A stretch of 64,000 nt of DNA, from the NCBI RefSeq assembly GCF_000264995.1, contig NW_006767433.1, positions 1,396,876 through 1,460,875 on the forward strand. Reading direction: 5' to 3'. The notes under the pieces are model-generated. The model saw nothing but the letters and a program-made list of their open reading frames with translations, made no database searches and was not told the origin of the DNA. This document shows positions 1 to 64,000 of this stretch, in pieces. This DNA comes from Punctularia strigosozonata HHB-11173 SS5 (taxonomy: Eukaryota > Basidiomycota > Agaricomycetes > Corticiales > Punctulariaceae). Position 1 is the first letter of the stretch. Every line of letters starts with the position of its first letter. The position numbers and the translations under genes were made by a program.

Positions 1-1306
1 GCACGCGGAAAGCCCCAGCCGAACTCGAGTCTGGACGATCATCTCCCAGCTTCCACGCATCCTGATTACCGGAAGCGGTATGTCATGACGGTGAATCGAG
101 GCGCCAGCGCTACCCTCGGTCCACTCTCTTGATCCGAGTGTAAATGAAAGTGCATCGGCGTCACCGATACACGCTGCTGAACACGCTCTCACCGATACGA
201 CACGGAGCACGGCGGTGCTGATGGCAGACAACTGATATATTGCGATACATGTAGCAAACATGATTCACTAGGGTAGCTAGTACACGACGAATGCCACGGC
301 CTCCAGACACCACGACTCACCTTGAATGCTGGTTCGCAATAGGCGTCTTCCAACGGTCAACCTGATAGCGTAGGTTAGCCATGCCACGATATCATTCCGA
401 GACGACATATGAATCAGCTGGCTGTTCTTAGTATTTTATCTTTCGGATATCCGCAGTGCCAATGGCCTCGGAAATGGTGGAAGTGTTCTCATCTCCAACA
501 CAAACAGGGCCATATGCTCACCTTACAGTTCATCTCCAGCATGCGCGTCGCGTCGAAGCTGGTATGGACGTTGTCTGGAAGCCATTGATTAGCGGACTGC
601 AAGGAACGTTACAGGACCAGGGAAAGATCAGGCCGAAATGAAAAGAGTCTCCGCAGATGCAAGTGCATTGGAATTTGATGGTACACTCGGAAGCATCATA
701 TGAGGATGGATTCATGAACCGACAACTTACAAGACATCGTCATGCATTCCACGGGTTCGTGCAACCCGTTAAGGATTCATGCGACTGAACATCCTGAAAT
801 GGTACGTTAGCGCGTGAAACAGACACACGGAGTATACATCGATATGAAAAGTCAGAGGTGCAACGGTTTGGCTATGTGCTCGGCCGATCGTCAACGCGTG
901 TAAGCTACGACTGGGGCGGCAACGAAATCATCATGCTATAACGAGGATCGCCGACACTAACCTCAAAAAGTGCATTTCCCCTTCAGCCCAAGGTGCCCGA
1001 CGCCCGCACGCAAACAGCCAGGAAGTGGCATAACCGCACGTAAGCCGTATGTTGTATACGTTTCACGACATGACAGGCAGCATCAAGCACGCAAAGGCGG
1101 CTGTTTCAAGAATTTCGCGTCGTCGTAAGACGCGGTCGAGGTGAAGAGGACAACGACCAGCAGAAAATAAAGTCGGAGGCTACCTCACACGATCACATGA
1201 TAACGGAGTCTAGATTCCGACGCAAGCCGGGCTGGGCGCGTTCTCCGTCGCCAAAACGTGCGGTCCAGCGCCGCGGAATTTGCGGCCGCTTGTGAGCTCT
1301 CCGCCC
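1..1306. other. No gene recognised (left end of window)
   Basis: No open frame here gives a recognisable protein, and no pair of exons could be joined into one. The last part, about 1200-1306, is presumably the promoter and 5' leader of the cytochrome b5 reductase gene that follows. No RNA gene or mobile element was seen. Confidence 0.5.
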
Positions 1307-2643
<1,337 letters not shown>

Positions 2644-3266
2644 GCGCGCCTCACGATGGCAAAGGAATCATTACATCAAAATACACAATACATTAGATTA
2701 TTGTCTCTCACATTTGGGGTTTGCTTGAATCTAAGTCGGTACTGTCTCAATGCAAGCTTTCGTATTGTCACCTCATCCCGATCATCCCTGATTCGCAACT
2801 AACTGCCGACATACACCTCAGCGTGTGTGTGCGACAAGAGGATACTTACCATCAATATCAGCCTCACCAAGCACTGTCACGTGAATGCCGCTTGCTGACT
2901 TCAGGTATTTCAACATCGATATCAAACCAGACATGTCGTGACTGCAACGGCGAAACGTTGGTCAGCGATGCGCGTCGGAAGTCGGAATTCCGGAGAGATG
3001 ATCTGTATACAGTATACTGCGCAAGACCGCGGATAGTCGGAATTGCGCCGTACATGCGCTCGCATTGTATCGCAGCTGAGACGTGATATTATCTTGCAAA
3101 GCAGACGGCTCGTCGTGTACCGGATGTCGTGACCTTCACAGACACGAGAACGACATAAAAGCAGATAGGTCGACGTGGCTATGACATCCCCAACTTGTCA
3201 AGTTCTGTTATAAGCAGAGAAGGGTAACACCGAAGTTCCCAACATCCTCCACAATACACCACAGCG
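2644..3266. other. Intergenic: 3' end of CBR1 and promoter of GST
   Basis: No gene seen. AT-rich sequence follows the CBR1 stop. A TATA-like cataaaag at about 3154-3161 lies 106 bp before the GST start and is a plausible core promoter; this is inference from position and sequence only. Confidence 0.4.
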
Positions 3267-4298
3267 ATGTCGTTTGGGAAGCCAGTTCTCTATACGTTCG
3301 GACCCTCCGTTTGGGCTGCCGTGCCGGCACTCGCGATGTATGTACATTGCATGCATTGCATTGGATGTTCTCGAAACTGTTCGCGTCGCTGACGTGGTGA
3401 TCCTTGCCCTGCAGCCCGGAGCTCGGTTATTCGGAAGACGCCATCGAGATCAAGGTAGTCAATTTAGCCGAGGGACAGAACTTCACTCCAGCTTTCTTGA
3501 AGATTGTACGTCCGATCATGCAAGTGGGGCAACGAAGTTGGTAGTTGATCTGCGTGTGGTGCAGAACCCCCGTGCCACCCTGCCGACGCTGGAGGCGGCG
3601 GGCAAAGCCTACACCAGCACGAAGGAGGTTACTGACTACCTCGTAAAACATGCGCCTGCCGAGGTCGCGAAAGGAACGGACTTGATCGACATCGTCCACG
3701 AAGACAAGTACGACCCAAACTTCATTAAGCTCGCCGCGGTTCGTCTGCCTCTCATGCCTTCCACCTCTCTCCCCGCTGACTGGCACGGTGTTTCCAGAGG
3801 AGCGACGCAGAGCTCGCGGCCAAAGCTGACGGCTTCCCGAAGACTTTTGTCGCCAACCGGCAGAAGGCGCTTCACGAGTACTCCGCGCACCCGGAGGCCT
3901 CCGCACACAGTGCCTTCTACGGAGCCAAGAAGCAGGGCAACGGCGGTATCCTTGCCATCTACGAGGGCAAGTCGTCCGAAGACACCAAGAACGCGTTTAT
4001 TGCGCAGTCGCAGAGGCACTGGGTCAACATCGCCCGCTTTGTCACGGACGTGCTTCCGGAGCGGCTGCCCGAGAGAGGCTTCGTCGGAGGCGAGAGGCCG
4101 GGAGAGGATGATTTCCATGTGGGCGCATGGCTCGCGCGCGTTGTCGCGACGCTTGGGGGTAGGAATGACAAGGATGGAGTTCAGGTCCTAGAGAAGGAGC
4201 TCGATGGGAAGAAGCTGCCGCCCCAAGTCGTGAATTACTGGGCATCCTGGATACAGCGCCCGAGCTGGCAGAAGGTGTACTCTGAGGGTCTGCACTAG
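3267..4298 (+). CDS. Glutathione S-transferase-like protein
   Basis: Four exons, 3267-3337, 3415-3505, 3565-3738 and 3798-4298, give 278 aa. The first 80 residues look like the thioredoxin-fold GST N-domain: a beta strand starting KPVLYTFGPS, then NPRATLPTLE, whose LP is the cis-proline region that binds the glutathione backbone, then an acidic KEVTDYL. The remainder is a helical GST C-domain. It lacks the eEF1B-gamma C-terminal domain, so it is not that elongation factor. A fungal-specific class (for example FuA-like GSTs of wood-decay basidiomycetes) is possible, but I cannot assign class from sequence alone. Substrate unknown; probably cytosolic, since no signal peptide is visible. Confidence 0.8.
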
Positions 4299-4482
4299 AA
4301 CGTCCGCGACTAGCGGAGGCATCTTGGGTAGGCATCTTGAAGTAGGTTTATGTTGTACACTAGAACGCGGATTCGTTGCCTTCGCTGAGGTCCGTAGAGG
4401 AGGCTTCTATGATGGCCTGGTGATATTCGAATAATCTGACAGCAGAGTCAGCTCTAACCTGCAGTGAATCAGATCATAGCCA

Positions 4483-5372
4483 TTACATTCGCTTCATTTC
4501 GACAGCGGCAGTCATGCCCTGTTCAAACTCTTCCTCGGTAGGCTCATCGGTGGAGTACTTCGCCAGTTGAATGACAGCGTCGTAATGGTGCAAGCATCGA
4601 AGCCCAGATTCATCAGGCGGGAATATTTGCTCTATATATCGCAGGTGATGCAAGATACGGCTCGTCGGTTTGAGCGGTGGAAGCTTGGGAATAAGAAGCC
4701 TCGCCAACTCGTCTACGTAAGTGAAGATGAGCTAATGTCCCTGTTCGCAGATTGTGCAGCTCACCAATTTCCTGAACGGTGTCCAATAGATCGCGACGAA
4801 AGTATATTCCATCGTATCGAGTCCCTGTTAAGGCATGGGAATGAGCAAACAGGGAGAGCAGCCGCTACGAACCAGGACGACCCCATCCAGGCTGGAAACC
4901 ATCTTTGGGCTCGGATTCGTACGCAACCAGACACGCACGGGCATACTCCTGGGCTATAAAGTAATGCACGGACTACTATGGATCAGCGCAAAATCAATAA
5001 CAGATATTCAGTTGACGCACCCGTGGAACATCACCCCGTCCAAGGGCTCTATGTCCTTTGGAAATTCGCTGCAGCCGTCGGTGTACAGACGCGCTCCGTT
5101 TCACACAGAAGAAAAGCGACGCAACAAGCTAAGGATACACTTTTATATAATACTCTTTCCCGCGGAAAACATAGGCATACCACAGCGACATAGCATGCTC
5201 CAATGACGATGGTGTTGAAGTTGCCAGCAATGGTTCGTCGCGGAGACGTCCTAATCGCTTGACCGGTCAAGAATATGCTAGAGAGTGCAACCAGACATGC
5301 CACTAGTAACACGAGGGTCCAATATAGCAGCTCTGAGACCGTGCTCCATCCGGCCTGGCGTCGCAGGAGCAT
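4483..5372 (-). CDS. DLT1: Defect-at-low-temperature protein 1 (DLT1)
   Basis: Five small exons on the minus strand: 5139-5372, 5021-5068, 4873-4972, 4765-4824 and 4483-4712, giving 223 aa. All joins keep phase with GT-AG ends. Two membrane spans lie near the N terminus (about residues 17-37 and 48-68). Then come the family hallmarks: an IxK...GDVPR stretch, a YARACLVAYES-like segment and PGWGRPGTRYDGIYFR. These match the fungal DLT1 family, two-span membrane proteins whose loss in yeast causes cold sensitivity; molecular function is unknown. It is convergent with the GST gene and divergent, 202 bp away, from the acyltransferase. No single open frame covers it, so it is easily missed. Confidence 0.88.
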
Positions 5373-5574
5373 GAAAGCGGGCAGTAGAAGTGGCTGTGCG
5401 GCCACTGCAGTGGAAGTCCGGTTCCGGGAAGGCCGGAGGATGCCGAAATGGTCGTCTCGAGGTGTGGACGCCGGCACGCTCGAGTCGGGCGCTACGAAGC
5501 CACCTGCCCGTTACTGGGCCGCGCAACGACACTCTTTGTTCTTACCAGCACGCTCGGCAGCCTCTCCAGGTTCC

Positions 5575-7234
5575 ATGGCGACGACGACACCCGTTCCAAG
5601 GGACACGGCCTACAGCGTGGAGATAGGGCCGAAACGTCCGTCACGGACGTTGGCTCGTACGCTGCAGGGCCTACTAGGGGCTATCGTGTTCGACATCGGA
5701 TGTTTGATGATCAATGGCACGCAGTTCGCGTTCTTGCTTCCACTGAGACTGCTGCCGTTCGAGTGGGCGGACAAGATTTACGAGGATGGCATACGGTATA
5801 CCAAAGGCGCTTTTGGCAATCTGCTCAGTTAGTCATTCGATTGCGAATATCAGAGAGTTTCGAATGTCGATGTGTGTTGCTTTCCAATCTACAGTCTTGA
5901 TGTGCCAGTGGTTCTCGCCGACGCGACTTGTCGTCTCGTTCGAGACCGAAGGAGAAGGCGCTTGGACCACTGAGGAGCTAGAACGGATCGTCGTGCGGGA
6001 CGGTACCGGGAAGGTTACAAGGCTCGACTTGCCTCGGAAGAGCGTGTTTATCGCCAATCACCAGGTGCTTGTGTCACTGGTGCCTGCGTCGTTAAAGGGT
6101 TGAATTGAATGTTAGATCGATGTGTGTTGGGTTCCTGCTCCTGCCAGATATATGCGGACTGGTATGCGGTTTTTTGCTTCCATCTTCTAATATGTTCGCT
6201 AAAGCATTTTAGGTGGTATGCATGGTGTTTCTTACATTACTGCGGGATGTCCAAGGACATCTTCATCGTACTCAAGAACAGCTTACGCTGGATACCTGTC
6301 GTCGGCTGGGTAAGCGCCGCTCATCTCGAATCCAGGTGAGACTGCTCAACGATGCATCCACAGGGCATGAGGTTCTTCAACTTCATTTTCCTCGCCCGTT
6401 CATGGAACTCGGACAGACTGGCCCTCACCACCTCACTCGCGAAGATCGGGCGCCGCGCAGAGACCGAGGACACACCCTTCGCATTCCTTCTATACCCAGA
6501 AGGCACCCTGGTCAGCCGTGACACTCGACCAATCAGCAAGAAGTTCGCCGACAAGGAAGGCATCGTGAGCTTCTGTCGATCCCCTCGCAGTACTTCCCGA
6601 TTGACAAGATCTGCCACCAGCCTGATATGATACATACCTTATTGCCGCGCTCGACCGGTCTGCAGTACAGCTTACGATCTCTTGCACCCCGTATACCCTC
6701 TCTTCAACTGATCGACATCACAATGGCATACCCAGGTAAATACTAACGACCCTTCCTGTGTGTCAGCGTCTTGACCGCATTCGAACAGGCGTCCCACCGA
6801 TGGGATACGGACAGTCCTACTATACCCTCCGCTCCATCTTCCTCGATGGCATCCCCCCACCGTCCATCCATCTCCACCTCCGGCGTTTCGACGTCCGGCG
6901 CGACGTCCCCATCGGCGACCTCTCCGCGACCGACCCGAGTTACCTGCCAGCACCCTCCAAGCACACCCAGACCGTCGAAATCGACGTGCCGGAAGCGGAG
7001 AAGATCGCGTTTGAGCGCTGGCTGCGCGACCTGTGGCGCACGAAGGACGCGCTGTTGGACCGGTGGCATCGGCAAGGTTCGCTTGTTAGCGATAGCAGCA
7101 CCACGGTGAAGATGTCGAACGAGGTGATTGAGATCCCGCTCAGGCTGCGAAACACGTGGGAGGTACTCGACGCGTTCTGCTTTTTCCTACCCGCGTTGGT
7201 ATGTTATGTTTGGTCCAGGCTGAGGGGCCAGTGA
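5575..7234 (+). CDS. Lysophospholipid acyltransferase (PlsC/LPLAT family)
   Basis: Seven exons, 5575-5827, 5895-6064, 6148-6161, 6213-6309, 6364-6564, 6621-6735 and 6789-7234, give 431 aa. It should transfer an acyl group from acyl-CoA to a lysophospholipid on the ER membrane. The catalytic NHx4D motif reads NHQIYAD and the substrate-binding block reads YPEGTLVS. An N-terminal hydrophobic region (about residues 28-62) and a C-terminal one (about 410-427) are the likely anchors. Length and layout fit the LPGAT1/CST26 branch rather than the short 1-acylglycerol-phosphate enzymes. Oddity: IYADW of the catalytic motif sits in a 14-nt exon. Which lysolipid it uses cannot be told. Confidence 0.88.
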
Positions 7235-7437
7235 CGAAGGAGTAGGTTGGGCTTTCACGACTTTTTCCATGATGTGTAACACAGAGATACTAGCATGTTA
7301 TAACGTAGCAATGACTGTTGTTTGTTGTTTCTGTGACGATGTGCATTAACGTAGATGCTTATGATATGTCTTAGGCTAGACATCTCGTGATGCGAGAGCA
7401 AAATAACAATGGAGAGCAACGGCACGGTGAAAGGTGT

Positions 7438-7833
7438 CTATGAAAGGCTTCCACCTGGTCGCTGTGATTCAACCTTCCGTACCATGAACATGCTTGTGTC
7501 GAGGAAACGGTCGACGCAGTTCTCGAGGCAACTCCTCTCGCTTCGTGAGAAGCTGGTAGACGGCGTGCCAGTTACGCACCTAAGCACAAAATATTGGTCA
7601 ACGACTGAGATCCCAGTCAATAGTCGGAGAGAATACGCACTTGTCCCAGCACATGCTGGTGAAGTTGTGTATGCTCGCCTGCACCTTCGCCTGAGCCTCC
7701 TGGGCCTGGAGGAAATCGCCCAGCTCTCTCTGCATAGAGCAGGCCGTCAACATGGCGCGCGTAATGCGTGCGTGTGCGATGAACGCGCCTGAGTGGCCTC
7801 ATCAAATTTGAAGGTAGCCTGTCCTTCAGACAT
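7438..7833 (-). CDS. TIM8: Mitochondrial intermembrane-space chaperone TIM8
   Basis: Three exons, 7789-7833, 7641-7729 and 7438-7579, give 91 aa, typical of small TIM proteins. The twin CX3C motif is present as CWDKC and CLENC, split by an intron, and the flanking QAKVQASIHNFTSMCW and NCVDRFLDTSMFM match TIM8. It works with TIM13 to escort hydrophobic precursors across the intermembrane space; the cysteines form disulfides during MIA40 import. The first intron (7730-7788) seems to begin GC rather than GT, with no GT alternative that keeps frame. The start is the only upstream ATG, 52 bp from the divergent neighbour's start. Confidence 0.9.
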
Positions 7834-7885
7834 GTTTTTGTGGTAGCGGAAGCTTAGCGCCCGGACACGGAAGTGAGAGTGGAGG

Positions 7886-8731
7886 ATGGTAACAAAACAA
7901 GCCTCGTACGGTGCCGCCCGCGGTTCAATGAATGCCACGTGGTCAGCGCACTTGAGTTCAAGGTATCAGCATATTGCGGAAAGGTTCCTGTGGGTTTACT
8001 CGAGGTGAATGAGCAGTGTCTCTTCTTTGACGCATCACCTCAATCATCCCATTTGCAGAAACTCGTCAAACGCATACGTTTTGGGGACATACCAATGAAT
8101 CTGGAGCGCGACGCAGCGAGCTGGAATAAGGTCACTGCAAAAATCTCCTACGTTCTGACTCAGCTTCGGTCAAAGATCAAAAAGGCGGTGCGTGCACGAT
8201 CATGATCCGAAAGGTTGCAACTAACACTTCTGACTCTCAGATTCAAGCCAGCCTCAATGAAGTCGAAGATGAAGACGATCGGGAGACAAAGCCTGGCCCT
8301 GCTGAAACTCATACACCAATTTACGATCTCGCGCAGCAGATCGTGGCGAAGTACGACATCCGGGTTACTGCTGGGTTTTGTGCCCGTCTCGCTGTGATGG
8401 TCAGTGATATTTGATACAGTGTCGTCTTTTCCATACTAAAATTGCTTCAGCGTCAGGTTTATCTCGAAGGCATGGAAGGAGACTTCTGGGAGGCCGTCGA
8501 CGAGCGATTGGAGACAATCCGTAGCGCGGCGGATGGCAGTAAAGAGAAACAGGAGAAGTAAGTCCGTCAATGCACAACGGAGACAGGAGGCTGATTTTTT
8601 GACGCAGAGCCCTGAAGCAGATCCTCAAGAAAGATCGAGAGTTGCATGGAGCTCGAACAACCGAGCAAATCAATGAGATGCCGTGCACATTCCAAGACGA
8701 AGTAGATGAAGCACTAAGGAAGGAAACGTGA
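7886..8731 (+). CDS. Conserved-type hypothetical protein, divergent from TIM8
   Basis: Not recognised. Five exons, 7886-7993, 8059-8187, 8241-8399, 8451-8557 and 8608-8731, give 208 aa. The later four exons lie in long open frames with clean splice ends. The first exon and start are less sure: the downstream frame has no early ATG, and joining 7886-7993 to 8059 is the simplest phase-consistent solution. The protein is charged, with a Lys-rich helix near residues 65-80, an acidic stretch VEDEDDRE soon after, and an acidic C terminus. No signal peptide or membrane span. Probably soluble and intracellular. Confidence 0.6.
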
Positions 8732-9412
8732 TGGCGCGTTTGGAACTGCACATTAAGTGCACGGTAAACGTCTCCAATGTAATAGTAATACCTGTTGTGG
8801 GTGCGAGTATAATATCATTGCGTTTTATTTACCTGGAGTCTCGGTGGATTGAACACGGTGTGATGTTATCTTCACCTCCCGTCATCGCATGTTCAGCCAG
8901 TCTCGTCATGCAGAGCAACTACGCACAGTAAGCGATAACATTGTCAAGTAGCTATCTACACTATGTAGTTACCTCGCTAATACGTGCGCGATACACATAG
9001 CAGACAGCTCTATGAGCATGGGTGGCACAATCACTTATCGATTGATTGCACAACCTGGTGTCACAATGCCAGCGAGCAAACGCGAGCTGTGGCTCTCACC
9101 CACGACGCGTGAAGAATCCACCCATTTGTGAGGTGGGACCCAGTTGGCAGTGTACCCCTTGAAGAGAGCTTCTACGAAGGACTACTTATTTGATCGACGT
9201 GCAAAGACATAGTCAATTGCAAGATCTAGCATGCTGGACGAGTATAGTACACGAACAAGAGAATCGTGGAAGACAGGCGCGAAAGCTCGAACATAGCGGA
9301 GACACTGGTAACATCGAGAACATAGACTGCGATGAATTCGAAATGAACATGAACAAGACTGTTGTAAGGCTCGCATGGAGTCTAACAATCTCATTGTTTT
9401 CCAGACCACATC
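8732..9412. other. Intergenic; 22-bp tandem duplication at its right edge
   Basis: No gene recognised between the unknown protein and the tiny minus-strand gene. The right edge carries a perfect 22-bp tandem duplication described separately. The rest looks unstructured. Confidence 0.5.
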
Positions 9413-9432
9413 TCATTGTTTTCCAGACCACA
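9389..9432. repeat. Perfect 22-bp tandem duplication
   Basis: Two identical 22-bp copies lie end to end at 9389-9410 and 9411-9432; both contain cattgttttccagaccac. The minus-strand stop codon of the adjacent small gene (9413-9415) falls in the second copy, so the duplication created a spare copy of that gene's last codons beyond the stop. Confidence 0.95.
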
Positions 9433-9796
9433 TGTTCTTAGCCGGGCGCCAAAGAATGATGAAGATAGCTAGATCCTGGGAGTAGTGAGTGTACACTCTT
9501 GCACCCGAAGGAGAGACCAACTTACGATGACTAGCGTGGATAGGCAAGGCCGCTGCCAGTACACAGTCTTCCCTTGAGGGTGAACAGCGACCTCGAGACT
9601 GTCGATAACTTCGTCGACTTCGTCGGCGGGAGGCTGCAGGGGCGTCAGGACGAAATGCGAAGGTCCACGCGGGCGTTCTCACCAAACGCGGGACGTAAGC
9701 TGGTAGGGCTAGATGATCTTCGTCATCATGAGATACTGCCTCCTGCTTCACTGTTAGCATGGATCCGAAGCGAGCCCGACGGTGTCCATACTGCAT
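9413..9796 (-). CDS. Small hypothetical protein, three exons
   Basis: Not recognised. Exons 9683-9796, 9526-9633 and 9413-9475 join in phase 0 at both junctions with good GT-AG ends (donors gtgaga and gtaagt, acceptors ctgcag and cccag), giving 94 aa. The N terminus is basic, the middle acidic (PPADEVDEVIDSLEVAV), and the C-terminal third holds a hydrophobic run, LSTLVIDLAIFIILW, followed by basic residues, like a tail anchor. A TATA-like tatttaag at about 10046-10053 on the minus strand lies some 250 bp upstream. Support is the splice agreement and the coherent product; no homologue is known to me. Confidence 0.5.
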   Translation of the reverse strand: MQYGHRRARFGSMLTVKQEAVSHDDEDHLALPAYVPRLVRTPAWTFAFRPDAPAASRRRSRRSYRQSRGRCSPSREDCVLAAALPIHASHRKLVSPSGARVYTHYSQDLAIFIILWRPAKNMWSGKQ

Positions 9797-12700
9797 CCTG
9801 TTCAAGTCTTTCCCTCAGCGACAGCTCATAGCGGGGATACGGGTGGTAGCGTCGCTGCCAGGACCCCCGATAGGTGGGCAACCGCATGGAACACTCGGGG
9901 ATCGGTCCAATGCTCATGATCGAGCGCGAGATTGAACTGAGTAGGGAGCGACAGAACTGAGAGACGAGTGCGCTGGAGCAGTTGCAAGCGCGAGGAGGGC
10001 ACGAGGTCGGTGTTGCAGAGAGAGCGAAGTCCTGGTCTTAGAGAGCTTAAATACCCCTCCACCCAGCCGCCGTAAAATGTACATCATCGCGGGGAGGTGA
10101 AAAAAACTTCGGGTTCTGGGTCGCGAATAATTCCAATTTGTCGGCGGGGTCATTGGACATCCCACGCGAGTATCGGTCACGGTCCTGTCCGACGCCTCGG
10201 GTATTTTGGCGCCGTCTCGTGGAGCAAGCATGGCGGAGCGAATCGTGCAGCCTTCATGTTGCTTGCATTCGATGCTGACAACGAATCATCTTGACGCGAA
10301 CCATCTTGACGCGAACCTCAGACATTTCTGTGGACATGAGTCTTGTTGCGGTCGTAGGCCTTCTGATCCTGGCGCAGGGAGTCTTGACGCGGAAACCTCC
10401 AAGGAACATCATCTTGGTCAAGTTCACAAGTGATCACAAATTCACGGTCTTCAGCCTCGGTTGTGTCTTGAGTCTTCGGAGGTCTTCATCACGAGTCTTG
10501 CGAAGGTCTTGAGTCTTGCCAAGTTCTTGAGCCTTGACTTTTGTCTTTGAAACAGGTTCTTATCGTGGGCTCGAGATTTGTGAGGCAGCATTGGCGAACT
10601 GTCCGCTACGCTGGAACAACCTGCTTGACTCTGAATATCTCTTGCCAACTTGCCCCGTGTACGAGAGTACCTGCGCGAACTGAATGAGCGAGCTGCCGCA
10701 TTCTGACGACGCCCTGGGATTCGAGCGAAACGACGAACGAGGGCTGGAGTGGAACCTCCATGCACTCGGCCCGAACTACATCTCCTTGTAGATGATCTCA
10801 GTGCCCCGCTCCAAGGATTAACTTGAGCTCGCGAGTCGCAAGCGTTCGTGACTCCGCGAACCGTGACGTGACGGTACGTGACCATCACGCTATGGCGGAT
10901 GGTGCACCACCCTCGACTCATGACTTCCAACCACAACATGCAAACATTGCAACAGTGCATTGTCCCAATCCGCCGTCCCAATGAACCACGCGATTGTGCG
11001 ACTGAATGAAGCCACCACAAGATTGCCAGCTCCCGCCAATGCGAAGCTCAAGATACGAAATCATGTTGTCTGAACCGGAGAAGAAGCAAAACCAGAGAAC
11101 CGACGACCATGCCCACAGAATGACGGCGCGCAACAAAGAATCAAGCACAGGAAGATACACACCTTAGGCTAGCTGTAAGACCGTTGCCCGACCCATCCTC
11201 CTGGCCTCTTGGCCTCCAGTCATGGTCTTGCTCTCATGGAACGGGTTTGATGTCCGATGACAAGATACAAGAAACGAATCCGCAAGGGCAAGGACCGGTT
11301 CGAGTCAAGCAAGATCGCTAGACCGGACAGCGTCGACCGTGAGGAGGCCGGCGTCGGCGACAATGTTCTGGCCGCAAGGTGCCGTCGTTGACCTATCGCA
11401 ATTTCAAGCCGCTGCAAAAATTGTTCTTGTGTGCAAAGAGGCTCGTCTACGTATAAGAAACGTGAAGAACCGGCAGCGACGCTGGTTGCTCGGATGTTGG
11501 CGGTCTAGGACGCCACCCCTTCCCCCCGGTGGCTCAGAGATCGTAGGCTATCCAGCGGTTCAAAAATCTCCGAACCCTGTCCGTTGGTGTCCTGCCAGGT
11601 ATAAAGCATGCCGGCAGCCAGAAGAGGTTGGGGATGCAGGTTACGACGAGGGTCAGCCGGAGGTCCGAGCGCGAGAGCAATCGGGGTCCACGCCCCCACC
11701 AGTGATAGGGGCTAACTCTCGTGGCCTCGATATTTGCTCGCCTAGGGCGCTCCGGCTTCACGAGCTAGCCGCCGACTGCCCAGGTCAACCCCGGATACGC
11801 TCTGGTTGACCCCCAGCGGTTTTTGGAGGTGCATCTCCCGGCGCCCCGGTGTTAGGAAAGCCGTTGGTGCGCTGAAGCCCAGGCTCGAGCACGCCGCGTG
11901 AACTCGAGCCAGCCCTGCAAGAGCTCCGCCGAACGCACCTCTCTTTTCTGATTTTGAAGGTCGGCCAGATTCTGGAAATTGATCCAAGAATACAATTTAG
12001 ACGTGCATTATTCCCTTTCCCCTCGCACCTCCTTAACTGCGTATTTGTTCAACTAACCAGCGCACCGCATTGAATCAAGCCTTGTCGAAAGCACGAGCAT
12101 CACGGCACAGAGAGGGCTAACATCTATATTTTCCAGAATTTCTTGTCCGTATCCGGAGCTCCAGCATGATCGCGGAGGCCCGGGCTCGCAGGTTATGGAT
12201 GACTGTCACGCATACTGCATCTAATATTCCCATCGAATCGCAGCAGAACTGGTTCTCTTCGGTACGCGGCTTGCGAGGAGCTTGAAGCAGGGATCCGGAT
12301 CGATGCGAAATAACCCGCATGGAGTTCCTCATCGACACGCGCGAGGCTACCCCGGGATCGACCATAGCAACTGAATGTCTCCATTCGTTCAAGTTGAAGG
12401 ACGCCAGCCGCTGCGAAGGCGGCTTAGAATTCGGAGAACCGAAGTTTCGCTTGCACCCAATGCATCAGCTCAGAGCTACGAGAACACCCAGTTGCTCCCT
12501 CTTCCCATCACCGAGCCAGCATACCACTGCTACCATCCTGTGCTCGACTACTACACCACTAATTATGGCCAGGTCGACAGACGCTCTGGCAAGAACAGCG
12601 GCACCCAGCGCACGAGTCACGAGAATATAGGATGGTAGTAACTCCGCACGCTATCCAGACGTCGTTGTCTGACCATTACCAGCTACCCTTGTATGCACAC

Positions 12701-13107
12701 TTCTCGTATCCTATCAAACTCCTTGCGCCAACGCGAGCTAGCGGGTTACAGCTTCACTGATCGTCGCAACTGTGCACAGCCGACGTATCAAGTTTCGATA
12801 AGTAATCTATTGACAAATCGCGCATTGCTCATGATTATACGCTACAGATTCGACTCGATCTATCGTCGCACCATCAATAGATCTCTCTGCATCTTGGAGA
12901 GATAATTCGTCAAATAGCGGTTGTACCGCGCCACCTCGATATCAATTGTCCGAAATACCATCAACTCCAGTATAGCTTGACAAGTGAGTAACCCGCCGGT
13001 CAGTGCTGCGGCAAGGCATTGATGCGAACTCTTTGAACAGGAAGACAACGTTATAAGCCAGATATCACGTAGATCGGATGTAATCGCGATCAAATATGAA
13101 TATCCTA
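9797..13107. other. Gene-poor stretch with short tandem repeats
   Basis: The longest gene-free part of the window, about 3.3 kb. Open frames here are short, overlap on both strands and resemble nothing. The part 10250-10550 holds short direct repeats built on ttgacgcg and gtcttgag. No terminal repeats, target-site duplications or protein remnants clear enough to name a mobile element were found. It could be a worn-out repeat or simply intergenic DNA. Confidence 0.5.
10287..10316. repeat. Tandem 15-bp repeat, two copies
   Basis: The unit catcttgacgcgaac occurs at 10287-10301 and again at 10302-10316, with a related partial copy near 10382. Further imperfect repeats of gtcttgag type continue at about 10465-10550. 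No function is evident. Confidence 0.85.
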
Positions 13108-15653
13108 CTACCATAAAGGTTGTATGTCCTTCCACCCTTTCGCCCGCTGTTCCCAATACCCACCCTTGTAAACCCAATCATCCTCACTCTTCTGTTGGAA
13201 CCATCGCGGTTTCCTTTCCTTTCCTTCCTTCCTCCTCGCCCTCTGCGCTTCCTCGACTTTCACCTTCTCCACCTCCGCTCTGTCCATATCCCCTTCCTCC
13301 AGCGCACGCACATCGGGCCTGAACCGCGAGTCCGTGATGCACAGCACCCCCTCCTCCTTCAGATCCTCCGTAATCTCGTTCAGCGTGATCGCAAAGTACG
13401 TGAAGCCGTAATACTCCCGGGCATTCTTGGGGAACGGGTTCGGGCGCCAGAGCACTTTGAGATGATCCGTATCGAGCTTGCGCACGACCTGCTCGTCCCA
13501 CTTTCCTTCGAGGTACGAGACCTTATGGCCGTTCGCGTCGAAAACGGTCCCGGCGATGATGTTCGGCGTACCCCAGTATCCAGCCTCCTTAAATTCGACG
13601 ACGCACCGCTCGCCGGTCTTCACGTTCTGTATCGTCATCTCGCCAACGTGCTCGAGGTATTTGTTGCCCATCATGAGGTTGCGCATGAACGACGACGGCT
13701 TGCGCCATTCGAACGTGTCGTCACCGATGCGCGCGCGATTAACGCCGGATGGGATGATTTCCAGGCTCTTGCCCCAGAACTTGGTCTTCCCACTTGAGGT
13801 CACGTTGACCTCCCAGTTGTTGCCTTCGGCATGGTACGCAACGACGAGCGGCTGGTGACTGACTTTCTCGGCGATGAACTTCATCCTCGCGTCTTCGAAT
13901 GTCTCGGCCAGCATGGGGTTGCTGTATACGATGGTCACTAAGCGCACCGCAATATAATGGGATGATATTAAGCCCGTACAAGCTCTTCCGTCCCGACCGC
14001 AGCTTGGTGCACGCGTATGCAGATATTGCGAAGGCTGCGACGTAGCATAACCGCTCAATGGGATCGTCATTCTTCACCGCTTGATCAAGCAAGTCGAAGT
14101 ATTCCAGGTCCTCGGCACAGCGCTGGGTCAACGTCAAGGGTTCGTTGAATGACACCGGCATGGCGACGCTGGCAAGGTCCTGATAGTACCGTCAGAAATG
14201 GCACCACGCGGTACATCGCAAGTAAACGGAGGATACCTTGCCAACGTTCTTCTTGAGCACACCGAACAAGCTGCCCTCATCACCCACAGGACCAGATGGC
14301 AATTGCGTCCTCCGCACGACCTGCTTATGCTTCTGTGCATCGTCCTCCGGCGCCGTCTGTGCGGTCGCGAGGCTCTCCTCCTCCTCCCCCTGCTCGTCAT
14401 CACTATCATCGACACCAGCGTCACTCGTCTGCGAGTCGCCGCTGACGGATCTCTGCACCTGCGACGCCGCCGACGACTTGCTTCCGCTCTCGTTCGGCGT
14501 CGTATCTGGGTCTTCCATCACGAACTCGAGCGCTCCCTCGGCGTCTGGGGCGTCGAACCATATCTCGCCTGCCGAACTCGCGATGCTAGTGCGCCCGGAT
14601 GGACCCCAGTGCACGCTACTGCCTCGCATATGACCAGGGGTCCGCCAGGACGGGGTCGGGGTGGTAGCGGTCGTAGGAGTGGAGGTGTACGAACCCGAGC
14701 CGGAAGGTTCCTCTGTGAACATGGGCCCACGGGCCACAGAGGAGGCCGCGCCTGCCGCACTGTCTGAGGGTGGAATGAGGGAGCGCACGATGGTTGCATG
14801 TTGTTCTCGGAGCGCTTCGAGCGCGGAGAGGAGACGCTGATGGCTGTTGGCCGTGCTAAAGCCGCTTGACGTCGAGGAGGGTATTTCTACCGAGAGGGAG
14901 CTGCCTTCGTTCGCTTCATGGCCGGAATGATGAGCTAGATCGAGGGAGAGATAAGTTCCAACACAAAGGTGTGGATGACGAAGGCAGACTTACATCGTCT
15001 GAAGAAGAGCTTATGTGCGCTCTCCTTGACCTGGTCCCGGTGCTTGTGCTTCTTTTTCACTTCTTCTGGGAGCGAGTGCACGGCTTCTTCCAATTCAGCG
15101 AGGGTCTAGAATGACCACGGTACAGTCAGATGTCATCGCCGAGGAAATGAGAGCCCGAAGGACATACCTTGGTCATTTCGTCCAGTGCCTTCGTGGCCTG
15201 GTTGAGTAAGGGCGCCGACCGCGCCGTGGAGGATCGCCGTCCGAGGGTACGCTCATCGTGTGCGATGAATGTCCTGGACAATTTAGCATGCAAATGTGCG
15301 CGTAGATTGGCCTCGCTCACCGAAAAGCCGCCATCCACTTGCGGAAGTCATCCTCCTCGAGGCACTTGACATGGAAAGTCGCGTTCGGCGCGTCGATGTG
15401 GATATCCTTGTGACCTGGCTGCGTCGTGATCGCGGCGGTGGGGAGCAACAGACCGTCCCGGGGAGGTTTATCCGGTTGGAAGGAGTATTCGAGTAGGCCG
15501 GACTCGTACAACACGAACCACCGGCGCGCAAAGCCCTGCATCTTCTTCCTCCGTTTCTTGAGCAGCCATCCTGCGCGCGACGCATCACGCTGGTAATCGT
15601 CCGTTACAAAGCGCGCACCCACCTTCGCAGATAGATTTGCCGCGGTCGTCCAT
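13108..15653 (-). CDS. Oxysterol-binding protein with PH domain (OSH3-like)
   Basis: Lipid-transfer protein at membrane contact sites. Seven exons: 15623-15653, 15321-15570, 15168-15273, 14994-15105, 14237-14934, 13980-14179 and 13108-13921; 736 aa, phase correct throughout. A PH domain occupies about residues 11-100, opening EGWLLKKRRKKMQGFARRWF. Then come a helical linker, a Ser- and acid-rich low-complexity region, and the ORD lipid-binding domain from about residue 420, with KSFNPMLAETFE and the OSBP signature written EKVSHQPL. Most relatives have EQVSHHPP, so the second His of the pair that holds the PI4P phosphate is Gln here. The start gives 10 residues before the PH domain; an upstream exon is possible. 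Divergent from GND1. Confidence 0.88.
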
Positions 15654-16226
15654 CGGGTCGATGCTGGCCGCGAGGGTGTGCGAGCGACGAGCGGGATCAA
15701 TTCTCAGGGGGCGCCAGGCTGGCTCGAGTGCTCGTACGTGTCTCGTAAAGGCATGGTGGCTTGGCTGAGCCTCGCAGCACCGAACGTCACCGAACTGGCC
15801 GCGTTGGTGTACGACGCCCCGGCGAGATCAACGACACATCAACACGTCCTCGTGGCCGTCTGGTCTGACGTCGACGCACGAACAATGTCGCCGCCGTCGC
15901 AAGGCAGCGATATCGGACCCGCTGGCCCACTCAGACTCGGCCCACTCACGCCCTACGCCGCTTTTCCCGCCCTTCGTTGCCGAGACGGGTCCGTACACGG
16001 TTTATGAGACCCGATCCCGCAACATCCTCAGTAATCTGCCCCGGAAGGCAATCGGTACATTCAGCAAACGGCGAAAGAGCGAACAACCGGGGATAGATTT
16101 CCCTGGCTTCGGCACGTGCTCGGCCCGGCTGTGTGTCACCCAAGCGCTATAACTTAGCAATCAGGTAATCGCGTCCATCATCCCTCACATCCACCAACCT
16201 CGTCCTCCTCCTATCCAACGATAAAC
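15654..16226. other. Divergent promoter region, OSBP / GND1
   Basis: GC-rich 570-bp space between two diverging start codons. On the minus strand an open stretch reaches about 15830, which could be an extra 5' exon of the OSBP gene but could not be joined in frame. Confidence 0.4.
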
Positions 16227-18167
16227 ATGGCCTCACCCGTGTAAGTCTGCAGCGGATTTCGACAGCGCTCGCGGCTCACGCTCGATGCAGCGGCGATATC
16301 GGTCTCATCGGCCTGGCCGTTATGGTTAGTGTAGACTAGTGTTGCATGCAGAGATCGGACTTGACCGCCAGGACAGGGTCAAAATTTGATCCTCAACATG
16401 AACGACAAGGGCTTCACTGTCGTCTGCTACAACAGGACAGTCGCCAAGGTGGACAACTTCCTCGCCAACGAGGCCAAGGGTACGATTGCCGTTCTTGTCC
16501 GATTGACGCGCTCAAGCTCAGCCCGCCGCTGCAGGAACCAAGATCCAGGGTGCCCACTCTATTGAGGAACTCGTCTCAAAGCTCAAGCGCCCGCGCAAGA
16601 TCATCCTCCTCGTCCAGGCTGGACCCGCTGTTGACAGCTTCATCAGCCAACTCGAGCCCCACCTCGAGAAGGGCGACATCATCATCGACGGTGGTAACTC
16701 CCACTACCCCGATTCGATCCGCCGCACCAAGGAGCTCGAGTCGAAGGGCCTCCTCTTCGTTGGCTCCGGTGTCTCTGGTGGTGAGGAGGGTGCCCGTCAT
16801 GGTCCCTCGCTCATGCCCGGCGGTTCGCCCGCCGCCTGGCCCGCAATCAAGGAGATCTTCCAGGCTACCGCAGCCCAGGTCAACGGCGAGCCCTGCTGTG
16901 ACTGGGTCGGCGAGACCGGTGCCGGTCACTACGTGAAGATGGTTCACAACGGTTGGTTCGATTTCTCTGGGCAATCGTCTTCTCATGACTGATAACCTTT
17001 ACGCAGGTATTGAGTACGGTGACATGCAGCTCATTGCTGAGGCGTATGACATCCTCAAGCGCGGTCTCGGCCTCCACGAGGATGAGATTGCTACCATCTT
17101 CGAGCGCTGGAACAAGGGTGTCCTTGACTCCTTCCTCATCGAGCTCACCGCCAACGTCCTCAAGTTCAAGGACGACGATGGCGAGCCCCTCGTCACCAAG
17201 ATCCTTGACCAGGCCGGTCAGAAGGGTACCGGAAAGTGGACCGCCATCAATGCCCTCGACGCTGGCATGCCCGGTACGCGGCCGCTCTCTACTGTATCCC
17301 CAGCTCCAGCTGATCCATTCGCACAGTGACCCTCATCGGCGAGGCCGTCTTCGCCCGCTGCTTGTCCGCGCTCAAGGAGGAGCGTATTCGTGCGAGCAAG
17401 GTCATCGCCGGCCCGCAGAAGGAGGCGTTCCGCGGCGACAAGAAGCAGTTCATCGATGACCTCGAGCAGGCTCTCTACGCCTCGAAGATCATTTCGTACA
17501 CGCAGGGCTTCATGCTCATGCGTCAAACTGCGAAGGACGTGAGTCATCTATGATGCAACGATAGTTAGCGGCCGTTCCCTGATATCTGATTATCTGCCCA
17601 GCTCGGCTGGAACCTGAACTATGCCGGCATCGCCCGCATGTGGCGAGGCGGCTGCATCATCAAAGTAAATCACCGCTTCGACCCTCACACACCGAGGTCA
17701 TCCTGCTGATTCCTTATCTCAATCTCAGTCGGTCTTCCTCGGCGACATCACCGCCGCGTACACTAAAACACCTGCCCTGGAGTCGCTCCTCTTCGACGAC
17801 TTCTTCAACAAGGCCGTGCACAAGGCGCAGCCCGGCTGGCGGCGCATCATCGCCCAGGCCGTGCTGTGGGGCATCCCCACCCCGGCGTTCAGCACCGCGC
17901 TCGCCTTCTTCGACGGCTACCGCGCCGAGGTTGTCCCCGCCAACCTCCTCCAGGCGCAGCGCGACTACTTCGGCGCGCACACCTTCCGCGTCATGCCCGG
18001 TAAGGAGAACGAGCGCCTCGTGGCCGGCAAGGACATCCGTGAGTTGCTCGTTCCCGAACGTCCATCGCGACTACGTGATGCTTATCCCATCCGATTTTCT
18101 CCTCCTCTTAGACATCAACTGGACCGGCCGTGGCGGCAACGTCTCCGCGTCCACGTACGTGGCATAA
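16227..18167 (+). CDS. GND1: 6-phosphogluconate dehydrogenase, decarboxylating
   Basis: Third enzyme of the oxidative pentose-phosphate pathway: 6-phosphogluconate plus NADP gives ribulose 5-phosphate, CO2 and NADPH, in the cytosol. Nine exons: 16227-16240, 16291-16324, 16377-16479, 16535-16951, 17007-17273, 17327-17538, 17602-17664, 17729-18038 and 18112-18167; 491 aa, the usual length. The Rossmann motif GLAVMGQN is near residue 10, the substrate motif [18 protein letters not shown] near 130, and the C terminus ends in [15 protein letters not shown] as in other fungal enzymes. The first exon is only 14 nt. Strongly supported. Confidence 0.97.
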
Positions 18168-18823
18168 ACGTTCATGGTGCCTTCGCAGGAACGTGCGCGT
18201 CGGCGCGTGTAGTGAGCGGGGATGAAGTAGGAAGAAGTGAGAAAACATATTGTACTAGATCGCCCTTCCCCTTGTATCGTTCTTAGAGCGGCGGCGTGTA
18301 GCGGAAATGAAAGAGAAGTGTTTGTCCGCCTGTAGATCATCCGGGTGTAACCCGGATTACGGTGATCGTTGCGTTGATTGTCAGCACATAGGCACTGTGA
18401 TTTGGCTACGAAGATGTTAAGAACAGGCCTAGGCAACTCACACGCATGTGCTTTGGCTGTTGTTATCACCGCTTGTTACTGCATCTGCACCTCAGGTGGT
18501 TTCGGGGGGAAGCTGAGCTCCGTCTTTATTACCTATGAGAATGCGATGGACCGCCCGGGCCCTTCTCAGTCGTTGACATGCACCTCGTTTCGCCATGCTT
18601 TTAAAGTGAACGTCCCCACGACAGCTCGTGAAGAATAGTCGCACAAAATCAAACTGGTTTATTCTGTACTTGGTCTTACATCTGACCTATACTCAAAGAC
18701 CCTAGGAAAAGGACAGATATGCCGACTTCGCTCAAATGGTTCGCTCTCTTGCGGATGATCTGATAACATACGCACAATATACGGCATTCGGAAGCGCGGC
18801 TAGTCCATGTGAGTACTTCATGT
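18168..18823. other. Convergent 3' region, GND1 / PUB1
   Basis: No gene recognised between the two facing stop codons. Short open frames on the minus strand (for example 18676-18918) run on from the last PUB1 exon in a wrong frame and are not taken as coding. Confidence 0.5.
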
Positions 18824-20329
18824 TCAGGAGCTGCCCTGAGGCTGCTGACCACCGGTCTGGCCAGCAGCTGCAGCCTGCTGGTTGTAATAAGCTGCAGTGG
18901 GAAGGTTACGGTCAGCACTGGGCCTCAGAACAAAGGGAAGCGAACGCAGAATACTCACTGCTCCAATAGTTGGCATAGTACGAGCTCGCGTCCGCGGGCC
19001 ACTGAGCAGTGCCCGCGGCGGCGGCGGCAGCAGCAGCGGTAGGGTCCGCAGTGCCAGCGGCGGCAGTACCATCAGCACCGGTACCAGTCAACCCCGGAGT
19101 CCCACCAGCAGCCAACCCGCCATAGCCAGCGAAACCATAGGAGCCGTACATGTTTGGCTGGGGCATGCCATACGCGGGCTAAGATGGCAAGATTAGCGGT
19201 CGTACAACAAAGGGACTGCTGCAACTGACCATGCTCGGGAAGGGAGAGCTCGGGCTAGGGCTGATCGGCGTACCGACGGCGCCGCCATCGGCCCGGTCCT
19301 TACCCCAGCTGCACTTGATCGGCCGCCCGTGAACCATCTGACCCTGAAGTTGGATGATCGCCATCGCGGCGTGCTCGTGCGTGTCAAGCTTGACGAACGC
19401 AAAGCCGCGGTCGGCCTGCATCCTGATCTCCTGCAGGTAGCCGATAGACTGGAAGAGGGGAATGAGGTCCGCCTGAGTGCAATACGGGACCAGGTTGCCA
19501 ACGTAGACGGTGGAGTTGTAGGCGGGTGTCTGGGAAACGACGGACTCGTACGAGATCGGGCCGCCCTGGAAGTTCATAGGGGCCGGTGAGCCTCCCAAGC
19601 CGGGCGAGGGACGAGCGGCAGCAGGGGCAGGAGCTCCGCCTCCCATGGCGCCCTGGGTCTTCTGGTTGGCCCAGTTGACACGGATTGCGCGGGAGCCGAG
19701 CCATTCGCCGTTCATGGTGGCGATCGCCTGCTCGGCGTCGGTCTTGTCGCGGAAGGCGAGGAAACCGTAGCCACGGGACTTGCCCGAGTTCATGTCCCAC
19801 ATAACGCGGGCATCCGACAGCGAGCCGAAGGCGCTGAAGGCCTTCTGCAGCACCTCGTCGTTGACCTCAGGGCTGAGGTCGCCGACAAACACATGATAGT
19901 GGTTGGATGTGTCCTCCTTGTTTTGATTGCCCTGGTAGGCCCAGTTGACGCGAATCTCTGTGTCGAAGATCTTGCGGCCATTGAGCGTCTGAAGCGCCGT
20001 CTCGGCAGCGCGCATGTCAATGTACTCGACGAAGCCATAGTTGAGGCCGCCGTGCTGGTAGTTACGGTCGGGGATGATTTTCACATGTTGGACGGGACCA
20101 GCGACAGCAAAGATCTCTGTGAGCATATACTCGGTCACCCGCGGACTCAGGTTGCCGACGTAAAGGTGGGCCCTCCTCTGCTTGAGACGCGCAGCACAAG
20201 AGCAAATTGATAGGAAGTGAGCAGGAGGCGCAGGAGGGAGAACCAGGGGTCAGTATGTCGTGGGTCGTTAACCATTAGAAATGCGCTCACGGGAGCCTCC
20301 GCGACACCGCCGATACCAAAAGTGTTCAT
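18824..20329 (-). CDS. PUB1: RNA-binding protein with three RRMs (PUB1/TIA1 family)
   Basis: Binds U-rich mRNA, affects mRNA stability and joins stress granules. Four exons, 20291-20329, 19230-20177, 18959-19178 and 18824-18891, give 424 aa. RRM1 begins LYVGNLSPRV, RRM2 VFVGDLSPEV and RRM3 VYVGNLVPYC; matching RNP1 octamers include GYGFLAFR and RGFAFVKL. Each of RRM1 and RRM2 ends in the RVNWA signature of this family. The C terminus is Ala/Gly/Gln/Tyr-rich, prion-like, ending QQPQGSS. The last intron has a clear branch point (gctgac) and ctgcag acceptor. The second exon has an aagcag double acceptor, so one Gln may be optional. Divergent from PHB1, 252 bp apart. Confidence 0.92.
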
Positions 20330-20581
20330 GACTTATAAGTAATAAGACCTGCGCAGAAGACGATGATAAGCTCGGGGTAACAGGGCTCATTTAGGGGGAA
20401 GCGGCGCGTACAGTAGAGAAACTGCAGATACACTGAGCGACAGACGTGTCCGTGAATTGAGACAGAGAGGAGAGGAGGAATGAGACAGAGAGGAAACGGA
20501 GACAGAGAAAGGAGACGACGGCAGGAGCAGACAAGCAGCAATCGCTCAGATCGCTGCCATCACTCCGACTCCGTCACCGCC

Positions 20582-21674
20582 ATGGCCGGCTTGCCCAACC
20601 TGCTCTCGCGTGCCCTCGGTATGTCCTCCTAACGCCAACGCACCCTCGTTGCTCGTTGTAACGCGACCTTCCAGTGCCCGTTGCCCTTGCCGTCGGTGTC
20701 GCCCAGGCCAGCATTTACGATGTGCCCGGAGGCTACCGTGCCGTCATGTTCGACCGCTTCTCGGGAGTGGGGAACACGGTACGTCCCTCGTCGCTTCTTC
20801 ACGCTGGAATGCGCTAACATCTAGCAGGCGAAGCCGGAGGGAACTCACTTCCTCGTTCCATGGCTCCAGCGTGCCATTCTGTATGATGTCCGCATAAAGC
20901 CTCGGGTGCGCTCACTTTTGCTGCTCTTTTCGACACGCCTCCGGCTTACATTCGACATAGAACATTTCAACAACGACGGGGTCCAAGGACCTTCAAATGG
21001 TCACTTTGACGCTCCGTGTTCTTTCCAGGCCCGATATCGACAAGCTTCCGCGTATTTACCAGTCGCTCGGCATGGACTACGACGAGCGTGTCCTCCCATC
21101 TATCGGCAACGAAGTGCTCAAGGCTATTGTCGCACAATTCGACGCCGCCGAGCTCATTACTCAACGTGAGGTAGTCAGCTCGCGTATACGCGCGGACCTG
21201 CTGCAGCGTGCCGGCGAGTTCGGCATTACTCTTGAGGACGTGTCGATTACGCACTTGACCTTCGGCAAGGTATGGCCCTCATACAGAGCATCTGCTACCA
21301 GCTAGTCACTCATTTTATTCCTCAGGAATTCACCCAAGCCGTCGAAGCCAAGCAAATAGCCCAACAGGACGCTGAGCGGGCGCGTTTCGTTGTTGAGAAG
21401 GTGCGTCCTCCCAACGTTCAAGGTTCAGCTCAATATGAACCTTGAATGTCAGGCTCAACAAGAGAAACAAGCCGCCATCATTCGCGCTGAGGGTGAAGCC
21501 GAAGCGGCTGCCAAAATCTCGAAAGCTCTCTCCACTGCCGGCGAGGCATTCATCACCTTCCGCAGAATCGAAGCCGCCAAGGCCATCGTCGGCTCGCTCT
21601 CGCAGAACGGCAACGTCACCTACGTGCCGAGTAGCAACGGGAACGTTCTCCTTAACATACCTACCCAGAAGTAA
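20582..21674 (+). CDS. PHB1: Prohibitin 1
   Basis: Forms, with PHB2, the ring complex of the mitochondrial inner membrane that scaffolds respiratory chain assembly and the m-AAA protease. Six exons, 20582-20618, 20675-20778, 20828-20905, 20961-21269, 21326-21400 and 21453-21674, give 274 aa, the family length. A short hydrophobic N terminus serves as anchor; the SPFH domain holds [14 protein letters not shown] and [16 protein letters not shown]; the coiled coil contains [18 protein letters not shown]. The end [16 protein letters not shown] matches fungal PHB1. Unambiguous. Confidence 0.97.
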
Positions 21675-21769
21675 TCGTCTCTTATGTGTGTCCCTCGTTG
21701 TCGAGCATTGCATTGCACTCCTCTCTCCTCAGTGTTGTTTGCGGCTGTGCGGCATTTGAGTTGCGTATT

Positions 21770-24089
21770 CTACCCTACAAGTAACGTCCCCTTCTTCTCT
21801 GTGGCACCACCTTCCATACGAGCCGAATGCGTCCCGAACTGCATCGCCTTCTTCTTCCTCGTGCTCACCTCTACCAGGTTCAGTTTTCGCGCCGCCAGCC
21901 TCAGCAGCATCTTATCCCCGATACCCGGGGGTGCCCGTAGATCCGTCTTCAGGTGCACCGGTAGGCCCGCGAGGTAGGATACCAGCGATAGGGACAAAAA
22001 CGGATGACGTGTCTCCTTGCCATGTGCCGAGATGACGCGGTCGTCCCGGCCCACGTTCCGAGTCGGAATTCGGTCAATCTCGAGCTGAAGCTGCACATGC
22101 CGAGTGAGTCGAGGAACACGCGGACGGGACGGGACAACGTCAGCACCTCTGCAATGAGGGCCGGCCATCCGCCGGAGTTGAAGACGCTCCGATGCCGCCC
22201 GTAACCGCCCATAAGCTCGTCGGATCCGAAGCCGTTAAGGAGCACCTTCGCAGGACTGGTGTAAGGACGACCGTCAACCACGCCTACCCCACGCGAAGCA
22301 AAGTATAAGGCATTTGCAAGGCTCTACGGTTGCTGTTAGAGACAGACGCGCATGAGGGGCGAACATACTTGCCAGGTCCATAACAGTGCGACTAGGCCAC
22401 ATCAAAGCCTCCACGACTGAGCGAGCGGCTTGCGTTTCCTGGAGTTGTCAATTGAAAAGAGTGAATGCGTGCATGCTGGCATACTCACCTCGAACGGAAC
22501 GTTGATTTCGACAAAGTTCCACGTACGACCAGGGCAAACACGCTTCAATTCTTCAACCTCTGTAAGGCCTGTCACCCTATCAGGGACCATGTATGCTCCA
22601 CCTCCATTCGCAGCTGGCAGCAGAACATCTTCATCGACCTGGTTAGATTTTCTGTCTGGTTTGTTTGTCTTCGCAGAACGAGCCCGTTCTCTACGCGGGT
22701 TCTCGAAGGCGACGTTTAGAAGATCCACTGGTTCAGATAGAGGTAAATGCCTGCATAAAATTTCTAAGACGTAATACTCGAGACCAATTGTTCCAATACA
22801 TACTGATGCGCAAAGTATGCAAGGACCGTCGAATCAATACCCCCACTGAAGAGCACGGCTACCCGCGCGTCGCCAGGCGATGGTCTGCATGCCATCAGCC
22901 GATGTACGGAGGCAACAGTAAAATTTACTCGCGTATGCCGAGGGATATCCCGCACTTGCAGCATGACACTTCTTTCTAGATGTCGTAGGAGACCGTCCAC
23001 CGCAACCTGTAAATAATCGGGTATTGTATCGAGTGACGTCGGGATTGCTATATCAATTGACGAAGCTGTCCTGTTCACAACTCCAGGCGTAGACTACGAC
23101 CTTCAGCGTCGCCTCCAGCAGCTCTAGTCGATAAACTCACGAATGGTGGACTGAATGGCGTTCGCCTTGAGATGGACCGAATATATGCGTTATGTCGTGT
23201 ACAGAACTAGGATGTTCTGCGTAAGATGAAATGTCCACGGGTAGACTACCGAGGAACGCTCACGTTGTCAATGAGCGTTTCGGTGCCCCATTCTGTGTAG
23301 TGTATGCTTTCGGTAGATAACTCTTGAAAATCGTAGCACGGGTGTTGTCCGACCGAAGTCGAGGCCAAGATGAGGTATGGCGCTCCCGGCCGTGGTATAT
23401 GCAGGAGTAGTGACCGACGGCCGAGGGGATCTCTAGCAAAGTAGAGTCGTCGCGACGATGCCTGGTAGTACACGAGCGCATACCTACACAGTGAGCGCGG
23501 ATTAGCCCCCAGCGGCTTGCGATGAGGGCTGGGATGAGTGCACTTACGGGCCTTCGATGCTTCCTAGCAGCTGAATTATGTCCTGCTCACTTGAACAAGC
23601 AAAGAGAGCGTCGAATAGTTTCACTCCATCGTTCTCCTCAGGTCCGACCTACAGTCATGTTGTGACGGAGTTTGGATGCTCGGTCAAGAAGTGGACCAAC
23701 TTCAAGGCCTTCGAATATCTCTTTCGAAGGTTAGAAAATCGACTCGTCGTTCGATGGACTCAATAACTGACCTCTCCGTTCCAGCACAGTACATCTCCGT
23801 CGGGCTCTTCGCGATGCGGCTGGACGATGGGCGTAGAACCCCTAAGTCGCAACTCGGACGCATAAAAGTCAAGCTTGACGCTCCGACGACAGTGGGCGGA
23901 ATGGCAGTCGATGTTCCTCTGGATCCGGGCCTGCGCATGCGGTCCTGCGGGAAGCTGCAATTACCGGTATTGATGCAGACCGGTCGAGCACAGACCTCGT
24001 AAGGCACATTGCTGTTGAAGTGCAGCGTCTACATCGCCGAGATTTTCCAAACACTCGACGAACGAAGCGGAGAAGTATATGCCACACAT
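21770..24089 (-). CDS. Asparagine synthetase-domain protein (ASNSD1-like)
   Basis: Eleven exons: 23996-24089, 23772-23944, 23701-23718, 23548-23648, 23264-23483, 23141-23206, 22804-23093, 22489-22750, 22373-22438, 22147-22323 and 21770-22090; 595 aa with phase kept throughout. The protein begins MCGIYFSAS, so Cys2 could be the nucleophile of a class II glutamine amidotransferase domain; DVLCWNGEIFEGLE follows. The synthetase half has the ATP-pyrophosphatase loop LFSGGIDSTVL and, later, GFGSDELMGGYGRH and RDDRVISAHGKE. This is the ASNSD1 family, not the main asparagine synthetase; its reaction is unknown. One exon is 18 nt, and the intron after 22373 starts GC (gcaagt). Exon 23141-23206 is the least certain. 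Confidence 0.88.
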
Positions 24090-24289
24090 CAGTATGTAAT
24101 CGCACTCTAGATCTGCATTGCCTCAGATCAAGCTGGTCTCTGATTACGGCCGTGTTAAAGAATCTTGAGTTCGAGAGCTCCGAGTGTCGTCGTCTGTAGA
24201 TGGTGGATAGAATTACAAAGCGTAGTAGCCTAATGCCTAAGTTTTACGTTCGAACACGAAACAAGTGCACAGAAAGCAATGAGATATGC

Positions 24290-26944
24290 TCAAACACCTG
24301 CTAAGCCAGACGCCGAGGAACCACCGTCTCCCGCGTTGTTGGAGAACATGTTGATCAGCCCGCAAGCACCGTTGACGTCGCCGCCAGGAGTGGCGCCGGC
24401 GGCCCCGGATATCGCGCTACCTGGCGCACTCGATCCTCCCTGAGCCGCCATACCAGCAGAACCAGAAACCGAAGAACCGCCGTCGCCTGCGTTGTTCGAG
24501 AACATGTTGATGAGCGAGGTGCAACCCGATCCGGACGTGCTGCCACCTTGGGCGAGGGCTGCGGCGCCCGAGTAAGCACTCGAGGCGACACCCTGACCGG
24601 AGCTACCCCCGGGAGTAGCGTTGGACTGAGAGCCATCTGCGGCTGGTGCAGCCGGCGCCGCCCCATTGCCATCGGGGGCCGCGCCGCCGACCGCATTCCC
24701 ATCCCCATTCGCTGGAGGGGAAGAGGTAGAGTCATCGCTGCCAACATTGCCATCGCCAGACGGATCACTATCTGAGGCCGAAGGTGGGGGCGGAGGTGGG
24801 GAATTGTCATCCGGGTTAGAACCGTCGAACGTTGGCGGAGAGCCTTCCGTGTTGTTGATGCCGGAGCCACCGTCGCCGCCGCCGCCGTTTCCACTGTCGT
24901 CCCCGGCGTCGTTCCCGTTCCCATTTTCGCCGCCGCCGTTTAGGTTTCCGTTGCTGCCGTTGCCGTTGCTGCCGTCTTCGGTGCCGTTGTTGCCGTTGCC
25001 ATTGCTGCCGTTCCCGCTGCCATTGCTTGCGCCCCCGTCAATGCCGACGCCGCCGTTGTCGCCACCGTCGCTGCTACTGCCGCTGCCCCCGTTGCCGCTG
25101 TCATTCCTGTCTCCGCCGTCGCTCCCGTCGAGATCGCCGTTGCCGCTATCACCGTTAGAGGACGAACCCGAATCGCCTACGGGAGTGGGTGCAGGATCGG
25201 AGGGATAGGCAGCTGTTGCATGGGACAGCTGGCCAGGGTCGATGTCGTCGTCGCCTTGACCGGAACCACCGGAGCCATTCGCTTGACCTGAGTCTCCGCT
25301 GAAGACCGGAGTAGGATTGTTGTTCTGGAGCGTGTCGCTTATGGCATCACCAGATGCAGAAACGCCACCATCGCCAGCATTGCCTAAACGATGATATGAT
25401 TATAAGGCATAGAGACATACAGTGCCGATGCTCTAACCAGAGAACAATCCCAAGACTCCAGAGTCTCCGGCAACATCTCCACCATCGGCAAGTCCGCTAG
25501 CTCCCGAAAACGAGTCTCGAGAGTAAACGGAGGGGTTGTGGACCGACATTCCCACAGTCGTTCCAGAGGTTTTAGCTGGCGGTGAGGTTAGTTCAATCAG
25601 CAAAAGGAGGTCACTGTTGTACGTACCGGATGCAGCCTTGAAGTTAGTGCCGCTCGTCCGATCGTCTTGCTCTCCTGAGAAGTCTCTTAAACATCAATAG
25701 ATACTCTAATGCGTGGCCCACACACCAGCTGAGAACGTCATTGACCGGCTGCGTAAACGCAAGCCTTCGGTTTGAGAATCCAAAGGAAGGGCAAGGAGGC
25801 GGCTACAGGGTACGTTAGGCACAATATGTTTGTCGATGGTTCATTGCTGCCATACCTTCGAGCAGCAAGTAGACTACCAGCTTTACCGCTGGTAGATGAA
25901 CCTCCATCTCCTGCATTGTCTGTCGGAGTTGTCAGTATCAAGATGGGACACGATCGGTGGCGACGCACTGGACCACATGTTGATGAGCCCGGAGGCGGCG
26001 TTCACGTTGCCTCCTTGAGCTGCTCCAGATTGGCCCGAGTAAGCATTCGAAGTTGCGCCGTTCCCAGCGACCGAGCTCAGTCCTCCGGCTGGTCCAGACT
26101 GCGATTTGCCGCCGTCGCCGGCGTTGTCTATGGGAAAGTTATGGCGAAGAGCCGGACATGAGTAATGAGCGGCGGTGCTTACTGGAGAATAAGTTCAACA
26201 AAGACAGGGCAGTGCCGTTCACACTTCCGCCCTGAGCAGATCCTCCTGCAAACGGAGATTTTGAGTCAACCACAGCTCTTCAATGATAGAGAAGTAACCA
26301 GCCTGCCCCAGAAAACATGTCACGCCCGCTGGAAACAAGTTCTATCAAAACATGGGGTTATACAGTGAGAAAACGCTCACTGGATACGCGAAGGGACTCC
26401 CGACGAGCCGCTGAGAGAAGATCCGCCGTCGCCCGCATTGCCTGAACAGTTGTGAGTATAGGCCGACAGATTAGATCGAAGACATACCAGAGAAGAGGCG
26501 CAGCAATCCCGGGGTGTTGTCGACACGACCACCCATGGCTGAGCCAGCAGCGCCAGAGTAGGTGTTCGTCCTCCTGATCAGGGATTAGACGTGGTCACTA
26601 ACCCATGATCATAGTATACCCACCTGTGAACGTGAGTGACAGCGTCCCCGGTAGTAGAAGAGCCACCGTCGCCGGCGTTGTGGGAGAGTATGTCGAGCAA
26701 GCCGAGACCGAGGAGGTTCAGTCCGTCTGCGTCCGCCGTGTGCCCAGTAGGAACGACCGAGCCTCCGTTGGCCTGTACGGTCGGCTTAGTCAAACAGCAA
26801 AACGCGAGATGGGCGGGTTTTCCTTACCGAACCAGCGGCTCCAGAGTAGGCGTTTTGCGGGACGGGGCTGGCAACCGGTGCCGAGTACACGAGAGTGGGG
26901 CTGAGGCAGAGCGCCGCCACGGAGAGGAGTGCGGGAGTACGCAT
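24290..26944 (-). CDS. Secreted Gly/Ser/Asn-rich modular repeat protein
   Basis: Not a family I know. Eleven exons: 26828-26944, 26624-26772, 26488-26573, 26381-26441, 26303-26328, 26183-26245, 25969-26127, 25878-25919, 25627-25674, 25438-25575 and 24290-25383; 660 aa, phase consistent. It starts with a signal peptide (MRTPALLSVAALCLSPTLVYS). The body repeats a module made of YSGAAGSAxGGxV, then GLLxLFS, then NAGDGGSSxSG. Seven NAGDGG cores code at about 26657-26682, 26417-26440, 26103-26127, 25896-25919, 25361-25384, 24473-24497 and 24315-24340. The last exon also holds a low-complexity Asn/Gly/Ser/Asp tract (about 24790-25200). No GPI signal or membrane span. Likely an extracellular or wall-associated structural protein; that is inference. 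Confidence 0.78.
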
Positions 26945-27374
26945 TCTTGTTGTGTTGATTATTCGACTGTAGGATTAGCAGGATGTATCGAGAGATGAAT
27001 AGCGGTAGACTGCGAGATGATAGATAGGACGTGGTGTGGTGAGAAGCGCGTTGAGGTGCCATTTCGGCGGGGCGGCGCTTTTGTACCGTTTTCTGAACCA
27101 ACCAAAGACGCGATGCACGTCTGTCATGTATTGTCAAGTCAATGTCAATCTTGACCACCTTCCATTTCGGGACCCTGAGGAGCAGCATGAACACGCACGC
27201 CGATGCGACAACGGGATTTGAGAACTCACTAATTAAAGGGCTGTATACATCCGAAAGCATCCAAAATAAATAGATATAAAGCGAGCAGTTCTGAAAACGG
27301 TGGCCATGAAGCGAAGGGTCCGTTCATACCAGGTATTGTGATGCGCAGCCTCAACGCCTAATCGTCTGCGACAA
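26945..27374. other. Promoter side of the repeat protein; 3' side of ATG16
   Basis: 430 bp with no gene recognised. It should hold the promoter of the minus-strand repeat protein and the 3' untranslated end of ATG16. Confidence 0.45.
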
Positions 27375-28424
27375 CTAGCCATTCGGAGTCAGATTCACGC
27401 CCTTGTCCGTCTGAGATCGTATCCCATCCTTCGTCTCCGCCGTGCTCGTCGGGTCCTTGAGCTCCCCGTTTCCCGACACCTGATCCTGATTCGATACCGC
27501 AGGCGTATCGCCGGCGTCTTGAAGCGCGTCAGACATGGCGGCGACGCCAGAGTCATCTCGCCAGTTGACTATGGCCTTTGTCTGCGATCGCATCTCCTGG
27601 TAAAATTGGTTCGCCTCGTTCATTCGGTTGACCTCCGCCTGCTTCGCATCGAGCCAACGCTGGAGGAGTTTGGCGTTATCCTTCTGCAGCGCCGCGTTCC
27701 TCTCCTCGATTTGGCCAAGTTCCAACTGGAGGGTGTTGATCTCGTCGTGCAGTATCTGGAAATCGGCGGTTCCGGCTTGAAATCAGCACGATGTCTTGAA
27801 TCATAAGTCGAAAAGACGCGTGCCTGCGCCGTCCGATCCTTCTCTGCCATCAACTCCGCATGTTGCTCGACCTTCCGTCTCAACACTAGCACTTCATCGC
27901 GGGCTTTGCGATGATTCTCCCCCTCCATTCGCGCCTGCTCCTCCTTTTCACGCAACGTCTCGTTCATGGAGAGCAGTCGTTGCGCATTTTGCCCCTGAGT
28001 TTTGTACACGGTCGCGAGCTCATCTCGTAGCGATGATATTTGACTCTCCAGCGACGTGATGTACGCGGCTTGCACGGGGTTGCTTTGTGAGCTCGTTAGA
28101 TCGAGAATGGCACGCCCGAGTGTGTGCGGACTTACTCTCCACCGGTTCCTGGGACGTAAACCGTTGAAGTGCTGGGGTTGGTCCTCACAGTACCCACTGC
28201 TTTCAGCAGGGATGCGTTCCGTTCCTTCAGCAGCTTCGTTTGCTGGGAAAGCCTGCGATCTTCTCAACAGTCAATATCGATTTCATTTATCCAAAAAAGA
28301 ACGTAGCGAGCCGTCAAGGCCGCCATCTCATACATTGCTCAATGATAGGTGCGAACGCCGACTCCTTCGCGTTGCGTTCTATAAGCCGCTGCCGGAGCTG
28401 CTCCTGCCATAGGGGCTCGGCCAT
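27375..28424 (-). CDS. ATG16: Autophagy protein ATG16
   Basis: Partner of the ATG12-ATG5 conjugate; directs lipidation of ATG8 at the growing autophagosome. Four exons, 28334-28424, 28136-28259, 27818-28082 and 27375-27755, give 286 aa, the short fungal form without WD40 repeats. The N terminus (PLWQEQLRQRLIERNAKE) matches the ATG5-binding helix; residues about 85-220 are a long coiled coil including DEINTLQLELGQIEERN and AKLLQRWLDAKQAEVNRMN, the most conserved part. The C-terminal 70 residues are polar and disordered. Divergent from YPT7. Confidence 0.92.
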
Positions 28425-28649
28425 GTATCGCCTTGTGAGGGTCCGGAGGGTTGTATAGACAACCGAGGAGGACAGCAAGCGGAGAGCACGAATGATCGCC
28501 CGAAACCCGCGACGCGCCTCAAGGCGCTCAGCAACGTCTAGCGTCACCACTTCTGTCCTCTTGTCCCTCTACAGCAGCCACTGCTAGGGCGACTTCTCCG
28601 CGCCGCTACACTCCTCACCGCTAGACCTCCACCGCGTCCAGATATCGTC
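28425..28649. promoter_or_regulatory. Shared divergent promoter, ATG16 / YPT7
   Basis: Only 225 bp separate the two start codons, so both core promoters must lie here or overlap. No clear TATA box was seen. Joint control of the two genes is inference from spacing. Confidence 0.5.
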
Positions 28650-29633
<984 letters not shown>

Positions 29634-30058
29634 CCGTGCCGTCCCGGGAGGGCACCCAGGATCGTTTAAGCCGCGTCATGTCGGACGGCTGCGCTTATCT
29701 CAGGCTATTTGACCCGGCGCCTTATGATACCGTGAGCGCCGCACCGTCATCGTACCATTATCTTACATGTTCTTCGCACCGCACATACCTTTTGTATATA
29801 ATTTCTCTGTGCAACGCAGTTATATGGATGTACTCGAACTTTGCCCGTCGTTCTGTCAGCTCTCAAAGCCTTATCGAGGGTGAGTCGATTCGATGTTCGA
29901 CGCCCGGTGCCGGAGCGCTTGGCCATTACGTAACATGGGATTGATGTCATTCGCGCAATATCTTCAAGCAGTAACCGTACTCTGCGGAACATATTCGCCT
30001 TTCCTACCTGCCTCGATCACCCGGGCACTGCGCCTAACTTATTCATTATATCTGCGAC
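29634..30058. other. Intergenic, YPT7 to 6-phosphogluconolactonase
   Basis: 425 bp without a recognisable gene; it holds the YPT7 3' end and the promoter of the next gene. Confidence 0.5.
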
Positions 30059-30889
30059 ATGACCCAACAAGCCCCAGTGCTATACTCATTCACATCGCCG
30101 ACCGAGCTCATCGACGCTCTGTCGGCGTTCATCATCAAGGCCCAGAAAGAGGCCATCGAGAAGAAGGGCAGGTTCGCCGTCGCGATCTCGGGCGGATCGC
30201 TCCCCAAGCAGCTCAACGGTCTCATCGGCAAGCCAGGCGTCAAATGGGATAAATGGTGAGATTTCGGAGATAAGTACACATCGCTCCGGTTCCGATCTAA
30301 TCTAGCTCGGGCTCATAGGCAAGTCTACTATGCCGACGAACGTGTCGTCCCGCTCGACCACGAAGACTCGAACCACCGGCTCTGCACGGACGAGCTCTTC
30401 TCCAAGGTGCCTATCCCATCGGAGAACATCCACACGATCGACTACTCCCTCGCCGACGACCTCGAGGAGCTCTCGGACGCGTACGAGAAGGAGCTCATCC
30501 ACGAGTTCGCGATGAAGGACGCCGCGCGCTTCCCCGTCTTCGACCTCATCCTCCTCGGCTTCGGCCCGGACGGGCACACCGCCTCGCTCTTCCCCGGCCA
30601 CCCGCTCCTGTCCGAGGAGGACCGCTGGGTGGCGTACATCGAGGACTCGCCCAAGCCGCCCCCGAAGCGGATCACGCTCACGTACCCCGTCATCAACCAC
30701 GCCGCGCGCGTCGCGTTCGTCGCCGCCGGTGCCGGCAAAGCCGACACGCTGCACACGCTCCTCGACGAGCCCGAGAAGGGACTGCCCGCGTCGCGCGTGC
30801 GGCTGATGCAGCCCGGGCAGGTGTACTGGTTCGTGGACGACGCGGCGGCGGCGAAGGTGGCGTACCCGAGAACGTCCTTTCAGGAGTGA
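30059..30889 (+). CDS. 6-phosphogluconolactonase
   Basis: Second enzyme of the oxidative pentose-phosphate pathway; hydrolyses 6-phosphogluconolactone in the cytosol. Two exons, 30059-30255 and 30319-30889, give 255 aa. Motifs of the SOL/DevB family are clear: [11 protein letters not shown] near residue 43, [16 protein letters not shown] near 69, and [19 protein letters not shown] near 155, whose [11 protein letters not shown] binds substrate phosphate. No transit peptide. The second exon is markedly GC-rich at third positions. Its pathway neighbour GND1 is 12 kb to the left. Confidence 0.96.
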
Positions 30890-31087
30890 AACCGATACCA
30901 CTGCCCGATCGATGCTATAGACAGGGGACGTAGAATTGAATCTCTTGTATGATGCCCGAAAAGTCGCAGCCAATGTATTCTTGTTATGGCCATCTCTTCG
31001 TTTACGTACGCGATACGCTTATGATTACTTAACAATCGTATCTGGGTTCCCGAGACAGGCGACGACTTACGATGCGGAGCGTGATTG

Positions 31088-32698
31088 TCAGGGCACAGGC
31101 ACTCCTAACTCAGGAAAGATCGCCAACAACACAGTATCCAAAATGAAGACGATCAGGTGCACATTGCATTCTCGCGAAGAGACCGGGTCAATCGCCGCGG
31201 CGACGGTCTCACGGCGGATCGCCGGTGTCGGTCCAAGGAGGCATGGTGCTAATGGGCCTGGAGAGACGGTGTTAACCGTAGCTCTCAATGTGCGTGTTGG
31301 AATACTCACCAGGGACCTTCTCCAAGAGCCTGTCAATGAGGTTCTCACGAATGGTGACCTGCTCTTCAGGGCTAGGATCCGGAGGTGGAGGCGCTGGCCA
31401 TCCATCCGGAAACAGGGTACGCTTGCCGATCACGACGGCCTTGGTCACAGTGTCTGCAGATAACACGTAGGTCCCGAGAATGTACGAGAGCAAGTTGTCG
31501 AGAAAGGTCATTAATGCTACGACGACCGCGGTGAGTACTCCGAAGATGGTTGACGAAGTCAAACGGTTGTCTGCGCTCATCACAGTCCTAGCAAGCAATA
31601 ACAATGTGAATGCGTAGCGTGGGGCGAGCAGCTGCAGTGGCTGGGCAGGTGGAACCGTGTCCGATGGAGTGCGGGACATGAGCGAACTAGCCGAAAGGCT
31701 TCGTGTCAGGCTCGGGGTGGGTTCAGGCGAGATCGCCGGTGGTGAGGGAACTCGGGCAGCTATTGGTTGTGAATCTTGGTGGTGAAGGTTGACCACCTTG
31801 ACGAGGAGAAGTAGTCGCTTATAGCCGTCGATAGCGGCCAGACAGAAACCCGAAAGGGTTTGGATAGCCGATAGAAACAGCACAATCAAGGACTGGAAGG
31901 AAAACTTTCGCTCCAGAAGCGTAGGCGTGCTCTTTGCCTATTGAATCGTTAAGAAAGGCGTATTTACGCTTGCAGCTCGCACCTCACCTCCCCTGTACTG
32001 TGGGTTTGAACCGGACCTCCGAGGAGGTCCAATATCGTCTTCTGTATGAACCATGGTTGCGTGATCTTCGGTATTACACTGTCCAACAGAACCTTCAGAA
32101 CAATCTCTCGGACGATGTAACGCTCCGGTTCTGAATTGTAATCTTCCGGGGGTAGACAGCTTTCCAATATGTGGTCCACGGCTTGCCGGACGTACTCCGA
32201 ATGTATCTGTCCATCTGAGGACACGGCCATATGAGGCTGCATTTGATGGAACAGCTGCGGCAGAGACGCTGCCTTGCCAGACGCATAGGACGTGTCCACC
32301 TTCGACGCAGCATTACGGTAGTCCTTGTAATGCTGATCTACTAGCGTCGGTATATCGCACAGGATGAGGGGCGCGAGATCGGTGGCCTGCAGACGCGTCT
32401 CCAGCGCGCGCAACACCTGCGTCAGGATGCGGTTAATCTCGACGAGAAAGTCCTTGTCGTAGCGCGTGATCTTGGTCCACCAGGGATTGACGAACGCTCT
32501 GAGCGCGAGCGCGACGAAGTCGTACAGTTCCGCATGTAATTCCGGGGGCAATCCAGGGGTGGCGAGCAACGGCGGGAGGTCGGCGCCGTGCGGAAGTGCG
32601 GGGAACAGAAGCCGCTTCGCCAAAGATAGCGGCTGAGCGGGTTTCTTCGCCCCCAAGTCGGTCGACCTGCTCGACATCACTGATCGCGCCGCCGCCAT
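31088..32698 (-). CDS. PXA-domain membrane protein (Nvj3/Mdm1-related)
   Basis: Three exons, 31988-32698, 31310-31937 and 31088-31257, give 502 aa. The N-terminal two thirds of exon 1 resembles a PXA domain, the helical domain next to PX in Mdm1-type tethers: AFVNPWWTKITRYDKDFLVEIN, DIPTLVDQHYKDYRNA and YVRQAVDHILESCLPPEDY, the last two within about residues 100-200. Two hydrophobic stretches come after residue 240, and the C terminus ends in a further hydrophobic helix. There is no PX or RGS domain, so it resembles yeast Nvj3 rather than full Mdm1. A role at nuclear-vacuole or ER contact sites is an analogy only. Confidence 0.75.
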
Positions 32699-33085
32699 GG
32701 CCGACGACGTCGGCGGTGTTGCTGGACGGGCCGGGCAACGTTCGCTGCGTCACTTCGATTTCCCTTGACGGGGCCGTCGACCCATGTCCACGTGACGGCT
32801 CGCCCGGGGGATGGTTTCAGGACGAACTGTTGCCCGTCCAAGGTCTTATTTGTGGATTATCTTTGGCCGTCGAAACGGCCGCTGCAGCGCTTGCCGTCGT
32901 CCCTCGCGGGCTCAGACAACCCAGACGCGCTCGCCGACGACCCGTACGTCCCCCGCACGCTCTCCGTCGTCGGGCGCTAACATGGGCGCTGCACAGGTGT
33001 CAATGCAGTGATCTCGGTCAGGCCGCAGTACACCGACTTCGACGACCGCCAGCCTTTCTTTTCCGCCCGTTCGTTTCAACCCGCC
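32699..33085. other. Divergent promoter region
   Basis: 387 bp between diverging starts of the PXA-domain gene and the single-pass membrane protein. An open frame in the same phase as the latter runs up to about 33008 but has no ATG. Confidence 0.4.
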
Positions 33086-34556
33086 ATGCGCCCTATGCGC
33101 CAGCAGATCCAGGACTCTTCTCACCGGCCCATCGCCCGACACTACTATGCTCGGCCGTACAGGCACCATCATGCCCGCGCAGACTCTTCCGGCGGATCGA
33201 ACACGACGACAATAGTCGCAGTGGTGTGCGGTCTCATCGGCGGCGTCATCGTCATCTTTTTCCTCTTCCAACTCTCCAAGAAAATCTTCCGAAAGAGGGC
33301 AGCCCCTCTCCCTCCCGTACAACCGCTCGCGCATCAGCGTGGACGCACCGTCTCGGAGTTCCACGACACCATCGACGCAAGGAAAACGCGCGGCAACACC
33401 TGGTACGACGATGCGTATCTCCACCCCATGCGCACCCCGAGTGGGAGCTCCGCGTCCCTGATCGCCGCCAAGGAGCGCGACAGCAGCCTTCCGTCGAATA
33501 TAGACACCGCCTCCAGCCTTTTCCTTCGCGACGGCACAGGGCGAGAGACCCCCACGTTCGAAGGGGGCGACTCACCCCACGCGGATGAAGATCACCTCCC
33601 CGTCCCTCATCGCCCTTTCGTCGACCACCGAGCATCGAGCGCTAGCTCGAGCAATCTCAGTTCGGATGGTCGGTCAGGCAGTCTGGAGGAGCTACGACGA
33701 GACTCGATGGACCCTGTGTCTCCTTCCACACCTCCATCGGCATCCAACAGCGGACTGGTTGCTGAAAGCAGCACGCAGCCGCTGGTGAGACCACGCGGTC
33801 GACCCAGGGACGATTTCCCCCGACCTCAATCTATGGCCTCCTCTCTCGCCTCCACCAGCAACATCCACGGCCGCCAAGGCGCTCCTCACAGCGCCCATAG
33901 CCGCATGCAAATTGTCTTGCCCGCTCCCCTCGCTCCTGAACTATATCCCTTCGGCTCGGAAACAGCGAGCGATGATGGTTCCGCGAATAGACGATTTACC
34001 ATGGTCGGCGATGACGACGATCCAATGCGACACGTTCGACACAGGACTATCTCCGACGCATGGGCATCGCCGTCGAGCCGCTCGACTTCTCGTCCCAACG
34101 TTCCCGACGGCGCCCCAGGTACGTGCCGTTCTCCGTCCATTCGTTTAACACCGCAGTAACCTTCCCTGCGCAGAGGAGCACAGGAGATCGCGCAGCTCGG
34201 TGTCGCGACCGCCGCCCCGCCGGCAGTCCAGCAGCGACTCTTCGCGACATCAGCCGCGTCGTGAGAGCACCTCACGCATGCGTCCGCCTGTACCAGCCCT
34301 CCCCAGCGGATCGGGCTCTCAGGCCTCGCATTCCCCCCTGGCCCAGTCCCCTCTGGCTGTTTCCGATGTTGACCCCATGAACGCGCCAGCTACGGGGGAG
34401 GACGACAATGTCCGCGGGCGCGGCCAGCCGATCGTGCGGCTACATAAACAGGCCTCCGGGACGCAGTCCAAGTCGAAGGAACGTGCACGCAGCCAGTCCC
34501 GCGGGCGGGTGCTCAGGAAAGCGAGCACCGCCGTCACGACCGAATCCGAATCGTAA
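33086..34556 (+). CDS. Single-pass membrane protein with long Ser-rich cytoplasmic tail
   Basis: Not recognised. Two exons, 33086-34118 and 34174-34556, give 471 aa. A short N-terminal segment rich in His, Tyr and Arg is followed by one membrane span at about residues 42-62 (TIVAVVCGLIGGVIVIFFLF), with basic residues KKIFRKR just after, placing the rest in the cytoplasm. The tail is low-complexity, Ser/Pro/Asp/Arg-rich, with an RS-like end. No signal peptide is seen, so it should insert as a signal anchor. The layout recalls fungal plasma-membrane stress-sensor or mucin-like tails, but no family motif is present. An upstream non-coding exon is possible. Confidence 0.65.
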
Positions 34557-35082
34557 CCTCTCCTCTCTTGGATTATGTTTTCTTGGCATCCAATGGGACC
34601 TCTCTGTTCATGACCGCGCAACGTACAATCTGACTCTATCACCAGCATCCATTTTACATAGACTCCTGGCGCATTTGACTTATTCGTTTCCTAGCATCTA
34701 CACTAAACCCCCATCATACGTACTCTCGCGGCACACCTCGCTCCTACTTTCATGTTGGTCGTCGTTACATCTGCGTAATTTACGTTTAGACGTTCCTTCC
34801 CGTCAATCGCCGCTACGCGGTCCCCGGCCGACGCCTCCCCGACGGTCGCTGCACTGGCACTTGAGTCACCCTTGGTGATAAGCAATAGCGCGTCCAGTCG
34901 AGCGCCAACAGTACTAAATCGTTGACTCGAACGCGCGTTTATCTTAAGTGCTGTCGTAATCGTAATAGAACTCCTCGACGGCGGTGGCGGCGGATAATAC
35001 GTTCACCATCTCATAAGCGGCGAGAAACACCGAGCTTTCGCACCAGCCGCTACCGTACTTATCAGCTTGCTTGCTCGCGACC
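34557..35082. other. Intergenic, no gene recognised
   Basis: 526 bp. It carries the 3' end of the membrane-protein gene and the promoter of the aminotransferase gene. Short open frames on both strands have no features of a gene. Confidence 0.5.
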
Positions 35083-36819
35083 ATGTCTCTCGCGCTTCGT
35101 GCTCGGTCTGCCTTCCCGCGTCTCCAGGCCTTCAGGAATGCGCATGTACGATTCAACTCGGGCGTCGTGCGCGACCCCATGACGGGAGAGGTGACCGCGC
35201 CGCCAGACATTCAGGTGCCTCGATGCTTCGCAGTGACTATGCGGCATAGGTCATGTTTGTGCTGACCGACGTGCATAGCTTGGCCGGCTTGAGGTGGAGA
35301 GGACGAAGCATCCGAAGCCGACGCCTTCTTCGAAGGACCTGGTATTCGGACATACATTCGTGCGTACGCGCTTGGTTTGCGAGCGAAGGCCGATATTTGA
35401 ACGCTGCGCTCTGTAGACGGACCATATGCTGACCATCCAATGGACGGCATCTAACGGCTGGGACGCGCCAAAAATCACGCCTTGTCAGTCTCGCAATCCT
35501 ACGGGCATACCATTGATGATGACGAGCCAAACTTTCGGACAGACGGCCCGCTCAACCTCCATCCCAGTTGCGGCGTGTTCCACTACGCGCAATGTCTCTT
35601 CGAGGGTCTTAAGGCCTACCGGGACGCGAACGGCGTGGTGTCTCTGTTCCGTCCGGACATGAACATGAAGCGCATGAATTCCAGTGCCGAGCGCATCTCG
35701 TTACCTGTGAGTTTGGCCAAGCGTTCCCGTGCATACACCGAACTGAAACTGATATGCATGGGGTTGATCTTCTCAGACTTTCAACGGCGAAGCCCTCCAG
35801 GAATGCATCAAGGAGCTCGTCCGGATAGATAAGCACTGGATACCAGGAGAACCTGGACACAGTCTCTACATCCGCCCTACCCTCAGTGCGCATATGTGCC
35901 TGTCATCCACACACGATGATGGCTGACTATCACGTCCGTCCCCCCCATTTTGCTCCCAGTTGGCACCGAGCCCGCCATCGGCATTCACCCTCCCACCTCC
36001 GCGCTCCTCTTCGTCATCTGTTCACCTGTCGGCCCCTACTACCCGCAAGGCTTCAAGCCCGTACAGCTTTACGGCACCACCGAGTACTCGCGTGCGCACC
36101 CGGGCGGCACTGGCGCATACAAGCTCGGCGCAAACTACGTGCCAGGCGTGATGCCGCAGAAGATGGCGGCGGGCAAGGGATACGTGCAGAACCTCTGGCT
36201 GCATGGGCCTGAGCACTATCTGACCGAGGTCAGCTTTTGCGCTGTAATGCTTCGTTCCTTGCTAAAGTGAGATTGTCAGGTCGGCACGATGAACCTCTTC
36301 GTCGTCTTCAAGCGTTCGGATGGCAGTAGGTGACCTCATGCATGTTCTCTGCATTCGGACCTCACTTCTGTCCATAGCCCTTGAACTCGTCACACCGCCG
36401 CTTGACGGCATGATCCTGCCCGGTGTGACTCGTGACTCCGTGCTGACGCTCGCGCACGATCACCTCTCAGGAAAGGCGGACATCCCTGAGCTCCCCGACA
36501 AGCTCGTTGTATCTGAGCGTCCAGTGGCGATGAAGGAGGTGATCGAGGCCGGCAAGTCGGGTAACTTGGTCGAGCTCTTCGGCACAGGTAAGGGCATTTC
36601 TGCAGTGGACCGCATGTGGGGAAATCAGGTTGACAACGCATTGCAGGCACCGCTGCTGTCATCAGCCCCGTGGACAAAATAGGCTACCTGGGTCAGGACG
36701 TCCACATCCCGACTGGTGAGGACGGCATGGGCCCCGTGTCCAGGCCGCTATGGAAGTACCTCACGGGCATCCAAGTGGGCAGCATATCTCACCCCTGGAG
36801 CGTGGTCGTCACGGATTAG
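35083..36819 (+). CDS. BAT1: Branched-chain amino acid aminotransferase, mitochondrial type
   Basis: PLP enzyme that interconverts Leu, Ile and Val with their keto acids. Nine exons: 35083-35214, 35279-35359, 35417-35483, 35543-35706, 35777-35885, 35960-36228, 36280-36325, 36378-36587 and 36647-36819; 416 aa. The first 25 or so residues are Arg/Ala/Ser-rich without acids, like a mitochondrial presequence. FHYAQCLFEGLKAY and LYIRPTLIGTEP are family blocks; the PLP lysine sits in GGTGAYKLGANY. Later ELVTPPLDGMILPGVTRDS is also typical. The mitochondrial (BAT1-like) reading rests on the presequence only. Confidence 0.95.
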
Positions 36820-37184
36820 TGTCGCTGTTCAATCGGATTTGCTACAGTGTGCGTGCACGAACTGCTACATTAACTGTAGTGCCACCACATTCCAGGATAC
36901 ATCATGGTACATGACACGTCTACTAGTACAACAAGGATTGTTATGATATAAGAGCACAACGTACGGAAACGAGAGCCACTAGCACATTAGGTGCGTGTGA
37001 CGTCGTCGAAGATCAGTTATATTCGGAAACGTGGATGACTTTGCCTGCCGAATGTAGATGAGCAAGCAAGAAAAGATAGATATTATGTCGTTATCGCGCT
37101 CACCAATGGCAGGCCTCCTCGGCGACCGCGTCCTGCGGCCAATTGCCTCCACCTCACCGCTGTCAAAGAACGAATATCCAGAAG
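36820..37184. other. Convergent 3' region
   Basis: 365 bp between facing stop codons of the aminotransferase and carnitine acetyltransferase genes; AT-rich, no gene seen. Confidence 0.55.
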
Positions 37185-39834
37185 CTATGCGCCGATAATC
37201 ATCACTCTATTCGCAAACAGCATGGCGGGCCACTCACGGACGGTCTCGTCGTCATCCTCATCCTCATCAGAAGTGTGCCCGCCGATCTTCCTCCCAGTCT
37301 TGGAGTCACGAAGAACGCCAGAATGGTCGACGAAAGGCGCCGGGCGTTCGTTCACCGACAGATACAGCTGCACCAGGATGCGCTGCACGTCGTGCAAGTA
37401 TCCGGAGAGCGTATCCAAGAATCGCCGGGTTTGGAGATGCTTCGAGGACGCGCACACGGAGATCATTTCGTCCTTGATGATGTAACCAATGCCATATCCG
37501 TCGGCTGCGACGGGGCCGAAGCCGAACAGACGCAATGCTGGATTGCCGCAGTTGGACGTCGAGAGGATGGAGGTGTTGAGCGTTGACCAACCCGGGTCGG
37601 TGAAGATAGCAGGCGTCGCAGCTTTGCCGTTGGAGCCCGACGTGGTGTCGCTAGCCGGGGACGTCGGACGGCCGTCGAGCTCGTCCTCGAGTATACCTTT
37701 GCGGAAAAGACAGTACAGAGCGTACAAGTGCCTGTCCTGGCCCAGACCCTTGGAGCATTCCCGGGTCAGCTTCACATGCTGCTCGCATGCTTTGCGGAGG
37801 GCGGCGATCTTATCTTCTCGTGAAGCGTCCGAGAAGAATGTCTGATGTACCAGAATTAACCGTTCATTCCGCCGTTTTGCGCAGAACACTCACCTTCACG
37901 AACGCAACGCTTTCCGGCTGGACGGTCCTGATAGCTTCCGTTCGACCGTGCAAGAAAGACTTGGTCATAGCAGGCTCGTACGTGCATTCAATGCGGCCTT
38001 CAGTGACTAGTGTCAGCACGGCGTAACATACTGCAATAGGCAACGAGGACCTCACCATAAAGCCCGAAATACGCCGCCTGGAACGCCATTTGCACGAAGG
38101 CATCGGGCGAGAACCCATGGCTCGTGATGAAGTTCTTCCCGTACCCTTTGAACTCGAGCGCCTGACAGTCGTTCTGGCAAATCAAGTCGCTGAGCCGCGT
38201 CTCGGCGAACCGGATGCCCGCGCGCAGCTCGGGGCTGAGCTCCCATTCGAGTTTCTTCGGCGAAGTATCAATCTGCTCCAGCACTCCGCCGGTGCCGTTC
38301 AGCTTGACGTCCCGTGAGGGCTTATAAGATTTGGCGTGCCGGGATAGCGGGGCGTGGAAGAGCGTCGGCGCAGAGGGGTTGATCGAGCGAGCGAGGAGCA
38401 TGAGGCCCTCGGTGAAGACGTCCGCAGCATAGCGGAGAACTGTATGACCATCGACGCCGGTATGTTCGAAGTTAATGCCCGCGGAACCGTCGGCCGTGAC
38501 AATGATTTGCAGCTAATGTTCCGGTTCTCAGAATTGAAATATTCGCTACCGTATATCGCAGGCACGTACCTTATCATACCAACGGTTGGTGCAAGTCCCG
38601 ATCTGGACGCCGCTCTGGAGGTTATACGTGCCACAAAGATAGTTGTCGCATAGCTCTGCGAGGTTGTTCGGCGCAGCGTCATCCAAGCACACGATGAACA
38701 ATGAGTTGTAAATCGTCTTGAGACACAAGGCGTTGCCCTTGTGCTTGCTTAGCACTTCCCGATGCGCAGACCATATCTTGCGGTTCTCTGTCGACAAAAC
38801 GCCCACGGCGTTGCGTGCAACCTGCGCGGATGTTAGAAGCGAGCTCAAGGTCGGTGGGAAAGTCGGGCCGTTACCTCCTGAACCGGAATTTTGTCGGCAT
38901 CTTTGACGATAGCTTGAAGGTTCCGAAGAATCTCGCGCTCTGTTAGGAGAGGTCGGTTCTCTTCGCACAGAACATCGAACCAGTCTGACCAAAGGCGTCA
39001 GAACCAATCCTATCCACTATCAGATAAAGAGAAGACGAGTACGGACAGAATTGGCCACGTCTCATCACGACTATGTGGCTGGACTGCGCATTGGTAACCA
39101 TTTTGCAGCCATTCTTTTAGGATTTTAATCAGAGACCGCACAACTCTGGATGAACTCGTATGAACCTTGGTCGGAATTCGCGCCGTCCCGAACAGCCGGC
39201 TGTACTGGTCCATATCGAGGGGTATCCCGCGGACGGTATCAGGCTCAAGTATGCCTTCCCGCAAGTCATGGATGAAACCGAGGGAGGACATGATCAGGGA
39301 GGCCGCGCGAGGGAGTTGAGAGCCCCTATCTGGCGTAGGGTCATTCCTGCAATCCTGATTGGTGCATGTAACTATCAGAAAAGAGCCGTGCACACTTACT
39401 CGAGAACGAAAAACGGGTTCAAAGCCAGGACGACCGGATCTGAATGCGATAAATACGATTCATACCTGAGAAACATTAGAAACCATCCGGCTTATTGCTG
39501 AGACCGCTCACCAGAAATCCTCGATATAGCTATTGGCTATGTCAGAATAATTGTAAGCAGCATCGAGCTACAGTACTCGCCTTGCTTTGGTCTGGTCGAA
39601 CCGCTTGAGGCGTTCTTGAAGCTTGGGACCTTCCTGGTGAAGGAACTCGTTCACGGCACGCTTGGTAGCCTCGTGTTCCTCAGGACTCTGCAAGCCCTCA
39701 AGCGCCCGGAGATACCGCCTGCACGTATCTTCGAGCGGCGGGATTGGAAGCTTGGGCAGCTTGTCTTGGTAGGCAAGTGTTCTTGACTTGGGGGAGCTGC
39801 GCTCGACTGTGGCCATGGTTGTTGGTACAGGCAT
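37185..39834 (-). CDS. Carnitine O-acetyltransferase
   Basis: Moves acetyl groups between CoA and carnitine so that acetyl units can cross organelle membranes. Ten exons: 39581-39834, 39512-39529, 39400-39465, 39166-39346, 39047-39113, 38875-38984, 38570-38821, 38056-38512, 37894-38006 and 37185-37841; 724 aa. LPKLPIPPLEDTCRRYL opens the domain; the catalytic His is in INFEHTGVDGHTV, about residue 340; CTYEPAMTKSFLHGRTE is the carnitine-binding side. It ends RVMIIGA, not a peroxisomal SKL-type signal, and no clear presequence is seen, so a cytosolic form (YAT-like) is likelier than CAT2. Intron 1 begins GC (gcgagt), and exon 2 is 18 nt. Confidence 0.92.
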
Positions 39835-40867
39835 GATCCCTCGGTCGCAGAGTTAAGTTCCGGGGGGCGCAGCAGGTATCGTGATAGGACAACAGCTGTG
39901 TATTCCCAATATATATTCCGTTAGCGGCGAACCAAATGATTGTGGCTAGATTAAGTTTAGAGCAATTCGCAACGCGGGGTCATGCGGGGTAGAGCGGGGG
40001 TGGGGTAGCTGCTGGTCGCCGATCACCCACTCAGAGCCCGAGCTGGCCCGAGTCCTCTATGACCAGTTGCGCTCGACGGCAAGCACATCCGGGTGGTTTA
40101 GCCAGAAGCCGACGATAGCGGCTGCTACAGTGGTACGGAACCACCGCCACCGATATTCCTGGCGGGATTCCGCTCTTCCTTCAGACTGAGCTCATGGAAT
40201 ACGCAGGGGCTGATGCAAGAAGCCATCCCTGTGTATCACGCGCTTCCATGCTTGCTGGCATCTAGCTTTAGCTTATTATCTTTGACATTAATAGAGCCTA
40301 TCATTCGCAACGTCATTCGGGGAGCTCGTACGGGAATTTTCTGGCAAGACGCAGGAAAGCGTCTTGCTCGGAGTGGCAAGCCATGCGGCCCGTACGCAAG
40401 TTGCAACTCCCATGTTCTTCCACCCGCGTTCAGCCTGCGAACTCTGACGTGTCTGTTACCCAGGACTCGCAATTGGCCTGAACATAATGGCTTTCTGTCA
40501 TCCTCCATAGTGCTTCTCGGGTTTCGCCCGTGGTCAGGGCGGAACCTAGCGGAACGCCGAGGTCAACCCGTCCAGCCTCGCCGAATGCTTGAATTCAACG
40601 CCGGTTCGGGTAGGACTTACAGTCGAATTGGTCGATCGGATGTCGGACGTTTCTCCCATACTTCTTGGCTACCATTGGTCATGCCTTCAGGAGCCAAGGC
40701 AGCTGCTCGGTCGTTCATACAGGTCATTGCAATCTGCAAGCAGCGTCACGTTCGCCGTAGCATCACATATGACAGCGTCACCTTACATTTCTAGTACATG
40801 CGACGCATCTGAGCTTACCCAGTTCTGTTGACCCTATAGTTGCCCTATAGTCAACATCGGTATGTCC
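39835..40867. other. Intergenic, no gene recognised
   Basis: 1.03 kb. Contains the promoter of the carnitine acetyltransferase gene, with a tatatatt at about 39909, and the 3' end of SPP2. Open frames on both strands at 40213-40831 are mutual shadows without splice support. Confidence 0.5.
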
Positions 40868-42298
40868 TCAGTAGTCACGTCTGTCCCGCCTCCGGCTGTA
40901 GTCGTCATCTCGGCGGTCTTTAGTCCTGCCGTCGTCCCGATCCCTCTGCCTGCCTTCGTTTTTATCCTTGTCTCTGCGCTGAGGATGATCGGAGTCTCTG
41001 TCCCGACGGTTGTCGTCATTCCTGTCCCTGCGGCGGTCGTCACGCTCGCGCTCGTGCCGATAATGATCTCTGTCCCGGCCGTCACGCCGATCGTCTGAAT
41101 CTCTGTTCCTGCGACGATCCGGCGAGGGCGACCTTGAGGGCCTTCGCGAACGGCGCTCGTTACGGCCGTCGCGGCCGGAGGGCGATGCTCGTCTCGAGCC
41201 CTCGCGAGAGTCGCTGCCCTCTCTCTCCTTCTTGATCACTGGCACGTACTTCATATCGGGCTTCTTCGAGCGCCTCTTCTTGGGGTCCCCGTCGTCCGGC
41301 ACCTCACGTTCCTTTGCACCGATGCCAAGCAGTGCGGGCCTTGCTTGAGGCAGCCACGGCTCGACGGGCCCTTTCTTCGTCCGAGAGGCTGCTTGACCCT
41401 CTTTCCACCCCATACCGCGTAGCATGGCTGCGCCGAATTGGGAAACGGGCACGCGATCGTAGGCGTCGAGCGTGGCTACGTCAGGAAGCTCCTCCACGTC
41501 TTGCTTGTACGCCTCGGCCTCGGTGACGGCCACAGGTTGCCAGCGGTTGCTGGCTGATGGTATGGTGTCGATGATGGGTCCGCCGGCGTCCTCGCCTTTG
41601 ACGGCGGAGTCGATGAGCGCCTTGATGGCCTTTTGCTCATCTGTGAGCTCTTCCTCCATCTTCTCCTCCGTCTTTGCGTCCTCCTGAGGCGTCTCAGTTC
41701 CTTGGAGCCGAGCCCTTTTGGCCTTGAGTTGCAAGCCACTGCGTTGAGGCCCCGAGTTGATGGAGTCCCTAGTGCCCAGCCCACCAACGCTGCCATCTGC
41801 GCCTGTGCCGACCTTCCCGCTCTCTGGGACGAACGACTGGCCTCGGCGTTTACGCGCAGCCTCCCTCCAGTCTTTGTTCTGGAGAGCAGGGATGACGAGG
41901 GGCCCCTGCGGTTTCTTCTCCTTGAGCCTGCGAGAATTACGTAGATGTACTGATGTTAATTGAGAACCCGAACGGTCGAATGTATGCGGATGGACACACC
42001 GCTGTACGCCGAACTGGTCAAAGCCGGTTACAAGTTCGTCCTCGAGCTCCTCGTCACCCTCGTCACTGCTATCCCGCTCATCAAAAGCGCGCGAGTTCTT
42101 ATTGGACGTGCGCTTCGGCGCCGGGGAGGACGTGTTGCTGCGCGAGAGCGGACTGGGTCTTCTATCATTCGCCGAGAGATGCCTCGGAATGGCAGGAACC
42201 TTGAAAGGACCATTGCCATCGGCTTCAGGTTCGGTTCCAGACGAGGCCCCTCGGGACACAGGCGAAGGACGCCTGACGGTGAACGAGACGGAGGACAT
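40868..42298 (-). CDS. SPP2: Pre-mRNA splicing factor SPP2 (G-patch protein, GPKOW-like)
   Basis: Activates the helicase PRP2 at the spliceosome through its G-patch. Two exons, 42000-42298 and 40868-41927, give 452 aa. The G-patch region reads VSQFGAAMLRGMGWKEGQ, typical of SPP2/GPKOW, near residue 285. The C-terminal 120 residues are an Arg/Asp/Ser-rich tract. The single intron (41928-41999, 72 nt) is a multiple of three with no stop, so an unspliced message would stay open and add 24 residues. The chosen Met leaves 63 bp to the divergent peptidase gene; an upstream in-frame Met at 42355 would leave only 6. Confidence 0.9.
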   Translation of the reverse strand: MSSVSFTVRRPSPVSRGASSGTEPEADGNGPFKVPAIPRHLSANDRRPSPLSRSNTSSPAPKRTSNKNSRAFDERDSSDEGDEELEDELVTGFDQFGVQRCVHPHTFDRSGSQLTSVHLRNSRRLKEKKPQGPLVIPALQNKDWREAARKRRGQSFVPESGKVGTGADGSVGGLGTRDSINSGPQRSGLQLKAKRARLQGTETPQEDAKTEEKMEEELTDEQKAIKALIDSAVKGEDAGGPIIDTIPSASNRWQPVAVTEAEAYKQDVEELPDVATLDAYDRVPVSQFGAAMLRGMGWKEGQAASRTKKGPVEPWLPQARPALLGIGAKEREVPDDGDPKKRRSKKPDMKYVPVIKKEREGSDSREGSRRASPSGRDGRNERRSRRPSRSPSPDRRRNRDSDDRRDGRDRDHYRHERERDDRRRDRNDDNRRDRDSDHPQRRDKDKNEGRQRDRDDGRTKDRRDDDYSRRRDRRDY

Positions 42299-42361
42299 GG
42301 ACGTGATGGTCAGTGAAAGAGGACTGAGTCGCCTGGGGTGGCGCGGCTTGAACATGCACTC

Positions 42362-43577
42362 ATGCTCCGACTCAGTCGACCGGCTCGGATACTCTCCAGA
42401 CGATATGCGACGGTCGACAGTTCGCCACTGATAGCTCGGCCACCTCCCGATCCTCCTACACCTGCGATATCTGAGCTCGATGCTCGCGTATTGTCTCGGC
42501 TGTACTCAGACCACGGCAAGAACGTCGGTCTTCAGACCTTGGTTCAGCAATACTATGATCGGTCCGGACGCACGCTGGAGCCTACCTTGCCCTACGAATC
42601 TAGACCAGCTGAGGGAAGACGCGTAAACGTAGACAGCAGTGATGATATACTTGTGCTGGTTCATTGTGCCCGTGATAAAGCGGAGCACAAGATAACATTG
42701 TCCTCTGCATTTGCCTTGAATGTGCCCGGCCTTCCCGAAGGCCAGTCGATAGTCCTGAGCTGCTCACATACGTTGGAAGAGGCAAGTGCGCACATACCCC
42801 AACCGATACCGATTGACCAGGAAACCGTAGATAAGGCATTCGTCGCTGCTTCAGCGACCTGACCTACTACAGTCGCGAAGCTTCCAGTCCGGATCATTCG
42901 TCCTCTCTCGTGCATCAGGAACGACGAAGTTCCACCCTGTAACGTCAATATCGTCGTCCTTGCACCACTCGGATCTTCTGCTGGCCACGGTGACCGACAA
43001 CAATGGCACTCCGCGTTTACCCAATCTCCCGATTTCTCCCTATCCCGCACACCCTGGGACTCCCGTACGTGCCCACTTTGTCACGTCCGCGCCGCCTGCG
43101 GGCGATCCGACATGGATGCCATGGATCTTCGGCCTGTACAGCAAATGGGTTTCAGGAACGATCGTGGGGTACGTCCATCCCATCGAACACCGAGATGACG
43201 GTACTGAACTTGCCATTTCATGGCTTCGCCACGCGCTATCCACAGATACAGAGACTTTGCTGGACGTGAGGCGAGCCCCGGAACCGACGACGCCTTGACA
43301 CACCTATTATTTCACCCCCCGCCCACGGCCGGATCGTCGGGCGGGCCCATTGTGGACCAAGAGAGCGGTGCCGTCGTTGGTATTATGCAAGGACATCGGA
43401 TGGATTACGCGTCTCGCGTAGAGGGCATTAAAGGCTGGGGGGTTCCGAGCGAGGCCGTGTTTGAGGTCAGCCTTCCGTTTCCTTATATCCTTCCAAGGCT
43501 TAAGTTTCGATCGCGGCTGACATTCGTCTCCGTTACAGATGTTCAGCCTACCCGGCCTGAATCTGAAGAAATCGTAG
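42362..43577 (+). CDS. Trypsin-fold serine peptidase-like protein
   Basis: Four exons, 42362-42781, 42873-43200, 43254-43465 and 43539-43577, give 332 aa. The first 25 residues (MLRLSRPARILSRRYAT) look like a mitochondrial presequence. FQSGSFVLSRASG resembles the first strand of chymotrypsin/HtrA-type domains, and GSSGGPIVD carries the probable nucleophile Ser278, followed by SGAVVGIMQG. The His and Asp partners are not sure: a candidate is the HH in SSSLHHSD. The first intron begins gcaagt (GC-AG). No PDZ domain. It may be a divergent or inactive HtrA relative; substrate unknown. Confidence 0.72.
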
Positions 43578-43667
43578 ATGGTGTACTACTATTGTTTTTA
43601 GGAAGCATACTTAACCTTGTATTATTTATTTTGCATTATATAGCCGTTGGATCGCGTCACCGCCAGG

Positions 43668-44489
43668 ATGTCCCTCTCGTGCCAGTCCGCAGTGGCTGTG
43701 CTTAACCTTCTTGCCATGTTCTCCGCCTCAGCTGGTGCGACGCGACGGGTGCCGAAGACTGCCCTTACATGTGCTCAATGTATCTTACGGCGTAGCGCAC
43801 TACACACGTTCTCTCGCAAACTGGCTTATGCTCCGCCAATTACTCCCTCATTTCTTGTCCGCCGATATGCGTCACCCCCGCCCCAGCTAAGCTTGAGGTA
43901 TCCCTGCATTCTGGCGCATGCTACCGAAAACAGACGCTCATCAGGCTCTCCTATTCCCCATGCATACTCTCACACCCTTACAATCCTGGGTTATGAAGCT
44001 CAGCGCATCTACCTCTGCAACAGTACCATAACCTAGCTGATGCCACAATGGACAAGATGCTCGACTCCCTCGAGGGACTGCTAGACAATCTGGGTCGGGC
44101 TGATTACGAGGTTGAGTACTCGGTGAGCTAGAGACATCTTCGAGAACTGTCGCATCCTCGCTGATACATTCAGACAGAGCGGCGTGCTGACACTCATCCT
44201 CGGTGACAAAGGGACGTATGTCATCAACAAACAACCTCCGAACAAGCAAATTTGGCTCTCCTCGCCATTGAGGTGCGTTTATTCACTCTTCTCCTCCAGT
44301 CCGACTATTTCAACTAGCTTGTTGGTATATAGTGGTCCGAAACGATACGATTACTCCGAAGAAGCGGACGACTGGATATATGCCCGAGATGGCAAATCCA
44401 TGGGCGCGTTGCTTGACGAGGAGCTCTCTGCCGCTGTGGGGCAAGAGGTCAAGCTTGGGCTCAGCCAAGTTTCTGCTCTGGCAGAATGA
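43668..44489 (+). CDS. YFH1: Frataxin, mitochondrial
   Basis: Stimulates sulfur transfer on the mitochondrial Fe-S scaffold complex. Four exons, 43668-43897, 43999-44122, 44178-44272 and 44333-44489, give 201 aa. The first 70 residues are Ala/Arg/Ser-rich presequence. Then come the acidic helix [20 protein letters not shown], the sheet [20 protein letters not shown] and the surface [17 protein letters not shown], all diagnostic. The first intron is 101 nt, longer than most here, and its acceptor is the least sure join. Convergent with the rhodanese gene, 161 bp away. Confidence 0.95.
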
Positions 44490-44650
44490 GCGTTTGTTTG
44501 AACCTTCCCTAGGCAAATGAGCCATGGCGGCAAGCGTATTGGAGGATTCATAGAACAAGATACGATGGCGTGCTCCGGGGGCCCGCTCGCGCGTTTCTGC
44601 GCGATCTTTGGTTTTCCATGAAGTGTATAGTGTACAGTGCGTCTCTAATC

Positions 44651-45340
44651 TCATGATGAAGTGCCTTTCGAGCCCTCCTTCGAAACCCAGTCAAGCCATG
44701 AACCGGAATAGTTTCTCAAGCTGTGTCTGCAGTCAACAATACCGTACGACACATCATTGAGCGCAACGTACTTAGTATAACCATTACGCTTGGCGACATC
44801 TGCCGCACTAGCGCTCCGTTTCCCGCTCCTACAATAGAAGGTGACCTCCTGTTTGGTGCCAGGCTTGTTGAATCCAAAGCGCTCCTTGAAGGTTGCCTTG
44901 TCGAGCGCCAGTGCACTAGCAAGGCTAGAAAGTGGTAGGTTGACGGCAGAGGGTATGGATCCTTGACGGACTTCGTCCGGTTCCCGTACGTCAATGAGAT
45001 ACGCGTCCTGACAGAATTGTTCAGTACAGACGGAACACGCCGGGTTAAGAGCACGTACAATTCGAGGAGACTCGCTCATCGCTTTGACTTCTTCATAAGT
45101 CACGACGGATGCAGTCCAGTCCTTCTGCAATTCATCGCGGGCGTCGAGGGCCGCTTTCCTGGCTGCCTTTGCCGCCTTTGCCGCTGCGTCTGCAGTTCCT
45201 GAAGCTGGTGATTGTGTCGAGTTCCAGCGAGCAGTCTGCACGATCCGAGGAGCAATGGCTGTAGCTATGGGTCTAGCGGCGAGCATCCTTGACGCCCTGA
45301 ACGCGCCGCGGGCAGACTGTAGCGTAGCAGATAACGACAT
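44651..45340 (-). CDS. Mitochondrial single-domain rhodanese
   Basis: Thiosulfate sulfurtransferase-type domain. Exons 45059-45340 and 45007-44651 give 212 aa. Residues 1-40 are Arg/Ala/Ser-rich with no acids, a good presequence. The rhodanese domain has YLIDVREPDEV and the active-site loop CRSGKRS with nucleophile Cys153, then SGSWLDW at the end. The intron 45008-45058 is 51 nt and stop-free, so both spliced and unspliced forms are open; the spliced form restores the usual ...I-DAYLIDVRE. A stretch before the final SGSWLDW is longer than usual and might hide another intron that I could not place. Confidence 0.85.
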   Translation of the reverse strand: MSLSATLQSARGAFRASRMLAARPIATAIAPRIVQTARWNSTQSPASGTADAAAKAAKAARKAALDARDELQKDWTASVVTYEEVKAMSESPRIVRALNPACSVCTEQFCQDAYLIDVREPDEVRQGSIPSAVNLPLSSLASALALDKATFKERFGFNKPGTKQEVTFYCRSGKRSASAADVAKRNGYTKYVALNDVSYGIVDCRHSLRNYSGSWLDWVSKEGSKGTSS

Positions 45341-46474
45341 AGTGCAGATGTTCCCAACGTTCCTTTCGTCGAAGCAGGTGGATGAGCAATCCCCAGCAAA
45401 GCACGCAAGACTGAGAAATATACTTGCTCTGGAAACGAATTCCGATGATGACGACCAAATCAAGTCACGTGAGTGAGATGGTGGGAGACTATGAGGTGAG
45501 CATGAGCGGGATTCGCCATTGGTCAGATGTGGGTTGCGGCATTTCCGCGCGCTCGTCCGTTCCTCCTCACGACACCCATCGTCCGACCGCATCCACTGCT
45601 GCTTTCTTCGCTCTGCATTGAGTCTGGGGCTGCTAAGGACGGAAAAGAGCTTTAACAGAGGCTGGGCGGGAGCGTTCTGCTCAACAAGCCCAACCATTGC
45701 GCTTTTCGCTCGGCGACGTCACGGACGACCCCCTGGGCTGCCGGGAACACGAGAAGACAGTGGCGAAGAAGATCCTCAAACTATGGTCCTTGCGACTTTT
45801 CTCTGCAGGCAATGGATGCTACGTTCATGATTCTCGAAAGGACTACACGATCCACACCCATCTCGTCGCTTCTTTCCGCGTCATATGACTCTCGATGACC
45901 ACCAGTTGCGGTGAAGAGACTCTGCCCGATCCAGTGAGAGCGTAGTTCTCGGAATCTGGGTTCTGTGGCGCATTGCCCTGCTTGCCTCGAGACCTAGCGG
46001 GAATCTTATTTACACATACCAATCTCTGGTCATAGCGGTCTGGTATCTGTCCCGAGCGCTTTCTCTCACACGCTACGATTTTCTACGAGATGACGACCAA
46101 ATATCTCTTTCTTTCCATGAAGTACCCGATCACCAGTACAACCCGCGATCAACCTCTGGATTTTCACTCCATACATCATACACATCCTTGCGGTGCGTGG
46201 AGCTTATGCGGACCGAGGGCACGATTGTTGGCTGCCGTAGGTAAGCGTGATTATACACAACCGTGTTTTATGCACACGAAACTCGAAATCCTCGTTTCTC
46301 AACATTTCGTCTCCCTTCAACCCGCTCGCAAAGTGACTGGGGCCGAGTCTGCCGGGCCGCTCTCGGATGTTTAACCTTGTTTGGTTGGCTTCCCCGCCAC
46401 TTGGGAACTGACCGTGATCGCGGTTCCCCAACTCGTTCCCAGCAGCCCCTCCACCTCCACTTATCGTATACACC
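45341..46474. other. Divergent promoter region, rhodanese / CTR
   Basis: 1.13 kb with no gene recognised. The rhodanese frame stays open upstream of its Met to about 45697 but lacks a better start. No TTTGCTC-type copper element was seen close to the CTR start. Confidence 0.45.
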
Positions 46475-47102
46475 ATGGACAGGACTACGTCGACCGACAA
46501 TACGACCGTTACGGTCGCGATGATGACGCCCTTCTTACACTTCACAAGTGGAGACGCGCTGTTCTTCAAGGCGTGGACGCCATCGTCAGCTGGCGCCCTC
46601 GCCGGAGCGTCCATTGGATTGTTTTTCCTTGCCGTGTTCGAGCGCTGGCTTGCTGCGATGCGAGGTGTTCTGGCCATTCACTGGCACAAGAGGTCTGCGG
46701 TATCTTCTCACATGAATCCGTTGAGGTTCTGACTCCTGTCGATAGAGCCCTCCAAATGATGTCCGAGTCAACTGGCCCATCGCAGCCATCTGGTAACGAA
46801 GGAGCGCCGAAGGGCAATGAATCGTCCTCCTCACTGTCGAGGAAAGGACGTGCTCGTCGCGCTCCAGCTTTCATTGCTTCGCACGACTTGCCTCGCGGAG
46901 CTATTTTCGCTGTGCAGGCGCTCGTGGGCTATCTCCTTATGCTGGCAGTCATGTAGGCTCCCCGCACTTTTGATGCACCGGCCGACGTTGACAGCGTTGC
47001 ATACGCAGGACCTTCCAAGCTGCCTACATTATCTGCATCATCGCGGGTTCTGGCGCTGGCGAGATGGCCTTTGGCCGGTGGGGCACGGGCAATGGCCATT
47101 AG
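46475..47102 (+). CDS. CTR-family copper transporter
   Basis: Trimeric high-affinity Cu(I) permease. Three exons, 46475-46692, 46746-46952 and 47009-47102, give 172 aa. Three membrane spans: about residues 38-58, 122-141 and 145-162. The CTR hallmarks are present: MLAVM (MxxxM) in span 2 and GSGAG (GxxxG) in span 3. The N terminus is short with few Met (MMTPFLHFTSGD), closer to CTR2-like members. The loop between spans 1 and 2 is long, Ser-rich and basic. It lies 466 bp before the BIM1-like gene on the same strand, which supports a copper-uptake role. Confidence 0.92.
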
Positions 47103-47567
47103 GGGTTACCTCGTTCGCACAATGTATCACCATCTTCATCGTAGTGTAGTTGCTGCTATGCGCTGTACTTCCCTCCTTGTCCGTCCAGCTAAGCGTAACG
47201 ATCAGAACACGACATGTGGCATCAAGGAAGTAGTCCGTTCTTGCGCCGTGGCGCCGTGGACCAGTCCGCTACATCCGAGAGTTCGTGCCTATCTTTGCTC
47301 TCCTGCGAACTGGCTTTGGGAGGAGAAGTCAGGAACGTGCTTGAAACTGCTATTCGTAGCGTCCGACGGGCGGCACCCCGTAAGATACGGCTTAGCGACG
47401 ACCGGCATGACCAGTAAACATAGCCAAAGGAAGGTGAAAAACTTTTTCGCCGGGAAAGTGCCCGCTTCCGGTGCTGGTGTGGCGGATGATAAAAGCTTCC
47501 CTTCTCCGGGATAGACCTCCACTGAAGCTCCTCGACGACGCTTTCCAAGCTCTTTACGACTATAATC
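47103..47567. other. Promoter region of the BIM1-like gene
   Basis: 465 bp between the CTR stop and the BIM1-like start, with no gene seen. It includes one TTTGCTC heptamer, listed separately. Confidence 0.5.
47294..47300 (+). promoter_or_regulatory. Possible copper-response element TTTGCTC
   Basis: TTTGCTC is the core bound by yeast Mac1 in promoters of copper-uptake genes. It occurs once here, 268 bp upstream of the BIM1-like start. A seven-base match is expected by chance about once per 16 kb per strand, so this rests mainly on context. Confidence 0.25.
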
Positions 47568-48413
47568 ATGCGCTTCGCTACCCTCGCCGCTATCGCCAGC
47601 CTGTTCGCTGCCGCGAATGCGCACTTCCAGCTTCAGTTCCCCACTCCTCGTGGGCCTTTTGTTGAGGACGATGAGCCTCACTTCTGCGGTAAGCGTGTTC
47701 CGAGTTAATACAGACACACGATTGATTCGTTGGGCTTGTAGATGGCTACACTGACGCTGTCAGCAACCGCAGCACCTTCCCGCTGACTGGCGGGTTTATT
47801 TCGTTGAACAGCGAGCACCCGAAGTGGACGAGTGAGGTTTCTCCCTAAAGACTGCTTTACTTGCGCCTGACAGCAGTTCACAGTTGGCGTCTTGATCTCG
47901 ACTGTTCAAAACCCTAACTCGTTCGACAACTTCACAACGGCAAACAACCAGAGCCAGTTCGTCGTTCCTTTCCAGCAGAAAAACGGCGAGGGCCTGTTCT
48001 GCCTCGGCCCCATCGACATCGGAAACCTCGGTATCTCCGGTGTCAATGACGGCGCGAACGTTACCCTCGAGTTTGTCTTCGACGGCGGTGACGGCGATCT
48101 GTACCAGGTTTGCATCGATCACCTACGTCGTCGTATGCGCTGATACTCACATGCACAACTATCTCGTCCATAGTGCGCCGACCTAACTCTCTCGAGCAAC
48201 TTCACGGTGCCCTCCGGTACTGCCGGCAGCTGCTCTAATGTCACCGTGACCGAGGCATCGTCATCCGCGGGGGCGACAGCGACCTCTCCGTCTGGCTCCG
48301 CAAGCGGGTCCGCAGCCTCGTCAACGCAGACGGCCAGCAGCGCCGATACGCTCAGGATATCGGGCTTTACTGCGTTCCTTTTCGCCGCAGGAGGCGTACT
48401 TGCTGCGCTCTGA
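47568..48413 (+). CDS. BIM1/X325 copper-acquisition protein, LPMO-like, GPI type
   Basis: Four exons, 47568-47688, 47742-47831, 47884-48107 and 48174-48413, give 224 aa. An 18-residue signal peptide ends ANA, leaving His19 as the mature N terminus ([13 protein letters not shown]), the first ligand of a histidine-brace copper site. [20 protein letters not shown] and [10 protein letters not shown] fit the X325 family; the His in SEHPKW is a candidate second ligand. A Ser/Ala/Thr-rich stalk and a hydrophobic tail ([17 protein letters not shown]) indicate a GPI anchor. Family members such as Cryptococcus Bim1 bind copper and help CTR import rather than cut polysaccharide. The exon 3 acceptor has nearby alternatives. 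Confidence 0.88.
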
Positions 48414-48859
48414 GTTTTTCACACAGCTATTTGTGAGGGGAATAGGGGGCTTTGGGGCTGTGTAAGCGTCACGTTAAAACACATGGCTGTACAGTAATAC
48501 GATCGAGGGGATGACGAACCTTCTTTTGTCTCGCCGCGTAGTGACTCGTCAGCGCTGCGCAAACATGTTGGGGCCGCCCCCTGACAGGGTAGGCAATTGC
48601 GTGTGTCTCGCTCGGAGGTACGGCCGGATTGCGGCCTGAATTTGACTCCTCTTCATAGAGTTGCTGACACCTTGCCGTTGACGCGTGTCCGATGGCGGCT
48701 TATGGCGGACGCAGGGCTATGTAATCCAATCAAATGGCACTGTCATTGCTGTTCCGAGCGTGGCCGATATAACATCTCCGCACGACACAAAGGAGGCCCC
48801 GCTTTGGATTGTGTACTACGCCAGCAGGCTGTCCATGGGCGACCGCTCCTCGAGACGCG
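48414..48859. other. Intergenic, no gene recognised
   Basis: 446 bp; 3' end of the BIM1-like gene and promoter of the small unknown gene. Confidence 0.5.
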
Positions 48860-49396
48860 ATGCCAATAATTAAAATCCCATCCTTTATGCGCCGAAAACC
48901 GGAAGCGGCATGGGAAGTGGTAGACCATCGTATGGTAAACCCCGTGCCTATGCTTGACGAGGAAGAAGGTGAGCACTCATGGAGCGAACGTGGGATTGAA
49001 ACTCATAGTGCGAGGATCTGCAGACGTCCTGGAGCTAGTGGACATTGCCGATGAGGAGCTGAGGGCAACATACCTCTTCGATGTCCACAGACTCTCCAAA
49101 ACACAGCTGCGCAATGCTGTAGCGTTCGCTCAGCATCAACTCCGGGAGGAGTTGGAGCATAGCGGCGAGTTCAACGTCTTTATGATGGAGGGGTGAGTGG
49201 AAGGAAATCAATTGTGTTGTGACCAAGGCTGACACACGTTGTCCAATCCAGCTGGCAGTTAACTCTACTCCGGAAGGGGAAGAAGTTCCGGATCAAGATC
49301 CAATATCGCGGTCTTCCTGCGCGAGTGATAGGGAAGACGTCCCCGCCTGAGCCACCACCATTTCTCGACCTGCTATGTACCTTGGCGCTCAGTTGA
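48860..49396 (+). CDS. Small hypothetical protein
   Basis: Not recognised. Three exons, 48860-48968, 49009-49192 and 49252-49396, give 145 aa with phase kept and GT-AG ends. The product is a mixed-charge, soluble protein, with a helix-like stretch LVDIADEELRATYLFDVHRL, a second TQLRNAVAFAQHQLREELE, then a basic strand-rich RKGKKFRIKIQYRGLP and a Pro-rich end. The first intron is only 40 nt. No signal peptide or membrane span. It faces the sulfurtransferase gene. Confidence 0.6.
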
Positions 49397-49547
49397 GGAA
49401 ATCCGAGGGAATGCACGACGTATTTATATCGCAGCATGTGTATAACAGTAGAACCGCACGTACCACTCACTCCATGTATGTCTGTACACAAGGTTGATGT
49501 CGATCCTCGCATGTAACAAGTAGCATTGAAACAAGTAGCCGATACAT

Positions 49548-50863
49548 CTATGCAGCCTTCTCGATGACGCTGGATGCCCTCGATGCATACCCGGTCCAAG
49601 ACTATTCACAATCCGTCAGCAATCGTGGTGAGTGGATGTACAATGACATACCTCATCGTACAGGGCGATTTTAGGAACCTCGAGAAGCTTCAAGCCGAGC
49701 CACAGCACTCCGGCCGTCATACCGCTGCCGCAAGTTGTGACGACGCGCCGCTCGCCTTGCTTGACCTGCCGCCCAAACTCAGGGCCCAGGACATCCAATA
49801 GCTCTTTTTCAAGCTCGGCAGGTGACTTGAATGTGGTGTACTTCTCATCCGAGTTCGAAATGTCGTTCGATTGGAGGAATGCGTTGAATGGTAGAGAGAA
49901 GGAGTTCGGAATATGCCCAGAAGACATGCCGGATCGTGGTTCAGGATCCGTACCTAGCCAGCTACCCAAGGAAAAGTCAGAAATGCAACCCGAAGCTGCA
50001 TCGGGTCGTGCTTACCGACCACGAGACCGAGCGTCCAATACCAGCTCAGCTTCAGGACTCGCGGTGGGCTGTCGCTCCGAGTTCGCGACAATATCCTCAT
50101 AACCTGCACAGGGATGAAGCGTGCCTCGTCGCACCACCTCAGTCGCGACTTACCCCGGACAACATGCTCGTCCAATGTTGGCGTCGGGTACGCAGTCTTT
50201 TCTGGGGTCTTGATAGGGCCGGATTCGGTATCATAGCCAGCGACTATCCAGGCAGGCAGACCACCGTTCAGGACGGATGAGTTCGCATGCCCAAATGCCC
50301 TGAACTGTTTCACCAAGAACCGTGTTGACAAGCAGCACGGCATTGCAATTGTAGGTGGCGCCTCACCATGTATAGAGCGCGTGGAGAGGAGAAAACGCCA
50401 TGTGTATCATAACTGCAATTAAGGAATGTCATGGAAGAAACCAGCGACGAGGGAACTACGAACATAACTACCCGGGAAGAGGGCTCAATGCCGAACTCCT
50501 CTGTCGTAGTTTAAGCGATGTCGGGCTCATGACAATGAAGAACGAACATGACATACCGCACGCATCTGCGAATACGCGAGGAGCGGGCAGCATATGTTTT
50601 AATCCAAGCTCATGTTTGCTAGCCACGGCGTCCAGGTCCAAGAACTGAGCGCCAGGGATTCTCTTTGCAAGGAGTTCCTCTTTCGGTTTGCGAGGAGATC
50701 CTGGCATGAACCAGCTCGCGTCCAGCACCTTGGCGCCCGAGTTCTCAAGCTCCTTCAGCTCATGAGGGCTCACGAGAAGAGGAGCAGTAGACATGGCTCG
50801 GGTAGAATGATAGGACAGGGACGATAGCGATCGTCCAGCGAATTTCAGGCCGCGTACAAGCAT
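49548..50863 (-). CDS. TUM1: 3-mercaptopyruvate/thiosulfate sulfurtransferase
   Basis: Two-rhodanese-domain enzyme; in yeast TUM1 passes sulfur toward tRNA thiolation. Seven exons: 50557-50863, 50464-50500, 50367-50412, 50154-50304, 50016-50103, 49652-49961 and 49548-49601; 330 aa. Domain 1 has VLDASWFMPG and VVIYDTHGVFSSPR; domain 2 has LVLDARSRGRWLGTDPEPR and the active loop TTCGSGMTA. CGSG(V/M)T is the mercaptopyruvate type rather than CRKGVT of thiosulfate enzymes. The first 25 residues (MLVRGLKFAGRSLSSLSYHS) look like a mitochondrial presequence, with an in-frame Met right after it that could give a cytosolic form. Divergent from VMA5, 83 bp apart. Confidence 0.93.
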
Positions 50864-50946
50864 GATGACAACCTGTGGCAGAGTGACGCGCTCGCTGGAC
50901 GAACGCATGCGGGCTGCCTACCACTCGATCTTGCAGGTCTCTAGCC

Positions 50947-52629
50947 ATGCCCTCAGATCAGTCCACTTGGCTCATATCTGCACCAAACGACGGAGATGCG
51001 GAGGGTCTAGTTCCCGAGGTTGCTAGTAAACTAGCCCAAGTATCGCGGTCCTATTCGAAGGGAAATGTAGCGCAGCTTACCATCCCAACATTCAAAGTCG
51101 GTTCCATCCGTATCGTGATCAACAGTGGATTCATGCCTGACACGTACTCAGACCGGGACATTGGACGGCTTGATATCTCTTTCCGAGGATCTCCCTAAGC
51201 AAGATAGCTATTTCACGGCTACTGTCGCGAAGATCGTGGATACGCTCCGCAATCTCCTGAACAACGACAACTCGAAGCTGCAGCACCACATTCTCGTCAA
51301 TGAGAGGACAGTGGACGAATATCTTCTCAGAGACTGGCGATGGAATGAGGGTCGATACGGCGTGCAGAAGAGTCTGCGAGAGATGACAGATATATTGAAC
51401 AAGGCGAGTCTAACCAAGGACGTGCCTACAATTGCTATCCCATGCTGATGCAACGATGCAGGAGATCAGCTCCATCGACAATGTCATGAAGACCAAGCTG
51501 AACAACTACAACATCGCGAAGGGTTCACTCGTCCAAATGCAGCGCAAGAGGACGTAAGTACGTTCCCTCTCGCGAACCACCCGAAGGCCGGGCTTATATC
51601 TATGATCCAAGTGGGAATCTGTCCGTGAGGTCTCTGGCGGATGTGGTCCAGAAGGACCAGTTCATACAGGACTCGGAGTACTTGGAAACTCTTTTGGTCG
51701 CTGTTCCGAAGTGAGTACTCAACTCGCACTCGATACGATTCCCGCTCACGAGGGCGCAATAGGAGCTCTGTGAAAGATTGGAATGCGAAATACGAGCGAT
51801 TGTCCAGCATGGTGGTACCACGGTCTTCAAGGTCAGGATCCGACTTGTGGTGCCGTGAGATCCTGCTGACGCGTCGTTGCAGCGTGGTTGCATCCGACGA
51901 TGAATACTCCCTGTGCAGCGTCGTAATATTCAGGCGCGTGCACGACGAATTTGTACAAAAATGCCGGGAGAATAAGTATGTTAAAACTTTACGCGTCCCG
52001 CAGGGTACTGACGTGCTCCACCCTCTGCTAGGTTCATTGTTCGAGACTTCGTATACACCGACGATGTTCTCTCGAAGCAGGAAGAAGAGCTGCAAATTGC
52101 GGAGGCGACGGAGAAGGAGCTATGGGTCAGTGCCCGGTTATTCACCTCATCAATTGGACTAGCTTACGATGGTTCCCTGCAGACCGAATTGCTCCAGCTC
52201 TCCAGGACAAATTTCTCGGAAGCTTTCCAGCTTCTTGTTCATTTGAAGGTCATTCGACTGTACGTCGAGAGCGTCCTTCGATATGGCCTGCCTGCGAACT
52301 ATACTGGAGTTGTCGTGAAGGTGCGCCGATGCATCTCTCGTTGAGTTTTGCTCATTTGACCGAACCATCTTATCGCCAGCCCGAATCCAAAACGACCAGC
52401 AAAGCGTTGAAGGCCCTAATTGATCACTTCAAATACTTGGGACCCCGGTCCAACGGCTTGAAGACGAAGTCCAGCACGGGTACTGATGAATTGGCCGGCG
52501 AATACGCGCACCTGCTGGAGCAGGAGTACTTCGACTTCGTGATGTTTGAGGTGCGTCCACATTGATACTTCTACTAATAGAGCGCGCAATGACGACCATC
52601 GTCTTAAGGTCCCCTGGGTGGAGTACTGA
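50947..52629 (+). CDS. VMA5: V-type proton ATPase subunit C
   Basis: Stalk subunit that joins V1 to V0 and is released on reversible disassembly of the vacuolar pump. Ten exons: 50947-51096, 51152-51403, 51462-51553, 51612-51710, 51763-51831, 51883-51975, 52032-52125, 52183-52320, 52380-52550 and 52609-52629; 392 aa, the family length. [45 protein letters not shown] and the ending [13 protein letters not shown] are diagnostic. Intron 2 begins gcgagt (GC-AG). The last exon is 21 nt. Strongly supported. Confidence 0.96.
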
Positions 52630-52917
52630 GAGTGAGGTGAAGGGTATTCCGTGCACTCGGACAGTAAATAATCCAAAGGATCCCTCGCATTACAAGTTGA
52701 ACGGTGATATAATATATAGCCACGATTTTGGACTATTGACAAACATGATCAATAATGAACTAGGATGAAGCGTCTACTATTGTCCTCGTCCATACAGCCG
52801 TTGAATCGCTACTGATGAGTGTACGCAGTACCATGGTTTGAGACATTTGAGACATTTGATAATCGTCCGTCAAGGCGATATGGCTTGAAAATTCGTTTTT
52901 GGCAGCAATGGAACACC

Positions 52918-55900
52918 TTAAAGACCAAGGTTAGAGATAACCCTCGAAACCTCCTCGACAGCCTCGTCGTCGAGAACACGTCCACCCCGCCGTATGGATT
53001 GCTGCGCGCCGGAGTTCAGCGACGACCGTTGGGACATGGGCTGCCCGTAGACGCTAGGGAAAGACGGCGCGGTCATTGACGTCGGGCTGCCGTTGTCGTC
53101 GCCGTTCGAGGTAGTGGGCGAGTCAGGGGGCTGTATGCTAGACGACTCGGTGATACGCGACAGAGACATAGTCGTGGTCAAGTCTAAGGATTGTGCACGG
53201 TTCTGAATCGTGCGGGGCTTGCCAAACTTGTCGCTCTTGATCTTTGACTCCAGCAAGGAATCCGACCCACGTTTCAATGCGTCTTCACTATGGCTATGAC
53301 GCTGACGATGGTAACCCGTTCCCTGAAGAGCGCAGTCAATGTCGTGTTTTATCGAAAAACTGAACAAGACACGTACAATAGGAGGTAGCGGAGTCCAGAA
53401 GTCCTCGCTTTCCTGGGTTCCGGGGAATGACGATCGAGGCGAGTCCATCTCGTCGTGCTGCTCCAGATTGTACACATACGAAGGCGTGCCATTGAATAGC
53501 GCTTTCACATCTGGAGATGAAGCTGCCAATCGCAACCTCCTATCCACCAAGGATTCCGAGGGTCGCCCGAGATCCGCAGATTCTGGCCGAAAAGTCAGTA
53601 CAGTCAACCAGCGTATATCCATAAGACATACCGCGAGTGCGCGTAGTTGCTAGCAACTTGCTGTCGAAGTGAGGGAAGGCCTCCGCGAATGAATCGCCGC
53701 GCTTGTGCGTGTGCGCTGTCGGAGACGGATAGACGTGGACATTGTGGTCCAAGAGGAATTGTTCCAGTAGCTCCCTTGCTGACATGAGAAAATCGGTATT
53801 GCTCCGCTGGCAACGGAACTTGAAGGAGCATTCCGCAGGAGATTCGGCGCCATCACGACCCATTCCGCCGCTGAGCGATTTGATATTGGGCGACACAACG
53901 AGCTGAAACTCTTGCTTGATGCGCTCAACGAACTGCGCAAACTCAGGAGAGGCGCAGAGTCTCGGAAGATCAGCGTGCGGGGGAACCGCCATATCGGCCT
54001 CGAAGGGGACATGATCCTGCGAAAGCGGTTAGATGGAGATGAGGAGGTCCTATCTGCCCAGTATGGAACCCACCAGGAGCATAGCAGATGCCATCTGTAC
54101 TTGGCTTTCGGGACCAAAGATAGTGACCACGTCGGAAGCCGTCTCTTTATCTGGGAATCGAACACGAGAATTGGTCTTTTGTTCGATATCGTGTATGAAG
54201 ATGCTCTTCTCGCCCAAGAGGATACGATGATACCGCCGCGGGATAGAAACCGTCTCGATTATGAAATCCTTGTCCTTCGGGTTCACGAGCTCCATCACGG
54301 ACTGCTTAAGATGCTCTAGATTCGCAGCGTTCTTCGCGGGCGTTCTTGCGACCACGTTGTCTTCGTTATCGTTGTAGCCACCGAGAGCAGCGAACTCCTC
54401 GGCGTTCGAGAACTTGACGTACACGCCATACTTCTTCATGATACGCTGAATGCTCCTACCACCGACACCAATGATGCGTTTGTGGTACGACTCCGGTACA
54501 TGGAAGGAAATCTCAGCGGGAAGCTCCTCCTGAAGCATGTTAAGCCCAGCGAGGACGTTTCCATCATTGCCGGCAATGTCGATTAGGAAGTTGTGATCGT
54601 TGAAGGTTTCGAATTTGATTTTCACGCCGGTGTTCTGCATGATCTTGTTGATTTTTCCGTTCTTCTTTCCGCTAATGAATTCACGATGTTCGTTCGCGAG
54701 TTCAATCTGAACGCGGATCTCGTGGTGGAAGGGCTGCTCGAGTATTGAGCATCGGCTCTGGAATAATAGTGGGTGGTTGGGCATCTCACCTTCACGACGT
54801 CAAGGTCAAGGATCATGGAGATAGCAGCACGAATCTCGTGCTCCATACCGTGCATCTCGAAGCACATGTTTTTGAATACAACCTCGGCGCCGGTGACAGA
54901 AGAAATGGATGGAAGCAGTGCAGCAACTTGTGCGGCTGTCAGAGTCGGCGGTGGCATGAGGGGGTTGAATTGTACAGGCAGAAGCCAGAAGGATGCGGTG
55001 TAGTATAGGCATGCCTGCACGTCGGTGATGAGTATCAAGGCAGAGCAGAGGCAAGGGACACGCACCAGCTGCATAACAGAACGGATGGTTCTGGAGATAT
55101 TAACACGATGGTCGCCGAATACAGTGATTAAACTGGTCGAACTACCGATAGGTGGGAACTGAATGAAAGTCGCGTTATCGCTCATGATCGTCCGGAGATC
55201 GTCTGCGCGATCTGTGACCATCCAGTCCAGCTTGCGAGGGAGGATCGCGGTGTCTCGCGAGATGACCGCCGTACCCTTGCTGGTTGCGACTTGAAACAGC
55301 ATGTCCCGGGCACGTTGTACGCCGAAGAACTCTCCGGTAATCCATATGGTGTTTGGGCTGAGGCGAAGGGGCACACCCGGCTGCGTTGACGAAGGGACTT
55401 CGGGGCCGATCAGGCCTTGGAGCGGAGATGGATAATAGATGTTCGTGCCCGTTTCCTCCTGGATGGTCTGGAGCATGTTCCGCTTTCGGCCAGCGATGAT
55501 AGCGTGCAGTTTTCGGTCGATCTCAATCGACTCTCCATGCAAGCCACCAAATTCGTCGAGCATGACCAGGAGGCGAACCCTGGCCATGTCGATGGAGTCC
55601 CCTTGACCCGTGATGACGAGCTCACAAACGCGTTCCGTTTCGAGACCAGACCAGCCGGCACTGTTGCTGATCCCATCCGGTGGAGTGCGCGTTGAAAGAG
55701 AAAAGGGGCTATTGACAACGGCGATGTGTGCGCCAGTCTGGCTAGCGATGTCGTCCAGGCGCGTGCGAACTTCCGTCTTGATAGTAGGCTTTGTGGTCGG
55801 CGAATCGAGAATTTCGGAACGAGGGACTTTGATGGCGGCACGGCTCTGAAGGGGACGAGTTTGGGTGGCGGCACTCAAATGACCGCCTGCAGATACACTT

Positions 55901-56229
55901 ACTGGGATAGGACAGTCCTTCAAGATCATACCTCGACCAGCCATAACCTGGTTATATGCCCCAGTCACAAGAAAATTCCATCCCTTGCCACCGTCGGCGA
56001 TGGCGACCGAAACATGGCATCCACGTAAAGTCATGACCACCATCGCGAGATTCTGGACCGCCTCTGCATCTGAAGCAGAGGGCGCCAGATGAATGTCCGA
56101 AGCGAACCCGTTGCTCGGAACCTTCGTCAGAGGATCTACCGGACTCGCGGCGAAGTCGAGCGAATGCTCTTTCCTGGGGACGCCATGAGGATGCCTGGGG
56201 AGAGTGAAAGACGTGGTGTACACATCCAT
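52918..56229 (-). CDS. Multi-KH-domain RNA-binding protein (Khd4/BicC-like)
   Basis: Seven exons: 55903-56229, 55066-55845, 55014-54790, 54074-54733, 53632-54016, 53377-53582 and 52918-53322; 995 aa. Several KH repeats are visible by their GxxG-loop helices: IIAGRKRNMLQTIQEETG, EFISGKKNGKINKIMQ, RIIGVGGRSIQRIMKKYG and RILLGEKSIFIHDIEQ, with further degenerate copies. The C-terminal 230 residues are Ser/Pro-rich. Several introns are multiples of three without stops, so one long open frame (54622-56229) hides them; the GT-AG ends and loss of odd hydrophobic inserts favour splicing. Layout fits the basidiomycete family of Ustilago Khd4 or animal Bicaudal-C. Binds mRNA; targets unknown. Confidence 0.82.
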
Positions 56230-56674
56230 CCCAGCTCCCAGGTTTTCAAGAAATTTTTGGTTTGCTGACGAGCGCTAGAGCGACCTCCGGGAAGTGTCGC
56301 GGTGTCGTTGTAATACTAGTTGTGCAAATAGTGTGACAGCGTTAAATGCGAACAGGGACTGCGTTGAGTGAAGGGTATGATGGTTGCGGGGGGTATTGAA
56401 GATATGGTATCAGGCCCGTCCAGAGTTCAAGGTGCCGATATACTTGACCGGAGACGGAGCCGCAAGGGAAGAGAAGGGAGAGTCTGAGCAAGGAACGCGG
56501 GACGAAGCTGGATCAGCCTTGCATCACGACCCTCTAACACCCTTACTGTATAACAGCAACGTCAGCGACTACTCCGTTCCCCAAGTTCTAGGCCTCGGCC
56601 CGCCGCTCAGATGTGACACCGCTCAGCATTGGGAGCATGCCGTAATTTACAAAATGTCGAGGCACGGATCAGTA
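56230..56674. other. Intergenic, no gene recognised
   Basis: 445 bp upstream of the KH gene and downstream of the ubiquitin-ligase gene, both on the minus strand. Confidence 0.5.
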
Positions 56675-58422
56675 TCATAATTCGTCTACAATCTCGAAAA
56701 GATCTACCGGCTCCCACTCGTTCTCCTCCGAGTTGAAGTCAAATAACTTCGAGAAGCACCGTCTGCCCGGCGTCGAGAAATGCACGTAGGGGTTAGAGGC
56801 CAAAAGCTTCTCGCCGCACCTGTAACAAAAATGCGTCTTACATTTGCCGCAAGTCATCTGGAGGAATAGAAGTAAACATGGGCGTGAGAGGAAACACACA
56901 CAAGTGGTACTCACATGGTTGCAACCGTGACTCTTCTCGACATGGACTCGACATGTCGGGCATGCCATAGTGGACCTTTGAGTGAAGAGTATATCAGTTA
57001 GTGTATCTGTGGGGTATGCCAAGTAGCAGGGAAAACAACTCACGCTTCGAGCCATGCCCTATTGGCCTGATCTTCCTTGAACCTTGCAACAAGCTTGAGC
57101 ACATTGGCCCTTCCATATCGCTGTTCGATCTCCAATCGCTTGCGAGAACCCTCGGATGCATTCATGTAATCCGACAAAAAGCTGTCAGTTACCGAGAGCG
57201 CGCATTCGGAAATCGGGCCATGCCTGGGCGCGAGTCGTTAGTCAATTCAAGGCTCATCGTTGGTCGACGATAATCTCTCACCAGGTTCTTCGACAATATG
57301 CGCAGAAAGAGTAGTTGCACGTCTGACATGTGCGTAATCGCTCCCAGCCCGTCCCATCCATTGCATCTGCGCCCTTGGGACCTGGAACGGGCGTCTGGCA
57401 TACCGCCACCGGACAATGTATGATAGTCGGATCTAGATGCATGGCCGATGAGAATTGTGTCATACCTATGGGAGAAACAGGAAACTAACCCTTTTCCAGT
57501 TCCTGCTTCTGTCTCAGCCATTTCCACCGCGTCACCTCCTTGTCCATCAACACCCTCCTCACTTCCTCCTCATTCGCCGCTCTCGCCGCCTTCACGCATG
57601 CCGGATCCGGGCACGTTACTCTGCTGACATCTCCCTCCTCTACGCAGAGCCTCCAGAAGTCTTCCAGACACGATCGGCAGAATATATGTCCGCACGACAG
57701 CACGATGCATTTTGAGCCCTTTACGGACGTTAGACAGACTTGGCACTCGTAGGCGTTTTGCGAGAACCGAGTGGCTTGGAGAACGGAGTCATGATGTAGC
57801 AGCAGCGGCGCGAGCAACTGAGGGGCTGGGGTCGATAGACTGGCGATCAGATGAATAATTGCAGACCGCGATCATGTGTGTGCGCTCACCGTATGACACC
57901 ACTCTCGTCTATCAAGTCGAGCGATCGCAGAAAGTCAGAGCTACGTATCCATTCTACCCATTCGTACAGTACGCCTTCCGGTGCGTTCCATTTCTGCAGC
58001 AACTTCTCTTGGAGAAGATGTATGCGGGGTAGCCAGCTCGAAGTGGCACGGATCCACAGAATCCGCGGCGGGGCATAGACAGGGTAATCTGGAGGGAGGA
58101 CCAAACTCAGGAGCACCGGAGGGAGAGTCTTGAGAGATATTGATTGTTTATGTACGTCTGGTGTCGCGGAATCCTCCGAGATTAGCGGGATGGTGCCGTC
58201 GTTGACAATTTCAGCTGGCATGGAGCAGCCAAGATCGACGGGTATGTCGAGCTTCACAATCTCATTCGTCGGATCTCTAGACACGAAGTCCGGGTATATC
58301 GACTGTCCAATGACCGTTCATCAGTTTGGTGCTCGGTGATGCGCAGGTAGACGGCGTACCTCAAGCACCTCCCATTCTTCTCGCTGCAAATTCCGACAAT
58401 TCTCGAAGTCCTCTTCAAACAT
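56675..58422 (-). CDS. ITT1: RWD-RBR E3 ubiquitin ligase (ITT1/RNF14 type)
   Basis: RING-HECT hybrid ligase that takes ubiquitin on a cysteine before transfer; RNF14-type members act on stalled translation factors. Seven exons: 58360-58422, 57900-58302, 57490-57825, 57282-57432, 57044-57223, 56915-56975 and 56675-56857; 458 aa. An RWD domain fills residues 1-150 (EVLESIYPDF is its start). RING1: CQVCLTSVKG...CGHIFCRSCLEDFW. The in-between region has CPVAVCQTPV and CQTCNYSFCAYCRRTWHG. RING2: CPTCRVHVEKSHGCNHMTC, where the Cys in KSHGCNHMTC is the expected catalytic position, then HFCYRCGE. The exon 2-3 join was picked from two options by phase. Confidence 0.92.
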
Positions 58423-58864
58423 TCTCCTTATGGATTGCCTTGAGTCAACTCGGTCGGTGGCGCAGGCAAATACAGGGACGAACAGGAGTAAGCTGACTCA
58501 TGGCGAGCGAACTTGGATGGGAGGAAAGATGGTCAACACAGCCACTCGGTCCGGCGGAGCGTGCATATTTCGATTTGCAGTCACAGCTCAAATTAAGTTG
58601 AGTCGATTTGGCACAAATACCCCATAAAATACAGATAAAGGAGAGAGGAAAAGGTCTACTATGATATGGCGGGAGGAGTTGTATCCAGGATAGGTGTCAA
58701 TGCTGAGGTATTACAATGCATCGTCGTGCAGAGCAGAGATCATTGGATGGACGTCGGAATCACGGCGAATCGATATAGTAACCCAACGCAGAACGGGGAT
58801 GTGCTGCTTGAATGTGTGAGATGGACAGAAGCAAGGGTGCCGATGCTTGTAGCAGCCGGAGATA
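58423..58864. other. Intergenic, no gene recognised
   Basis: 442 bp between two minus-strand genes; promoter of the ubiquitin-ligase gene and 3' end of the next. Confidence 0.5.
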
Positions 58865-59635
58865 TCAGGGTTGGGAGGTCCTGTCGTCGTGCGTCTGGAC
58901 TTCGCGCCGGCGACTCAACACCAGCGATCGAAGCAATCTGTCACGGAATCGGAACGTCAATTGTATGCGCCAACAATACGGAGATAGCACATACTTGTTC
59001 GTGTTCTCATACCGCTCCCTCACGCGTTGGCTCTCGGCTTCATCTGCCTCTAACGGGCTCGTCTTCCTCTGTGGCGACAAGCCGCTTCTCGACCTCTCCG
59101 AATCCCACGAGCGCTCTTCGAATAGAGCATGTGCATTTTCATGCGAATGAGAAGGTCCACCGTGGTTTGACGCGGCGGATGCGGATGGCGGAGTCGCAGC
59201 CCTATGCAGTGGCGAATCTTCGATTTGCCCTAACCCTCGTGACTTAATATGTTGTTGCTGCTGTATGTGCAAGCTGTGCAAGCTATGCAACAGCCCGTTG
59301 GTTCTCCGGTACTGCCAGGCGTTTTCCATAAGGTGTTGCTGCGGAGATGTATCTAATGGCGTGCCCTTCGCCGTCTGCAACTGTCTCGATGGTCCCGCAC
59401 GGGGGTGGCTTTGAACATCGGTATCGGCGTCAAAGCTGTCTTCGTCTTCGGGACGATGGTGCGTCCATCCTCGGAGTTGCCCGTCTAGAGTTGGTGCAAG
59501 TGTTCTGAGGCGCTTGGTATGACGATGGAGGGGATCCTCGATGGGCCCGAGTCCAAGGGGCCATGTAGACTCCGCAGGCGTCTCCGATAGTAAATGGGGT
59601 GGCGGAGACGAGGGCCGTTGGCGTTTCAGCATCAT
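58865..59635 (-). CDS. Hypothetical nuclear-type protein, His/Ser/Arg-rich
   Basis: Not recognised. Exons 58995-59635 and 58865-58937 join in phase to give 237 aa. The N terminus MMLKRQRPSSPPP and a later HTKRLR look like nuclear localisation signals. The middle has HSLHSLHIQQQQHIKSRG; the region near residues 185-215 is charged and probably helical (EADEAESQRVRERYENTNK), running on over the splice site into LLRSLVLSRRREVQ. The intron has good ends (gtatgt, gacag). No membrane span. Divergent from WDR70, 278 bp apart. Confidence 0.65.
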   Translation of the reverse strand: MMLKRQRPSSPPPHLLSETPAESTWPLGLGPIEDPLHRHTKRLRTLAPTLDGQLRGWTHHRPEDEDSFDADTDVQSHPRAGPSRQLQTAKGTPLDTSPQQHLMENAWQYRRTNGLLHSLHSLHIQQQQHIKSRGLGQIEDSPLHRAATPPSASAASNHGGPSHSHENAHALFEERSWDSERSRSGLSPQRKTSPLEADEAESQRVRERYENTNKYVLSPYCWRIQLTFRFRDRLLRSLVLSRRREVQTHDDRTSQP

Positions 59636-59913
59636 TAAAAGGTCTAAGTGGTGCGATGAAACGACTAATGTTGATGAGCCACTGGTGACCGTACGACGAC
59701 GTCGTCGGTGTGGAGAACAACGGGCGTTGCGGCTTTGTGTGGCGGGAAACGCGTCCGTCTTACATGTGCGTCACGTGCCATCATCGCTGAGAAGCCACTG
59801 AGCCAGACTGAGCCGGCTTGAAAGCTGTAAGCTGCAGCCTGAGCTGAACGACCTATACGCCTCGCTTCACCAACAACTGTCCACAAGCTCACTCTACCGT
59901 AACTGTAGTCAAG

Positions 59914-62576
59914 ATGGATGCAGAAATGATGGCGGCCATGGGCTTCAGTGGCTTCGGAAAAGCCCAGAAGAAGAGGGAATTGGACCCAAAGCGGTTTGAC
60001 AAGACAAAACGGGCAGAGGTAGGCGTGCGGTCTCGCATACACCCTTAGCAAACCAACACAAAATAATGATTATAACCAGTCAACTGCCCCATCGCCAAAA
60101 TCTCAGGACCACCTGTCTGTGCCGGCCACAACGGTTGCTTCGACTCGCAATAACGTCGAGGAGCCGACACACGACCCTGGGGAGGATAGTGACGACGACG
60201 TGGGGCCTCCGCCTCTTCCTTCAGGAGCGAATGCAGAGCCTGAATACGATCCTGACGAATTCGACGGCCCGGACGTCGGCGACGACAACTCTGACCTGCC
60301 TCAGTTCCCAACGACGCACGAGCTCGTGCTCAAAGATCACACCAAGGTCATCTCCGCACTGACACTAGATCCAAGCGGCGCAAGGGTGGTGAGCGGGAGC
60401 CACGACTACGATTGCAAGCTTTGGGACTTTGGTGGGATGGACCATAGGTGCAAACCGTTCAAGACTTGGGAACCTTCGGGGTCATACTATGTGAGTTCTT
60501 CTGATAGGTAGCCTGTTCCGACACTCATGAACACTCATTTAGATAAATGATATCAAGTACTCGAACGACGGCCACCAATTCCTGGTCGTATCCGCAACTC
60601 TCCAACCTAAACTCTACGACCGCGATGGAGAAGAACTGTGCGTACACTCTCTACCCATCCAGGGCGGGTATCTCGAACTGACTGGCAGGGCCACATTTAT
60701 TAAGGGTGATCCATATATCCGGGATATGAAGAACACTGCGTGAGTGCTCAAACGCTGTTGAGCGCATACCCTGATTGACATGCTGTTCCGTCTGATGCAG
60801 AGGGCACGTCGCGGAGGTTACAAGCTGTGCGTGGCATCCAAAGGACTCGAACACGTTCATCACGAGCTCTGCGGATTCCACCATCCGGTACGCCCGTTCT
60901 ATCCAAGTTTCGAGCGCCCACCCTGCGTTTTCCTTGATGGCTATAAACGTAGTCTTCGCGCAATTCCGGCAACACACTAGCAGTACAGCGCAGACCTAGC
61001 TGACCAACCATATCTTAGGATATGGGACGTTGAGAACAAGCGCAAGCAGAAGACGGTCATCGTCGTCAAGTCAAAGGAACGAGGCGCGAGGACGAAGGTT
61101 ATGTCATGCGCGTACTCGCCGGAAGGGAACATGATCGCTGGAGGTCAGTCCTCTACCCAGACAGGTTCTGCGGCTTGGCCGCAGCGTTCTCTCGTACCCG
61201 TACGGGGCGGTGTGCTGACGTGGCACAATCTATTCCTGTTACAGCTTGCTTGGACGGTGCACTGCACTTGTGGAACACGAGTTCGAACTTCGTCAGGCCG
61301 AACCTGAGCATCGAGGGTGCGCACACGAAGAATACAGAGCCCGGATCAGTGGTGTTCTCCGTGGATGGCAGGACGATCCTAACAAGAGGCGGGGACGATA
61401 CCGTCAAGTGTGCGTATTATGATGATCAAGACGGCAGATAACTGACTTCGTTTACGATTTCAGTATGGGATGTCCGAGCATTCAAAAAGCCACTCGCTGT
61501 TCGGGACAATCTGCCTAATCTATACCAGACTACAAACGCGATATTCAGCCCCGACGATAAGCATGTCCTTACGGGAGCCGGCGCCACCTCTAAGGGTGGG
61601 CAGGGCAAGCTCGTGTTCCTGACGAAGGATGGGCTGGAGCCCGTAAAGGAGCTCTTGGTGGGCACGACGCCCGTGCGTGTGGTATGGCACCCGAAGATCA
61701 ATCAGGTCTGATAACGGCTTTGCTGCGCAAAATGCTCGTTCGCTGACGCATCACCCAGATCGTCACGGGCATGGCCAACGGACAGATATGCGTCCTCTAC
61801 TCGCCCCAGACGTCGTTGAATGGCGCAAAACTGCCGATGAGCAAGGGCCCGGCGAAGAAGGCGACGATCGAGGACATGTCATACGCGCTCGCGGCGCCGA
61901 ACATCATCACGCCGCACGCCCTGCCTATGTTCCGGGAGGGCGAGGGCATCGCGCGTGGCACGAAGCGCAAGCTGGAGAAGGCGAGGATGGACCCGCGGAA
62001 GAGCAGACGGCCGGAGCTGCCTGTCACGGGCCCGGGGCGGGGTGGACGCGTCGGCGCGAGCGCGACGCAACACGTCGTGCAGAACCTCGTACGGGATACG
62101 ACGCGGGACGAAGACGTGCGTCATGCTCAACTTTCTCTGTTTGGCGGGCGGGAGAGGCGTGGCCTGGCCGCGCGTGGCTCCCGAGCGGGTCAATTTTCCA
62201 GATCAGACACATCAGCGCGCCTGTCTTGGGCGTCGTCATGGTGTCCCGCTCGCCGCGTCATTTTCGTTCATGGCGCGCTGTTGGATGAGCCCCTCGCTAA
62301 TCTCTTTGTCCGTTTCTTTGTCTGCAGCCGCGCGAGGCCCTGCTCAAGTACGCGACAAGCGATCCGCAGTGGACGAAAGGTGCGTCCGCGTTTTGTCTCA
62401 TTCGGCCGGAAGCGGCGTGGCCGTGGCCGCTGCCGGGGCGTGTGAACGTGATTGTTGACTGATAACGTGACGTGTTTTTTTTTCCTTCCCGCGGTTTCCC
62501 AGCTTGGAGCGCAACACAACCCAAGCCAGTGTTCGCCGAGGTCGAGCAGGAGAAAGAGGAGGAGGACAAGGCGTAG
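59914..62576 (+). CDS. WDR70: WD40-repeat protein WDR70 (gastrulation-defective homologue)
   Basis: Nuclear WD40 protein linked in other eukaryotes to DDB1-CUL4 ligases and DNA repair. Eleven exons: 59914-60018, 60080-60490, 60543-60637, 60689-60739, 60801-60887, 61019-61143, 61245-61409, 61464-61705, 61759-62115, 62328-62379 and 62503-62576; 587 aa. MMAAMGFSGFGKAQKKRELD opens the protein and is family-specific. An acidic region follows, then WD units such as VVSGSHDYDCKLWDFGGMD, STIRIWDVENKRKQ and DDTVKLWDVRAF. The C-terminal part IARGTKRKLEKARMDPRKS, PGRGGRVG and an acidic tail also match. Very well supported. Confidence 0.94.
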
Positions 62577-62768
62577 CGTACTGCTTATATACACCGTTTG
62601 TACGTTACATGTCTGCAGGCGGGATAGGGAACGAGGAGGAGAGAGGCAAACGAGAGCTGGTAACTTTCGCACGGGGGGTCGATCGATATAAAGACTGGAC
62701 CAGTCATCCCGCGCCGAGCCACCCTCGCTGCCCCCGATTCTGCTCTCACTCTAAAGGTCACGTGAACA

Positions 62769-64000
62769 ATGACCACCGTCGGCGCGCTCCCTGCGACGAA
62801 CGGCCTCTCCGCCGACGGCTACACCGAATACACCGCAGAATCCCCCGCCACCCCCGTCAACAACGACGTCGACGTCAAGATCGACATTGACCAGTTCGCC
62901 GCCGAGAGCGACGCGCGCCATGAGCCCGTCCAGCCCGCAAAGGCCCCCAGTGTCACGAGCGCGTCGGTACAGCCGGAGGTGGGCACTCCGGTCCATCCTG
63001 GTGAACATGGCCCCGTCTATGCTTCAGTGGATGCATCGCTGACGCGTCTCAGACACCATCCCCATCCACCCGCCCACTGGTGCCACCCCGCCACCCCCGA
63101 CAGGCCAGCTCTTGCCCGAGGTCGAGATGGCTGAACGAGCGGAACCCAAGACCGAGGAATCTGTTATGGACGATACAGAGCCAACCCCCGTGCCTCTCCC
63201 TCCGATGACCCCCGAGGTGCCCTCTACAGCCCCATCAGAGGGCAGCGCCATGGACGTGGAACCTGCAGTCAATGGGCATTCCTCACCCAAGCACGAGTCG
63301 CAACCAGACGCGTCGCCCAAACGTGACCCTGAAGTGGAAGCTGTTGCCTCGCAAACCAGCCTGCGTCGATCGGCGAGCGAGATGGACGACGATGAGCATC
63401 CGGCGAAGAGGGCGAGGATGACCTCGGACGCGGATCAGGAGATGAGGCAGACAGTGAGTTGAATTGTCGCGCTTGAGACGTGTTGCTGACCATCGCTTAG
63501 TCTACTCCACCAATAACCAATGGTCACACCGAACATCCCCCTGCGCTGCCTATGAACCCCATTCAGCACAGGTTTTGCCTCTCTGTGGTGCGCTCGCTCA
63601 AGAAGATGAAAGACTCAGTGCCGTTCGTGCGCCCTGTCGACCCCGTCGCCCTCAACATTCCGCACTACCCATCCATCATCAAGAATCCGATGGACCTGTC
63701 CACTGTCGAGCGCAAGCTTGGTTCTTCCAACCCCGCGAAACCTGACCCAAACCCGTCGAATCCCCGATACCGCAACGTCGACGAATTCATCGCCGACGTG
63801 CGGCTCATCTTCAGCAACGCTTTACTCTTCAACGGCCCGGACCACGCCGTGACCCTCATGGGCAAGCGTGTGCAGGACGTATTCGATAAGCAATTGAGGC
63901 AGATGCCCCCTGCCGACGAACCCAAGCTTATCGCGAAACCGAAGTCGCCGACCCCTCCGCCGCCTGCTGTAACGAAGAAGCCTGCGCGACGCTCCTCCAC
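62769..64000 (+). CDS. BDF1: Bromodomain (BET-type) protein, 5' part
   Basis: Reads acetylated histones and helps recruit TFIID. Exons 62769-63000, 63053-63453 and 63501 onward; the gene runs off the window end, so only about 377 residues are seen. A disordered acidic and Pro-rich N terminus of some 210 residues, including SEMDDDEHPAKRARM, leads to the first bromodomain: QHRFCLSVVRSLKKMKDSV, PHYPSIIKNPMDLSTVERKL, and FNGPDHAV with the acetyl-lysine-binding Asn. After it comes a Lys/Pro-rich linker (KPKSPTPPPPAVTKK). A second bromodomain and ET domain are expected beyond the edge but not visible. Confidence 0.9.

Follow-up and report, generated by a model that had tools for sequence, protein, structure and literature searches.

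The window analysed here, a stretch of 64,000 nucleotides from Punctularia strigosozonata HHB-11173 SS5 (contig NW_006767433.1), contains two genes in tandem on the forward strand, one encoding a permease of the CTR family and the next encoding a protein of the X325/BIM1-like family. The CTR gene starts with the ATG at 46475, stops with the TAG at 47102 and encodes, in three exons, a spliced protein of 172 amino acids; the X325 gene runs from the ATG at 47568 to the TGA at 48413 and encodes, in four exons and with intron 2 corrected, 224 amino acids. The strand, starts and stops given for both genes in a preliminary description made from the sequence hold, whereas the gap between them, given there as 466 bp, extends from 47103 to 47567 and is 465 bp long. 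The features of the locus, in window coordinates, are the following.

46475–46692, + strand: CTR exon 1, encoding TM1 and, ahead of it, a short N terminus that contains a single MM pair
46746–46952, + strand: CTR exon 2, encoding the cytosolic loop and the greater part of TM2, MxxxM included (splice choice from the paralogue alignment)
47009–47102, + strand: CTR exon 3, encoding the end of TM2 and TM3 with GxxxG, then the stop codon
47103–47567, no strand assigned: gap, the putative X325 promoter, with one TTTGCTC at 47294–47300 (-274)
47568–47688, + strand: X325/BIM1-like exon 1, encoding the signal peptide, which ends in AANA, followed by the mature start HFQLQFP, whose His is His1 of the brace
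47742–47831, + strand: X325 exon 2, with SEHPKWT close to its end (the second His, at position 48 of the mature protein)
47884–48107, + strand: X325 exon 3, encoding the core domain, in which Asp 108 lies in DGAN and Asp 122 in GGDG
48174–48413, + strand: X325 exon 4, encoding the last Cys, a Ser/Thr-rich stalk and a hydrophobic GPI-like tail (read by eye), then the stop codon

The two gene products

The start codon of the CTR gene lies in a Kozak-like context (CACCATGG). The spliced protein matches the Pfam Ctr profile (PF04145) over positions 3–151 of 151, with an E-value of 1.4e-34 and 120.2 bits against a cut-off of 25.3, so that the assignment of a CTR permease to 46475–47102 on the forward strand is borne out, as are the two motifs previously attributed to it: MxxxM is present as MLAVM in TM2 and GxxxG as GSGAG in TM3. 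Residues 120–164 additionally align with the CTR1 chimera structure 6M97, although the match is weak (E = 5.6e-4). In a 19-residue hydropathy scan, the protein gives two peaks, TM2 and TM3 being merged by the peak filter; the third predicted membrane span is implied by the full-length Pfam match. The first splice site, GTCTGC, is not a strong one, and we accepted it because a paralogous CTR encoded on another contig (C12) aligns unbroken across the junction (HWHKRALQMM/HWRMRAQIAL).

The X325 protein matches PF20238 with an E-value of 7.9e-27 and 94.9 bits against a curated cut-off of 27, and the structure of Laetisaria arvalis LaX325 (PDB 6IBH; further entries 6IBI and 6IBJ) with 1.3e-34 and 122.9 bits; the absence of an X325 domain from 47568–48413, named at the outset as what would refute the pair, was thus looked for by profile search and the domain was found. 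The two domains are 41% identical, as computed on an older splice model, and share His1, the second His (position 48, against 49 in LaX325), both candidate Asp residues and four Cys. In Bim1 of Cryptococcus, the Asp copper ligand is described as sitting on a Gly-rich loop (PMC7529816). The cleavage site of the signal peptide, between AANA and His, was read from the sequence by motif, and the His at the mature N terminus, noticed before any search, aligns with His1 of 6IBH. The tail consists of a stretch with 47% Ser/Thr (mature residues 158–195 of the older model) and then a hydrophobic run, both recognized by eye, and in this resembles a GPI signal.

Alternative donors compete at intron 2 of the X325 gene, where the acceptor reads CAGCAG. 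In the model used here, this intron spans 47832–47883, with the canonical donor GTGAGG at 47832 and the acceptor ending at 47883, and this donor gives the best-scoring protein. The first model, with the donor at 47837 and four more residues, reached 89.3 compared with 94.9 bits against PF20238 and 116 compared with 122.9 bits against 6IBH, and was dropped. NCBIfam, a prokaryote library, returned no matches for either the X325 protein or the C12 CTR.

Genomic setting of the pair

The searched genome comprises 33,569,446 bases in 32 contigs and contains three CTR genes, detected through six exon matches, all the spliced proteins of which score above the cut-off: the window gene, the one on C12 and a third on C3. 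Sequence identity with the window CTR is 42% for the C12 protein and 20% for the C3 protein, the latter presumably resembling yeast Ctr2. An outer N terminus rich in Met is common, if not universal, among CTR permeases. The window protein has three Met among its first 50 residues, with neither an MxM-type cluster nor a signal peptide; the C3 protein has four; and the C12 protein has six, including those of the Met cluster MDMSMDGAM, along with a signal peptide recognizable by eye. Hence, in this one comparison within one genome, X325 adjoins the CTR whose outer arm is the barest. The C12 gene (about 99.1–100.0 kb of its contig; locus L011, 1–800, - strand, together with the end of L010) reads SIAGA/HSNGMDMSMDGAM at the end of its signal peptide, such that the mature protein would start with His, a feature that we consider unusual among CTRs.

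No second X325 gene was found in the genome with the PF20238 profile (one match, the window gene), with the window protein as the query (four matches, its own exons) or with LaX325 as the query (two matches, both in the window gene), and the resulting count of one is a lower bound given that an exon-by-exon search can miss divergent copies split by introns. Two X325 DNA patterns hit the genome four times (one mismatch allowed) and twice, with the window gene contributing one hit to each, compared with five and two hits for control patterns read backward; none of the remaining four hits is X325, as judged from the three frames of the matched strand. Within about 9–10 kb on either side of the C12 and C3 CTR genes (one locus only in part), a two-sequence profile (with the older X325 splice model) run over loci L008–L011 detected no X325-like sequence, the best E-value, 2.8, being noise. 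Pattern scans of viral and genome contig collections yielded 120 and 85 matches, with no relative among them.

The physical CTR–X325 gene pair is real. On the assumption of 9,000–13,000 genes, the probability that a single X325 gene immediately adjoins any of the three CTR genes, on either side, is 4.6e-4 to 6.7e-4, or about 5 in 10,000. The pair had been picked by eye; we nevertheless regard the value as real, if moderate, evidence because the two families were already known to work together.

Copper-response motifs show no clear signal. The single TTTGCTC upstream of X325 compares with about 0.08 expected from the window rate of 0.172 per kb and is accompanied by one element of the S. pombe type (GCTG). 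The 1 kb upstream of the CTR gene contains no TTTGCTC and two TGCTCA, against 0.7 expected, both beyond -790. Because four motifs were tried on four upstream regions, we count the TTTGCTC upstream of X325 as a lead only. Across the window, both motifs occur at the chance level, TTTGCTC 11 times (8.2 expected; a count of 11 is attained in 18 of 100 shuffles) and the S. pombe-type element 67 times against 58.9 (16 of 100 shuffles). The upstream regions of the two genes have no more words in common than 200 random stretches do and show no clear enrichment of shared copper motifs, the patterns used being those of ascomycetes, which may differ from the motif of this fungus.

The nameable neighbours of the pair are a rhodanese gene (44654–45718, - strand), a G-patch gene, a carnitine acyltransferase gene and KH-domain exons; four of the 10 neighbouring open reading frames scanned have no family. 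No metalloreductase was found among these 10 (including the four without a family), and at least seven matches to PF08030 (NAD_binding_6) in the genome all lie outside the window. Two copper-fist regulator genes are on the same contig as the pair, more than 0.5 Mb away. The rhodanese gene lies to the left of the pair, and on its right, exons at about 49619–50406 (- strand) look by eye like a second sulfurtransferase, although a Pfam scan of two pieces of these exons gave no matches.

A putative copper uptake route and its alternatives

The pair probably constitutes a route for high-affinity copper uptake, with one half encoded by each gene. The product of the X325 gene would be secreted and held by a GPI anchor at the plasma membrane or the cell wall, where its N-terminal His, the second His and an Asp, all conserved, would chelate Cu(II) and thereby concentrate copper beside the CTR trimer; the copper would then be released, reduced to Cu(I) and, as expected for the CTR family, pass through the pore with its rings of MxxxM. 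The tandem placement may keep the partners together and perhaps allows their co-expression in low copper. In favour of this route are the two family matches, both far above their cut-offs, and the position of the sole X325 gene found, next to one of the three CTR genes. Counting against it are the developmental and cell-wall roles reported for X325 proteins elsewhere and the lack of a clear copper-motif signal. The preliminary description had the genes as a physical and functional pair: the physical part stands, on the families and the adjacency, and the two products probably act together in taking up copper, judging from the reported interaction of the Cryptococcus proteins and from the adjacency and co-induction reported in Aspergillus (both described below).

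The window CTR is without the signal peptide and the Met cluster of its C12 paralogue, and the X325 protein may therefore supply the outer copper site that this CTR does not have. Extended further, the comparison would suggest a split importer, in which the CTR gave up its signal peptide and Met arm and X325 became a detachable loading arm, within an old BIM1–CTR module whose linked CTRs are poor in Met; we offer this extension tentatively, as a possibility that we do not favour. If it holds, BIM1–CTR linkage should have been kept or rebuilt in distant groups including Ascomycota, and the CTRs linked to X325 should be the Met-poor ones.

It is unlikely that the adjacency is accidental and that the two genes work separately, with X325 acting in the cell wall, in fusion or in fruiting. 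Such independence would fit the ordinary character of the nameable neighbours and the lack of a clear motif common to both genes; in Isaria, X325 relatives have been tied to conidiation and the formation of coremia (PMC9695133), and in Cryptococcus to cell-wall chitin and chitosan (PMC9258870). It is countered by the low probability, about 5e-4, of a position beside any of three CTR genes and by the comparable A. fumigatus pair, reported to be adjacent and co-induced.

We find it more improbable still that the window CTR works internally, exporting copper from vacuolar stores, so that X325 could not hand copper to it directly. The missing signal peptide and Met-rich N terminus are what such a protein might show, yet the window CTR is much closer to the C12 protein (42%), which has both a signal peptide and a Met cluster, than to the C3 protein (only 20%), the one that we assume to be Ctr2-like. 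An X325 protein acting as an LPMO or another redox enzyme, with the CTR supplying copper for its maturation, is very hard to credit despite its LPMO-like His brace, given that the candidate Asp ligands are kept and that polysaccharide cleavage is reported as undetected for several X325 members (PMC7924993) and for Bim1 on cellulose (PMC7529816).

Comparison with known fungal systems

The proposed uptake route has counterparts in other fungi. In Cryptococcus neoformans, Cbi1/Bim1 (CNAG_02775) and Ctr1 represent the same two families as the Punctularia pair, a GPI-anchored His-brace protein and a CTR permease. To our knowledge, these partners work together without known gene linkage, and linkage is therefore not needed for function. 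Cbi1/Bim1 is reported to be GPI-anchored, strongly induced by copper limitation and capable of binding copper through a His brace, and its interaction with Ctr1 is both physical and genetic (PMC9258870); the cited portion of that paper does not mention linkage of the two genes, whereas those of Punctularia are in tandem, 465 bp apart. Cu(II) binding by Bim1 has been modelled with the His brace and an Asp, and the purified protein is described as not redox active and as releasing copper with H2O2 (PMC7529816).

CTR genes clustered with a gene for a copper-handling surface protein, with Mac1 sites, are described in Fusarium oxysporum, namely, ctr3/fre9 and fre12/ctr1b (PMC11563359). The partner in those pairs is a metalloreductase and the arrangement is divergent, unlike the tandem arrangement with a BIM1-like partner in Punctularia.

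In Aspergillus fumigatus, a three-gene neighbourhood of this kind was described in a 2008 study by Sugui and others. According to the cited part of that study (PMC2481287), Afu6g02800 (a GPI-anchored protein), Afu6g02810 (a copper transporter) and Afu6g02820 (a metalloreductase) are adjacent on chromosome 6 and, in hyphae, more highly expressed with normal than with CGD neutrophils (log2 values of 11, 8 and 3); deletion of all three causes menadione sensitivity and leaves growth in low iron, tolerance of peroxide and survival in the presence of neutrophils unchanged. This menadione sensitivity, reported before BIM1 was described, may reflect a defect in copper supply.

AFUA_6G02800 is given as the match of P. 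destructans VC83_07867 (PMC5810475), which is the Bim1-like protein BLP3, upregulated under copper withholding (PMC12113139); Afu6g02800 therefore belongs to the BIM1-like family. A one-to-one match with BLP3 is complicated by a later listing (PMC13208438), in which the A. fumigatus homologues are XP_747797 for BLP2 and XP_077660942 for BLP3; the CTR1a row has XP_747796 (the columns are displaced), and the metalloreductase VC83_03096 is paired with XP_747795. We infer that XP_747795–747797 correspond to Afu6g02800–02820, in which case the BIM1-like genes of A. fumigatus would number at least two. In P. destructans, BLP2 and the metalloreductase have the consecutive locus tags VC83_03095 and VC83_03096. 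Afu6g02810 is reported to fall upon addition of copper, and Afu6g02820 to be among the metalloreductases that are more upregulated in the wild type than in the aceA mutant (PMC8425704), behaviour that counts against a simple shared copper regulon.

No description of a BIM1–CTR gene module was found in the literature passages searched, which do not extend to the two papers (Nat Chem Biol 2020) that founded the field. The A. fumigatus cluster resembles the Punctularia pair in that a BIM1-like GPI gene adjoins a CTR gene (ctrA2, Afu6g02810), with which it is co-induced, and differs in its third member, a metalloreductase, none of which was found in the Punctularia window. The suggestion that linkage would mark a module dedicated to this lineage thus has the reported Aspergillus linkage against it, and the latter points to a BIM1–CTR linkage that would be older or repeatedly formed. 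For Punctularia, the pair names the likely partner of X325 among three CTRs and provides a simple system to test. The Aspergillus linkage was published in 2008, when the family had yet to be recognized, and suggests that gene neighbourhood can pair X325 proteins with CTRs across fungi.
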